From the IMG/VR virus record IMGVR_UViG_3300036766_000211, positions 1-34,223 of that record: a stretch of DNA of 34,223 bases; one strand, 5' to 3'. The position numbers and the translations under genes are program-made. The number at the start of each line of letters is the position of its first letter. Within the stretch, counting starts at the first letter, position 1. The notes below the pieces were generated by a model. That model ran no database searches. It saw nothing but the letters and a program-made list of their open reading frames with translations, and had not been told where the DNA came from. Source of the DNA: a virus. Below, one piece after another: positions 1 to 34,223 of this stretch.

Positions 1-146
1 TTTTTATCTATTATTTTAGTACGAATAAGACAATTACCACAAGTAACCCTTTTCCATATAACTGTTATTACTTTATTATAGCTACTCCTGCCACAATACG
101 TTGTTTTTCCATCAATATACTCTCCTATAAAATGTATTTTTCTCAT
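1..146 (-). CDS. Small CxxC protein, cut by the left window edge
   Basis: The reading frame starts with ATG at 146 and stays open for 48 codons to the window edge, so the C-terminus is missing. The product begins MRKIHFIGEYIDGKTTYCG and later carries TCGNC, so it has one paired-cysteine knuckle and a single earlier Cys. The start overlaps the stop of the upstream gene as ATGA, the junction used throughout this operon, which is the best support for its being real. It may be a small zinc-binding protein; no function can be named. Confidence 0.6.
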   Translation of the reverse strand, partial: MRKIHFIGEYIDGKTTYCGRSSYNKVITVIWKRVTCGNCLIRTKIIDK

Positions 147-328
147 GGCAATTGCACACAAACACAGTATTCTGGATTAAATAAAACACCATTATGGCAG
201 TTGCAGCAATGGATTTCTATATCTACACCGTGCTGACATATTTTATAACCAGCATCACTTAAATGATAAACTGGTGTCCAAGGTTCATTAAGTTTAACAT
301 TTTTCTGACCAAAATATGTAAATGTCAT
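143..328 (-). CDS. Hypothetical small cysteine-rich protein (61 aa)
   Basis: A 61-residue protein with Cys at the middle and end (CQHG, then CCNCHNG, then CVCVQ), consistent with a small zinc-binding fold. The ATG at 328 overlaps the primase stop as ATGA, and its own stop overlaps the next ATG in the same way, so all three are translationally coupled. I do not recognise the family. It lies directly downstream of the primase, which suggests an early role without defining one. Confidence 0.65.
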   Translation of the reverse strand: MTFTYFGQKNVKLNEPWTPVYHLSDAGYKICQHGVDIEIHCCNCHNGVLFNPEYCVCVQLP

Positions 329-1239
329 ATAATATCCATCAATTTTAACTTAGTTTCTGCATCAATAGATTCATCATCAGTTAAGGTTATGCTGGTATAT
401 CTTATAGATTTTCTTTCACTTGTTTTTGTCACACCAGTCTTAGCTCCTCTCATACGGAAATAACCGACTATCCATCCTTTATCTATAACAACTTTTTTAA
501 ACTTTAAAAAATTAATAAATGTCTCTATCTTAAACTGTACTTCTTTACGATTCTTGAAATACACTACTCTACCATTGGCAAGTTCATCTAAGTTCTCAGT
601 AACTCTACTCATCATAAAATCAGTAAACATTTCTGGAACTTCACTTCGTCTAAACATACTATCATCTGCTATTATGATTGCTTTGTCTAATATTGATTGT
701 AAATATGCAGACCATTGCTCTACTTTCATACGATTTGGTAATATATTTAATGCATTCATGCACTTCATAAGAAACTTACGATTATCATATAATTCTTCTG
801 TAGTAAGTTCTAGTCGTCCACCTTCAACGTCTATGAACCACACGGAAAAATCACCAGAAATTTTAGTTACTGAATTGATAATTGGCATGGCAGAAGTAGC
901 AGAGATTCCGTAACGTCGTGTTCTACACAACTTAGCATTACAGAATGAGCATAGCGGTTCTTCATTACATTGATAATAATACTCTTTTTTATCTAATGAT
1001 TTTTGAATAACTCCTATTTCTCTTGCTGGTAGCGGTTCTGAATATAGTTCTTGATTATATTTTTCTATTTTCTTAATCCATTCTGTAGGATATGCTTTTT
1101 TAGCATAAACACCTAAATTAAATAATGATGTATTTCTACTACCTGTAGGAAATTTTATAAGGCTAAGTGCCTGTAAGCAGGGAGGTCCATCTTTGATGAT
1201 AGATTGCTCGTAATCAATGCCCTTCTCCTGCTCTGTGAC
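325..1239 (-). CDS. Primase-polymerase C-terminal part, reached by -1 frameshift
   Basis: Reading the minus strand in the -1 frame from 1239 gives 304 codons without a stop. It begins VTEQEKGIDYEQ and contains DGPPCLQAL, GSRNTSLFNLGVYAKKAYP and PLCSFCNAKLCRTRRYGI. These are hallmarks I associate with the C-terminal domain of phage AEP primases, including a cluster of four Cys that may bind zinc or an Fe-S cluster. There is no ribosome binding site or ATG at the start of this segment, so it is not an independent gene. With the zero-frame part it makes a 499-residue protein (1823 to 325). A homopolymer sequencing error could give the same picture. Confidence 0.8.
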   Translation of the reverse strand, partial: VTEQEKGIDYEQSIIKDGPPCLQALSLIKFPTGSRNTSLFNLGVYAKKAYPTEWIKKIEKYNQELYSEPLPAREIGVIQKSLDKKEYYYQCNEEPLCSFCNAKLCRTRRYGISATSAMPIINSVTKISGDFSVWFIDVEGGRLELTTEELYDNRKFLMKCMNALNILPNRMKVEQWSAYLQSILDKAIIIADDSMFRRSEVPEMFTDFMMSRVTENLDELANGRVVYFKNRKEVQFKIETFINFLKFKKVVIDKGWIVGYFRMRGAKTGVTKTSERKSIRYTSITLTDDESIDAETKLKLMDII

Positions 1240-1823
1240 TTTTTTAAGGATACCCTATTAAGTGTAGCATATTCAATAAATTGATCTAAGTTTAATTCTT
1301 CTATTTTTCCATTATTGAGTATGATACATTTTCTAGTATCTCCAAAATAAGGCATATTTAGCCAATTGCCAACATCTCCTCGTGCTGTAATAACCATGTC
1401 TTGTTTAGGAAAAATCTCTTTATTACCTAATCCAAGATGAGCACTTGTACTCATTAAGTATTCTCTAACATCTCTTGCCGGTACTGGTTCATCTAAAAAT
1501 ACATAAAGATGAGCACCGCCTGATTTACTTTTACATACTACAAATGGAGAATCTTTTATTTTTATTAAAAGTTCCATATAATTTGTAGGATAAACATCAT
1601 AATCAATAGCTGCCCAATGACAATAATTTTCTTCATTAATAGGAACTATCCCTATTCCCATTATTCCAGCCAAATGAGAATACCACTTTTCTATTGTTAC
1701 ATCTTCTCTTAATGTTATTGCTTTACCAATTACTTTATTACCTTCTTTCTTATCAATAACAAATACACCATGTGCTGATTTACGACCTTGAAATAAAATA
1801 GACATTGCATCTGCATTGTCCAA
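1155..1823 (-). CDS. Primase-polymerase (AEP superfamily), zero-frame product
   Basis: The 222-residue frame holds an archaeo-eukaryotic-type primase (PrimPol) catalytic domain. Visible motifs are HWAAIDYDVYP with two acidic metal ligands near residues 74 and 76, SGGAHLYVF with the motif II His near 105, and NWLNMPYFGDTR near 153-164. The start is TTG at 1823, supported by GGGAGG eight bases upstream; the first ATG would be seven codons later. At 1239-1245 the frame crosses A AAA AAG. Staying in frame adds a 27-residue tail that does not look conserved (rich in Ser and Arg) and stops at 1155, while a -1 shift continues into the primase C-terminal domain. Family knowledge: relatives carry both domains in one chain. 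Likely role is priming or synthesis at the phage replication fork. Confidence 0.85.
   Translation of the reverse strand: MDNADAMSILFQGRKSAHGVFVIDKKEGNKVIGKAITLREDVTIEKWYSHLAGIMGIGIVPINEENYCHWAAIDYDVYPTNYMELLIKIKDSPFVVCKSKSGGAHLYVFLDEPVPARDVREYLMSTSAHLGLGNKEIFPKQDMVITARGDVGNWLNMPYFGDTRKCIILNNGKIEELNLDQFIEYATLNRVSLKKSQSRRRALITSNLSSKMDLPAYRHLAL
1239..1245 (-). promoter_or_regulatory. Slippery heptamer A AAA AAG for -1 ribosomal frameshifting
   Basis: On the minus strand the codons read TTA AAA AAG TCA, so the heptamer A AAA AAG is in the exact phase required for -1 slippage; the same heptamer is used in E. coli dnaX. AGGG lies seven bases upstream (1253-1256), a Shine-Dalgarno-like element in the place where dnaX has its stimulator. 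I see no strong stem just downstream; the only candidates are short pairings such as ATTG with CAAT. The coding sense of the -1 frame starts exactly here. Confidence 0.65.
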
Positions 1824-1841
1824 AAATCAAACCTCCCAAAT

Positions 1842-2072
1842 TTAATTAGATGAAATAATAGATTTATTACCTTTTTCTAAAGCATACTTAATCTTTTCTT
1901 CTGTTTCTCCTGCTACAATTAAGATTCTAGTTATATGACCAATCATCAATTGATCTTTAATTTCTACATCAATTGGAATACCCTTTACTAATCTAAAAAT
2001 ATCTATAGCAGTTAAACCAATACCAGCAATTCTTTTACCATTAACAGAATCTTCTGCTTGAAATGGTAGCAT
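1842..2072 (-). CDS. Hypothetical protein (76 aa)
   Basis: A 76-residue, mixed alpha/beta-looking protein with no Cys and no membrane segment; it contains GIGLTAIDIFRLVKG and a Lys/Glu-rich C-terminus. The ATG at 2072 shares its first base with the stop of the upstream gene (TAATG), so translation is coupled. It sits between the putative ssDNA-binding protein and the primase, so a replication accessory role is possible, but this is inference from position only. I do not recognise the family. Confidence 0.6.
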   Translation of the reverse strand: MLPFQAEDSVNGKRIAGIGLTAIDIFRLVKGIPIDVEIKDQLMIGHITRILIVAGETEEKIKYALEKGNKSIISSN

Positions 2073-2815
2073 TATACTACATCATCATGTTCAGTTGAAT
2101 TGGATTGAGCAATACTACGAATGAGTTGCTCAGGAAGGAAAGAACCTTGTTCACTAATTTCATTTGCCCTCATAAATAGTTCTTTATTTGTATCATAAAT
2201 AAATTCACTATCTGCAAATTCTATCTTCCATCCATACCATGATCCTTTATTATTTGATTCTGATACAGTAGATAACGTATACATCTTATTAAAAGGTGGC
2301 TGAACTTTACCATCTTTCTTTAATGATGACATTAGACTATTCCACTTCTTTGATTTCTTTAATTGTGTAGATGCCATTGGAATAATAACTTTATCAAATC
2401 CTTCTTCCTGCAAAAGACAAAGATAATAAGCAGTACCCATTAATTCATTACCATTTTCTCTAATTGTTCTTCCATTAATTGGATCAATTGATAAGTCATC
2501 CGGTGCATTTGCTCTTTCATAAGATGCTACAAAACCACCACCTATACCCCTTGGTTTCCACTCTACATAACGAAAGGCATATTTTACTGGAATAGCATTA
2601 ATTTCATTATAAATATTCATTGTTGATTGATTGACAATTTGTGATTGACGACAAGATTCAATATAATTAGGTGTTGTTGGGTTTAAATAAGGTGAATTTG
2701 CTTGACAAATGACAAGGAAGGGAAATGAAAAGTCTTGTCCTTCCATGCCCTCAAAACCCTTGCCTAGAAACTCAGCAGGAAGTTGAGTTTCTTGTTTTGC
2801 TACTTCATTGCTCAT
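2072..2815 (-). CDS. Possible phage ssDNA-binding or recombination protein (247 aa)
   Basis: The ATG at 2815 follows AAAGGAAA at a suitable distance. The 247-residue product contains FPFLVICQANSPYLNP, then IPVKYAFRYVEWKPRGIGGG near residues 75-94, a pattern I have seen in conserved proteins of podophage replication modules. It ends in a short acidic tail, EHDDVV; acidic tails are typical of single-stranded DNA-binding proteins. Its place just upstream of a primase fits a role in replication or recombination. Nothing in the sequence is diagnostic for an OB fold, so the function is tentative. Confidence 0.6.
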   Translation of the reverse strand: MSNEVAKQETQLPAEFLGKGFEGMEGQDFSFPFLVICQANSPYLNPTTPNYIESCRQSQIVNQSTMNIYNEINAIPVKYAFRYVEWKPRGIGGGFVASYERANAPDDLSIDPINGRTIRENGNELMGTAYYLCLLQEEGFDKVIIPMASTQLKKSKKWNSLMSSLKKDGKVQPPFNKMYTLSTVSESNNKGSWYGWKIEFADSEFIYDTNKELFMRANEISEQGSFLPEQLIRSIAQSNSTEHDDVV

Positions 2816-2816
2816 T

Positions 2817-2969
2817 TTACTTTCCTTTCAACAACGAAAAAGATTCTAATACTATAACTCCTAGTGCTATACCATCTTTAAATGAAAAAGAATTATTTAT
2901 GAGTGATGCTAAAATACTAACTGATAGTAGCATAAGTGCAGAAATTGTTAATGCTGTTTTTCCGGTCAT
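2817..2969 (-). CDS. Small membrane protein (50 aa)
   Basis: A 50-residue product whose residues about 5-23 (ALTISALMLLSVSILASLI) form a clear hydrophobic segment, followed by a second weaker one (IALGVIVLESF). The ATG at 2969 overlaps the stop of the preceding gene as ATGA, and an AAAGGGAAAA purine tract lies just upstream. The stop falls one base before the next ATG. It is probably an inner-membrane protein; the role is unknown. Confidence 0.55.
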   Translation of the reverse strand: MTGKTALTISALMLLSVSILASLINNSFSFKDGIALGVIVLESFSLLKGK

Positions 2970-3112
2970 TTGGTCTTTTCCCTTTCTTTCTTCTTATATT
3001 CTCTTACACTGCAAAATTCTATACAAAATATACATAGTTCCAGTAAATTATTATAAAATTTACTACCAAACATACTTTTACAACAAATACATCTTTGTAG
3101 TTTTTCAATCAT
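2966..3112 (-). CDS. Small cysteine-rich protein (48 aa)
   Basis: A 48-residue product starting MIEKLQRCICCKSMFGSKF and continuing CIFCIEFC, with a Lys/Glu-rich C-terminus. Two CxxC pairs suggest a zinc ribbon. It starts a few bases after the stop of the LEPEV-type protein and ends in an ATGA overlap with the next gene, so both junctions support a real gene. Function unknown. Confidence 0.5.
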   Translation of the reverse strand: MIEKLQRCICCKSMFGSKFYNNLLELCIFCIEFCSVREYKKKEREKTK

Positions 3113-3116
3113 TTAT

Positions 3117-3296
3117 CTAAATCTTTACAATATATTGTTGATCTCTATCATTTACATATTTTAAAAATTTTACTAAAACTTCTGGTTCAAAATAAATAGA
3201 ATTAGTTATAACAATTCCATTTTCTGTAGTTATTCTTATACCAAATTCATTTTCTTCTACATATATTCCATCACCTAAGTATCTTTTTTCCATCAT
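3117..3296 (-). CDS. Conserved small phage protein with 'LGDG...TTENG...EPEV' motif (59 aa)
   Basis: The 59-residue product reads RYLGDGIYVEENEFGIRITT, then ENGIVITNSIYFEPEVL and a charged tail. This spacing (YLGDGVY, TTENG, TN.I.LEPEV) matches a small protein widespread in phages and plasmids whose function is not known to me. Two ATGs are adjacent at 3296 and 3293, downstream of a GGGAAAAG ribosome binding site; I took the first. It is the gene before the Cys-rich peptide and follows the coiled-coil protein gene. Confidence 0.7.
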   Translation of the reverse strand: MMEKRYLGDGIYVEENEFGIRITTENGIVITNSIYFEPEVLVKFLKYVNDRDQQYIVKI

Positions 3297-3305
3297 TTCT
3301 TTTCC

Positions 3306-3794
3306 CTATTCCCTAATCTTTGCAATTCGGCCTTCATAATGTGGAAATAAATCAATTGGTAATTTAAGTCCTGCTTCTACACATTCTCTATACCACGCCT
3401 CTAGTGTTTTCCAATGTACTGTTGATTTAGATTCATAGCCGATGGCAAATTCTTTAAGGAAACTTAACAACAATTCTGCATTATCACCAGGATATATCTC
3501 TACTTTTTCTTTAATTAAGCCACCAAAACCAGATTCTCTTAACCAACTAAAAAATCCGTCAGTTTGTTCTGGCAATCGTGCATAAAAAAATGGCTTAACT
3601 GTTATCACTTCTGATGATCTTAGTGTAACTGAAGTGACCCCTAATTCAGACATGGTGTCAGGTAGGACTGTTTCTTCTAGATTCTTCTTTTGTTTCTTAA
3701 TGTCTTTCAATTCTTTTTCTAACTCATCAATCCGTGAAACCTTAGACTTTAATTGTATAACTAAATCCTCTATTACTTTAACCAATGGGTCCAT
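3306..3794 (-). CDS. Conserved phage coiled-coil protein (162 aa)
   Basis: Residues about 5-45 are a strong coiled coil (heptads of Leu/Ile among Lys and Glu). They are followed by LPDTMSELGVTSVTL and a compact C-terminal domain with FSWLRESGFGGLI, STVHWKTLEAWYRE and GLKLPIDLF. This order (coiled coil, 'P..M.ELG', 'WLRE.G', 'TL.A..RE....G..LP..LF') is that of a conserved phage protein usually left as hypothetical in replication regions. The ATG at 3794 lies inside the end of the nuclease gene (22-base overlap), which implies translational coupling. A function cannot be given. Confidence 0.7.
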   Translation of the reverse strand: MDPLVKVIEDLVIQLKSKVSRIDELEKELKDIKKQKKNLEETVLPDTMSELGVTSVTLRSSEVITVKPFFYARLPEQTDGFFSWLRESGFGGLIKEKVEIYPGDNAELLLSFLKEFAIGYESKSTVHWKTLEAWYRECVEAGLKLPIDLFPHYEGRIAKIRE

Positions 3795-4210
3795 AATCCT
3801 AGTTCCAATAATTCAGAATAACTCAGAGTTTCTTTTTCATAAATATGTTCAATAATTTTACTTAATTTAATATCTGTTTGGTGCCAATTTTGCGATATAT
3901 CATATAAAACATAAACACTTCCACTAAACTCTAAATTATAGACACGGCCACCAGCCATTCGTCTTTGTGTTTGCCAACTAATTTGCATTGGAGATAATTG
4001 ATAATTATTTACTTTACACTCAATCCAAAATTCATGACCATGTTCGGTGTGGCTCCAATGCTCGCAATCACCCGCAATACATATATTGATATCTGGAATA
4101 CCTGGTTCAATTAGGGATTCTAATCTAGTAAAGTGTAACTTTTTGTTATATTTATTACATATAATCTTAAATTCATTATGTATTTCTGTGTAGAGTTTAG
4201 TCTCTGTCAT
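3773..4210 (-). CDS. VRR-NUC / PD-(D/E)XK-type nuclease (145 aa)
   Basis: Nuclease core motifs are visible in order: an N-terminal Glu helix, RLESLIEPGIPDINICI near residues 29-45 (the Asp of PGIPD is the first metal ligand), FWIECKVNNYQLSPMQ near 61-76 (the E-x-K pair) and a following Gln/Trp helix with GGRVY. This is the VRR-NUC or Holliday-junction-resolvase-like arrangement, and the length suits a stand-alone enzyme. Likely role is structure-specific cleavage of DNA during replication or before packaging. The ATG at 4210 overlaps the stop of an 11-codon ORF. Which branch of the PD-(D/E)XK superfamily it belongs to cannot be decided by eye. Confidence 0.75.
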   Translation of the reverse strand: MTETKLYTEIHNEFKIICNKYNKKLHFTRLESLIEPGIPDINICIAGDCEHWSHTEHGHEFWIECKVNNYQLSPMQISWQTQRRMAGGRVYNLEFSGSVYVLYDISQNWHQTDIKLSKIIEHIYEKETLSYSELLELGLWTHWLK

Positions 4211-4242
4211 TTATTGATCCACACATTATATACGGTTGTCAT
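4207..4242 (-). CDS. Possible 11-residue coupling peptide
   Basis: An 11-codon frame (MTTVYNVWINK) begins directly after the stop of the 73-residue gene and ends in an ATGA overlap with the nuclease start. It fills the only gap between the two genes exactly, as a coupling leader would. With so few codons it may be chance. Confidence 0.25.
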   Translation of the reverse strand: MTTVYNVWINK

Positions 4243-4464
4243 TTAGTCATCCATGTCCTCTAACATCTCTAAAACTAAACTTTCTGCATCTTGTTGTTTT
4301 TTCCATTCATATATTTCATCTTCATTAAACTTATCATCATATTGAATCATATTTTTCTGTGCTAATTCAAGAATTAATTCAAGTGCCTTTTTCAATTCCA
4401 TTCTCTTTAGATACTCCTCCCTTTGATATTCTTTCTTTATTTCTTCACTAATATACCTAGTCAT
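4243..4464 (-). CDS. Hypothetical charged helical protein (73 aa)
   Basis: A 73-residue, highly charged, mostly helical product: Lys/Arg/Glu-rich at the start (EEIKKEYQREEYLKRMELKK) and strongly acidic at the end (LEMLEDMDD). There is no Cys and no membrane segment. The ATG at 4464 overlaps the stop of the preceding gene by eight bases. The family is not recognised. Confidence 0.55.
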   Translation of the reverse strand: MTRYISEEIKKEYQREEYLKRMELKKALELILELAQKNMIQYDDKFNEDEIYEWKKQQDAESLVLEMLEDMDD

Positions 4465-4600
4465 TTATAAATCTAGCAATTGTTTTCCAATAGGCTATCT
4501 TTTTAATTAATATTGGAGCACATTTAAATAATTTACCATCTTTAATTATAAAACCCGCACATAAATAAGATGTTATTACTCTATATAAGCCATCTTTCAT
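4457..4600 (-). CDS. Conserved small phage protein 'YRVxTSYLCAGF' (47 aa)
   Basis: The 47-residue product begins MKDGLYRVITSYLCAGFIIK and continues KLFKCAPILIKKIAYWKTIA. It matches a recurring small phage protein with consensus 'YRV.T.YLCAGFVV..G....CAPILR.....W'. The ATG at 4600 lies in an ATGA overlap with the zinc-ribbon gene before it, and AAAGGA precedes it at a suitable distance. The two Cys are conserved in the family as I know it. Function unknown. Confidence 0.7.
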   Translation of the reverse strand: MKDGLYRVITSYLCAGFIIKDGKLFKCAPILIKKIAYWKTIARFIND

Positions 4601-4737
4601 TTATAATCCTTTAAATGAACTACTTCTCTAGTCTCTAATCTTATCTTTCTAAGAAATCTAGCAAGTTGTAGACAGCCACATTTCTCACAATAATGAGCAT
4701 TTTGTTTTGTGTCACTAGGACAAGTGCGACATGTCAT
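4597..4737 (-). CDS. Small zinc-ribbon protein (46 aa)
   Basis: Starts MTCRTCPSDTKQNAHYCEKC and continues GCLQ, so two CxxC knuckles about 14 residues apart form a rubredoxin or zinc-ribbon type site; the second half is basic. Both junctions are ATGA overlaps, with the 80-residue gene upstream and the YLCAGF gene downstream. It may bind nucleic acid or a protein partner; this is inference from fold type only. Confidence 0.6.
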   Translation of the reverse strand: MTCRTCPSDTKQNAHYCEKCGCLQLARFLRKIRLETREVVHLKDYK

Positions 4738-4976
4738 CTAATCCCTGCTAACTTTGCATGTTTTATAAAAATATCAAATAATTCTTTAATTCCTTCTAAA
4801 CTCTGTTCTTTTCTATTTTTCTCTGATGTTAAAACTGTAACATAGCAAATAAGGGTCATTAAAAATAATACAGATTCTGTTGGTGTAAATGATTTTTTAA
4901 GATTATCTGTCCAATGTTCTATTTGTATCGGTATTTCTGGTCTATTCATAAACTTGTAAAAATCATTTAGTTCCAT
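4734..4976 (-). CDS. Hypothetical protein with a hydrophobic helix (80 aa)
   Basis: I chose ATG at 4976, two bases after the stop of the 30-residue gene. A TTG at 4985 would add three residues, and neither start has a good ribosome binding site. The middle of the protein (ESVLFLMTLICYVTVLT) is hydrophobic enough for a single membrane helix or a buried core helix, with charged flanks. It ends in an ATGA overlap with the zinc-ribbon gene. No family recognised. Confidence 0.55.
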   Translation of the reverse strand: MELNDFYKFMNRPEIPIQIEHWTDNLKKSFTPTESVLFLMTLICYVTVLTSEKNRKEQSLEGIKELFDIFIKHAKLAGIR

Positions 4977-4977
4977 A

Positions 4978-5070
4978 TCATTCAATACCCGTCATATAGA
5001 TTAGACCCTCTATAAGACATGCAAAGAATACTCCTATTCCTAAATATATCAACATTTCTTTTGTGTTCAT
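4978..5070 (-). CDS. Small single-span membrane peptide (30 aa)
   Basis: A 30-residue frame, MNTKEMLIYLGIGVFFACLI and a short tail, is almost entirely one transmembrane helix. ATG at 5070 comes three bases after the stop of the preceding gene, and GGGGAG lies about a dozen bases upstream. Size makes it uncertain, but it fills a gap in a tightly packed operon. Confidence 0.4.
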   Translation of the reverse strand: MNTKEMLIYLGIGVFFACLIEGLIYMTGIE

Positions 5071-5072
5071 TG

Positions 5073-5360
5073 TCAAGGCATCTCCCCTCTGTATCTATGC
5101 TGATATCTGTGTTGATATACATAACTATTTTTGAACCAATATTCATCAATATGACTCAAGCAAGTTGTAAAACTAGGAAATGCTTTTCCACAAATACAGT
5201 GATACATTGCCTTATTATAAACTATAAACATTCCTTCATCTATATTATTTTCTAAAATATTTAACTCACCAATTGAATTGGCAATTTGTCTACATAATGT
5301 GTCTCGTTGCCTTAATAGATTGTGTAATGTTGCCTGTAATTCTAACTCGTCAATTGTCAT
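5073..5360 (-). CDS. Hypothetical protein: coiled coil plus Cys/His motif (95 aa)
   Basis: Residues about 1-42 form an amphipathic helix or short coiled coil (DELELQATLHNLLRQRDTLC), followed by YHCICGKAFPSFTTCLSHI, a Cys/His cluster that could be a single zinc finger. The C-terminus is Tyr/His/Arg-rich with a duplicated QHRY. ATG at 5360 has only a purine-rich leader. Position near the operon head suggests early expression. No family named. Confidence 0.55.
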   Translation of the reverse strand: MTIDELELQATLHNLLRQRDTLCRQIANSIGELNILENNIDEGMFIVYNKAMYHCICGKAFPSFTTCLSHIDEYWFKNSYVYQHRYQHRYRGEMP

Positions 5361-5407
5361 TTGTTTATATTCTTTTCTTTTTATTTCTTTTTCTTAGTGG
5401 ACAAAAC

Positions 5408-5599
5408 TTATAATTTTTCATGTTTGTCTACACCTACTCGCTGCCTTGGGTGATTTAAACCCCACTCTCTCATTTGACACTTGGCAGAACAAAATCGTTT
5501 TTTAATTCCTTTATTTTTATTTCTCAATCTAACTATAAATGCTTTTCTACAACTAGCACAAAATATATTAAACTCACTCACCTTTTTAGTTTTCTGCAT
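5408..5599 (-). CDS. Small treble-clef-like zinc-finger protein (63 aa), first gene of the minus operon
   Basis: The product has FCASCRKAF and KKRFCSAKCQMREWG, a CxxC followed by CxxxC about 22 residues later, with many Lys and Arg. This is the pattern of small treble-clef or FCS-like zinc fingers and is compatible with nucleic-acid binding. It is the promoter-proximal gene of the leftward operon. The ATG at 5599 has AAGGAAAGGAAA upstream, though the spacing is long. It could be an early regulator; that is inference. Confidence 0.6.
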   Translation of the reverse strand: MQKTKKVSEFNIFCASCRKAFIVRLRNKNKGIKKRFCSAKCQMREWGLNHPRQRVGVDKHEKL

Positions 5600-5631
5600 A
5601 ATCTAGTGATTTCCTTTCCTTATCCTACGCT

Positions 5632-5647
5632 TGGCACGATTATTGCA
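5632..5647 (+). promoter_or_regulatory. Sigma-54-type (-24/-12) promoter
   Basis: TGGCACG at 5632-5638, four bases, then TTGCA at 5643-5647 matches the sigma-54 consensus TGGCACGNNNNTTGCW at every fixed position, preceded by T as preferred. Transcription would start near 5658 and run right, towards the 6.1-9.1 kb cassette. Sigma-54 promoters need an enhancer-binding activator; its sites would lie upstream, inside the leftward operon, and I cannot point to them. Confidence 0.6.
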
Positions 5648-5861
5648 TAAAGAATCTAGACCATTAGCCAATGGTTATATCTAGTACCGAGCCGACGACA
5701 GAAATAGAGGGAATAGGACAAGGATAGTGCTTAGCAAAGGTGCTTCTAGTGCGCCCGACAAGGTAACAATGCAGTCTATAATGAAGAGAGATATCATTGG
5801 ACAATGACACTATAATTTTTTATCTCACTTGTCAACACATATTTTCAATCTGTTGAAAATA

Positions 5862-5879
5862 GTTAGACAATGTAGACAA
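5862..5879 (+). repeat. Tandem pair of the TGTAGACAA repeat (outlying copy)
   Basis: GTTAGACAA followed directly by TGTAGACAA. The second is an exact match to the unit repeated many times at 9.2-10.3 kb, here on the other side of the cassette, so the same DNA-binding protein may act at both flanks. Confidence 0.5.
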
Positions 5880-5894
5880 ATGATCTAAGAAAGA

Positions 5895-5912
5895 CCGTCA
5901 AGAAAATGACGG
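5895..5912 (+). other. Hairpin CCGTCA / TGACGG
   Basis: A perfect 6-bp stem with a 6-base loop, not followed by a T tract on either strand close enough to call an intrinsic terminator. It could be an RNA structure or an operator. Confidence 0.35.
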
Positions 5913-6120
5913 AAACATCCGGCGGAAATTTAGCAGCTATCTGATGAATAAGAGCAAGAATCATGCCAATGAAGTGACGGAATAATTCCGGGAGCAATCT
6001 GCACAATTTTGGTAAATGCAAACAATGTGCCAAATTGCACCAAACACGGTCAAATTTATTTTCTACAGCCAAAAGATTTTCCTTGACTTGCGCAGTTAAA
6101 TTTGATCTACTCTGCACCGG

Positions 6121-6252
6121 ATGACCTGTGTGGTGCACCTTGACAAAACTAAAACTCCGAAGCCTGCTCTTAAGAGCAAGAAATGTGCCAACCATGTGAA
6201 TGACACAAAGCATAGAACAGAAAACAAGACAAACCATTTGTTAAGTTACTAA
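6121..6252 (+). CDS. Possible small basic protein (43 aa)
   Basis: ATG at 6121 opens a 43-codon frame, MTCVVHLDKTKTPKPALKSK then KCANHVND and a Lys/Asn/Thr-rich tail. It stops at 6252, directly before another ATG. The composition is strongly basic. No good ribosome binding site precedes it, and it contains a 14-bp palindrome, so it may be non-coding. The family is not recognised. Confidence 0.35.
   Translation: MTCVVHLDKTKTPKPALKSKKCANHVNDTKHRTENKTNHLLSY
6165..6178. repeat. Perfect 14-bp palindrome
   Basis: TGCTCTTAAGAGCA is its own reverse complement. It lies about 100 bases upstream of the first well-supported cassette gene and could be an operator for a dimeric regulator. Confidence 0.35.
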
Positions 6253-6276
6253 ATGCATAACACATGGGAGAACAAG

Positions 6277-6573
6277 ATGCCAAAACTCAACAACGTAATT
6301 GATTACAACAGTAAGCAAGATGATGAGGGTAACTATCGTCAAACTTGCTTGATTGACTTTCCTGTGACAGACTGGTCAGACAATATCCAGATTAGTCTGC
6401 ACAAACCAGAAACGGCAATACAGAAAAGACCGCGACCGGATTTCATCAACATTCGTAAGGTGGAAATTGGTGACGGTTTGTGGACATGGCAGATTACCAG
6501 CAACCTGCCCTGCCAAGAAATTAAGCCAAGTGGCCAAGGTCAATCGGCCAAGAAACTCGGCAATCAGAAGTAA
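6277..6573 (+). CDS. Hypothetical protein (98 aa)
   Basis: The start is ATG at 6277, with GGGAG seven bases upstream; an in-frame ATG at 6253 lacks a ribosome binding site but directly follows a possible upstream stop. The product begins MPKLNNVIDYNSKQDDEGNY and contains WSDNIQISLHK and GDGLWTWQITSNLP; it looks soluble and beta-rich, with a Lys/Gln-rich tail. It is the first well-supported gene of the GC-richer cassette. No family recognised. Confidence 0.55.
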   Translation: MPKLNNVIDYNSKQDDEGNYRQTCLIDFPVTDWSDNIQISLHKPETAIQKRPRPDFINIRKVEIGDGLWTWQITSNLPCQEIKPSGQGQSAKKLGNQK

Positions 6574-6623
6574 ATCAGAAAGGATCAGAGATTATAGAAA
6601 CACACATTCAAGCACTTTGCGAT

Positions 6624-6755
6624 ATGTGCGAAAATTTAACAATGATATTACAGAATAACAAATTTAACAAAGTTGCTAGTTCAATTTTGTGGCACGTACC
6701 GGATTTACTAGAATTGGCAATTGATATTGAAACTCAAGCAAAAGAAACTAAATAA
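6624..6755 (+). CDS. Possible small helical protein (43 aa)
   Basis: A frame with helical character (VASSILWHVPDLLELAIDIE) runs to 6755. The first ATG is at 6624, but the open frame extends upstream to an AAAGGA with an ATT codon seven bases after it, so the true start is unclear. AAGAAAGGA of the next gene follows the stop directly. Weakly supported. Confidence 0.35.
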   Translation: MCENLTMILQNNKFNKVASSILWHVPDLLELAIDIETQAKETK

Positions 6756-6771
6756 GAAAGGACAAAACATC

Positions 6772-6891
6772 ATGCGACGTTATTACAAAGTAATTTACAA
6801 GTCAGCAGCATGACAATCACTTGTTGATCAAGGATGGATAACCCTATTGACACAAAGTGACGTGGCAATTATGCGAAAGGTGGTGTCATGA
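6772..6891 (+). pseudogene. Small ORF with an in-frame TGA
   Basis: After AAGAAAGGA, an ATG at 6772 starts MRRYYKVIYKSAA, then TGA at 6811-6813. The same frame then goes on as QSLVDQGWITLLTQSDVAIM and ends in an ATGA overlap with the zinc-ribbon gene. The start and the end junction both look real, so TGA probably replaced a sense codon such as TGG. TGA is used as a normal stop elsewhere here, so recoding is unlikely. Confidence 0.4.
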
Positions 6892-7127
6892 ACATGGCAA
6901 CAACAATCAAGGCACCAAAGCTGGTGGTGTATGTCAATCCGCCAACGCAGTGTGACACTTGTCAAGGGTCACTTGGCACAGTCTTTTATGATGGTAAGAC
7001 AATCGAAGGACCATGGGCAAACATGTGTCATATGTGTTGGCAAGGTCTAGGTGTTGGCGTTGGACTTGGCAAGGGTCAGAAGTACCGTCGGCAAGTAGAT
7101 GGTACATTTGTCAAGGTTGCCGGATGA
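6888..7127 (+). CDS. Conserved phage zinc-ribbon protein (79 aa)
   Basis: The product has CDTCQGSLGTVFYDGKTIEG, then PWANMCHMCWQGLGVGVGLG and KGQKY. Two CxxC pairs flank a 'F.DG.T..GPWA.MC..C....G.GLG.GQ.Y' pattern that I know from many small phage proteins. The start is ATG at 6888 with AAAGGTGG just upstream. It is translationally linked to a 21-codon ORF by an ATGA overlap and lies ahead of the DGQHR gene. Probably a zinc-binding protein; function unknown. Confidence 0.75.
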   Translation: MNMATTIKAPKLVVYVNPPTQCDTCQGSLGTVFYDGKTIEGPWANMCHMCWQGLGVGVGLGKGQKYRRQVDGTFVKVAG

Positions 7128-7189
7128 CAGACTTGGAAACAGTAGTCACAAAAGCAATTGTGGCGAATAGACGAAAGGACAAGGTGTAG
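7124..7189 (+). CDS. Possible 21-residue peptide
   Basis: MTDLETVVTKAIVANRRKDK plus V, starting in an ATGA overlap with the zinc-ribbon stop and ending five bases before the DGQHR start. It may serve translational coupling or be chance. Confidence 0.25.
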   Translation: MTDLETVVTKAIVANRRKDKV

Positions 7190-7193
7190 TAAA

Positions 7194-8492
7194 ATGGCTG
7201 GACAGCAACAGACAGAGACAGAAAGACAGAAAGCAATTGCTGCTTTCAAGGAAAAAAACAAAGGCAAGCAGCAAGGTAATACTACGGTACACGGCGAGGT
7301 TAAGCAATCCGCTGCAACCGTGGCAGAGCAAGAAGAAGAGAAACGAATCATTGAACCAAAAACCTTTCCGGTCATTCAGTACAAGCAAGGCAAATTGGAT
7401 TGTGCAATCCTGTCAATGACAATGGCAGATATTCACGACTACACTTGCTTTGCTCGTGACTTGTATGATGTGCAAACTGTCACGGACGAGAAGGGCAAGA
7501 TCAAGAATCTACCAGTAGATCCAGAATACACATGGCAAAGGGATTTAACAAAGGGCAGATTAGTTCAGATTCGAGACTATCTACTTAATGATCTTCATTT
7601 CTTTCCCGCGATCGTCTGCGTTGTGTCTAACGATGCAACGTCAATTGATGCAAATGGTTTGCGGATTGGCTTTGACAATGATGGCAATCCGGGTCTGGCA
7701 GTGTTGGACGGCCAACATCGCAAGGCAGGGATTGATACCCTGCTTGCTGTTGACGGCATGGGACCAGATAGTGCCTTCGGTAAAGAGCAGGTATCAGTCA
7801 TCGTTATCACGTCGGCAATGGACGTTGACACGAAACAGCAGATTTTTGCCGACGTGAATCGAACGGCAAAGGTGGTTAGCAAGGCACTTAACATTCTCTT
7901 TGACCACCGTGACCCTTTTGCGGTCATTGCTCACAACGTGGCTAAGCAACTTGATGGACTGGTTGACCTGCAACGTACCGCACCTAAGGGTTCATCGAGT
8001 CAGGCACTGTCGCTGAGCAACATTTACAACCTGGCGATTAATTATGGTGGTGTGAAGAAAAAGGGCAGCAAGGAATTTGAGGCACACCACTCGGCAGAAT
8101 TAGTTGAGGCAGTTGTGTTGTCAATCTGTAATGCTCTGCCACAATTAGATGCCTTCCGTGTCGGGGCAAAGTATGAAGACGTTCGTCAGCAGCACATCGT
8201 GTACAGTAGTACATTGATGCAAGCAATTGGCCTTGCGGCAAAACAAGTAACTCGTGCCGTTGGCCGAACGATGAATGCAAACAAGGAAGTGACGGCAATT
8301 GACCCGCGTCCAATCCTTGATCTTCTGCCCAAACTGATTGCTCGAACAAATTGGCATTATAACAATCCGGTGTGGTCAGAAATCATTGAGGGGGAAGAAG
8401 GCAAGTGGAAGGTCAAGACCCGCAGTGGTGACGTGAGCAAAGCACAAGTAGTGCTCGAAGAAATGTGGGGAGCAATCAAGGATGAAAACTAA
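7194..8492 (+). CDS. DGQHR-domain protein, DndB/DpdB-like (432 aa)
   Basis: The diagnostic motif LAVLDGQHRKAGIDTLL lies near residues 166-182, followed by VIVITSAMDVDTKQQIF and ADVNRTAKVVSKALNILFDH near 215-240, as in DndB. Family knowledge: DndB acts in phosphorothioate DNA modification loci, mainly as a regulator, and a related DGQHR protein, DpdB, works with DpdA in 7-deazaguanine DNA modification. No dndC/D/E or dpdA is visible here, so the gene is an orphan in this window. The start is ATG at 7194 (AAGGT upstream); a TTG 36 bases earlier has no ribosome binding site. A strong hairpin follows. Possible roles are protection of phage DNA, interference with host modification, or ParB-like NTPase/DNA binding; the family call is firm and the role is not. 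Confidence 0.8.
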   Translation: MAGQQQTETERQKAIAAFKEKNKGKQQGNTTVHGEVKQSAATVAEQEEEKRIIEPKTFPVIQYKQGKLDCAILSMTMADIHDYTCFARDLYDVQTVTDEKGKIKNLPVDPEYTWQRDLTKGRLVQIRDYLLNDLHFFPAIVCVVSNDATSIDANGLRIGFDNDGNPGLAVLDGQHRKAGIDTLLAVDGMGPDSAFGKEQVSVIVITSAMDVDTKQQIFADVNRTAKVVSKALNILFDHRDPFAVIAHNVAKQLDGLVDLQRTAPKGSSSQALSLSNIYNLAINYGGVKKKGSKEFEAHHSAELVEAVVLSICNALPQLDAFRVGAKYEDVRQQHIVYSSTLMQAIGLAAKQVTRAVGRTMNANKEVTAIDPRPILDLLPKLIARTNWHYNNPVWSEIIEGEEGKWKVKTRSGDVSKAQVVLEEMWGAIKDEN

Positions 8493-8514
8493 TGCTGCAC
8501 AGTTGATAGCATTA

Positions 8515-8635
8515 GCTCCGGCATAGGAGCAACGGACTGGGAGCAGGGAGAATAACCCCTTGCTCCCAGTCCTTGTTTATGCTCTAATGATGTAGCTGGG
8601 AATTAACCCAGCCAACAACAACACGCCGAAAGGCG
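8515..8635 (+). ncRNA. Cluster of four hairpins between DGQHR and pentapeptide genes
   Basis: Four stems follow one another: GCTCC/GGAGC (8515-8530), a 12-bp stem (8534-8572), GCTGGG/CCCAGC (8595-8612) and CGCC-GAAA-GGCG (8624-8635), the last with a stable GNRA loop. The dense pairing in about 120 bases suggests a structured leader or small RNA for the pentapeptide gene. It does not match a riboswitch I know. Confidence 0.4.
8534..8580 (+). terminator. Strong hairpin, likely terminator or attenuator
   Basis: GGACTGGGAGCA pairs perfectly with TGCTCCCAGTCC (12 bp), with an inner GGG/CCC, and is followed by TTGTTTAT. The stem is strong and the T tract modest, so it may be a partial terminator downstream of the DGQHR gene. 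Confidence 0.55.
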
Positions 8636-8652
8636 GAAAGGGAGCAAGGAAT

Positions 8653-9108
8653 ATGATGCCTCACGAGAATTTTTGGTTTCAGGTTGTACTCGGATTGCAT
8701 GGTGCCGACCTGCACCGTGCCGATCTGCGTGGTGCCAACTTACATGATGCCAACCTGTATGATGCCGATCTGCGTGGTGCTAATCTGCGTGATGCCGATC
8801 TGTGTGGTGCTAACCTGTGTGGTGCTAACCTGTGTGGTGCTAATCTGCGTGGTGCTGACCTGTGTGGTGCTAATCTGCGTGGTGCTGACCTGTGTGGTGC
8901 TCTAAACATTTTTTCGCTGGGCAATCCTGATGGATGGTTTGCCTTTGCTTGGCTAAGAGACAAACAGCTATCAATCCGCGTAGGGTGTCAAGAGAAACGT
9001 CTTGACGAGGCAAGGATCTACTGGTCAAACAAACCCAACCGTAGAGAAGTCTTGGCAGCGGTTGAGTATGCCTCAACAGTTGCTACTATCCGCGACTGGC
9101 CGGTCTAG
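8653..9108 (+). CDS. Pentapeptide-repeat protein with C-terminal phage domain (151 aa)
   Basis: Residues about 16-80 are thirteen tandem A(D/N)LxG-type pentapeptides, such as [10 protein letters not shown] and CGANL, followed by an imperfect one. These would form a right-handed quadrilateral beta-helix; several consecutive repeats place Cys at the same position, giving a cysteine ladder. Residues 90-151 ([20 protein letters not shown], then LDEARIYW and a REVLAAVEY helix) resemble a C-terminal domain common in phage proteins. ATG at 8653 or 8656 follows GGGAGCAAGG. The Leu and Gly codons (CTG, GGT) differ from the TTA-rich late genes. Some pentapeptide proteins bind DNA gyrase as DNA mimics, but this short one is not strongly acidic, so that role is open. 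Confidence 0.8.
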
Positions 9109-9136
9109 CAGACGTTAGCCAACACGCCAAACAAAC

Positions 9137-9167
9137 AAGGTCGGCCATAGGGTCGGCCTTTTTGTTT
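9137..9167 (+). terminator. Rho-independent terminator of the cassette
   Basis: AAGGTCGGCC-ATAG-GGTCGGCCTT forms a 10-bp stem (two G-U pairs) ending in TTTTTGTTT. It lies 28 bases after the pentapeptide gene and closes the 6.1-9.1 kb transcription unit. Confidence 0.85.
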
Positions 9168-9247
9168 ACCTAAAATGTCAAGTCTGGATTAGACAGATTG
9201 TCTTTAGCATTTGTCTACAAATGAGTTTGCTTAAATAATTGGCACTG

Positions 9248-9297
9248 TGGCTAGAAACGTATACAGGGTATAGAGGTGTGCTTGCATACCGTCTACA
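9248..9297. repeat. 50-bp direct repeat, copy 1
   Basis: Nearly identical to 9337-9386, differing at a few positions near its start and in the GAGGTGTG segment. It ends in ATACCGTCTACA, which contains the GTCTAC core, and carries ATACAGGGTAT inside. Confidence 0.75.
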
Positions 9298-9324
9298 CTT
9301 GTTTTGATACCTTGTAGACGGTAT
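9286..9324. repeat. Inverted repeat ATACCGTCTACA / TGTAGACGGTAT
   Basis: Perfect 12-bp arms with a 15-base centre, built from the end of direct repeat copy 1 and an inverted copy. It fits a site for a dimeric DNA-binding protein; it could also extrude as a cruciform. Confidence 0.65.
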
Positions 9325-9336
9325 TGATTAACAGAA

Positions 9337-9386
9337 TGGCTAGAAAGGCATACAGGGTATAGGTGTGTGCTTGCATACCGTCTACA
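9337..9386. repeat. 50-bp direct repeat, copy 2
   Basis: Second copy of the unit at 9248-9297. Its final GTCTACA pairs with TGTAGAC at 9392-9398, giving a second, shorter inverted repeat. Confidence 0.75.
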
Positions 9387-9540
9387 GGCATTGTAGACAG
9401 AAAAACCCTTATGCACTATGCATGTTTTTTTTTTGTATTGAAAAAATTGGCCCATGTCTACACTCAGTTTGAAAATTTTTTGAGAGATTTTGAAAATAGC
9501 AGATTTTTTTCAGGCCCGAAGTGATAAAAAAAACTCACAG

Positions 9541-9565
9541 TGTAGACTGTAGACAATGTAGACAA
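9541..9565. repeat. Three tandem TGTAGAC iterons
   Basis: TGTAGAC, TGTAGACAA and TGTAGACAA in direct succession. The last two plus AAGTATG form a 24-bp block that recurs exactly at 9895-9918. Confidence 0.65.
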
Positions 9566-9813
9566 AGTATGGTGGATATGCCTAAATTGAATTGTAAAGC
9601 TCTTAGTGTTACTTAAAACAACTAGAAAACTTGTTTGATATAGGAGTATTTTTCTTGATTTACAAATATTGTGAAGTTTTACAAAATTTGTCTTTATGCT
9701 GTGGATGGTGATTTCTGGTGAAAATGGTCTAGTGGCATAGTGTTGTTGGATGCCGTGACAGGGATATTTGACACTTGTCTACAATTTCTCAATTGTAGGA
9801 AAATGGGGCTAAG

Positions 9814-9822
9814 TTATCCACA
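9814..9822 (+). promoter_or_regulatory. DnaA box
   Basis: TTATCCACA, the perfect 9-mer consensus for DnaA binding, lies between iteron sites at 9775 and 9858. It is the only exact copy I found in this region, so a dedicated initiator may act with host DnaA. Confidence 0.5.
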
Positions 9823-9894
9823 GCGTGGAATATGGAAGGCTATTTACATGTTGATAATTGTCTACAAAAACCCTGTTAATAGCTGTTAGGTAAG

Positions 9895-9912
9895 TGTAGA
9901 CAATGTAGACAA
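9895..9912. repeat. Two tandem TGTAGACAA iterons
   Basis: An exact copy of the tandem pair at 9548-9565, with the same AAGTATG following. Neighbouring inverted single copies are at 9858-9867 and 9942-9950. Confidence 0.65.
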
Positions 9913-10366
9913 AGTATGAAATGTGGGTCATATTTGAGCAGTTGTCTACACTTTCTTATATTTAAGAATGAAAATAATCGGTTTCATGCCAAGTTGTGCC
10001 ACCTATATTCTCAGAAGTGACAGAGTTAATCTATGCCAAGTGCTACTTAATCCGGGCATTTTTTAACTCGTGTCATCCACCAAGTGCCAAGCGTTACTCC
10101 ACCATATTCTCAGTAGACTTGACACTCATCAAGCAAGTCTAAGCTATTTGCTAAATGTCAACTAGCTTTACTCCTAGATCATTTGTCTACATGTCAAATA
10201 GATAGTTGCGCTACTGAATAAGTATATGACAACCAACATGGAAACTTGACAAATTGTAGACAAATGGTGACTGTCCTGGTCAGATGTCAGCACCGCGCAG
10301 GTTAGCACTCGGCTGAAGATTTGGTGTGGTTCAGTGTCTGGGGATTTTTTGTCCTTAGCGGCATTT

Positions 10367-10412
10367 TGAGAATGAATATCATCTTCATTCTCATATCCTT
10401 AGTTAGGATATG
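10367..10412. other. Two adjacent strong hairpins
   Basis: TGAGAATGAA/TTCATTCTCA (10-bp arms, 7-base loop) is followed, with two bases shared, by CATATCCT/AGGATATG (8-bp arms, 5-base loop). No T tract follows. The pair may be a cruciform, a bidirectional transcription barrier or part of the replication region. Confidence 0.5.
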
Positions 10413-10704
10413 GCTTCGCCTTATCTTCGCATTTAATCCATGACACGGGGTATGTGTTCACTGCCAGTTGACCATTGTCACAAGCCGTGGACTAACTGGC
10501 AAAGTGGCTAAGTGCTTGATTTCATTGGACTTTTGGCCCTTGTCAAGTTTGATTAGACAAATAACAATCCTTATTTGACACTTGACACCTAGACCCCAAG
10601 ATCTATTTGTCAACTATCCCCCCCAGACCCCCCGGACCTTTGCCTCTGGCCACTCAAAAAACGAGAATTCAAATTCCACAATCCAAAATCTAGAATCCTA
10701 GTTA

Positions 10705-10741
10705 CACAAAAAGCAAAGTGACAATTCACAAAAAGCAAAGT
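10705..10741. repeat. Short direct repeat upstream of the late promoter
   Basis: CACAAAAAGCAAAGT occurs at 10705-10719 and 10727-10741, 22 bases apart (about two helical turns), followed by a doubled AAGTACCTT. The spacing suits two regulator molecules on one DNA face about 125 bp upstream of the late promoter. Confidence 0.45.
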
Positions 10742-10864
10742 ACCTTTTTAAGTACCTTCTTTTATACACAAAACATAGTTGCTAAATGCCAAATGTCATT
10801 CCTAAAATTACACCAAACCATAAAACAGAAACCAAATTAACATATACTAACAAAAAGAAATAGC

Positions 10865-10893
10865 TTGACACAAAGCCGCTTTAATGATATGAT
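10865..10893 (+). promoter_or_regulatory. Consensus sigma-70 promoter for the late operon
   Basis: TTGACA at 10865-10870, a 17-base spacer and TATGAT at 10888-10893. This is an almost perfect housekeeping promoter, about 45 bases ahead of the first late ATG, with no intervening gene. It is the only obvious promoter before the 23-kb rightward block. Confidence 0.75.
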
Positions 10894-10938
10894 CAAAATA
10901 CAACTAACACCTATTAACAGGTGGAAAGGAAAAAGGAC

Positions 10939-11124
10939 ATGCAGAACACAGGTTGGTGGATTACTACAGGTGTAGGAATTACATTAGGTCTTTTAACTGC
11001 TATTTCACAAAATTGTCAATTTGGTCCACAAGTTTGTCAAATTATTGCTGCACTAGTAACTGTTGGTGCTCCGGTTTTAGGAATTAGTCATTCAGGTAAT
11101 TTTAATATTACTCCAAAAGTTTAA
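10939..11124 (+). CDS. Small membrane protein, first late gene (61 aa)
   Basis: ATG at 10939 follows GGAAAAAGGA; a GTG 18 bases earlier has no ribosome binding site, so I took the ATG. The product (MQNTGWWITTGVGITLGLLT, then IIAALVTVGAPVLGI) has two hydrophobic segments joined by a short loop with two Cys. Size and topology would suit a holin or holin-like protein, but position at the head of the packaging genes is unusual for lysis, and a second membrane candidate lies beside the endolysin gene. Confidence 0.6.
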   Translation: MQNTGWWITTGVGITLGLLTAISQNCQFGPQVCQIIAALVTVGAPVLGISHSGNFNITPKV

Positions 11125-11125
11125 T

Positions 11126-11194
11126 ATGTTAGAGACCGGTTTGCTTTTAATAATTCTTTTCTCTTTCTGGTCAACATTAATCAACAACATCTAA
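11126..11194 (+). CDS. Possible 22-residue membrane peptide
   Basis: ATG at 11126 is two bases after the previous stop and opens MLETGLLLIILFSFWSTLIN and two more residues, almost entirely one transmembrane helix. It stops seven bases before the tRNA. Its hydrophobicity and tight placement argue for a real peptide, its size against certainty. Confidence 0.35.
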   Translation: MLETGLLLIILFSFWSTLINNI

Positions 11195-11200
11195 GGTTTA

Positions 11201-11282
11201 GCCGGAATGGTGGAACTGGCAGACACACGGGACTTAAAATCCTGCGGAGTAATCCATACGAGTTCAAGTCTCGTTTCCGGTA
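11201..11282 (+). tRNA. tRNA-Leu(UAA)
   Basis: A complete class II cloverleaf. The acceptor stem is GCCGGAA/TTCCGGT with discriminator A. The anticodon stem is CGGGA/TCCTG around CTTAAAA (anticodon TAA at 11235-11237). There is a GGA/TCC variable arm, and T stem ACGAG/CTCGT with loop TTCAAGT. The 3' CCA is not encoded. It decodes UUA, the dominant Leu codon of the late genes, so it probably offsets a host poor in this tRNA. Confidence 0.95.
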
Positions 11283-11305
11283 TTTCCGTCTAATTGGAGA
11301 TTGAC

Positions 11306-11737
11306 ATGGGTCGTCCGTCTAAGAAACTGGAAAAAGTACACGAGCAGAAGTTGTTGGAAGAGCAATCTAGTCCAGACTTTGTTGCTCGTTCAGTTAATGA
11401 AAAACTATTTGAAAAGATTAGGAAAGAATTGGTTAGAGAATATCCTAATCGTTTAGATGAAGCAGGCAAAAATGTATTTGATGAATATGATCCGGTTGTA
11501 GAAATGGCAAAGTTTGCAGTTGATCCTTTGATTGACAATAGTTTAAGGTATAAGGCACATTCTGAAATTGCTAGTTATATGTATCCAAAAGTCAAATCAT
11601 TTGAGGCACCAAAATTGATTGACAATAATCTAAAGGTGACAATTAACATTGCGGGATATGCACAGAGTGAAAAAGAAATACCACCTGATGATATTGAAGT
11701 AGAGTTTGAAAAGTTTGATAAGAAAAGGCTAAATTAA
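11306..11737 (+). CDS. terS: Terminase small subunit (143 aa)
   Basis: ATG at 11306 has GGAG six bases upstream; the TTG at 11294 is less likely. The product starts MGRPSKKLEKVHEQ and carries DPVVEMAKFAVDPLIDNSLR, then YKAHSEIASYMYPKVKSFE. This is the 'DP...MA..A.D......R..A..E.A.Y.YPK.K..E' stretch typical of one family of podophage and siphophage small terminases. It lies directly upstream of the large subunit with no gap. Role: recognition of phage DNA and loading of the packaging motor. Confidence 0.8.
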   Translation: MGRPSKKLEKVHEQKLLEEQSSPDFVARSVNEKLFEKIRKELVREYPNRLDEAGKNVFDEYDPVVEMAKFAVDPLIDNSLRYKAHSEIASYMYPKVKSFEAPKLIDNNLKVTINIAGYAQSEKEIPPDDIEVEFEKFDKKRLN

Positions 11738-13180
11738 ATGGAAGTTAATATACAAGTGCCCTATAAGTATAATCCAAGGTCCTACCAGAAAGAAGTGTTT
11801 AGTGCCTGGACTGAAGGAATTAGGAGATTTATTTTAGTGTGGCATAGGCGATCTGGTAAAGATAAGACTATGCTTAATTTTACGATTTGCCGTATGCTTG
11901 AAAGAGTGGGAATGTATTGGTATATTTTACCTACATATGAACAGGCACGATTAACTATTTGGGAAGGTAGAGGATCGGGTGTTAATGAAGGTATGCCATT
12001 TCTAGATCACTTTCCAGAAGAATTAGTTGAGAAGAAAAATGAACAAAGACTGGAAGTTGAATTGGTTAATGGCAGTATTTTTAGGTTGGTTGGTTCTGAC
12101 AACGTTGATAGACTTGTTGGTGCTAATCCGGTTGGAGTTATTTATTCAGAATTTTCATTACAGAATAAGAGTGCGTGGGACTATGTATCACCAATGTTAG
12201 TTGAAAATAAGGGATGGGCTGCTTTCATTTTTACCCCTCGGGGTAAGAATTATGCCCAAGAGTTGTATGACTTGGCTAAGAATAATAAGACTTGGTTTAC
12301 ATCAGTTAAGACTATAGAAATGACGTGTAGAGATGCTGAAGAGGAAGATAATTCACCTGTTGTAACTGAAGCCGATCTTGATGAAGAACGTAAAATGGGT
12401 CAAGATGAGGACATGATACAGCAGGAATATTATTGTTCATTTGTTGGATTTAGAGCAGGGTCATATTTTGGTTCATTAATGGCAGCGGCACATAGTGAAA
12501 ACAGAATTAGAACAGTGCCTTGGAATCCTAGAGTACCTGTTTTTACTTCATGGGATTTAGGAATTGCTGATATGTATGCCATTTGGTTTATTCAAGTTGA
12601 GGGTAGAGAAATCTTTTGTATTGATTATCATGAGGCTAATAATAAACCAATAGGACATTTTATTGCTTTGTGTAAAAATAAACCTTATGTATATTCTAAT
12701 CATTGGGCACCGCATGATATTGAGCAACGACATGATCAAGGAACTAGTGTCAAGTCGCGAATGACATTAGCTAGAGAATTAGGACTCAATTTCAAAGTGA
12801 TACCTAAGATGTCTTTAATGGATGGTATTGATTCTGCTCGATCAGTAATACCGAGATGCTACTTTGACAAGGTGAAATGTGATCTTGGTATCAGAGCACT
12901 TATCAATTATCATAGAGAATTCAATCCTAAAACACAAGACTACAGAGATAATCCAGTACATGATAAATCTTGTCATGGTACAGACGCCTTTAGAGGAATG
13001 TCTGTAATTGTTGATAAGGAAACTAATATACAATTAAATAATAGACCAGTAAAGTATGAAAAAGATTTTGAATTATTTGGTAGTGATAAGAGAGATTCAC
13101 CCTTTGACAATGTACCAAATGAAGTTGAGATAATTAGAGATAATAGAAATAGATTTGATCGTTTTGCACAAGGAGAGTGA
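11738..13180 (+). CDS. terL: Terminase large subunit (480 aa)
   Basis: The N-terminal ATPase shows a Walker A-type motif WHRRSGKDKT at residues 35-44 and a Walker B with catalytic Glu in VGVIYSE near 132-138. The C-terminal RNase H-like nuclease has FTSWDLGIADMY (Asp near 273), FCIDYHEA (near 296) and HDKSCHGTDAFRG towards the end, giving the acidic metal-binding triad. The length is normal for a TerL. The ATG abuts the terS stop. Role: ATP-driven packaging of DNA into the prohead through the portal, with cleavage of the concatemer. Confidence 0.95.
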   Translation: MEVNIQVPYKYNPRSYQKEVFSAWTEGIRRFILVWHRRSGKDKTMLNFTICRMLERVGMYWYILPTYEQARLTIWEGRGSGVNEGMPFLDHFPEELVEKKNEQRLEVELVNGSIFRLVGSDNVDRLVGANPVGVIYSEFSLQNKSAWDYVSPMLVENKGWAAFIFTPRGKNYAQELYDLAKNNKTWFTSVKTIEMTCRDAEEEDNSPVVTEADLDEERKMGQDEDMIQQEYYCSFVGFRAGSYFGSLMAAAHSENRIRTVPWNPRVPVFTSWDLGIADMYAIWFIQVEGREIFCIDYHEANNKPIGHFIALCKNKPYVYSNHWAPHDIEQRHDQGTSVKSRMTLARELGLNFKVIPKMSLMDGIDSARSVIPRCYFDKVKCDLGIRALINYHREFNPKTQDYRDNPVHDKSCHGTDAFRGMSVIVDKETNIQLNNRPVKYEKDFELFGSDKRDSPFDNVPNEVEIIRDNRNRFDRFAQGE

Positions 13181-13182
13181 AA

Positions 13183-13410
13183 ATGTCATTTGGTGGGGCA
13201 AAATTTCCCCCTTTACCTCCATTGACTCCACCTACTCCTGCTGATCAGTCAACACTGACTGCTCAATTGCAGGCAGAAGGCAGGCGATCTGGATTACGGG
13301 CCGCTATGCTTTCAAGATTAGGTGCCGGATCAACTGGTGGCTATAGTAATCCTAGCACTACAGGTAAACCAAATATTGGTGGATTTACAAAGTTGAGCGG
13401 AGGTAGCTGA
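13183..13410 (+). CDS. Conserved small phage protein after terL (75 aa)
   Basis: I chose ATG at 13183 because AGGAGA sits a few bases upstream; a GTG six bases earlier is also open. The product MSFGGAKFPPLPPLTPPTPA is Pro-rich at the start and Gly/Ser-rich at the end with an Arg-containing helix between. Similar small proteins with an 'MSFGG...P' start follow terL in BPP-1-type podophages. Probably a minor structural or assembly protein; unproven. Confidence 0.6.
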   Translation: MSFGGAKFPPLPPLTPPTPADQSTLTAQLQAEGRRSGLRAAMLSRLGAGSTGGYSNPSTTGKPNIGGFTKLSGGS

Positions 13411-13592
13411 TGGAAAAAGGCAATGATGGGCAACATAGATCATCTCCTGGTCCTGCTAGTTCAGATACTGGTCAGAGACAAGTGACCATGCCAGGTGCTC
13501 ATGTAGGGCAAAAATCTGGTGGTGAACAACAGATGGATGTTTCTGGTTGTCCTAACAAGTGTCTAACTGACACTGAAACTAAGGTAGGATGA
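13410..13592 (+). CDS. Hypothetical protein (60 aa)
   Basis: A hydrophilic, low-complexity 60-residue product rich in Gly, Ser, Gln and Asp, with two Cys near the end (SGCPNKCLTD). The ATG shares a base with the preceding TGA and the stop overlaps the next ATG, so it is coupled on both sides. No fold is evident; the junctions are the main evidence. Confidence 0.5.
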   Translation: MEKGNDGQHRSSPGPASSDTGQRQVTMPGAHVGQKSGGEQQMDVSGCPNKCLTDTETKVG

Positions 13593-13792
13593 ACGATTCA
13601 ATATTATTTCAGTTAACTAATTTACGACTTGCTATGCTGTGTGAACTTCAGCATGAACCAAATAATCTTCCAATACAAAATGAAATGTTTAGTAGAGTAG
13701 ATAATTTAATTAATCAAAGAATTGCTTATTTAAATAATCATACAGTACAAAATGAAATTGATACTTTATATGTTACATTAGAAATTCCATAA
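13589..13792 (+). CDS. Hypothetical protein (67 aa)
   Basis: A 67-residue, helical, soluble-looking protein (LFQLTNLRLAMLCELQHEPN, then NQRIAYLNNH). Start and stop overlap the neighbouring genes (ATGA before, TAATG after). It sits among small genes between the terminase and the portal, where podophages often carry variable head-completion or unknown genes. Confidence 0.55.
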   Translation: MNDSILFQLTNLRLAMLCELQHEPNNLPIQNEMFSRVDNLINQRIAYLNNHTVQNEIDTLYVTLEIP

Positions 13793-14073
13793 TGGCTGCT
13801 AATTTTCAATTAGATGATAATGATGTTAGATTACTAACACCAACAGCTAAAGATGCTGCTGGAGATGCTACATCTTTTCCAGAAGGCACTATGTTTTTGT
13901 GGACACTTAGTGATCCTAATGTAGCATCTTTAGATGATTCAACTATTGAAACACCTTTGTTAGTGTGTGCTGCTGTGACAAATGCAGATATTCCATTAAT
14001 TGTTACTCTTTATGTTATTGTTAAAGGCATTTCTAGATTTTTACAATTTACAATTGATATTGTAGCTCACTAA
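13792..14073 (+). CDS. Possible Ig-like (BIG2-type) small protein (93 aa)
   Basis: The sequence has the look of a single beta-sandwich: LDDNDVRLLTPTAKDAAG, FLWTLSDPNVASLDD ('W..SDP.VA') and ending VTLYVIVKGISRFLQFTIDI. The W-SDP-N-V-A pattern is typical of BIG2/Ig-like domains in phage head and tail proteins. It starts in a TAATG overlap. It might be a capsid decoration or surface-binding protein; the domain call is from pattern only. Confidence 0.5.
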   Translation: MAANFQLDDNDVRLLTPTAKDAAGDATSFPEGTMFLWTLSDPNVASLDDSTIETPLLVCAAVTNADIPLIVTLYVIVKGISRFLQFTIDIVAH

Positions 14074-14091
14074 AGACAAGGATGAGTCCTC

Positions 14092-14289
14092 ATGGATTGC
14101 AGGATTCGAGAGGCAAAGGGTAAAGAGTTGAAAGATTGGAAAGGTCCAGGGACTCCCTTGCCTCAAGAATTTAAAATTAAGGTTGTAAAAAAATTAACTT
14201 ATTGGGAAATGTATGATATGAGTCAAAATGGATTTAGGGTTGGAATTAGTATGATGTATTCTAAGGCAATGAGGATACATTATGTCTGA
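14092..14289 (+). CDS. Hypothetical basic protein upstream of the portal (65 aa)
   Basis: A 65-residue, Lys-rich product (MDCRIREAKGKELKDWKGPG, then FKIKVVKKLTYWEMYDMS). Its stop overlaps the portal ATG by eight bases, suggesting coupling. A weak GGATGAG leader precedes the ATG at 14092. No family recognised. Confidence 0.5.
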   Translation: MDCRIREAKGKELKDWKGPGTPLPQEFKIKVVKKLTYWEMYDMSQNGFRVGISMMYSKAMRIHYV

Positions 14290-15934
14290 ACAACCAACAG
14301 AAACACAAGATTTAGTACAAAGTATATTAAATAAATATGGAAAATTAATGGAAGGGAGATTTAATTATGCAATTGAGTGGCAAGAATTGGCCGATTACAT
14401 TTTACCAAGAAAAAATTCAATACTTGTTCAGCGTATTCCCGGATGGAAACGTACACAGCGTTTATATGATTCAACTGCTCCAGATAATGCAGACAAACTT
14501 GCTGCATCCATCCATTCTACACTTACTCCGTCATTTACCAGATGGTTTCATTTAGAATTAGAAGATCAGGAATTAAATAGAAATTATGAAGTTAAAAATT
14601 GGTTAGATCTTGTAACTACAAAAATTAACAATGCACTAAATAAATCTAATTTTAATTCTGAAGCACATGAAAATTTTATTGATCTTATTGTGTTTGGTAC
14701 TGGTTGTTTGTATCAAGATGAAAAACCGGGTGGTTGGTGGGGTGGATTTCAATTTACTTCAATTCCACCCGGAAAATATTGCGTATCTGAGGGTCCAGAT
14801 GGTCGAGTAGATACTGTTTATAGAGCATTTCCTATGCCTATTCATGCTGTTATGCAAATGTGGCCTAATGATATTCCTGATGAAATTAAAGAAACATCAA
14901 AAGAAAAGCCAGATGAATTAATAGAAATTATTCATGCAGTTTATCCAAATGAAAAAAGTACAATTAAAGAATTTAGATGGGATAGTTGCTATTTACTTTA
15001 TAAGTATAGACATTTGCTATCTAAAAAAGGTTATTTTAACTTTCCCTTCCTTGTTTCTAGATGGACCAAAAACTCTGATGAAATGTATGGTCGTGGTCCA
15101 TCCCACACAGCACTTCCAGATATTCGTACACTGAATAAACTTACTGAGATGGAGTTGAGAAACCTTGCAAAGGTTGTTGATCCTCCATTAGGTGCGGTTT
15201 CTGATGATGTAATTGGTTCTGCTAGGATGATTCCTGGTGGCATTACATCCGTTCTCAATAAAGATGCTATCTTTAAAATTGATACTAGTGGAGATTATAG
15301 AATATCTAACTTAACTAAACAAGGATTACAATCATCAATTGAAAAACTTTACTATATTGATCAACTTCAGTTAAAAGATGGTCCACAGATGACAGCGGCT
15401 GAAGTTAATGCAAGATTAGAATTAATGCAAAGAATCTTAGGTCCAGTTTTAGGGCGATTAGAGGCAGAATTTACTAAACCATTACTTAATCGTTCATTCT
15501 ATTTGATGAATAAAGCAGGATTATTTAATCCAATTCCGCAAGCATTAATGCAAAATATAAAAGGTCCGGTATTAATAAAAATTCAATATCTTGGTTCATT
15601 AGCAAGAGCACAAAGAGCATCGGATATTAATGCTTTACAGCAATTTCAACAATTAATTATTCCGACATTACAGGCAAATCCTGATAGTGCTCAAGTTATA
15701 GATTTTGATGAAGTTGTTAGATATACCGGAGCAACATTAGATATTCCTGCTAAAGTTATTAGAGATAAGAAAGCAGTTGATCTTATTAGGCAAGAACATC
15801 AAAAAGCAATGGAACAACAGCAACAAATTGAACAGGCTGGAAAACTTGGTGAAATGGCTAAAAGTGTTGCTCCACTATTACGTGTTGCCGGTGAACGTCC
15901 AAAACCCGGTTCTCCATTACAGAAAGTTGCTTAA
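14282..15934 (+). CDS. Portal / head-to-tail connector protein, T7 gp8 type (550 aa)
   Basis: The N-terminus (YAIEWQELADYILPRKNSI, then RLYDSTAPDNADKLAASIHS and LTPSFTRWFHL) is the hallmark of the podophage head-to-tail connecting protein family that includes T7 gp8 (536 aa), and the length agrees. Further typical segments are GRGPSHTALPDIRTLNKL and a Gln-rich C-terminal helix. It forms the dodecameric ring at the packaging vertex, contacts the terminase during filling and later the tail. It lies in the expected place between terminase and scaffold. Confidence 0.93.
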   Translation: MSEQPTETQDLVQSILNKYGKLMEGRFNYAIEWQELADYILPRKNSILVQRIPGWKRTQRLYDSTAPDNADKLAASIHSTLTPSFTRWFHLELEDQELNRNYEVKNWLDLVTTKINNALNKSNFNSEAHENFIDLIVFGTGCLYQDEKPGGWWGGFQFTSIPPGKYCVSEGPDGRVDTVYRAFPMPIHAVMQMWPNDIPDEIKETSKEKPDELIEIIHAVYPNEKSTIKEFRWDSCYLLYKYRHLLSKKGYFNFPFLVSRWTKNSDEMYGRGPSHTALPDIRTLNKLTEMELRNLAKVVDPPLGAVSDDVIGSARMIPGGITSVLNKDAIFKIDTSGDYRISNLTKQGLQSSIEKLYYIDQLQLKDGPQMTAAEVNARLELMQRILGPVLGRLEAEFTKPLLNRSFYLMNKAGLFNPIPQALMQNIKGPVLIKIQYLGSLARAQRASDINALQQFQQLIIPTLQANPDSAQVIDFDEVVRYTGATLDIPAKVIRDKKAVDLIRQEHQKAMEQQQQIEQAGKLGEMAKSVAPLLRVAGERPKPGSPLQKVA

Positions 15935-16213
15935 ATGGATGAAGAATTAGAAGGTGAATTATATCAACAACAATTGCAAAGAGATAGAGAAATAGATGAA
16001 AAAGCAGAAAAATTAAATCGTGCATTTTATTCTACTTTTCATAGTATGGAAGGTCGGGTAGTTTTAAAATATTTACTTGATTCATATTATCGACGAACTA
16101 GTTTAGTAGAAAGTGCAGATTCAAATAAGACATTAATTAATGAAGGTAAGCGATTTGTTGTTATTGACATATTAAATCATATGGAACAAATAAGTAAGAG
16201 TCCAGAGGACTAG
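15935..16213 (+). CDS. Bbp19-like conserved phage protein (92 aa)
   Basis: A 92-residue helical protein: an acidic and Gln-rich start, then FYSTFHSMEGRVVLKYLLDS, and LINEGKRFVVIDILNHM. The pattern 'F..F...EGR.VL..L...........EG.R..V..IL' is that of the Bbp19-like family found between portal and scaffold in BPP-1-type podophages. It directly abuts the portal gene. Molecular role not established to my knowledge. Confidence 0.7.
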   Translation: MDEELEGELYQQQLQRDREIDEKAEKLNRAFYSTFHSMEGRVVLKYLLDSYYRRTSLVESADSNKTLINEGKRFVVIDILNHMEQISKSPED

Positions 16214-16230
16214 AAAGAAAGGGAGCCGTC

Positions 16231-17031
16231 ATGCCGGACGACAACTCACAACAACAAAATCAAAATGATCAGGCACCTGGTGCTTGGTTACAGCAGTTGC
16301 CTGAAGATGTTAGATTACATCCTTCAGTATTGAAATTTAAGGGTCCAGATCAATTAGCAAAATCTTATATTGAATTAGAAAAAATGATGGGTAGTCGAAT
16401 TACACTGCCTGATTTTGAAAAAGGTAAACCAGAAGAAGTAGAAGAGTTTTTAACTAAGTGGGGTCGTCCGGGTAAAGCAGATGGATATGAATATAGCCAA
16501 ATGCCAGAAGGTCTTACTATGGATGAGACTTTTGGTACTGCTGTTAAGGGTTTAGCACATCAGCTTGGACTTAATAAGGCTCAATTTGCTAAATTAGAAA
16601 AATGGGGTATTGATCAATCACAAGGTATGATGATAGAGCAACAAAAAGCACAAGAAAAAGTTACTAATGAATTACGTGCTGAATGGGGTTTTGGGTATAA
16701 TGATAATGTGGAAAAAGCACATAAAACTTTAGCCATGTTAGTTGGATATAATGAAAAACATCCTTTTCTGAATCATGTAGAAAAGTCTGGTTTAGGAAAC
16801 GATCCTGCATTTTTAAAGTTTATGCTAGACGTTTCTGAAAGATTCAGTGAAGATAAATTAATTGATACTAAAATTAAAGGCGAAGAATTAACTAGAGAAA
16901 ATGCTAGAAAGAAGATTAATGAAATGCGTGCAGATAAAAAGAATCCATATTGGAATGAAATGGACCCTAGACATAAAGATGCTGTTAAAGAAATGAATGA
17001 TTTGTATGCAATTGCACATCCTAATGTGTAA
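16231..17031 (+). CDS. Scaffolding protein (266 aa)
   Basis: ATG at 16231 follows GGGAG. An acidic, Gln/Glu/Lys-rich, largely helical protein with the stretch PEDVRLHPSVLKFKGPDQLA, then KSYIELEKMMGSRITLP and GRPGKADGYEY. This is the conserved signature of phage head scaffolding proteins encoded just before the capsid gene. It ends in a basic helical region suited to binding the capsid protein. It directs prohead assembly and leaves before or during packaging. Confidence 0.85.
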   Translation: MPDDNSQQQNQNDQAPGAWLQQLPEDVRLHPSVLKFKGPDQLAKSYIELEKMMGSRITLPDFEKGKPEEVEEFLTKWGRPGKADGYEYSQMPEGLTMDETFGTAVKGLAHQLGLNKAQFAKLEKWGIDQSQGMMIEQQKAQEKVTNELRAEWGFGYNDNVEKAHKTLAMLVGYNEKHPFLNHVEKSGLGNDPAFLKFMLDVSERFSEDKLIDTKIKGEELTRENARKKINEMRADKKNPYWNEMDPRHKDAVKEMNDLYAIAHPNV

Positions 17032-17177
17032 TGCCTTTATCTGCATCTGGTAATAAAATTATGAATGCCATGATTCGTGAATATGGTTCTAAGAAAGGTA
17101 AGAGTGTATTTTATGCTAAAGAAAATAAAGGTGGTAAATTTGTGGATATTGTTAGGAAATATAAGAAAAAGAAATAG
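17031..17177 (+). CDS. Conserved small phage protein 'PLSxSGxK...YGxKKGxxVFYA' (48 aa)
   Basis: ATG at 17031 shares a base with the scaffold stop. The product begins MPLSASGNKIMNAMIREYGS and continues KKGKSVFYAKENKGGKF, with a Lys-rich C-terminus. It matches a small basic protein found in very many phage structural modules. It is probably a minor head-associated or DNA-binding protein; its function is not known to me. Confidence 0.75.
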   Translation: MPLSASGNKIMNAMIREYGSKKGKSVFYAKENKGGKFVDIVRKYKKKK

Positions 17178-17190
17178 TGGGAACTGATAA

Positions 17191-17277
17191 GACAGCGGCC
17201 ACAAATAAACCATCTGTCTTTAACAACTAGGTCCGAGAAATCGGCAAACCTTACCGACTCCTAAGAGGAGAAACGGT
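17191..17277 (+). promoter_or_regulatory. Structured leader that buries the capsid gene's ribosome binding site
   Basis: Three foldable elements precede the capsid ATG: GACAG/CTGTC (17191-17218), CCGA-GAAA-TCGG (17233-17244, GNRA loop), and a nested stem ACCG...CTCCT-AAG-AGGAG...CGGT (17253-17277). In the last one the AGGAG Shine-Dalgarno itself forms one arm. The arrangement suggests translational control or timing of the most abundant virion protein. Confidence 0.5.
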
Positions 17278-17280
17278 TAA

Positions 17281-18264
17281 ATGTCATTCGAGATCACTAC
17301 AGCCTTTGTTCAGCAATACCGCGACAATGTGTTACATCTTGCTCAACAAAAGGGTTCTAGACTACGATCTACTGTAAAAACTACTCCAGACATTGTAGGA
17401 CAAAATTACTATTTTGAACGTATTGGTGCTACAGGTGTTCGGGTAAAGCAAGGTAGGCATTCACCTACTCCATTAATTTCCACTCCTCATTCAAGACGTA
17501 GAGTGTCAATGGTCACCTATAATTGGGGTGAAGCAGTAGATAATGATGATAAGTTAAAGGTTCTTATTAATCCAGAATCTGAATATGTGCAAGCAGCACA
17601 ATCGGCTTTTGGACGTAATATGGATGATATTATTATTGCTGCTATTCTAGGTACTTCTAAAGCAGGCACTGATGGTGCTACAGATGTAGCATTTCCAACT
17701 ACCGGTGGTCCATTAACTACTGGTCAATATGTTACTCGTACCGCAATTAATAATGATTCTACTCTTGATGCTGGTACTACAGATTCGAGTTCCTTATCTC
17801 CACAACGTATGCGTCAAATTAAATTCTTATTTGATGCACAAGATGTTGATCCTGATGAAGAGAGATATGCTGTTGTATCTGCTGGTGCTATTAAAAATAT
17901 GTTAAGTCATGTGCAAGTTACAAGTGCAGACTACAATACAGTTAAGGCACTTGCCGAGGGTGCAATTGATACTTATATGGGTTTCAAGTTTATTCTTAGT
18001 AATCGTTTACCGATTGTAGGTACTCCATCAATTCTTGGAATTACCTATCCAGCAGTTGCCGGAACAATTTCTAGCAATGGTGATCGTCTTTGTTTATTCT
18101 ATACTCGTAGTGGTATTGGTTTAGCAATGCAAGAAGATGTTAAAACAGAAGTTGCTAAAGACCCTAGTTTATCTTTCTCAACTCGTATTTATATGGAAAT
18201 GGTTATGGGAGCCACTCGTGTTGAAGAAGCACGGGTTGTAGTTGCTCCGGTGGTGGAGTTGTAA
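17281..18264 (+). CDS. Major capsid protein (327 aa)
   Basis: The N-terminal half contains FVQQYRDNVLHLAQQKGSRL, YYFERIGATGVRV, the HSPTPLISTPHSRRRV stretch and AFGRNMDDIIIAAILG, which is the pattern of the capsid protein family of BPP-1-like podophages (HK97 fold by family). Position after scaffold and before tail tubular proteins agrees. The ribosome binding site AGGAG lies in a hairpin. No delta domain or protease is visible. It forms the icosahedral shell. Confidence 0.9.
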   Translation: MSFEITTAFVQQYRDNVLHLAQQKGSRLRSTVKTTPDIVGQNYYFERIGATGVRVKQGRHSPTPLISTPHSRRRVSMVTYNWGEAVDNDDKLKVLINPESEYVQAAQSAFGRNMDDIIIAAILGTSKAGTDGATDVAFPTTGGPLTTGQYVTRTAINNDSTLDAGTTDSSSLSPQRMRQIKFLFDAQDVDPDEERYAVVSAGAIKNMLSHVQVTSADYNTVKALAEGAIDTYMGFKFILSNRLPIVGTPSILGITYPAVAGTISSNGDRLCLFYTRSGIGLAMQEDVKTEVAKDPSLSFSTRIYMEMVMGATRVEEARVVVAPVVEL

Positions 18265-18265
18265 G

Positions 18266-18829
18266 ATGGCAGTCAGATATGTCAGTACCCAAGTTGATCG
18301 TCTTATTAATCAAGCAGGTCCTGCTAATACTGGTGGTTTAGCAGGTGCTCCTAGTCTTAATCGTGCAACTGAAAATCGTGGTAGAATTAAAGCAGTTCGT
18401 TTTAATGTTGCTCAAGCATCTCCAGTTGCACAACCCGGCACTACAGCAGGTACATTTGCAACAGGTGACTCATTTATTATTGCTTTATTAGATCCTACTA
18501 CTTTCTTGTATTTAGGTCGTATTAGGTATAATAATTGGGGTGGCACATCTGTTACTGTTAAAGCAGGTCGTGTTAATCCTAATTTAACTACAGCAGTTGA
18601 TGAAACTGGTATTTATCTTGCTGCTACTACAGGTTTATCTTCTGCTGCTGGTCAAGTTGATTTTAATTTAGTTATTCCAGATCAAGTTGGTGCTGATCCT
18701 GCCGGTGATCTATCTACAGATAATAATCTTCCTGGTTATGGTGCACAAAAGATCCAGATTGTGTTGACCATTGGCGGTACATTGGGTGCTGGTGGTACAC
18801 TTACTGGATTTTTGTTTATTGTAGAATAA
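18266..18829 (+). CDS. Probable capsid decoration/cement or minor structural protein (187 aa)
   Basis: I used ATG at 18266, directly after the capsid stop; an upstream TTG would overlap the capsid gene by 23 bases. The sequence is Gly/Thr/Ala-rich and beta-rich without Cys: GDSFIIALLDPTTFLYLGRI, QVDFNLVIPDQVGAD, IQIVLTIGGTLGAGGTLTGF. In BPP-1-type phages this position holds a jelly-roll cement protein (Bbp16 family); I infer the same role here, without a decisive motif. Confidence 0.6.
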   Translation: MAVRYVSTQVDRLINQAGPANTGGLAGAPSLNRATENRGRIKAVRFNVAQASPVAQPGTTAGTFATGDSFIIALLDPTTFLYLGRIRYNNWGGTSVTVKAGRVNPNLTTAVDETGIYLAATTGLSSAAGQVDFNLVIPDQVGADPAGDLSTDNNLPGYGAQKIQIVLTIGGTLGAGGTLTGFLFIVE

Positions 18830-18834
18830 ACAAG

Positions 18835-18900
18835 AGAGAATTAAGTGGGAGAGAGTCCCCGAAAGGATAAGATTCTTTCCCAAAATTCTCTGAAAGGAGG
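18835..18900 (+). promoter_or_regulatory. Long hairpin leader ending in a perfect Shine-Dalgarno
   Basis: AGAGAATT (18835-18842) pairs with AATTCTCT (18884-18891); inside, GGGAGAGAG (18847-18855) pairs with TTCTTTCCC (18873-18881) using G-U pairs, and TCC/GGA close the tip. AAAGGAGG at 18893-18900 follows at the base of the stem. It may be an RNase processing site or protect the downstream message. Confidence 0.5.
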
Positions 18901-18906
18901 ATTAGT

Positions 18907-19626
18907 TTGCCATCTGACATAGAAATAACAAATATGGCACTATCTCGTTTAGGTCAATCACCAATAACTGAATTTGGTCAGGATCAGGGTACAGGTTTAG
19001 TAATGAAATCTAATTATGGTACAGAAAGAGATTCTTTATTAAGAAAAGCACCTTGGAATTTTGCAAGAATTTGGATTTCATTAGCACAATTAGCAGGTTC
19101 TCCGCTTGGTTTAGATATTAATCCAAATCAGGCAGGACCAGGATCAGTTATCTATACTGGTGCATATCAATTACCTTTAGATTTTATTAGATTAGTTAGA
19201 TTTTCTCCAAGAACATCACATTGGAGAATTGTTGGAAAAGCAATTTATACTGATGCAACTCCTCCTTCATTTTCTGGTACATTGCTAGGATTGCAGCCAT
19301 TAGGTAGTGATGGTGCAGATAACCAACCTTCTAGTTCATCTACTGTAATTGCTGGTACTATTGGTATTGAGTATGTTGCCCAAATTACTAATTCAGAATT
19401 ATTTGATTCTTTATTTGTAGATGTATTGGTATGGAAATTAGTTAAAGACTTGTCCTTTGGTGTTACTGCTTTGACCTCTCTCTATCGTCAGGCAGCAAAA
19501 GAATATGAGGATGGTCTTGCAGAAGCCAAATTTGTTAATGGTGCAGAACAACTTCCAGATGAATTCTGGAATACTAATCTTACAGATGTTCGTTATGGAT
19601 ATTCTGGTCTTACTTTTGGTGCTTAA
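18907..19626 (+). CDS. Tail tubular protein A-like (gp11-type) (239 aa)
   Basis: The start is TTG at 18907, six bases after a perfect AAAGGAGG; no in-frame ATG fits better. The N-terminus (DIEITNMALSRLGQSPITEF, then YGTERDSLLRKAPWNFARI) is the family signature 'I.N.AL..LGQ..I..F......Y...RD..LR..PWNFA' of podophage tail tubular protein A. Family role: a ring under the portal that adapts the head to the tail nozzle. It stops in a TAATG overlap with tail tubular protein B. Confidence 0.88.
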   Translation: MPSDIEITNMALSRLGQSPITEFGQDQGTGLVMKSNYGTERDSLLRKAPWNFARIWISLAQLAGSPLGLDINPNQAGPGSVIYTGAYQLPLDFIRLVRFSPRTSHWRIVGKAIYTDATPPSFSGTLLGLQPLGSDGADNQPSSSSTVIAGTIGIEYVAQITNSELFDSLFVDVLVWKLVKDLSFGVTALTSLYRQAAKEYEDGLAEAKFVNGAEQLPDEFWNTNLTDVRYGYSGLTFGA

Positions 19627-22388
19627 TGCGTTTAAATGATATTAAGAATCATTTTGGTACAGGAGAAGTTAGTCCTTATCTTCTTGGTAGGACTGATCTT
19701 GCTAAATATGCTGGAGCATGTGAACAATTAACTAATTTCATAGTACGAGTTCAGGGTGGTGTATCTCGTAGACCAGGATTAAGAAAGGTTTTTGGAATTA
19801 CAATTCCTGGTCCGGGTAGATTAATTCCATTTTTTTCTTGTTCCTGTAACTCATTTGTACTTGTATTTAGTCATTTATCTCTTCAAATTTATTCTATAGC
19901 AGAAAATGCTGTAGTACAGATAATTGATACTCCATATTTATTTGATGATGATTTAGAATTATTAAAGTATGTTCGTATTGCTGATATTATGTATTTAGTT
20001 CATCCAAAATATCCGGTACAAAAATTAAGTATGCTTGCAATAGATAATTGGATATTAAAGCAACCATCTTTTTATTCACCACCCTGTACTCAACAGGATG
20101 AAGATATTTCTGGCGGAACAGTAAATTTTACAGGTTTTGGGGTAGTTGCAGGAACTGGCGGTGCTTCAATATCTTGTACTAAATATGTATTTCATAAAAG
20201 AGTTGTAGTTACTGGTGGTGGAGCTACTACACCAATTGGTAAGGTAATTACTGGTGGTACAGGTATAGCAACAATTACAGAATTATTGGGAAATCCTATA
20301 ATTAAACCATATAGTGTTCCTGGTTCTTCCGGAATAGATTATTATTATAACGAAGTCGCCGTTACAGTTACTACTGGATTTGATGTAACAACTTACTCTT
20401 CTTGGACACTGGATGCTGTTGCTCAAACAACTTCTGTAATTACAGTATTTAGGGATCATTTAGGAGATTTAACTATAACATTTAGTGCAGCATTATTTAT
20501 TGCTGGTGATGTTAATAAGCAAATTGTTGCTGGTACTGGTATAGCAAATATAATTGGATTAACAGGAACTACTTCTGTAGATGCTATAACGGGTGCAACA
20601 CTATATCCAACAGCTATTGTTACTATATTGGATGATTTTGATCAAACTAGCTATTTATTTGGTCTTTGGTTTTTAAGAGGTAGTCCTAATTCTTATTTTT
20701 CACCTGGAAAATTAGATATTACTACATATAGTCCTGATAAAGCATGGTTTGGAGATACTAGATTTGGTGTAGGTAGTCAAGTTTCTGTAAGAAGTACAAC
20801 AAAACATCCAACAGATTATTCATTTCAAGAAGTTAATGCAGCAGGATCAAATTATGTTCATGTATTTTATACAGGAGGACTTACCGATACATTTAGAATG
20901 TCAGATAAAAACAGATATGTTTCTTTTGCAGGTGGATATGGTCAAATAATAGATGTAATTGATAAGGATACTGTCACAATAAAAATATTATCACCTGTTT
21001 CACAATCAGAACCAGATGCTCATGGTACATTAGTGATTGCTCCTGGATTTCCTGGTTCGTGGTTTTTGGATGATATAGCTTTTTCTATTCGTAATGGATT
21101 TCCTACATCTATTACATTTTTTCAAGATCGTTTATGGTTAGCAGGTACTGTACAAAATCCACAAACAATTTGGGTTAGTCAAGTGGATGATTTTGAGAAT
21201 TTTGCTAAAGGTGTGTTGGATGATGATGGTATAGAAGTAACAATTGCTTCTGGAGAAGTTGATAAAATTATTTGGATGAATCCATTTTTAGGTAATGTTA
21301 TTTTAGGGACATTTAGGGGAGAACATATTTTAAGTGGTGTTGGTTTAGCAACAGTTGGTACTAGTAATTCTGCAATTACTCCATCTAATATTACTATTGC
21401 AAGTCAATCATCTTATGGGGCAACTACTATTCAACCTATTGTTATTCAAGAGGTTTTATTTTATGTGCAACGATCGCAATTTAATGTGTATCAATTAGAA
21501 TTTAATATTCAAACTGCATCATTTGGAAGTAAGGATTTAAATATTCTTAGTAATCTTATAACAGAGACACCTTTTATTGAAATGGCATATCAACAAAATC
21601 CATATAAGATTGTGTGGTTCTTAGCAGCAGATACAACCTTAATTAGTGGAGTTCATGTTGGAAAAAATCTTATTGGTTTAACCTATGATAGAGAACAAGA
21701 TGTATTTGCTTGGCATCGTCATTTTACTGGTGTTGATCAAGATGATTCTTTTGTCAGTATGTGCTGTGTTCCTAATATGAAAGATGGTTTTCTTAATGAT
21801 GAAATGTATTTTATAACTAAGAGAACTTTAAGTGGTGATCCTACATATTTACTTGAAGTTATGGATAATGCTTTATATGTTGATTATGCTTCAAGAATTA
21901 TTTTTGTCCCTGCTCAAGATCATATTGCTGAAGTTGATATAATCTATTTAGCAGATATTGATGGATTAACATATTTTAATGCAAATGGCGCTTTATTGCC
22001 ACCAATTCAAATAGCTACAGGAGATTATAATTTTCCATCAGGATTTGAAGCAGATGATATTCAGTTTGGCTTAAATTATATTTCTACTCTTTTAACTGTA
22101 CGTCCAGAAATTCGTGGAGCAGGAAACTCTGTTCAAGGATTGTTAAAGAGATGGAATAATCTTTGGGTTAGGGTGTATAAGAGTTTAGGGGTTAAAATCA
22201 ATAATCAATTTATTCCTAATAGAAAACCAGAAAGTTTAATTACTCAGGGAGTGCCGCTTTTTACTGGTGATGAAAATATTACAAATCTTGGTAATGACAG
22301 AGATGGAAGAATTTTAATAACACAAGAAAATCCATTACCTGCAAATATTATTGCATTATTTGGTCAAATTTCTGTTGGAGAAAATTAA
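19626..22388 (+). CDS. Tail tubular protein B-like (gp12-type nozzle) (920 aa)
   Basis: The N-terminus has FGTGEVSPYLLGRTDLAKYA, then CEQLTNFIVRVQGGVSRRPG, the classic 'F.AGE.SP.L.GR.DL.KY......NF.....GG...RPG' signature. Later come SITFFQDRLWLAG and WVSQVDDFENF, typical of this family. At 920 residues it is longer than T7 gp12 (794), consistent with extra beta insertions around residues 180-340, which are Thr/Gly-rich. It forms the tail nozzle through which DNA leaves. Confidence 0.92.
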   Translation: MRLNDIKNHFGTGEVSPYLLGRTDLAKYAGACEQLTNFIVRVQGGVSRRPGLRKVFGITIPGPGRLIPFFSCSCNSFVLVFSHLSLQIYSIAENAVVQIIDTPYLFDDDLELLKYVRIADIMYLVHPKYPVQKLSMLAIDNWILKQPSFYSPPCTQQDEDISGGTVNFTGFGVVAGTGGASISCTKYVFHKRVVVTGGGATTPIGKVITGGTGIATITELLGNPIIKPYSVPGSSGIDYYYNEVAVTVTTGFDVTTYSSWTLDAVAQTTSVITVFRDHLGDLTITFSAALFIAGDVNKQIVAGTGIANIIGLTGTTSVDAITGATLYPTAIVTILDDFDQTSYLFGLWFLRGSPNSYFSPGKLDITTYSPDKAWFGDTRFGVGSQVSVRSTTKHPTDYSFQEVNAAGSNYVHVFYTGGLTDTFRMSDKNRYVSFAGGYGQIIDVIDKDTVTIKILSPVSQSEPDAHGTLVIAPGFPGSWFLDDIAFSIRNGFPTSITFFQDRLWLAGTVQNPQTIWVSQVDDFENFAKGVLDDDGIEVTIASGEVDKIIWMNPFLGNVILGTFRGEHILSGVGLATVGTSNSAITPSNITIASQSSYGATTIQPIVIQEVLFYVQRSQFNVYQLEFNIQTASFGSKDLNILSNLITETPFIEMAYQQNPYKIVWFLAADTTLISGVHVGKNLIGLTYDREQDVFAWHRHFTGVDQDDSFVSMCCVPNMKDGFLNDEMYFITKRTLSGDPTYLLEVMDNALYVDYASRIIFVPAQDHIAEVDIIYLADIDGLTYFNANGALLPPIQIATGDYNFPSGFEADDIQFGLNYISTLLTVRPEIRGAGNSVQGLLKRWNNLWVRVYKSLGVKINNQFIPNRKPESLITQGVPLFTGDENITNLGNDRDGRILITQENPLPANIIALFGQISVGEN

Positions 22389-22816
22389 TGATAAAGATTA
22401 GAGAATATCAGAAAGGTGATATTTTTAAACTCTACATTGATAATGTGGAAAAAAGTATGTTACAGTTTATTAATGAAAAACAACTTATTGATAATATCGC
22501 TTTTACTGGAATAGATGGAATTAGCAGAGTAGTTGGCTGTGGTGGAGTTATATTAATGTGGCCAGGTGTTTATGAATCTTGGATTGCTTTAGATGAAAAT
22601 AGAAAAAAAGAGCACATATCCATTTTAAAAATGTTAAAACAAATTCTTGATGGATTGCCAAATATTGTTAGAATTCAGGCACATGTTTCTGTTAATATTC
22701 CTAATCATGAAAAATTTATGAAGTTTTTGGGTTTTGAAAAGGAGGCAATTTTGAAATTATTCTTTCCTAATAGAGATGATGGGGTTTTGTATAGGAGATT
22801 ATATGATACTGCATGA
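22388..22816 (+). CDS. GNAT-like acetyltransferase-fold protein (142 aa)
   Basis: Small alpha/beta protein with IREYQKGDIFKLY at the start, a central VVGCGGVILMWPGVYESWIAL strand region, and IPNHEKFMKFLGFEKEAIL near residues 103-121. This matches the C-terminal end of GNAT folds ('N....F..LGF..E'). Related proteins sit between tail tubular protein B and the internal virion proteins in T7-like phages (gp13 position). It may be a virion assembly factor that kept the fold; the acetyl-CoA loop is not clear-cut, so catalysis is uncertain. Confidence 0.7.
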   Translation: MIKIREYQKGDIFKLYIDNVEKSMLQFINEKQLIDNIAFTGIDGISRVVGCGGVILMWPGVYESWIALDENRKKEHISILKMLKQILDGLPNIVRIQAHVSVNIPNHEKFMKFLGFEKEAILKLFFPNRDDGVLYRRLYDTA

Positions 22817-22817
22817 T

Positions 22818-23348
22818 ATGGAGTTTAAGTGGGAAAATCATTGTTATTTTACAGGGATTGAAGAAACAGTTGCAATTATTGCTGCTATTGCTGCTGTTGC
22901 AGGTACAGCCGTTTCTGCATCTGCGGCAGCACAAGCAGGAGAACAACAAAAGAAATCTGCTGATTATCAGAGTAAAGTTTTAGCACAACGAGCACTAGAA
23001 GCACAGCAAGAAGCAGGATTAGCAGCGGCAGCACAAGATACTCAAGCCACTAGAATTATTTCATCTATTCGTGCATCAGCGGCAGCATCTGGAGTTGATG
23101 TTGCATCTGGTTCACCTTTAGTTGTTAAAGATACTTCATCAGAGCAAGCACAATTAAATGAAATGTACACAAGATACGCAGGAAATCTGCAAGCCTCTGG
23201 TTTTGCTGCTCAAAGTGCATTAACTGAATGGGGTGGAAAAAATGCACGTACAGCAGGATATATTACAGCAGGTGGTGATGTAGTTAATGGTATTGGTGGA
23301 TTAGGTCGTCTTGCTTTAGATAATCCTAAGACATTTCATCTTAATTAG
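22818..23348 (+). CDS. Internal virion protein B-like (gp14-type) (176 aa)
   Basis: The core (AIIAAIAAVAGTAVSASAAA, then a Gln/Ala-rich helix and IRASAAASGVDVASGSPLVV) is characteristic of podophage ejection proteins of gp14 type: an Ala-rich hydrophobic N-terminus followed by long helices. I took ATG at 22818, just after the GNAT stop. In-frame ATGs inside the GNAT gene would add up to 14 residues, and the real start might also be later, at a non-ATG codon just before the hydrophobic segment. It is expected to leave the head with the DNA and help build the trans-envelope channel. Confidence 0.75.
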   Translation: MEFKWENHCYFTGIEETVAIIAAIAAVAGTAVSASAAAQAGEQQKKSADYQSKVLAQRALEAQQEAGLAAAAQDTQATRIISSIRASAAASGVDVASGSPLVVKDTSSEQAQLNEMYTRYAGNLQASGFAAQSALTEWGGKNARTAGYITAGGDVVNGIGGLGRLALDNPKTFHLN

Positions 23349-23355
23349 GTAGTTT

Positions 23356-24726
23356 ATGCCACAAGAACAACAAATTCAAATACAACCTCAGCAATTTGGG
23401 ATTAGAGTTCCAGATGTTCCTATTAATCCTGAATATGCTGCTGCATCTAATTTAGGTAAAGATATAACCCAACAATCCGTTGAACTTGGCATATTATTTC
23501 ATAAACATGAACAAATGATTCAAGATCATCAAGCAGTTAATAAATATTTTGAAGAACATAACAAATTACTTAGCGCAGTTGCTAATACACATGATTTTAA
23601 CGAAAAAAAGAAATTATATTCTGAAGGTGTTCAAAATATTTATGGAGAAATTAATCAGCAATATCCAGATTTATCACCAGAAGGACAAGATAAGATTTAT
23701 AAGTATGGTGAAAGAAATGCGCGAGTTACTGAAGTACAATTGCTTAAGCAACAAGAAACATATAATAAAAATAGTCTTGATTTTACAATTAAAAATAGTA
23801 TAGAACAAGCATCAGTTGCAAGTTCTAATGATGAAAGAAATATGATACTTGGTAATGGAATTGATGTAATTAAATTAGCAGAAGCAAATGGTATAATTAC
23901 ATCCGCAGAATCTAAATTTCAACAATTTCATTTATTTCATGAAACTAGTTTAGCTGACTGGAATTCTTTAATAGATAAGCATCCTGAAATTGCAATACAA
24001 ATACCTAGAGATAAAATAGCCATTACGGATAAGGAACATAGAGAAGGTGTCAATCAGGCAGTAGCAAAAGTACATCAACAAGATACAATTGCTAAATTAG
24101 AATATGAACATAATCGAACTAATGCTTTATTAATTGCATTATCTAATCCAGATAGAATAAATGATGATAATGTAGGTAAATATTTAACTGCTGATGAAAT
24201 AAGGGCAGCACAAGGACATAGACCAACAAATGATCCTTTAAGAAATAGTTTAATGAGTCAATTAGATAATACCCATTGGCAAGATAAGCGAGTTCTTGAT
24301 AGATGGGCAGTTGATAATTTGTATGATCCTCATTTACATTCTACAGATACACAACAATTACATGCTAAATACCAAGAAATTTTAAAAGGTTTGGATGATC
24401 CTCAAATAGTAAATGGAGATAATCTTTATTTTAGTCTTAAAGATTATGCAATTAAGAAAGGTGGAATGTTAATGATGACTCCTAGTTTAGAAAGATCACA
24501 AACATTAAACTTATTAGATATGTCAAGAAAAGATATGCAACATACAAAAAGTATAGAAGAACAAAATAGATCATATCAAGAATATACACAGCAAATTGAT
24601 AAACTCTATGAAGGTAAGAATACTAAAATATTTAATAGCAATACTCCTGTTGATTCTTATGTTGGCAATCTTGATTTAGAAGATGGCGGATTGCCAGATA
24701 ATGAACCAACAGAGAAAGATGAATAG
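23356..24726 (+). CDS. Internal virion protein C-like (gp15 position) (456 aa)
   Basis: A long, helical, Gln/Asn/Lys/Glu-rich protein with no Cys until late, if any, and no membrane segment. It begins MPQEQQIQIQPQQFGIRVPD ('F....PDVPIN..YA....GK'), which is seen in podophage internal virion proteins, and shows repeated amphipathic helices with heptad character. It lies between the gp14-like and gp16-like genes, the gp15 slot. Assignment rests on order and composition as much as on motif. Confidence 0.65.
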   Translation: MPQEQQIQIQPQQFGIRVPDVPINPEYAAASNLGKDITQQSVELGILFHKHEQMIQDHQAVNKYFEEHNKLLSAVANTHDFNEKKKLYSEGVQNIYGEINQQYPDLSPEGQDKIYKYGERNARVTEVQLLKQQETYNKNSLDFTIKNSIEQASVASSNDERNMILGNGIDVIKLAEANGIITSAESKFQQFHLFHETSLADWNSLIDKHPEIAIQIPRDKIAITDKEHREGVNQAVAKVHQQDTIAKLEYEHNRTNALLIALSNPDRINDDNVGKYLTADEIRAAQGHRPTNDPLRNSLMSQLDNTHWQDKRVLDRWAVDNLYDPHLHSTDTQQLHAKYQEILKGLDDPQIVNGDNLYFSLKDYAIKKGGMLMMTPSLERSQTLNLLDMSRKDMQHTKSIEEQNRSYQEYTQQIDKLYEGKNTKIFNSNTPVDSYVGNLDLEDGGLPDNEPTEKDE

Positions 24727-27567
24727 ATGGGTAATCCGGTAGATCAGCATTATCTTGATCGTATGATAAAAAAAGATAAAGTATTTCAGAATATTCATAA
24801 AATTAATCAAATGGAGCCAGGAAAACGATCTAAATATCTTAAACAGCATAATTTAACTGAAGATTTGTTAAGACAGTCTGTTGAAGGTAAAGAACCGGCA
24901 CTAGAACAGTCATTTATTTCTAGTCCTTGGTTTGCTGCCATGATACCTATTATATTATCTGCTCCAATACCGATGATTTCGTCTATGTTATTTGGCAAGG
25001 GTGCAGGTGCATTAGCAGGATTAGCAGGTGCTGGTCCAATTACACAAGAAGTTGCAGAATTTTTAGGTAATTTAATTTCTGTTGGTTCTGGTAATCCATC
25101 TGCTGAAGCACAGATATTAAAAAAGTATGGTGCTGAAGAAGGTCCAAAGATACTTGCTAAATTTCAAGAGATAATGGCAGGTAATACTGAAGAAAAAATA
25201 GGTATTTTAGAAAAAATTACTAATCCTGAAGTTGCCTCTACTGTAGAAAAAACTGGAGAAGCAGTTGCAAAACTATCTTCAGAAATCGAGTCTAAAATTG
25301 CTGGTTTATTTACAGGATTTGATGATTCCGCTTTACGTACAGCAAAAGGATTTGTTTCTAAATCTATGATGGGAGATTTACAACTTGCTCAGAAAACTAG
25401 AGCGAATGATTTAAGTAAATTACTAACTATGTATAAAGAACATCCAGAAGCACAAGAACATATTGCAGAATTAATTTCTGATGAATTTGTCAAATATATG
25501 GAATTAATGACACAAAGAGTTGCTTCTGGTGTAGATAAAAATGGTAAAACTCTCTATAAGGTTGTTAAACAAGAATGGACAGATGAATCATTAGATTTGC
25601 TAAAGAAATACATTATGAAAAATGATGCTATTCCGGTGTTAGACAATTTAGTCAATGGCTCAACTAGTGGTATTGCTGGAATTTTAGGTAATGAAAAAGG
25701 TGCAGTAGATATGCGTCTCTTAACTCTAGCCAAGTCTTTATTATCTACTAAAAATATTTATAAGGCAGAAGCAAATGCTTTACTGATGGATCCAAGTATT
25801 TCAGGAAGAAAAGCACTTACAGATTTAATGTATTTACCATTTCAACGTCTTACTCAGTCAATTGCTCTTGCTGCTGAACACAGATCACTTGATGCAGGAC
25901 AAATGTTATTTGTTTCTGCTATGAGAGCATTAAAAGAATCATTTCCAGAAGCAGTAAGATTAGCAAAAGCTACATTTAAATCAGGTATGCCAGAATTTGA
26001 GGTTCAATTAGAAAAAGAATTAGAGACTGTAGGTAAAATGCACCCAGAAGTATCTAAAAAAGTAAAACAAGCATTAACCTATGGTTTAGATGCTTATGAT
26101 AAAACGCCTATTGGTTTATCACAAAATTATTTAGCTTCTGCAATGACATTTGGTAGCAGAAGTATTAGATCAGCAGATCAATTAGCTAAAACTATGGCTT
26201 ATAGATCAAGTTTATTTATGTTTGCTTATCATCATGCTTTACAGGAAGTAGAGGGTTTACAATTAAAAGGAATGGAGAGATTTCAAATAGCAGAAGAATT
26301 AGCTAAAGAATATATGGCTAATCCTCCTGACTGGTTGTTAAGTGCTCAAGTTGAAGATATGTTTAAATCTACTTTTACTGATTCAAATGCTGTGATTAAA
26401 GCATTTAATGCAGCAGCAATTCATGTTCCACAATTAAGAATTATGTTTCCATTTTTTAATACACCTATTAACTTGTATAGACATGGATTAGAAATGACAC
26501 CAGCTGGTTTAGGAATGTCTTTATTAGATGAACCTGGTTTAGAGAGAAATACTACTTTAGTAAAATCCGTATTAGGTTCTATTTTTGCTATCTATATTGC
26601 ACATGAAGTGCAACAAGGAAATATTACAGGAGGTCATCAACAGAATCCAAATAATAATTATAAAATTCATGGTTGGGGTTATAGACATTTGGGTCCATTT
26701 GGAACTTATTTAGCATTAATTGCTGATGCTGCTCAATATTACACAAATGCTAAACCACAAGATCAAAATGTATTAGCAGATGCTATTGGTAGAGCATCAC
26801 TTCAGTCTATAAATCATGCTCCTATGATGAATGAGATTACTAATTTTGTTAAAGCATATACTTCTGTCGGCGATAAAGGTGGATGGAAAATATTTGAAAA
26901 TTACATGGGTCAAAAAGCATCTGAATTTATTCCAGCACCAGTCAAAATTGCTGCTGATGTACTTGATCCTGTGTATCGTGAAACACAATCAGCATTAGAT
27001 GTTGTTAAAAGTAATCTTCCTTATTACTCAAAAACATTACCTCCATATAGGCATTGGGATGGTACACCACAATATTTACCACCTGGTGTAAATGCAAATG
27101 ATACTCCGCCAGATGTATTTAGTATATTAATGAATAAACTTAGTCCTATAGGTACAGGACATATAGAGGAAATGGATAATGTGGATAAAACACTAGGTCA
27201 ATTAGGTATTAAATTTAATAGACCACCAGATCATATTAAAATTGCTGGTCAAATTATACCAATTGATCCTAATTTAAGAGACTTGTGGTCAACTACATCT
27301 GGAGAAGGACAAAGAGAAGCATTTGATAGTTTAATAAATAGTGATAATTTTCAAAACTTTCCAGAACATCAAACAGATATGATAAAGGTAACACATGCCC
27401 AATTTTATTTAAAAGGTAAAGCAGCAGTTCAACAATATATTACCAACATAGCATCTAATCCAGAAGATTTGGGTAAACCTTATATTCCTGGTGAAACCAA
27501 TCCAACACCAGAAACTAGCGAACCTACACAATCAGAACCTAAATTAGAATTGGGAGGAGGACAGTAG
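24727..27567 (+). CDS. Internal virion protein D-like large ejection protein (946 aa)
   Basis: A large helical protein in the gp16 position; the ATG directly follows the preceding stop. Residues about 68-110 (WFAAMIPIILSAPIPMISSM, then LFGKGAGALAGLAG) are hydrophobic and Gly/Ala-rich, suited to membrane insertion; a second hydrophobic stretch is near residue 620 (SVLGSIFAIYIAHEV). Unlike T7 gp16 (1318 aa) I see no lytic transglycosylase motif at the N-terminus, and the protein is shorter. It ends in a Pro/Thr/Glu-rich tail. Expected role: ejected with DNA to form the envelope channel. Confidence 0.75.
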   Translation: MGNPVDQHYLDRMIKKDKVFQNIHKINQMEPGKRSKYLKQHNLTEDLLRQSVEGKEPALEQSFISSPWFAAMIPIILSAPIPMISSMLFGKGAGALAGLAGAGPITQEVAEFLGNLISVGSGNPSAEAQILKKYGAEEGPKILAKFQEIMAGNTEEKIGILEKITNPEVASTVEKTGEAVAKLSSEIESKIAGLFTGFDDSALRTAKGFVSKSMMGDLQLAQKTRANDLSKLLTMYKEHPEAQEHIAELISDEFVKYMELMTQRVASGVDKNGKTLYKVVKQEWTDESLDLLKKYIMKNDAIPVLDNLVNGSTSGIAGILGNEKGAVDMRLLTLAKSLLSTKNIYKAEANALLMDPSISGRKALTDLMYLPFQRLTQSIALAAEHRSLDAGQMLFVSAMRALKESFPEAVRLAKATFKSGMPEFEVQLEKELETVGKMHPEVSKKVKQALTYGLDAYDKTPIGLSQNYLASAMTFGSRSIRSADQLAKTMAYRSSLFMFAYHHALQEVEGLQLKGMERFQIAEELAKEYMANPPDWLLSAQVEDMFKSTFTDSNAVIKAFNAAAIHVPQLRIMFPFFNTPINLYRHGLEMTPAGLGMSLLDEPGLERNTTLVKSVLGSIFAIYIAHEVQQGNITGGHQQNPNNNYKIHGWGYRHLGPFGTYLALIADAAQYYTNAKPQDQNVLADAIGRASLQSINHAPMMNEITNFVKAYTSVGDKGGWKIFENYMGQKASEFIPAPVKIAADVLDPVYRETQSALDVVKSNLPYYSKTLPPYRHWDGTPQYLPPGVNANDTPPDVFSILMNKLSPIGTGHIEEMDNVDKTLGQLGIKFNRPPDHIKIAGQIIPIDPNLRDLWSTTSGEGQREAFDSLINSDNFQNFPEHQTDMIKVTHAQFYLKGKAAVQQYITNIASNPEDLGKPYIPGETNPTPETSEPTQSEPKLELGGGQ

Positions 27568-28115
27568 TGCCTGTTTCTACACTACCATCTGTAATTGCAT
27601 TTTCAACTAATGGCACTCAACAGGATTTTACTTTTCCTTATTATGTTGTAAAAAATACAGATATTTCAATTTATAATTATATTAATGCTGGAAATATTTT
27701 TCATTATGCTTTAGGAACAGATTTTACTATAACAACTACTCCTGATGGTTATGGTGCTTTTCCATATGGTTTAATTGTTCATTTTGGCACTGCACCGGCA
27801 AGTAGTGGTACTTTAGCTATTATAAGGAAAACACAATTAACTCAATTAACTCAATATGTAAATAATGATCCATTTCCAGCAGATACAATCAATCATGCTT
27901 TAGATAAACTTGCACTTGCTATTCAAGATATGTCACCTACATTTAATGATACTGCTTTTAAAGGTGCTCTTTTTGCACCACCAACAACAGGACAACATTA
28001 TCAGGGTTCCTGGTATAAAAATTTACTTCCTGTAGTTGGTGGCTATTACGGTTGGATTTGTACTGCTTCAGGAACTCCTGGCACTTGGCACCCATTTGGT
28101 TTGATTGTGACATAA
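27567..28115 (+). CDS. Tail fibre adaptor: T7 gp17 N-terminal domain only (182 aa)
   Basis: The start is GTG at 27567, overlapping the previous TAG, with GGAGGAGGACA upstream. Residues 1-115 match the T7-type fibre N-terminal domain (TNGTQQDFTFPYYVVKNTDI, TDFTITTT, ADTINHALDKLALAIQD), which docks a fibre or spike to the tail. The end (YQGSWYKNLLPVVGGYYGWI, then GTPGTWHPFGLI) is a cap motif often seen in tailspike proteins. No receptor-binding body follows in the chain, so it is probably an adaptor onto which a separately encoded fibre binds. Confidence 0.8.
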   Translation: MPVSTLPSVIAFSTNGTQQDFTFPYYVVKNTDISIYNYINAGNIFHYALGTDFTITTTPDGYGAFPYGLIVHFGTAPASSGTLAIIRKTQLTQLTQYVNNDPFPADTINHALDKLALAIQDMSPTFNDTAFKGALFAPPTTGQHYQGSWYKNLLPVVGGYYGWICTASGTPGTWHPFGLIVT

Positions 28116-28477
28116 TGTCAAAAGAACAAGATTATTCCGGAGGTAATAATTATATTCGTATGTTAGTACAGGGTGGTTCTTTACTTGTACTAATTTTAGT
28201 TCTTTATGGTGGATATGATTTAGGAAAAATGGCATTAAATATGATTGAACCTTATTTAGAAAGAGTTACTGCTTCTGTAGAAAAATTAAATACCACTATG
28301 GTTATGCACTCAACAGAAACAAGAGAAAATCAAATAAGATTAATGGATAGTAATATTGAAGATTCAAAACAAAGAGACAAATTGATAGATATTCAATCAG
28401 GTATTTATGATATACTTAAAAGTAGTGAAGTAGTTATTCATAAATTTGAAGAAAAACCACTAAAACACCATGATTAA
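28115..28477 (+). CDS. Holin-like or spanin-like membrane protein (120 aa)
   Basis: ATG at 28115 shares a base with the previous stop (TAATG). Residues about 17-36 (LVQGGSLLVLILVLYGGYDL) form one transmembrane helix, followed by a long polar coiled-coil-like region to the end (YLERVTASVEKLNTTM, then IRLMDSNIEDSKQRDK). It overlaps the endolysin-like gene by eight bases. One helix plus a coiled coil suits an inner-membrane spanin or an XhlA-like holin. Its role in lysis is inferred from the neighbour. Confidence 0.6.
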   Translation: MSKEQDYSGGNNYIRMLVQGGSLLVLILVLYGGYDLGKMALNMIEPYLERVTASVEKLNTTMVMHSTETRENQIRLMDSNIEDSKQRDKLIDIQSGIYDILKSSEVVIHKFEEKPLKHHD

Positions 28478-28865
28478 TTGGCTTGAAGAAAGACCTAAGA
28501 TTTTAGAGCAATCTTTACTTCATGGTGTTGATCCATTTTTAATAGCAGCTATTAGGCATTCAGAAAATGGTGGTCCTGGTAAAGAATTTGGTATTTTAAG
28601 TAAAGATGCACCAGATTATGATAAGCAATTACAAGTTTGTTGTGCTACTATACGAAATAAGTTTATTGAATCTGCAATCATATTTATTAATAAATCCTAT
28701 TCTTATGGTATTCGTGCTTGCTATACTCAATATTTTATTGAACGATTACAAAGAACTTATTGTCCAGTTGGAGTAAATAATGATCTTACAGGACTTAACA
28801 AAAGTTGGTTGGCAAATGTAACAGAAGCCTACGGAAAATTCTGTAGGCTAGGGAGGATTGAATGA
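28470..28865 (+). CDS. Endolysin: lysozyme/transglycosylase-like (131 aa)
   Basis: The product contains GVDPFLIAAIRHSENGGPGK and EFGIL near residues 19-43, with a candidate catalytic Glu in SENGG or KEFG; then a helix with YDKQLQVCCATIRN and the end TYCPVGVNNDLTGLNKSWLA. The pattern 'G.DP.LI.AIR..E.G..GKEFGI...Y..QL....TIR....RYCP.G..ND..GLN..W' is familiar from short phage muralytic enzymes of the SLT/lysozyme-like fold. No signal peptide, so it would need the holin. Substrate: peptidoglycan glycan strands. Confidence 0.7.
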   Translation: MINWLEERPKILEQSLLHGVDPFLIAAIRHSENGGPGKEFGILSKDAPDYDKQLQVCCATIRNKFIESAIIFINKSYSYGIRACYTQYFIERLQRTYCPVGVNNDLTGLNKSWLANVTEAYGKFCRLGRIE

Positions 28866-29287
28866 GAAAATTGCTTGTAATTTTATGCTTATTATTTGCA
28901 TCTATCGCACCATCTTTTGCTGCTGAAGCAGTACCTATTGTGCATAGTACATCATATGAACATGACCATGTTCTTACTACAGATCCAAGTAAAGCACTAT
29001 ATTGGCTAACTGTCACTTGGAATACTCAGGCATTGCGTTGGTTAATTATTTATGATGCAACTACAGTTCCTGGCGATGGTGCTCTTTCAACTTCACTTGT
29101 ACTTTATTGTGCAGTTGCTTCATTAGCAACCGATCCTACACAGTCAAGCAAGTCATTTGATTGGACTAATCATCCACTTCTACATGGATTAAATGGCATG
29201 GTGGTAGTTATTTCTACTTCTGCATCTGGTTGTACTGCAAAAACAGCAGATGGAAATAATGATTGGATTACTGCTGGGGTTAATTAG
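28862..29287 (+). CDS. Exported protein of unknown function (141 aa)
   Basis: ATG at 28862 overlaps the endolysin stop (ATGA), with GGGAGG upstream. Residues 1-20 form a textbook Sec signal peptide (MRKLLVILCLLFASIAPSFA, cleavage after SFA). The mature part is beta-rich, with two Cys (near residues 83 and 122) that could form a disulfide after export. It is Thr/Ser-rich and contains WLTVTWNTQALRWLIIYDAT and GLNGMVVVISTSA. It may be periplasmic or surface-exposed. Unusual for a phage late gene; the family is not recognised. Confidence 0.7.
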   Translation: MRKLLVILCLLFASIAPSFAAEAVPIVHSTSYEHDHVLTTDPSKALYWLTVTWNTQALRWLIIYDATTVPGDGALSTSLVLYCAVASLATDPTQSSKSFDWTNHPLLHGLNGMVVVISTSASGCTAKTADGNNDWITAGVN

Positions 29288-29537
29288 TCTATTATTTGTT
29301 GATGTTGCTTATGGACAAATAACTAATTGTAGTGTTGGTCCAATGCGGTTTCCTTCAGATATGAATGAATGTAATAATTTATCACTTGCTTGTTCTATAA
29401 ATGCCAATTGTCCAGCAGGATTTAAATGTGGTCCAGCTTATACACCAACAGCGGTTGCATGTGATGTAGATGGTGATTGTTCTAGTGGATTTCATTGTAG
29501 TAAAACATTAACACCTACACCAACGCCAAAATTGTAG
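29250..29537 (+). CDS. Exported small cysteine-rich protein (95 aa)
   Basis: Start at ATG 29250 or 29259 (three codons later); neither has a good ribosome binding site, and the frame overlaps the preceding gene by 38 bases. The hydrophobic start (MIGLLLGLISLLFVDVAYG) is a signal peptide. The mature part has eight Cys in C-x(n)-C pairs, including CDVDGDCSSGFHC near residues 71-83, and ends in a TPTPTP tail. The same CxVDGDC motif recurs in the large neighbour. Disulfide-bonded and exported by inference; no function known. Confidence 0.6.
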   Translation: MEIMIGLLLGLISLLFVDVAYGQITNCSVGPMRFPSDMNECNNLSLACSINANCPAGFKCGPAYTPTAVACDVDGDCSSGFHCSKTLTPTPTPKL

Positions 29538-29550
29538 GAGGAGGAGGAGC

Positions 29551-32500
29551 ATGAGGAAACTAATTAGTATTTTTATTTTATTATTTGCTTATCCAGCATT
29601 TGCTGATTATGTATCAACTGTTGTTGCTGATGGACCAAAAGGTTACTGGCGATTAAATGAAGCAAATGGTAATTTTGCAGATTCTTCTGGCAATGCTCAT
29701 ACTGCAACACCGAATTCAACAGTAGTTTATAGTCAAACAGCACTTATAAACAATCCAGCAGATACATCCATTACTGGTACAATTGATGTTATGGGGGCAC
29801 AGTGTCCTACAATTCAAGTTGCTTCTAGTACAGACTTTGATATTACTTCAAACTTAACAATGGAATTATGGGAAAAAGCCGGTGGTTTTGATCATGGTTG
29901 GTTTAGTAGATATAGTGGAGGTAGTGCATTTTATTGGATTCAGACATCATCTGGAGTTCCTCGAATGGAATTACGGATGGCAGGAAATACAGTATCTGGT
30001 TGTGGTGGTGCAGATTCAGGACTTCCGTCTGTTAATGATAACGTAATTCATCATATTATTGGTACGTATGATGGTGCCAATATGAAACTCTATATTGATG
30101 GTGTATTACAAATTACTTGTGCTCAAACAGGAAATCTTTATGATTCATCTGGTGGTCTTATTACTATTGATAGTATTGGATGTGGTGCATCAGATCCTTT
30201 TCAAAGTACAGAAGGTGAAGTTGCCATCTATAATACTGCATTAACAGCAGCACAGGTTTTAAATCACTATAATATTGGTTTGTCTATTGCTACACCAACA
30301 TCAACTAATACACCTGCATCAAATACAAATACTCCTACTAAAACAGCAACTACTACTTATACTTTTACTCCTACAATCACAAATACTCCTACTAGAACAA
30401 ATACTGGTTCTACCTCAACACCAACAAGAACATTTACAAATACAGCAACACCTGCTGCAACACCTACTAATGTTGGTGGATTTCCTTGTAATCTTGGTGA
30501 TGGACATCCTAAGATGTGTTATCAAGGTACGCAGCAGGGTAAACTTTGTACTGTAGATGGTGATTGTGCTGGTAGTGGAACTTGTCATATAGGGGGTAAT
30601 ATTAATAATGAGGAGCAATGTCATGCTGAATTATCTGTTCCATTAGGAGGACTTCCAGGTGATACTATAGCAGATGAAGTTGTAGGACTATGTTCTACAG
30701 AATCAAATTTACATGCAACACAAAATGGTACATTTGTATCTAACTGGTACGGTGTTGGTTTTGTTAGTACACTTGCCTATGATTATGTAAATGATCAATT
30801 ATTTGAGGGAAATTCTTCTGTAGTTCATGGATGGACTAATACAAATTATCATACAATTCAAGGACCGTCCACAGTAGCAGTAGGACAATCTGATTTATAT
30901 TCTGAAGGATGGTCTCGTTTAACTGGTGATCAAAGTACAGGTATTTGGAATTCTGGTACTTTAACTAACTATGTTTTTACTGCACAAGTAAATGGAATTG
31001 CTTTTGGTCCATCTGGTGATATGTGGGTATCTGACTATTCCCGAGTAATGAAATTTGATCCACCTATTACTACTGGTAAAGCTGCATCATTAGTTTTATG
31101 TTCAACATCGTTTGGTCCACTAGTAGTTAATCCAGGTAATTCTGGTAAATGTAGTCCTACTGGAGTAGCAGTAGATTCATCTGGTCAAGTTGCTGTTGCT
31201 GATGGTAGTAGAATTCTTCTATATCAGACTCCTCCTATTGTCAATGGTCAATTTGCAGATAAAGTTTTAGGACAAACAGATTTTAGTTCAAATGCTTGTA
31301 ATAGGGGTTCAAGTATAGGACAAAATACCTTATGTACAGTTTCTAGTTTAGCTTTTGATTCTAATGGAAATCTTTATGTGGCCGATTCAGGGAATAATAG
31401 AGTACTAATCTATCAAAAAGGTAGTGGTTTTATAAATGGACAAAATGCTGCTATGGTATTAGGTCAAACTAATTTTACTTCATCTGTTGTTGGTTTAACA
31501 CAATCTCAAGTTAATACAGTTGTAGCAGTTACTGTAGATAATTCAGGAAATGTAGCTGTAGTAGATAGAATTAATAGACGTATTTTAACATATGATAATC
31601 CACTAGGTTCATTACCAAGTATAACTATATCAGCAACACATGTTGTTGGACAAGCAAATTTTACATCTAATATAGAAGGCGAAGGAACATCCAATATGGC
31701 TTTTCCTAGTGGAGTTGCAATTAAATCATCTGCGTCTGCACCAGGATTAATCTTATTTATTACAGAAGGTAATTTAAATGGTTCAAGAATTTTAGAGTAC
31801 ACCTGGCCAATTGCTACCAATGGTCCGGCTGCTATGGTTGTTTTAGGACAACCCGATTTTCTTACAAGATTTAGATCCATGGCAACAACAAATTCATTTG
31901 AAATTGCTGGTGGTGCTGGTGGAATTGCTTTTACAAGTACAGGTGGTGTATGGTTAGCTGATACAGGACATAATAGAATTCTTGGTTGGGCAGATAAAAA
32001 TGCTGCACATAGTGGAGCAAATGCAGATTATGTATTAGGTCAGGCACATTCTGCTCAAGGTACCGCTGAATCTGCAAATGAACAAAGAGCTAATAGGGGT
32101 TTATTAACTCCATCATCAACTAGTTTATTTTTACCAGAACAGATGAGTATTGATGCTTCAGATAATCTTTATGTTGCAGATAATAGAAATGATCGAGTTA
32201 TAATGTATCCAAATCCAGCTGAAGGAACTGCTGCAACTAAAGTATTTGGTCAAACTTCACTAACTGCTCATACTTTATCTTTTCCTCCAACAGCAACTTC
32301 ATTATTTAATCCAACATTAGCATATATTGATTCTGATGGTGCTCTTTGGATTGCCGATACTGGTGCAAGTAGAGTTACATATTATCCTACTCCACAGAGC
32401 AGTTCAACAGCAACAATTGTTATTGGACAATCTAATTTAAATGCCGGTGGTAATGGCTGTAGTTCACCAACTGCAACTAATCTTTGTAATCCTTATGGAA

Positions 32501-33252
32501 TTTATCACGATATACCAAATAAACGGTTATTTATTTCAGATGAGCAATCTGCTGGAACTGGTAGAATTTTGGTGTATAACTATTCTTCATTAGCATCAGG
32601 TATGTCAGCAAGTTTTGCTCTTGGTGTGCCATCAGGAGCAAATAATTTAACTAGTTTTTCCACCTGTCCTAAAACACAGTCAGAAGGCTGTGGAAATGGT
32701 AGTTTAGATATTCATCCAATCTCTGGTAATTTATTTGTTGTTGCTTCTCCTGGTGTAATAGAATATCCTGCACCTTTTTCAGCAGGATCATTACCTAGTA
32801 GACTATTTGGTAGTAATACACCAACTTCTTGGGGATTGCAGGGTCTTGGTGGTGGATATATTAATTGTCAATGGAATACTGGAAATGGTGATCAATTAAA
32901 ATTTGCACCAGATAAGCATATGTGGGTATTTGATAATGGTTCTTTTCAAGTAAGTAGAGTTTTAATTGTTCTTGATCCAGATATTACGGCACCTACTCCT
33001 ACAAATACACCTAGTGTTGCTACACCTACACCAACTAAGACAGCAACTGCTACAGTTACTTGGACACAACAGCCTACGAATACACCACAAACTCCTAGTG
33101 CTACACCTACTGGTCCTATTCCTACAGCTACAATAACATTTACTCCAATAAATACTGCTATTCCTACACCAACACCAACAATTCCAGCATGTATTTTACC
33201 ACCAACAGCTACACCAATTAAAGCTGTATGTATTCCAACACAAACACCATAA
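29551..33252 (+). CDS. Exported LamG - Thr/Pro linker - NHL propeller protein (1233 aa)
   Basis: ATG at 29551 follows GGAGGAGGAGG. Signal peptide 1-18 ([18 protein letters not shown]). Residues 20-245 are a LamG/concanavalin-like jelly roll ([46 protein letters not shown]). Residues 247-308 are a TPT-rich linker. Residues 309-380 are Cys-rich, with [13 protein letters not shown] at 333-345. About 400-1140 hold roughly nine NHL-type repeats ([29 protein letters not shown]), each followed by a 'VLGQTDF' tag, which would give one or more beta-propellers. Residues 1141-1233 are again Thr/Pro-rich. LamG and NHL domains bind glycans and proteins. Possible roles: host-surface attachment, exclusion of other phages, or virion fibre. 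Not placed in a known phage family. Confidence 0.75.
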
Positions 33253-33809
33253 AAAGAATTTTGTTTATTTTATTAATTCCATCCATTATCTATGCACAAA
33301 ATCAATCACCAGCACAAGTTACTATTCAGGGTAATACCGTAACTGGTGAATTTGATCCTAGATTTTTAGAGTCTACACCAGGTGCAGTAGAATTTGTGGC
33401 ACCTATTCCATCACAAAGATATATGCCTCAAATGTTTACTGTTGCATTAGGAGCAATTCCTAATACACCAACAGCATTATCTAACAATTCACCTACACCT
33501 ACACCACAACCAACATCTACTCCTCTAACAATTCAAGCAAATCCAACGCCATGTGAAGAAGTTGCTTGCTGTTCATTACCTACAAATCTTTCAGCAATTT
33601 TAGTATTTACTCAGGGTGGTGGTGGAGCATTTCCATTATTTCAAAGTGGTTGTACTGGCTGGATGCCATGTCGTAGTCATCCTACACCAACTGCTAAACC
33701 AGCAGGTACTGCTGCTGCAACACCGGATAAAGATAGATATTGTGATCATATTAAAATTGGTGGAACTCCAGGATCAACTGGTGATATTATAGCATGTGAG
33801 ACACGATGA
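33228..33809 (+). CDS. Exported Thr/Pro-linker protein with Cys-rich C-terminus (193 aa)
   Basis: The ATG at 33228 lies 25 bases inside the end of the LamG/NHL gene. The N-terminus ([20 protein letters not shown], then IYA) is a signal peptide. A folded segment about 25-80 ([20 protein letters not shown]) is followed by a [10 protein letters not shown] linker and a C-terminal part with [10 protein letters not shown], a GGGGAF run and several more Cys. The architecture (export signal, Thr/Pro linker, disulfide-rich end) mirrors its neighbours. The stop overlaps the next gene as ATGA. No family recognised. Confidence 0.6.
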
Positions 33810-34223
33810 AAAAATTTGTATTATATGTTTTTCTAGCTATTTGTTTACCTTTAGTTTTCATGGCACTAGTAGTAACAGCAAGTGATGGTCCAAATATAGG
33901 TTCTTCAATAAGAACATTAGGTACACTAGTAACTGTTACTGGCAGTGGAACATTAACTCATACATTTCCATCTACTTCACAAACATTGGTTGGTAGAACA
34001 TCAACGGATACTTTAACAAATAAAACACTAACCGGAGCGGTATTAACTGCTGGTACTACAACAGTTGCTCCACTAACAGTAGCTTCTGGTACAAACTTAA
34101 CTACAGCAGCAGCTGGTGCTTTTGGTGAATATGATGGAGTGGCATTTTATTCATCTCCCCTGGCAAGTGCTAGGGGAGTATCTCCAAGTGTCATGTATTC
34201 AATTGTACCTGCTGCTGATTTTT
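33806..34223 (+). CDS. Tail-fibre-like protein with N-terminal hydrophobic signal, cut by right edge
   Basis: ATG at 33806 overlaps the previous stop; 139 codons are open to the window end. The start ([20 protein letters not shown]) is a signal peptide or anchor. What follows (TLVGRTSTDTLTNKTLTGAV, PLTVASGTNLTTAAAGAFG, EYDGVAFYSS) is the repeat language of trimeric phage tail-fibre shafts ('TDTLTNKTLT', 'L..GTNLTT...GA.EYDG...F'). Fibres are normally assembled in the cytoplasm and lack export signals, so this combination is odd. The C-terminal receptor-binding part lies outside the window. Confidence 0.65.
   Translation, partial: MKKFVLYVFLAICLPLVFMALVVTASDGPNIGSSIRTLGTLVTVTGSGTLTHTFPSTSQTLVGRTSTDTLTNKTLTGAVLTAGTTTVAPLTVASGTNLTTAAAGAFGEYDGVAFYSSPLASARGVSPSVMYSIVPAADF

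Follow-up and report, generated by a model that had tools for sequence, protein, structure and literature searches.

A probable programmed −1 frameshift at an A AAA AAG heptamer in a phage primase gene

How is a primase made when the two halves of its gene lie in different reading frames? The question is raised by a viral DNA of 34,223 nucleotides (IMG/VR record IMGVR_UViG_3300036766_000211), the whole of which was analysed and is referred to here as the window. Near one end of the window, the minus strand encodes the catalytic and C-terminal parts of an AEP primase in two frames. The offset could be a signal read by the ribosome, a feature of gene organization or transcription, or an error in the sequence.

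Results

The frame-0 ORF (1823-1155, minus strand) encodes 222 amino acids from a TTG start with GGGAGG upstream, and consists of the AEP primase catalytic domain followed by 27 out-of-frame residues beyond the slip site, with a stop at 1157-1155. The −1 frame, bounded upstream by a stop at 1257-1255, is open from 1254 to 328 on the same strand, ends in a TGA at 327-325 and carries the C-terminal part, such that frames 0 and −1 overlap by 97 nt (1254-1158). In a profile search against PHROG 21866, a primase family, the N part matches profile positions 2-216 and the C part matches positions 221-530 (E 2e-34). Because the two halves match consecutive parts of the same profile, the locus is a single primase gene over two frames. 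The initial annotation had assigned the N and C parts to different frames, which the ORFs and profile matches confirm, and had named a 222-aa core and a 499-aa fusion as the encoded products; the reading frames give both lengths, with 499 aa for the joined N and C parts. At the junction, the −1 frame encodes KKVTEQEK and frame 0 encodes KKSQSRRR. The first ATG, GTG or TTG codon of the −1 frame is at position 930, inside a Cys motif, which leaves the complete C domain with no conventional start codon of its own. A small ORF follows on the minus strand (328-143), its ATG (328-326) overlapping the TGA of the −1 frame as ATGA.

The N part is assigned to AEP-TOTE in Pfam (E 2.3e-12), and its residues D74, D76 and S101 are invariant, and H105 nearly so, in one alignment of the family (A5), corresponding to the catalytic Asp pair and the S..H motif. 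In the C part, read in the −1 frame, C286, C295 and C300 of the Cys motif are invariant in a second alignment (A1); similarity of this region to PriCT-1 is weak, below the cut-off, in the relative L105. AlphaFold modeling of the 222-aa ORF predicts an AEP domain with a pLDDT of 89, with values of 51-66 past residue 200. A Foldseek search with this model returns the CAPP Prim-Pol domain 7nqe first (E 1e-9, TM ~0.65), and a sequence search likewise places CAPP Prim-Pol nearest to the short product among solved structures (E 1.3e-15). In a model of an intact relative, the position equivalent to the slip site falls after the AEP domain and before a helical C-terminal domain. The confident AEP model, together with the CAPP matches in fold and sequence, suggests that the short product would be an essentially complete AEP catalytic domain resembling a stand-alone Prim-Pol core. 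The CAPP domain has been solved alone, including in a primer initiation complex (PDB 7nqd/7nqe/7nqf/7p9j). The CAPP and human PrimPol cores prime without an ancillary domain; the human core does so without the zinc finger, and disruption of the zinc finger results in a more efficient polymerase (reviewed in PMC10345425). The CAPP core is likewise followed by a PriCT-like domain with conserved cysteines (PMC8211822).

A slippery heptamer of the X_XXY_YYZ type, A AAA AAG (1245-1239, minus strand), lies inside the ORF overlap in the correct −1 phase (TTA AAA AAG, 1247-1239), at codons 193-195 in the inter-domain linker. The initial annotation had the frame switch falling exactly at this heptamer; this is a probable placement inside the wider interval 1254-1158 that the stops allow. 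A −1-phase A AAA AAG occurs three times in the 8627 codons of the phage (~1% per 32-codon overlap), and 4 of 138 linkers of relatives (~3%) have a phase-correct copy. In E. coli, A_AAA_AAG is more shift-prone than the other heptamers compared, and it is the dnaX site (PMC5009743).

Two Shine-Dalgarno-like elements lie near the heptamer. AGGG (1255-1252, minus strand), which ends 7 nt upstream of it, had been put forward as a Shine-Dalgarno stimulator. The element is present as described but weak: its best anti-SD pairing, −4.0 kcal/mol, is equalled or exceeded at 19% of coding positions and is not significant, and AGGG was therefore dropped as a strong upstream stimulator. An upstream SD acts as a major element in dnaX and, by estimate, in 56% of IS elements; it is not universal, and its spacing in dnaX is similar to the 7 nt found here. 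The spacing given in a review for −1 stimulation by an upstream SD is 9-14 nt (PMC5009743). The other element, AGGAG (1229-1225), stands 6 nt before an in-frame AUU of the −1 frame (1218-1216), and this 1229-1216 stretch of the minus strand is a candidate internal start for the C part. An AGGAG-type element at such a spacing precedes only one of 303 other AUU codons. The AUU is at the domain boundary, and the AGGAG sits within the stem of an RNA structure.

This structure, which the initial annotation had missed, is a branched stem-loop (1233-1175, minus strand) that begins after a 5-nt spacer (TCACA) 3' of the heptamer, at the near end of the ~5-9 nt range for a downstream structure. RNA folding gives it an MFE of −24.5 kcal/mol, with a closing stem (1233-1221/1185-1175) and two inner stems (1220-1215/1210-1206 and 1203-1198/1191-1186). 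Dinucleotide shuffling of the region gives a z-score of −3.1, with none of 200 shuffles as stable, and a shorter cut of the post-heptamer sequence gives −2.4. Under a synonymous null, in which the −1-frame amino acids are fixed and codons are drawn from the phage's own usage, the z-score is −5.5 and none of 3000 recodings is as stable; when codon order is shuffled, 0.8% are. The stem-loop window ranks second among 807 coding windows from 16 coding stretches, and at 11 of 5679 codon positions (~0.2%) the sequence 4-9 nt further on opens a stem of ≥6 bp within a fold that is just as stable. Among the 35 −1-phase slippery heptamers of the phage, A AAA AAG at 1245-1239 has the most stable downstream fold. 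All of these values describe one sequence. The stem-loop stretch is also built from codons atypical for the phage: GC3 of the first 22 codons is 0.55, compared with 0.10-0.25 per gene, and 0.05% of windows are as high.

Several other features of the window were recorded. Under the synonymous null, no fold in the genome is stronger than one at 2791-2708 (minus strand; −31.1 kcal/mol, z −6.4), which covers codons 9-36 of a Pam3_Gp34-like gene (2815-2072) located upstream of the primase at a distance of two ORFs. This fold contains a G GGT TTT heptamer at 2759, where a −1 shift would meet a TGA at once. On the plus strand, a 151-aa ORF (8653-9108) contains the 84-nt window whose predicted mRNA fold is the most stable of those tested (−35.5 kcal/mol), and it matches three stretches of PHROG 7713, suggesting internal repeats, and a tRNA-Leu gene (anticodon TAA; 11201-11282, plus strand) lies directly upstream of the structural genes.

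Relatives of the primase are consistently encoded in one frame. A tblastn search of 50,697 phage records found 24 primases, and for 21 of these a single place in the record accounts for most of the query; twelve of the phage-record primases were examined, and all eleven with annotation are single genes. Both halves lie in the same frame in 181 distinct relatives (viral contigs, genome contigs and phage records) and in five later phages, as judged from the best tblastn piece per half, a check that small splits outside the two halves could escape. Five further loci (L004, L269 and L271-L273) match the N part only and carry no frame information. In one scan, relatives were ranked only on their N half, a ranking that does not count against split genes. 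No second genome with a split primase was found among the 181 distinct relatives and the five later ones, and no conserved split was seen in the relatives, among them the N-half-ranked set and phages reached via TerL and capsid. An exact DNA-pattern scan found no record near-identical to the phage.

The closest relative with a primase, L105, is 48% identical to the joined protein over its full length. A TerL-related phage (G001; TerL 60%) has an intact 506-aa primase that is 48% identical to the joined protein, with ~49% identity in the C part and ~46% in the N part, and the primases of two further phages, G009 (capsid 71%) and G010, are intact. The other main genes of the window that have relatives in G001 are intact; since none of the main conserved genes apart from the primase is broken, general poor assembly was rejected. 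In the homologous stretch of L105 and L357, the two closest relatives with a primase, there is no A6 heptamer, and folding (z −0.3 and −1.5) and GC3 are ordinary. The absence of all three features from both relatives indicates that the heptamer, the hairpin and the codon bias accompany the frame offset. Uninterrupted relatives lacking the slippery site, which the initial annotation had expected to tell against a frameshift, therefore exist, but the closest is only 48% identical, and their existence establishes no more than that the split is derived. Since all relatives with both halves are single-frame, these comparisons most simply suggest that the ancestral primase was in one frame and that the split arose in this genome or is peculiar to it. 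Given 48% identity to the closest primase relative, the split may be of recent origin in this lineage.

In two related groups of relatives (L048, L170-L172 and L174), the primase linker keeps A AAA AAG in the −1 phase, where a −1 shift would meet a TAG two codons on, as in E. coli dnaX, leaving the AEP core; neither the folding nor the codon conservation of these linkers stands out. An E. coli-dnaX-like reverse arrangement was considered for L002, L003, L048 and L171, which have A AAA AAG in the linker, and was rejected as the folds are not exceptional. Synonymous conservation at the linker of L048 and L171 is one among several similar runs, and no claim is made from it.

Discussion

The locus is probably a dnaX/IS911-type programmed −1 frameshift that yields a catalytic core and a full-length primase. 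The initial annotation had reached the same reading through AGGG, an argument that proved weak; it is the stem-loop downstream of the heptamer that makes programmed frameshifting the best-supported reading. Ribosomes on TTA AAA AAG would be delayed by the stem-loop 5 nt downstream, and in a fraction of them tRNA-Lys would re-pair one base back (AAA AAA). The slipped ribosomes would read on through GTC ACA GAG into the C-terminal domain to make the 499-aa primase, and those that do not slip would end at 1157-1155 and release the 222-aa protein. The sequence shows the two frames, the heptamer, the non-random hairpin, the predicted fold of the short product and the single-frame state of relatives; slippage in the host, its efficiency and the use of both products are inferred, and the two products may be made in a fixed ratio, as the initial annotation proposed. 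The single genome holds confidence to this level; the weak upstream SD and a frame 0 that stays open for 27 codons past the slip also count against frameshifting.

A different account of the same offset is that an ordinary single-frame primase has suffered an assembly or consensus error, or that this individual has recently lost one base in the A run. Single-frame coding in all relatives with both halves and the homopolymer at the site fit this account, as does the similar conservation of the C and N parts, which would follow from an offset that is very recent or not real. The same heptamer would, moreover, remain after the loss of one base from a longer A run. Without a programmed signal, a phase-correct heptamer would fall in the overlap in ~1% of cases by genome frequency or ~3% by the linkers of relatives, perhaps rising to at least 10% if indels favour A runs. 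An error or indel leaves unexplained the stem-loop 5 nt downstream, its synonymous z-score and the jump in GC3. The hairpin would have to be a coincidence, one that L105 and L357, without hairpin and GC3 jump, do not share, and no other main gene is broken. A heptamer, a hairpin and a codon bias alongside the frame offset are hard to explain by sequencing error, and an error or recent indel is accordingly rated unlikely, though not negligible. By a rough weighing, frameshifting would come out ahead even under a prior strongly favouring an indel.

Two further accounts accept the offset as real and are less likely still. The primase may be split, with the C part initiated separately at the AUU (1218-1216) once ribosomes on the first ORF open the stem holding AGGAG, and with frameshifting minor or absent. 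The good and rare AGGAG-AUU spacing and the domain-boundary position of the AUU agree with this, and in one IS element a single SD serves both initiation and frameshift stimulation (PMC5009743). AUU is a very weak start, however, the SD is buried in the stem and the heptamer would be a coincidence, making a split primase improbable; AUU initiation and frameshifting could nonetheless act together. Least probable, to the point of being barely credible, is transcriptional slippage on the A run that restores the frame in some mRNAs: a homopolymer does stand at the junction, but the run is only A6, whereas known slippage runs exceed 7 (PMC3711429), and slippage of this kind does not require the hairpin.

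For programmed frameshifting, the closest parallel is E. coli dnaX (gamma/tau), an unrelated gene, likewise of DNA replication, in which A AAA AAG is also followed by a stem-loop and which gives products with and without a C-terminal region. In dnaX, frame 0 gives the long product and the upstream SD is a major stimulator, whereas in the phage primase the long product requires the slip and the upstream SD is weak. The IS911/IS3-family OrfA-OrfB pair resembles the phage primase in that a −1 shift gives the long fusion, and its site is of the A AAA AAG class. The IS element with the dual-use SD is IS911, its start is AUU, and AGGAG-AUU of the phage primase might double as an initiation signal in the same way. 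The IS911/IS3 gene is a transposase, unlike the phage gene, and no sign of a transposase or IS element came up incidentally at the primase locus. A reversed arrangement, relative to E. coli, has been suggested for a few bacterial dnaX genes (PMC5009743). The lambda G/GT tail assembly chaperone and capsid frameshifts also produce short and long forms in phages, but from structural genes rather than as the core and full length of a replication enzyme. CAPP differs in being a CRISPR-associated protein with an N-terminal TPR region, and the text searched describes no frameshift for it. No frameshifted phage primase was found in the literature searched; the mechanism is known, and the gene is new for that mechanism.

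If real, the frameshift would extend to a phage replication enzyme a mechanism that in phages is mostly described from tail and capsid genes, and it would share its heptamer and layout with dnaX and IS elements. It would also offer a testable case of a frameshift cassette arising from a single-frame ancestor, the closest primase relatives being without offset, heptamer and hairpin. Tentatively, a dnaX-like switch may have evolved in this phage replicative primase to set the ratio of a stand-alone, polymerase-competent AEP core to the full-length enzyme, other sampled members of the family being single-frame; the lysine-rich linker in part of the family would then provide a ready source of switches of this kind. 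Such a switch, if real, predicts a role for a core-only primase.

Follow-up and report, generated by a model that had tools for sequence, protein, structure and literature searches.

Consecutive late genes with predicted Sec signals behind a stand-alone tail fibre anchor in a T7-like phage fragment

At the end of its late operon, a T7-like podovirus fragment encodes five consecutive proteins with export-type N termini, at least two of which contain tail-fibre or sugar-binding modules, in a region headed by a stand-alone tail fibre anchor. The layout is shared by dozens of uncultured phages, which hints at an undescribed means of producing or using host-recognition parts. We propose that the block may specify the cell-binding, distal portion of a split tail fibre system, in which a cytoplasmic anchor would be joined by Sec-exported, disulphide-bonded adhesins that meet the particles at lysis; we put the probability of this reading at roughly 0.45.

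The five-gene block and its export signals

The window, by which we mean the whole stretch of DNA analysed, is a linear virus record of 34,223 bases (IMG/VR class). It is assigned to the HTVC010P-type, T7-like podoviruses by the ordered presence of terminase, portal (PF12236; Head-tail_con), major capsid protein (MCP), tail tubular A and B, and internal virion proteins. A protease/scaffold-like gene lies between portal and MCP, and a short fibre gene follows the internal virion proteins. The nearest isolates by portal and tail tube B are HTVC010P-type podoviruses. The region of interest contains the following genes.

27567 to 28115, plus strand: stand-alone fibre anchor, 182 aa, with a T7 gp17-type N-terminal domain and a short C-terminal GWICTASGTPGTW tip; signal peptide absent
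about 28118 to 28477 (start codon uncertain), plus strand: holin-like protein, single transmembrane (TM) segment by hydropathy
28470 to 28865, plus strand: lysin-like open reading frame (ORF), by motif resemblance only
28862 to 29287, plus strand: E1, small exported-type protein, 141 aa, with a clear Sec signal, MRKLLVILCLLFASIAPSFA followed by AEA
29250 to 29537, plus strand: E2, Cys-rich protein, 95 aa, with a hydrophobic N terminus (weak signal) and a Thr/Pro tail
29551 to 33252, plus strand: E3, exported-type protein, 1233 aa, with a clear signal
33228 to 33809, plus strand: E4, exported-type protein, 193 aa, with a clear signal, Thr/Pro linkers and several Cys
33806 to 34223, plus strand: E5, exported-type fibre/virion-type protein with a clear signal, cut by the contig end

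Signal peptides were called by rules for n-region charge, h-region hydropathy and an AxA-type site. A sequence-only reading of the window had claimed that every gene from 28862 onward starts with a Sec-type signal or a hydrophobic N terminus, and rule-based scoring bore this out, clearly for four of the five. Clear cleavable signals are called for E1, E3, E4 and E5, and E2 is hydrophobic but weak: its N terminus, read from 29250 or from the ATG at 29259, is MIGLLLGLISLLFVDVAYG followed by QI, with an AxG-type site and no positive n-region. A stricter rule, with 1.1% false positives on shuffled N termini, passes four of the five block genes versus 0 of 35 elsewhere in the window (Fisher p = 5.5e-5). 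Neither a lipobox nor a twin-arginine motif was seen in the block proteins, which places the signals in the SPase-I/Sec class and ruled out lipoproteins and Tat export. Wrong start codons were ruled out by the strong Shine-Dalgarno sequences ahead of E1 (28862) and E3 (29551), which are placed precisely for the starts that include the signals; the genes at 29250, 33228 and 33806 each overlap the preceding one. The block proteins are very probably exported.

In E3, the signal is followed by a LamG_3 lectin domain (about residues 89 to 236; E = 1.5e-14), a Thr/Pro linker, a Cys segment, NHL repeats (E = 5.5e-24; best at 594 to 621) and a Thr/Pro C terminus. In E5, the signal is followed by TLTNKTL and then by a module of the form GTTTVAPLTVASGTNLTTA..EYDGVAFYSSP..RGVSPS. 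This protein has weak matches to virion structural PHROGs. MW202711 has the module too, in a 264-aa protein without a signal whose gene lies among tail genes. E5 alone has a fibre-type module within the window block; fibre or beta-helix spike bodies are found in the relatives G001, G021, L190 and L242. E2 has 8 Cys in 70 mature residues and a Lustrin_cystein match below the cut-off, and E4 has no family match in PHROG and domain family searches. E1 resembles signal-bearing proteins in the L201 and L256 blocks described below (pairwise E = 5e-7 for L201); a phage tblastn search gave no match, alignment with a 230-aa protein of G002 was not convincing, and its structure model (pLDDT 40) is too poor for use. 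The earlier description of the block as structural-looking therefore suits E3, by its LamG_3 and NHL domains, and E5, by weak PHROG matches, and suits the other three less well. The Thr/Pro linkers and cysteine-rich stretches that it had pointed out are present in E2, E3 and E4.

Cysteine content sets the exported-type proteins apart. Across the window group, G025 and MW202444, the median is 2.2% in mature exported-type proteins versus 0.31% in signal-less late-module proteins (about 7-fold; p = 2e-8), and 18 of 23 mature exported-type proteins have even Cys counts (p = 0.005); the sequences are partly related, which makes both p-values optimistic. Cysteine content of this kind fits folding in an oxidising compartment, for which the sequence-only reading had argued from Cys-rich motifs.

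The anchor and signal-bearing genes in relatives

The protein encoded at 27567 to 28115 matches PHROG tail families (phrog_1640, E = 1.3e-16). Its structure model is confident for residues 6 to 91, and Foldseek matches it to the T7 gp17 N terminus (7boz/7ey9), Kp9 (7y1c) and phiM1 (8vbx). Homologous stubs are found in G021, G022, G002 and G001, that is, across the whole close group. In the window, two lysis-like genes separate the anchor from the block. The block had been placed beyond the lysis genes, and a holin-like single-TM ORF and a motif-only lysin-like ORF do precede it; neither has a convincing lysis family match in PHROG and domain family searches, and the holin-like protein is a putative lysis factor.

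All four near relatives covering the region, gathered by capsid searches (MCP identity 54 to 71%), carry two to four signal-bearing proteins in the late or tail module, including collagen/pectate-lyase tailspikes. G001 (71%) has three spike-type ones: a 936-aa beta-helix with a Thr/Pro linker, a 779-aa protein and a 1064-aa protein that combines collagen and PF12708 pectate-lyase domains. It also encodes a full 585-aa fibre. In G021 (63%), a 181-aa anchor precedes four signal-bearing proteins of 694, 485, 391 and 141 aa, and in G022 (54%), a 188-aa anchor precedes two with long Thr/Pro linkers. G002 (54%) has three in its late module: a pair upstream of the terminase, of which one includes a hydrolase-like part, and a third located between the capsid and tail genes. 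The protein that follows its anchor lacks a signal. In the fragment L151 (67%), a single signal-bearing protein is encoded between the two tail tube genes, and the more distant G025 encodes fibre-like and beta-helix-like proteins with signals. Conservation between relatives is low. Searching directly with E3, with tail tube B by itself or with the 936-aa spike of G001 gave no useful relatives, and a capsid scan of genome contigs returned mostly pelagiphage-like sequences or distant prophages without signal runs. Small signal-bearing or signal-like proteins also lie between the major capsid and tail tube genes, the usual site of head decoration genes, in L006 (9071-9577), L102 (6820-7281) and L153 (11536-12018). 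L006, a prophage-like contig with an integrase-like gene, additionally encodes an exported-type protein (815-2797) with a long Thr/Pro repeat and an apparent alpha/beta-hydrolase (GFSEGS motif).

The 694-aa spike of G021 is collinear with the body of gp27, a pectin-lyase-like spike (phrog_32881) of Burkholderia phage BcepMigl (31%, E = 6e-16), which has no signal and is encoded among virion genes. Where gp27 has its own N-terminal region, the G021 protein has a signal and a four-Cys domain (C.DC.....C..GG.GA plus a later Cys). The sequence-only reading had counted signal-less relatives as evidence against export, and this objection applies in part, through two signal-less homologues, this spike and the E5 module of MW202711, but the close relatives do carry signals. 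The signal-less homologues therefore point to virion-type modules that gained signals rather than to a false signal call.

The four-Cys domain is also present in an exported-type protein of G022 and at the C terminus of a signal-bearing, 1253-aa fibre-like protein of MW202444, a complete, integrase-bearing phage. A DNA-pattern scan for this domain yielded 78 viral contigs. Among four-Cys proteins with a complete 5' end, 56 of 67 passed the signal rule; for the remaining ORFs of these contigs, the count was 46 of 468 (p = 2e-36). Inspection, which judged the rule-based calls for L217 and L235 false and about seven rule failures (such as L233, L240 and L247) true, brought the count to about 61 of 66 with signals. 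The signal-less exceptions (L207, L217/L235, L248 and L265) resemble ordinary fibres or spikes in which the domain is also present. Because the contigs were chosen by a Cys domain taken from exported spikes, these counts speak to recurrence, not to overall frequency.

In the 36 cases scanned, the gene immediately upstream of the four-Cys protein encodes a P2-type anchor or mini-fibre about 16 times, a T7-type anchor three times and a product resembling tail protein I five times. In P2-type tail modules of many contigs, a separate anchor/mini-fibre gene stands immediately before a signal-bearing fibre; these P2-type anchors are mini-fibres of about 190 aa with a C-terminal tip. At L204:4384-5034 and L206:2312-2962, the P2-type fibre anchor domain itself has a signal peptide. 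When 398 cellular genomes were searched for the P2-type anchor, the single match was weak and had no signal-bearing neighbour. L201 and L256 repeat the window layout, with a bare T7-type anchor of 129 to 130 aa followed by five or six consecutive signal-bearing proteins, and the anchor of L195 is likewise bare (129 to 130 aa). L195, L201, L229, L251 and L256 share genes with one another and count as one lineage, not five independent cases. In L201, the exported-type protein at 2802-4115 combines a Thr/Pro linker and a bacterial Ig domain with a C terminus that may be lytic-transglycosylase-like, a motif impression only. Late export of a set of structural-looking proteins, which the sequence-only reading had suggested for the window, is well supported by sequence and extends to a whole group of phages, and the search for the same block in metagenomic phages that it had recommended recovered genes of the same kind in near relatives and the layout itself in L201 and L256.

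Attachment to particles and alternative readings

The split-fibre reading draws together the signals in four of five block genes versus 0 of 35 elsewhere, the spikes of the relatives, the BcepMigl collinearity, L201 and L256, the P2-type modules, the four-Cys census, the cysteines and the anchor fold. The block proteins have no N-terminal virion anchor in the same polypeptide; they begin with a signal instead, and the anchor is a separate gene. On this reading, the anchor half would be made in the cytoplasm and dock on the tail like the T7 gp17 N terminus, and the adhesin, lectin and spike halves would be separate products with a Sec signal where ordinary fibres and spikes bear the virion anchor. 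Exported late in infection, the distal proteins would lose their signals by cleavage and take up their fold in an extracytoplasmic setting that lets cysteines pair in disulphides. They would most likely meet finished particles at cell lysis and then attach to the anchor. In phage P22, tailspikes are known to attach in vitro to particles that are otherwise complete.

Other features fit this reading less well. E3, with LamG and NHL domains, is as similar to secreted proteins of bacteria as to fibres, E1, E2 and E4 have no assigned function, and no docking domain common to all exported-type proteins was found. The two lysis-like genes that intervene between anchor and block in the window, and the G002 protein that lacks a signal although it follows the anchor, also count against it. 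The tip of the window anchor itself, the 585-aa fibre of G001 and the tips of the P2-type mini-fibres imply that the exported proteins are not always the sole possible receptor binders.

The proteins could also be exported and never enter virions, acting instead as lectins and depolymerases, displayed on the infected cell or released from it, whose effect would be to prevent re-adsorption, to loosen the matrix or to provide decoys. We regard this as a serious, if somewhat doubtful, possibility. The signals are clear, the exported-type proteins lack an anchor domain, and their domain variety (LamG, NHL, the hydrolase-like part in G002, the Ig domain in L201) fits an arsenal of secreted surface proteins; the Thr/Pro linkers, too, resemble those of secreted bacterial proteins. 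However, in two tail lineages the genes directly follow, and often overlap, a stand-alone fibre anchor, homologues without signals belong to virion gene clusters, and the bare anchors of L201, L195 and L256 leave the virion without an obvious receptor binder. Because the block stands directly behind a stand-alone anchor in many relatives, we favour the virion connection, which the sequence-only reading had listed last, and narrowly prefer attachment to virions after lysis over action on cells.

The hydrophobic N termini might alternatively stay uncleaved and serve assembly, for instance as a helix that plugs into the anchor or at a membrane-associated assembly site. Tail parts of tailed phages assemble in the cytoplasm, which agrees with such a role, as does the missing positive n-region of E2. 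Canonical n-h-c architecture and AxA-type sites in many otherwise unrelated proteins, together with the Cys enrichment and even counts of the mature parts, make it unlikely. Less likely still, the genes are host secreted-protein genes carried as cargo (morons) with no fibre-related role: the LamG/NHL/Thr-Pro architecture of E3 and the low conservation between relatives would suit cargo, but tailspike, collagen and fibre-repeat proteins occupy the corresponding places in relatives, and E5 is a phage virion-type module.

Extended beyond the window, the split-fibre reading would describe a widespread assembly route: in several lineages of tailed phages, receptor-binding fibres and spikes may quite possibly pass through Sec, fold with disulphides outside the cell's cytoplasm and dock on a cytoplasmic anchor after lysis, an idea that we advance tentatively.

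Known systems and further observations

SP6/K1-5/KP32-like podoviruses offer the closest parallel in layout, with a short T7-gp17-type N-terminal anchor and separately encoded spikes, comparable to the stub anchors in the window, G021, G022, L201 and L256. In those split systems of adapter and tailspike, to which we take the Kp9 tail structure matched by the anchor to belong, the spikes are cytoplasmic from synthesis to attachment, carry docking domains and have no signal peptides. The distal proteins described here, in contrast, have Sec signals, many cysteines and no recognised docking domain. Exported morons and superinfection-exclusion proteins (T5 Llp, P1 Sim and similar) likewise use host Sec export, but they are small single lipoproteins or periplasmic factors, whereas the block lacks a lipobox and comprises five late-module genes in a row whose products include large, multidomain, fibre-type proteins of up to 1233 aa. 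Sec-exported and SAR endolysins are also late, signal-bearing proteins of the lysis region. No muralytic domain was found in E1 to E5, in which the recognised domain types are lectin, propeller and fibre, and endolysins were rejected as the identity of the block proteins.

HTVC010P-type pelagiphages such as Baldr (OQ414636) share the head-tail gene order. Upstream of its terminase, Baldr encodes one protein with a signal, a single acidic protein rather than a run, and the isolates HTVC010P and Skadi gave TM/holin-like calls only. Pelagiphage-type late modules end with one or two signal-bearing proteins per genome at L002:1475-2851, L089:12148-13575, L090:156-1406 and L092:6611-7733, one of which has an NLL.NG-like start and a very acidic middle. 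These are possible marine counterparts of the block.

Textbook assembly of tailed phages is cytoplasmic until lysis. Recurrent fibre-type proteins with export signals would mean one of two things: receptor-binding parts mature outside the cytoplasm and join the particle after lysis, or infected cells are decorated or armed with fibre-derived adhesins. Either would alter what genomes are taken to say about host range, superinfection and biofilm attack. Many such genes carry only a hypothetical label, and a screen for receptor-binding proteins that demands an anchor domain could overlook them. Separate spikes on split anchors are already known, as are exported morons; runs of Sec-signal fibre-type proteins behind a stand-alone anchor we could not find described. 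A search of the open-access literature on signal peptides in fibres, spikes and virion proteins returned lysis proteins and no account of such runs. Signal peptide counts in Bacteroides phages have been given, unexplained (PMC5723332).

Elsewhere in the window, leftward early genes at 1155-1823, 2072-2815 and 3306-3794 encode a TOTE-type archaeo-eukaryotic primase domain and relatives of cyanophage Pam3 gp34 and gp33. A DndB-family (DNA-sulphur-modification-associated) gene at 7158-8492 and a pentapeptide-repeat gene at 8653-9108 form an island with a G+C content of 0.47 to 0.50 versus about 0.33, probably a recent acquisition. Between this island and the late operon, some 1.8 kb (9110-10920) is nearly free of long ORFs and is followed by a tRNA-Leu (taa) at 11201-11282, the sole Rfam match.
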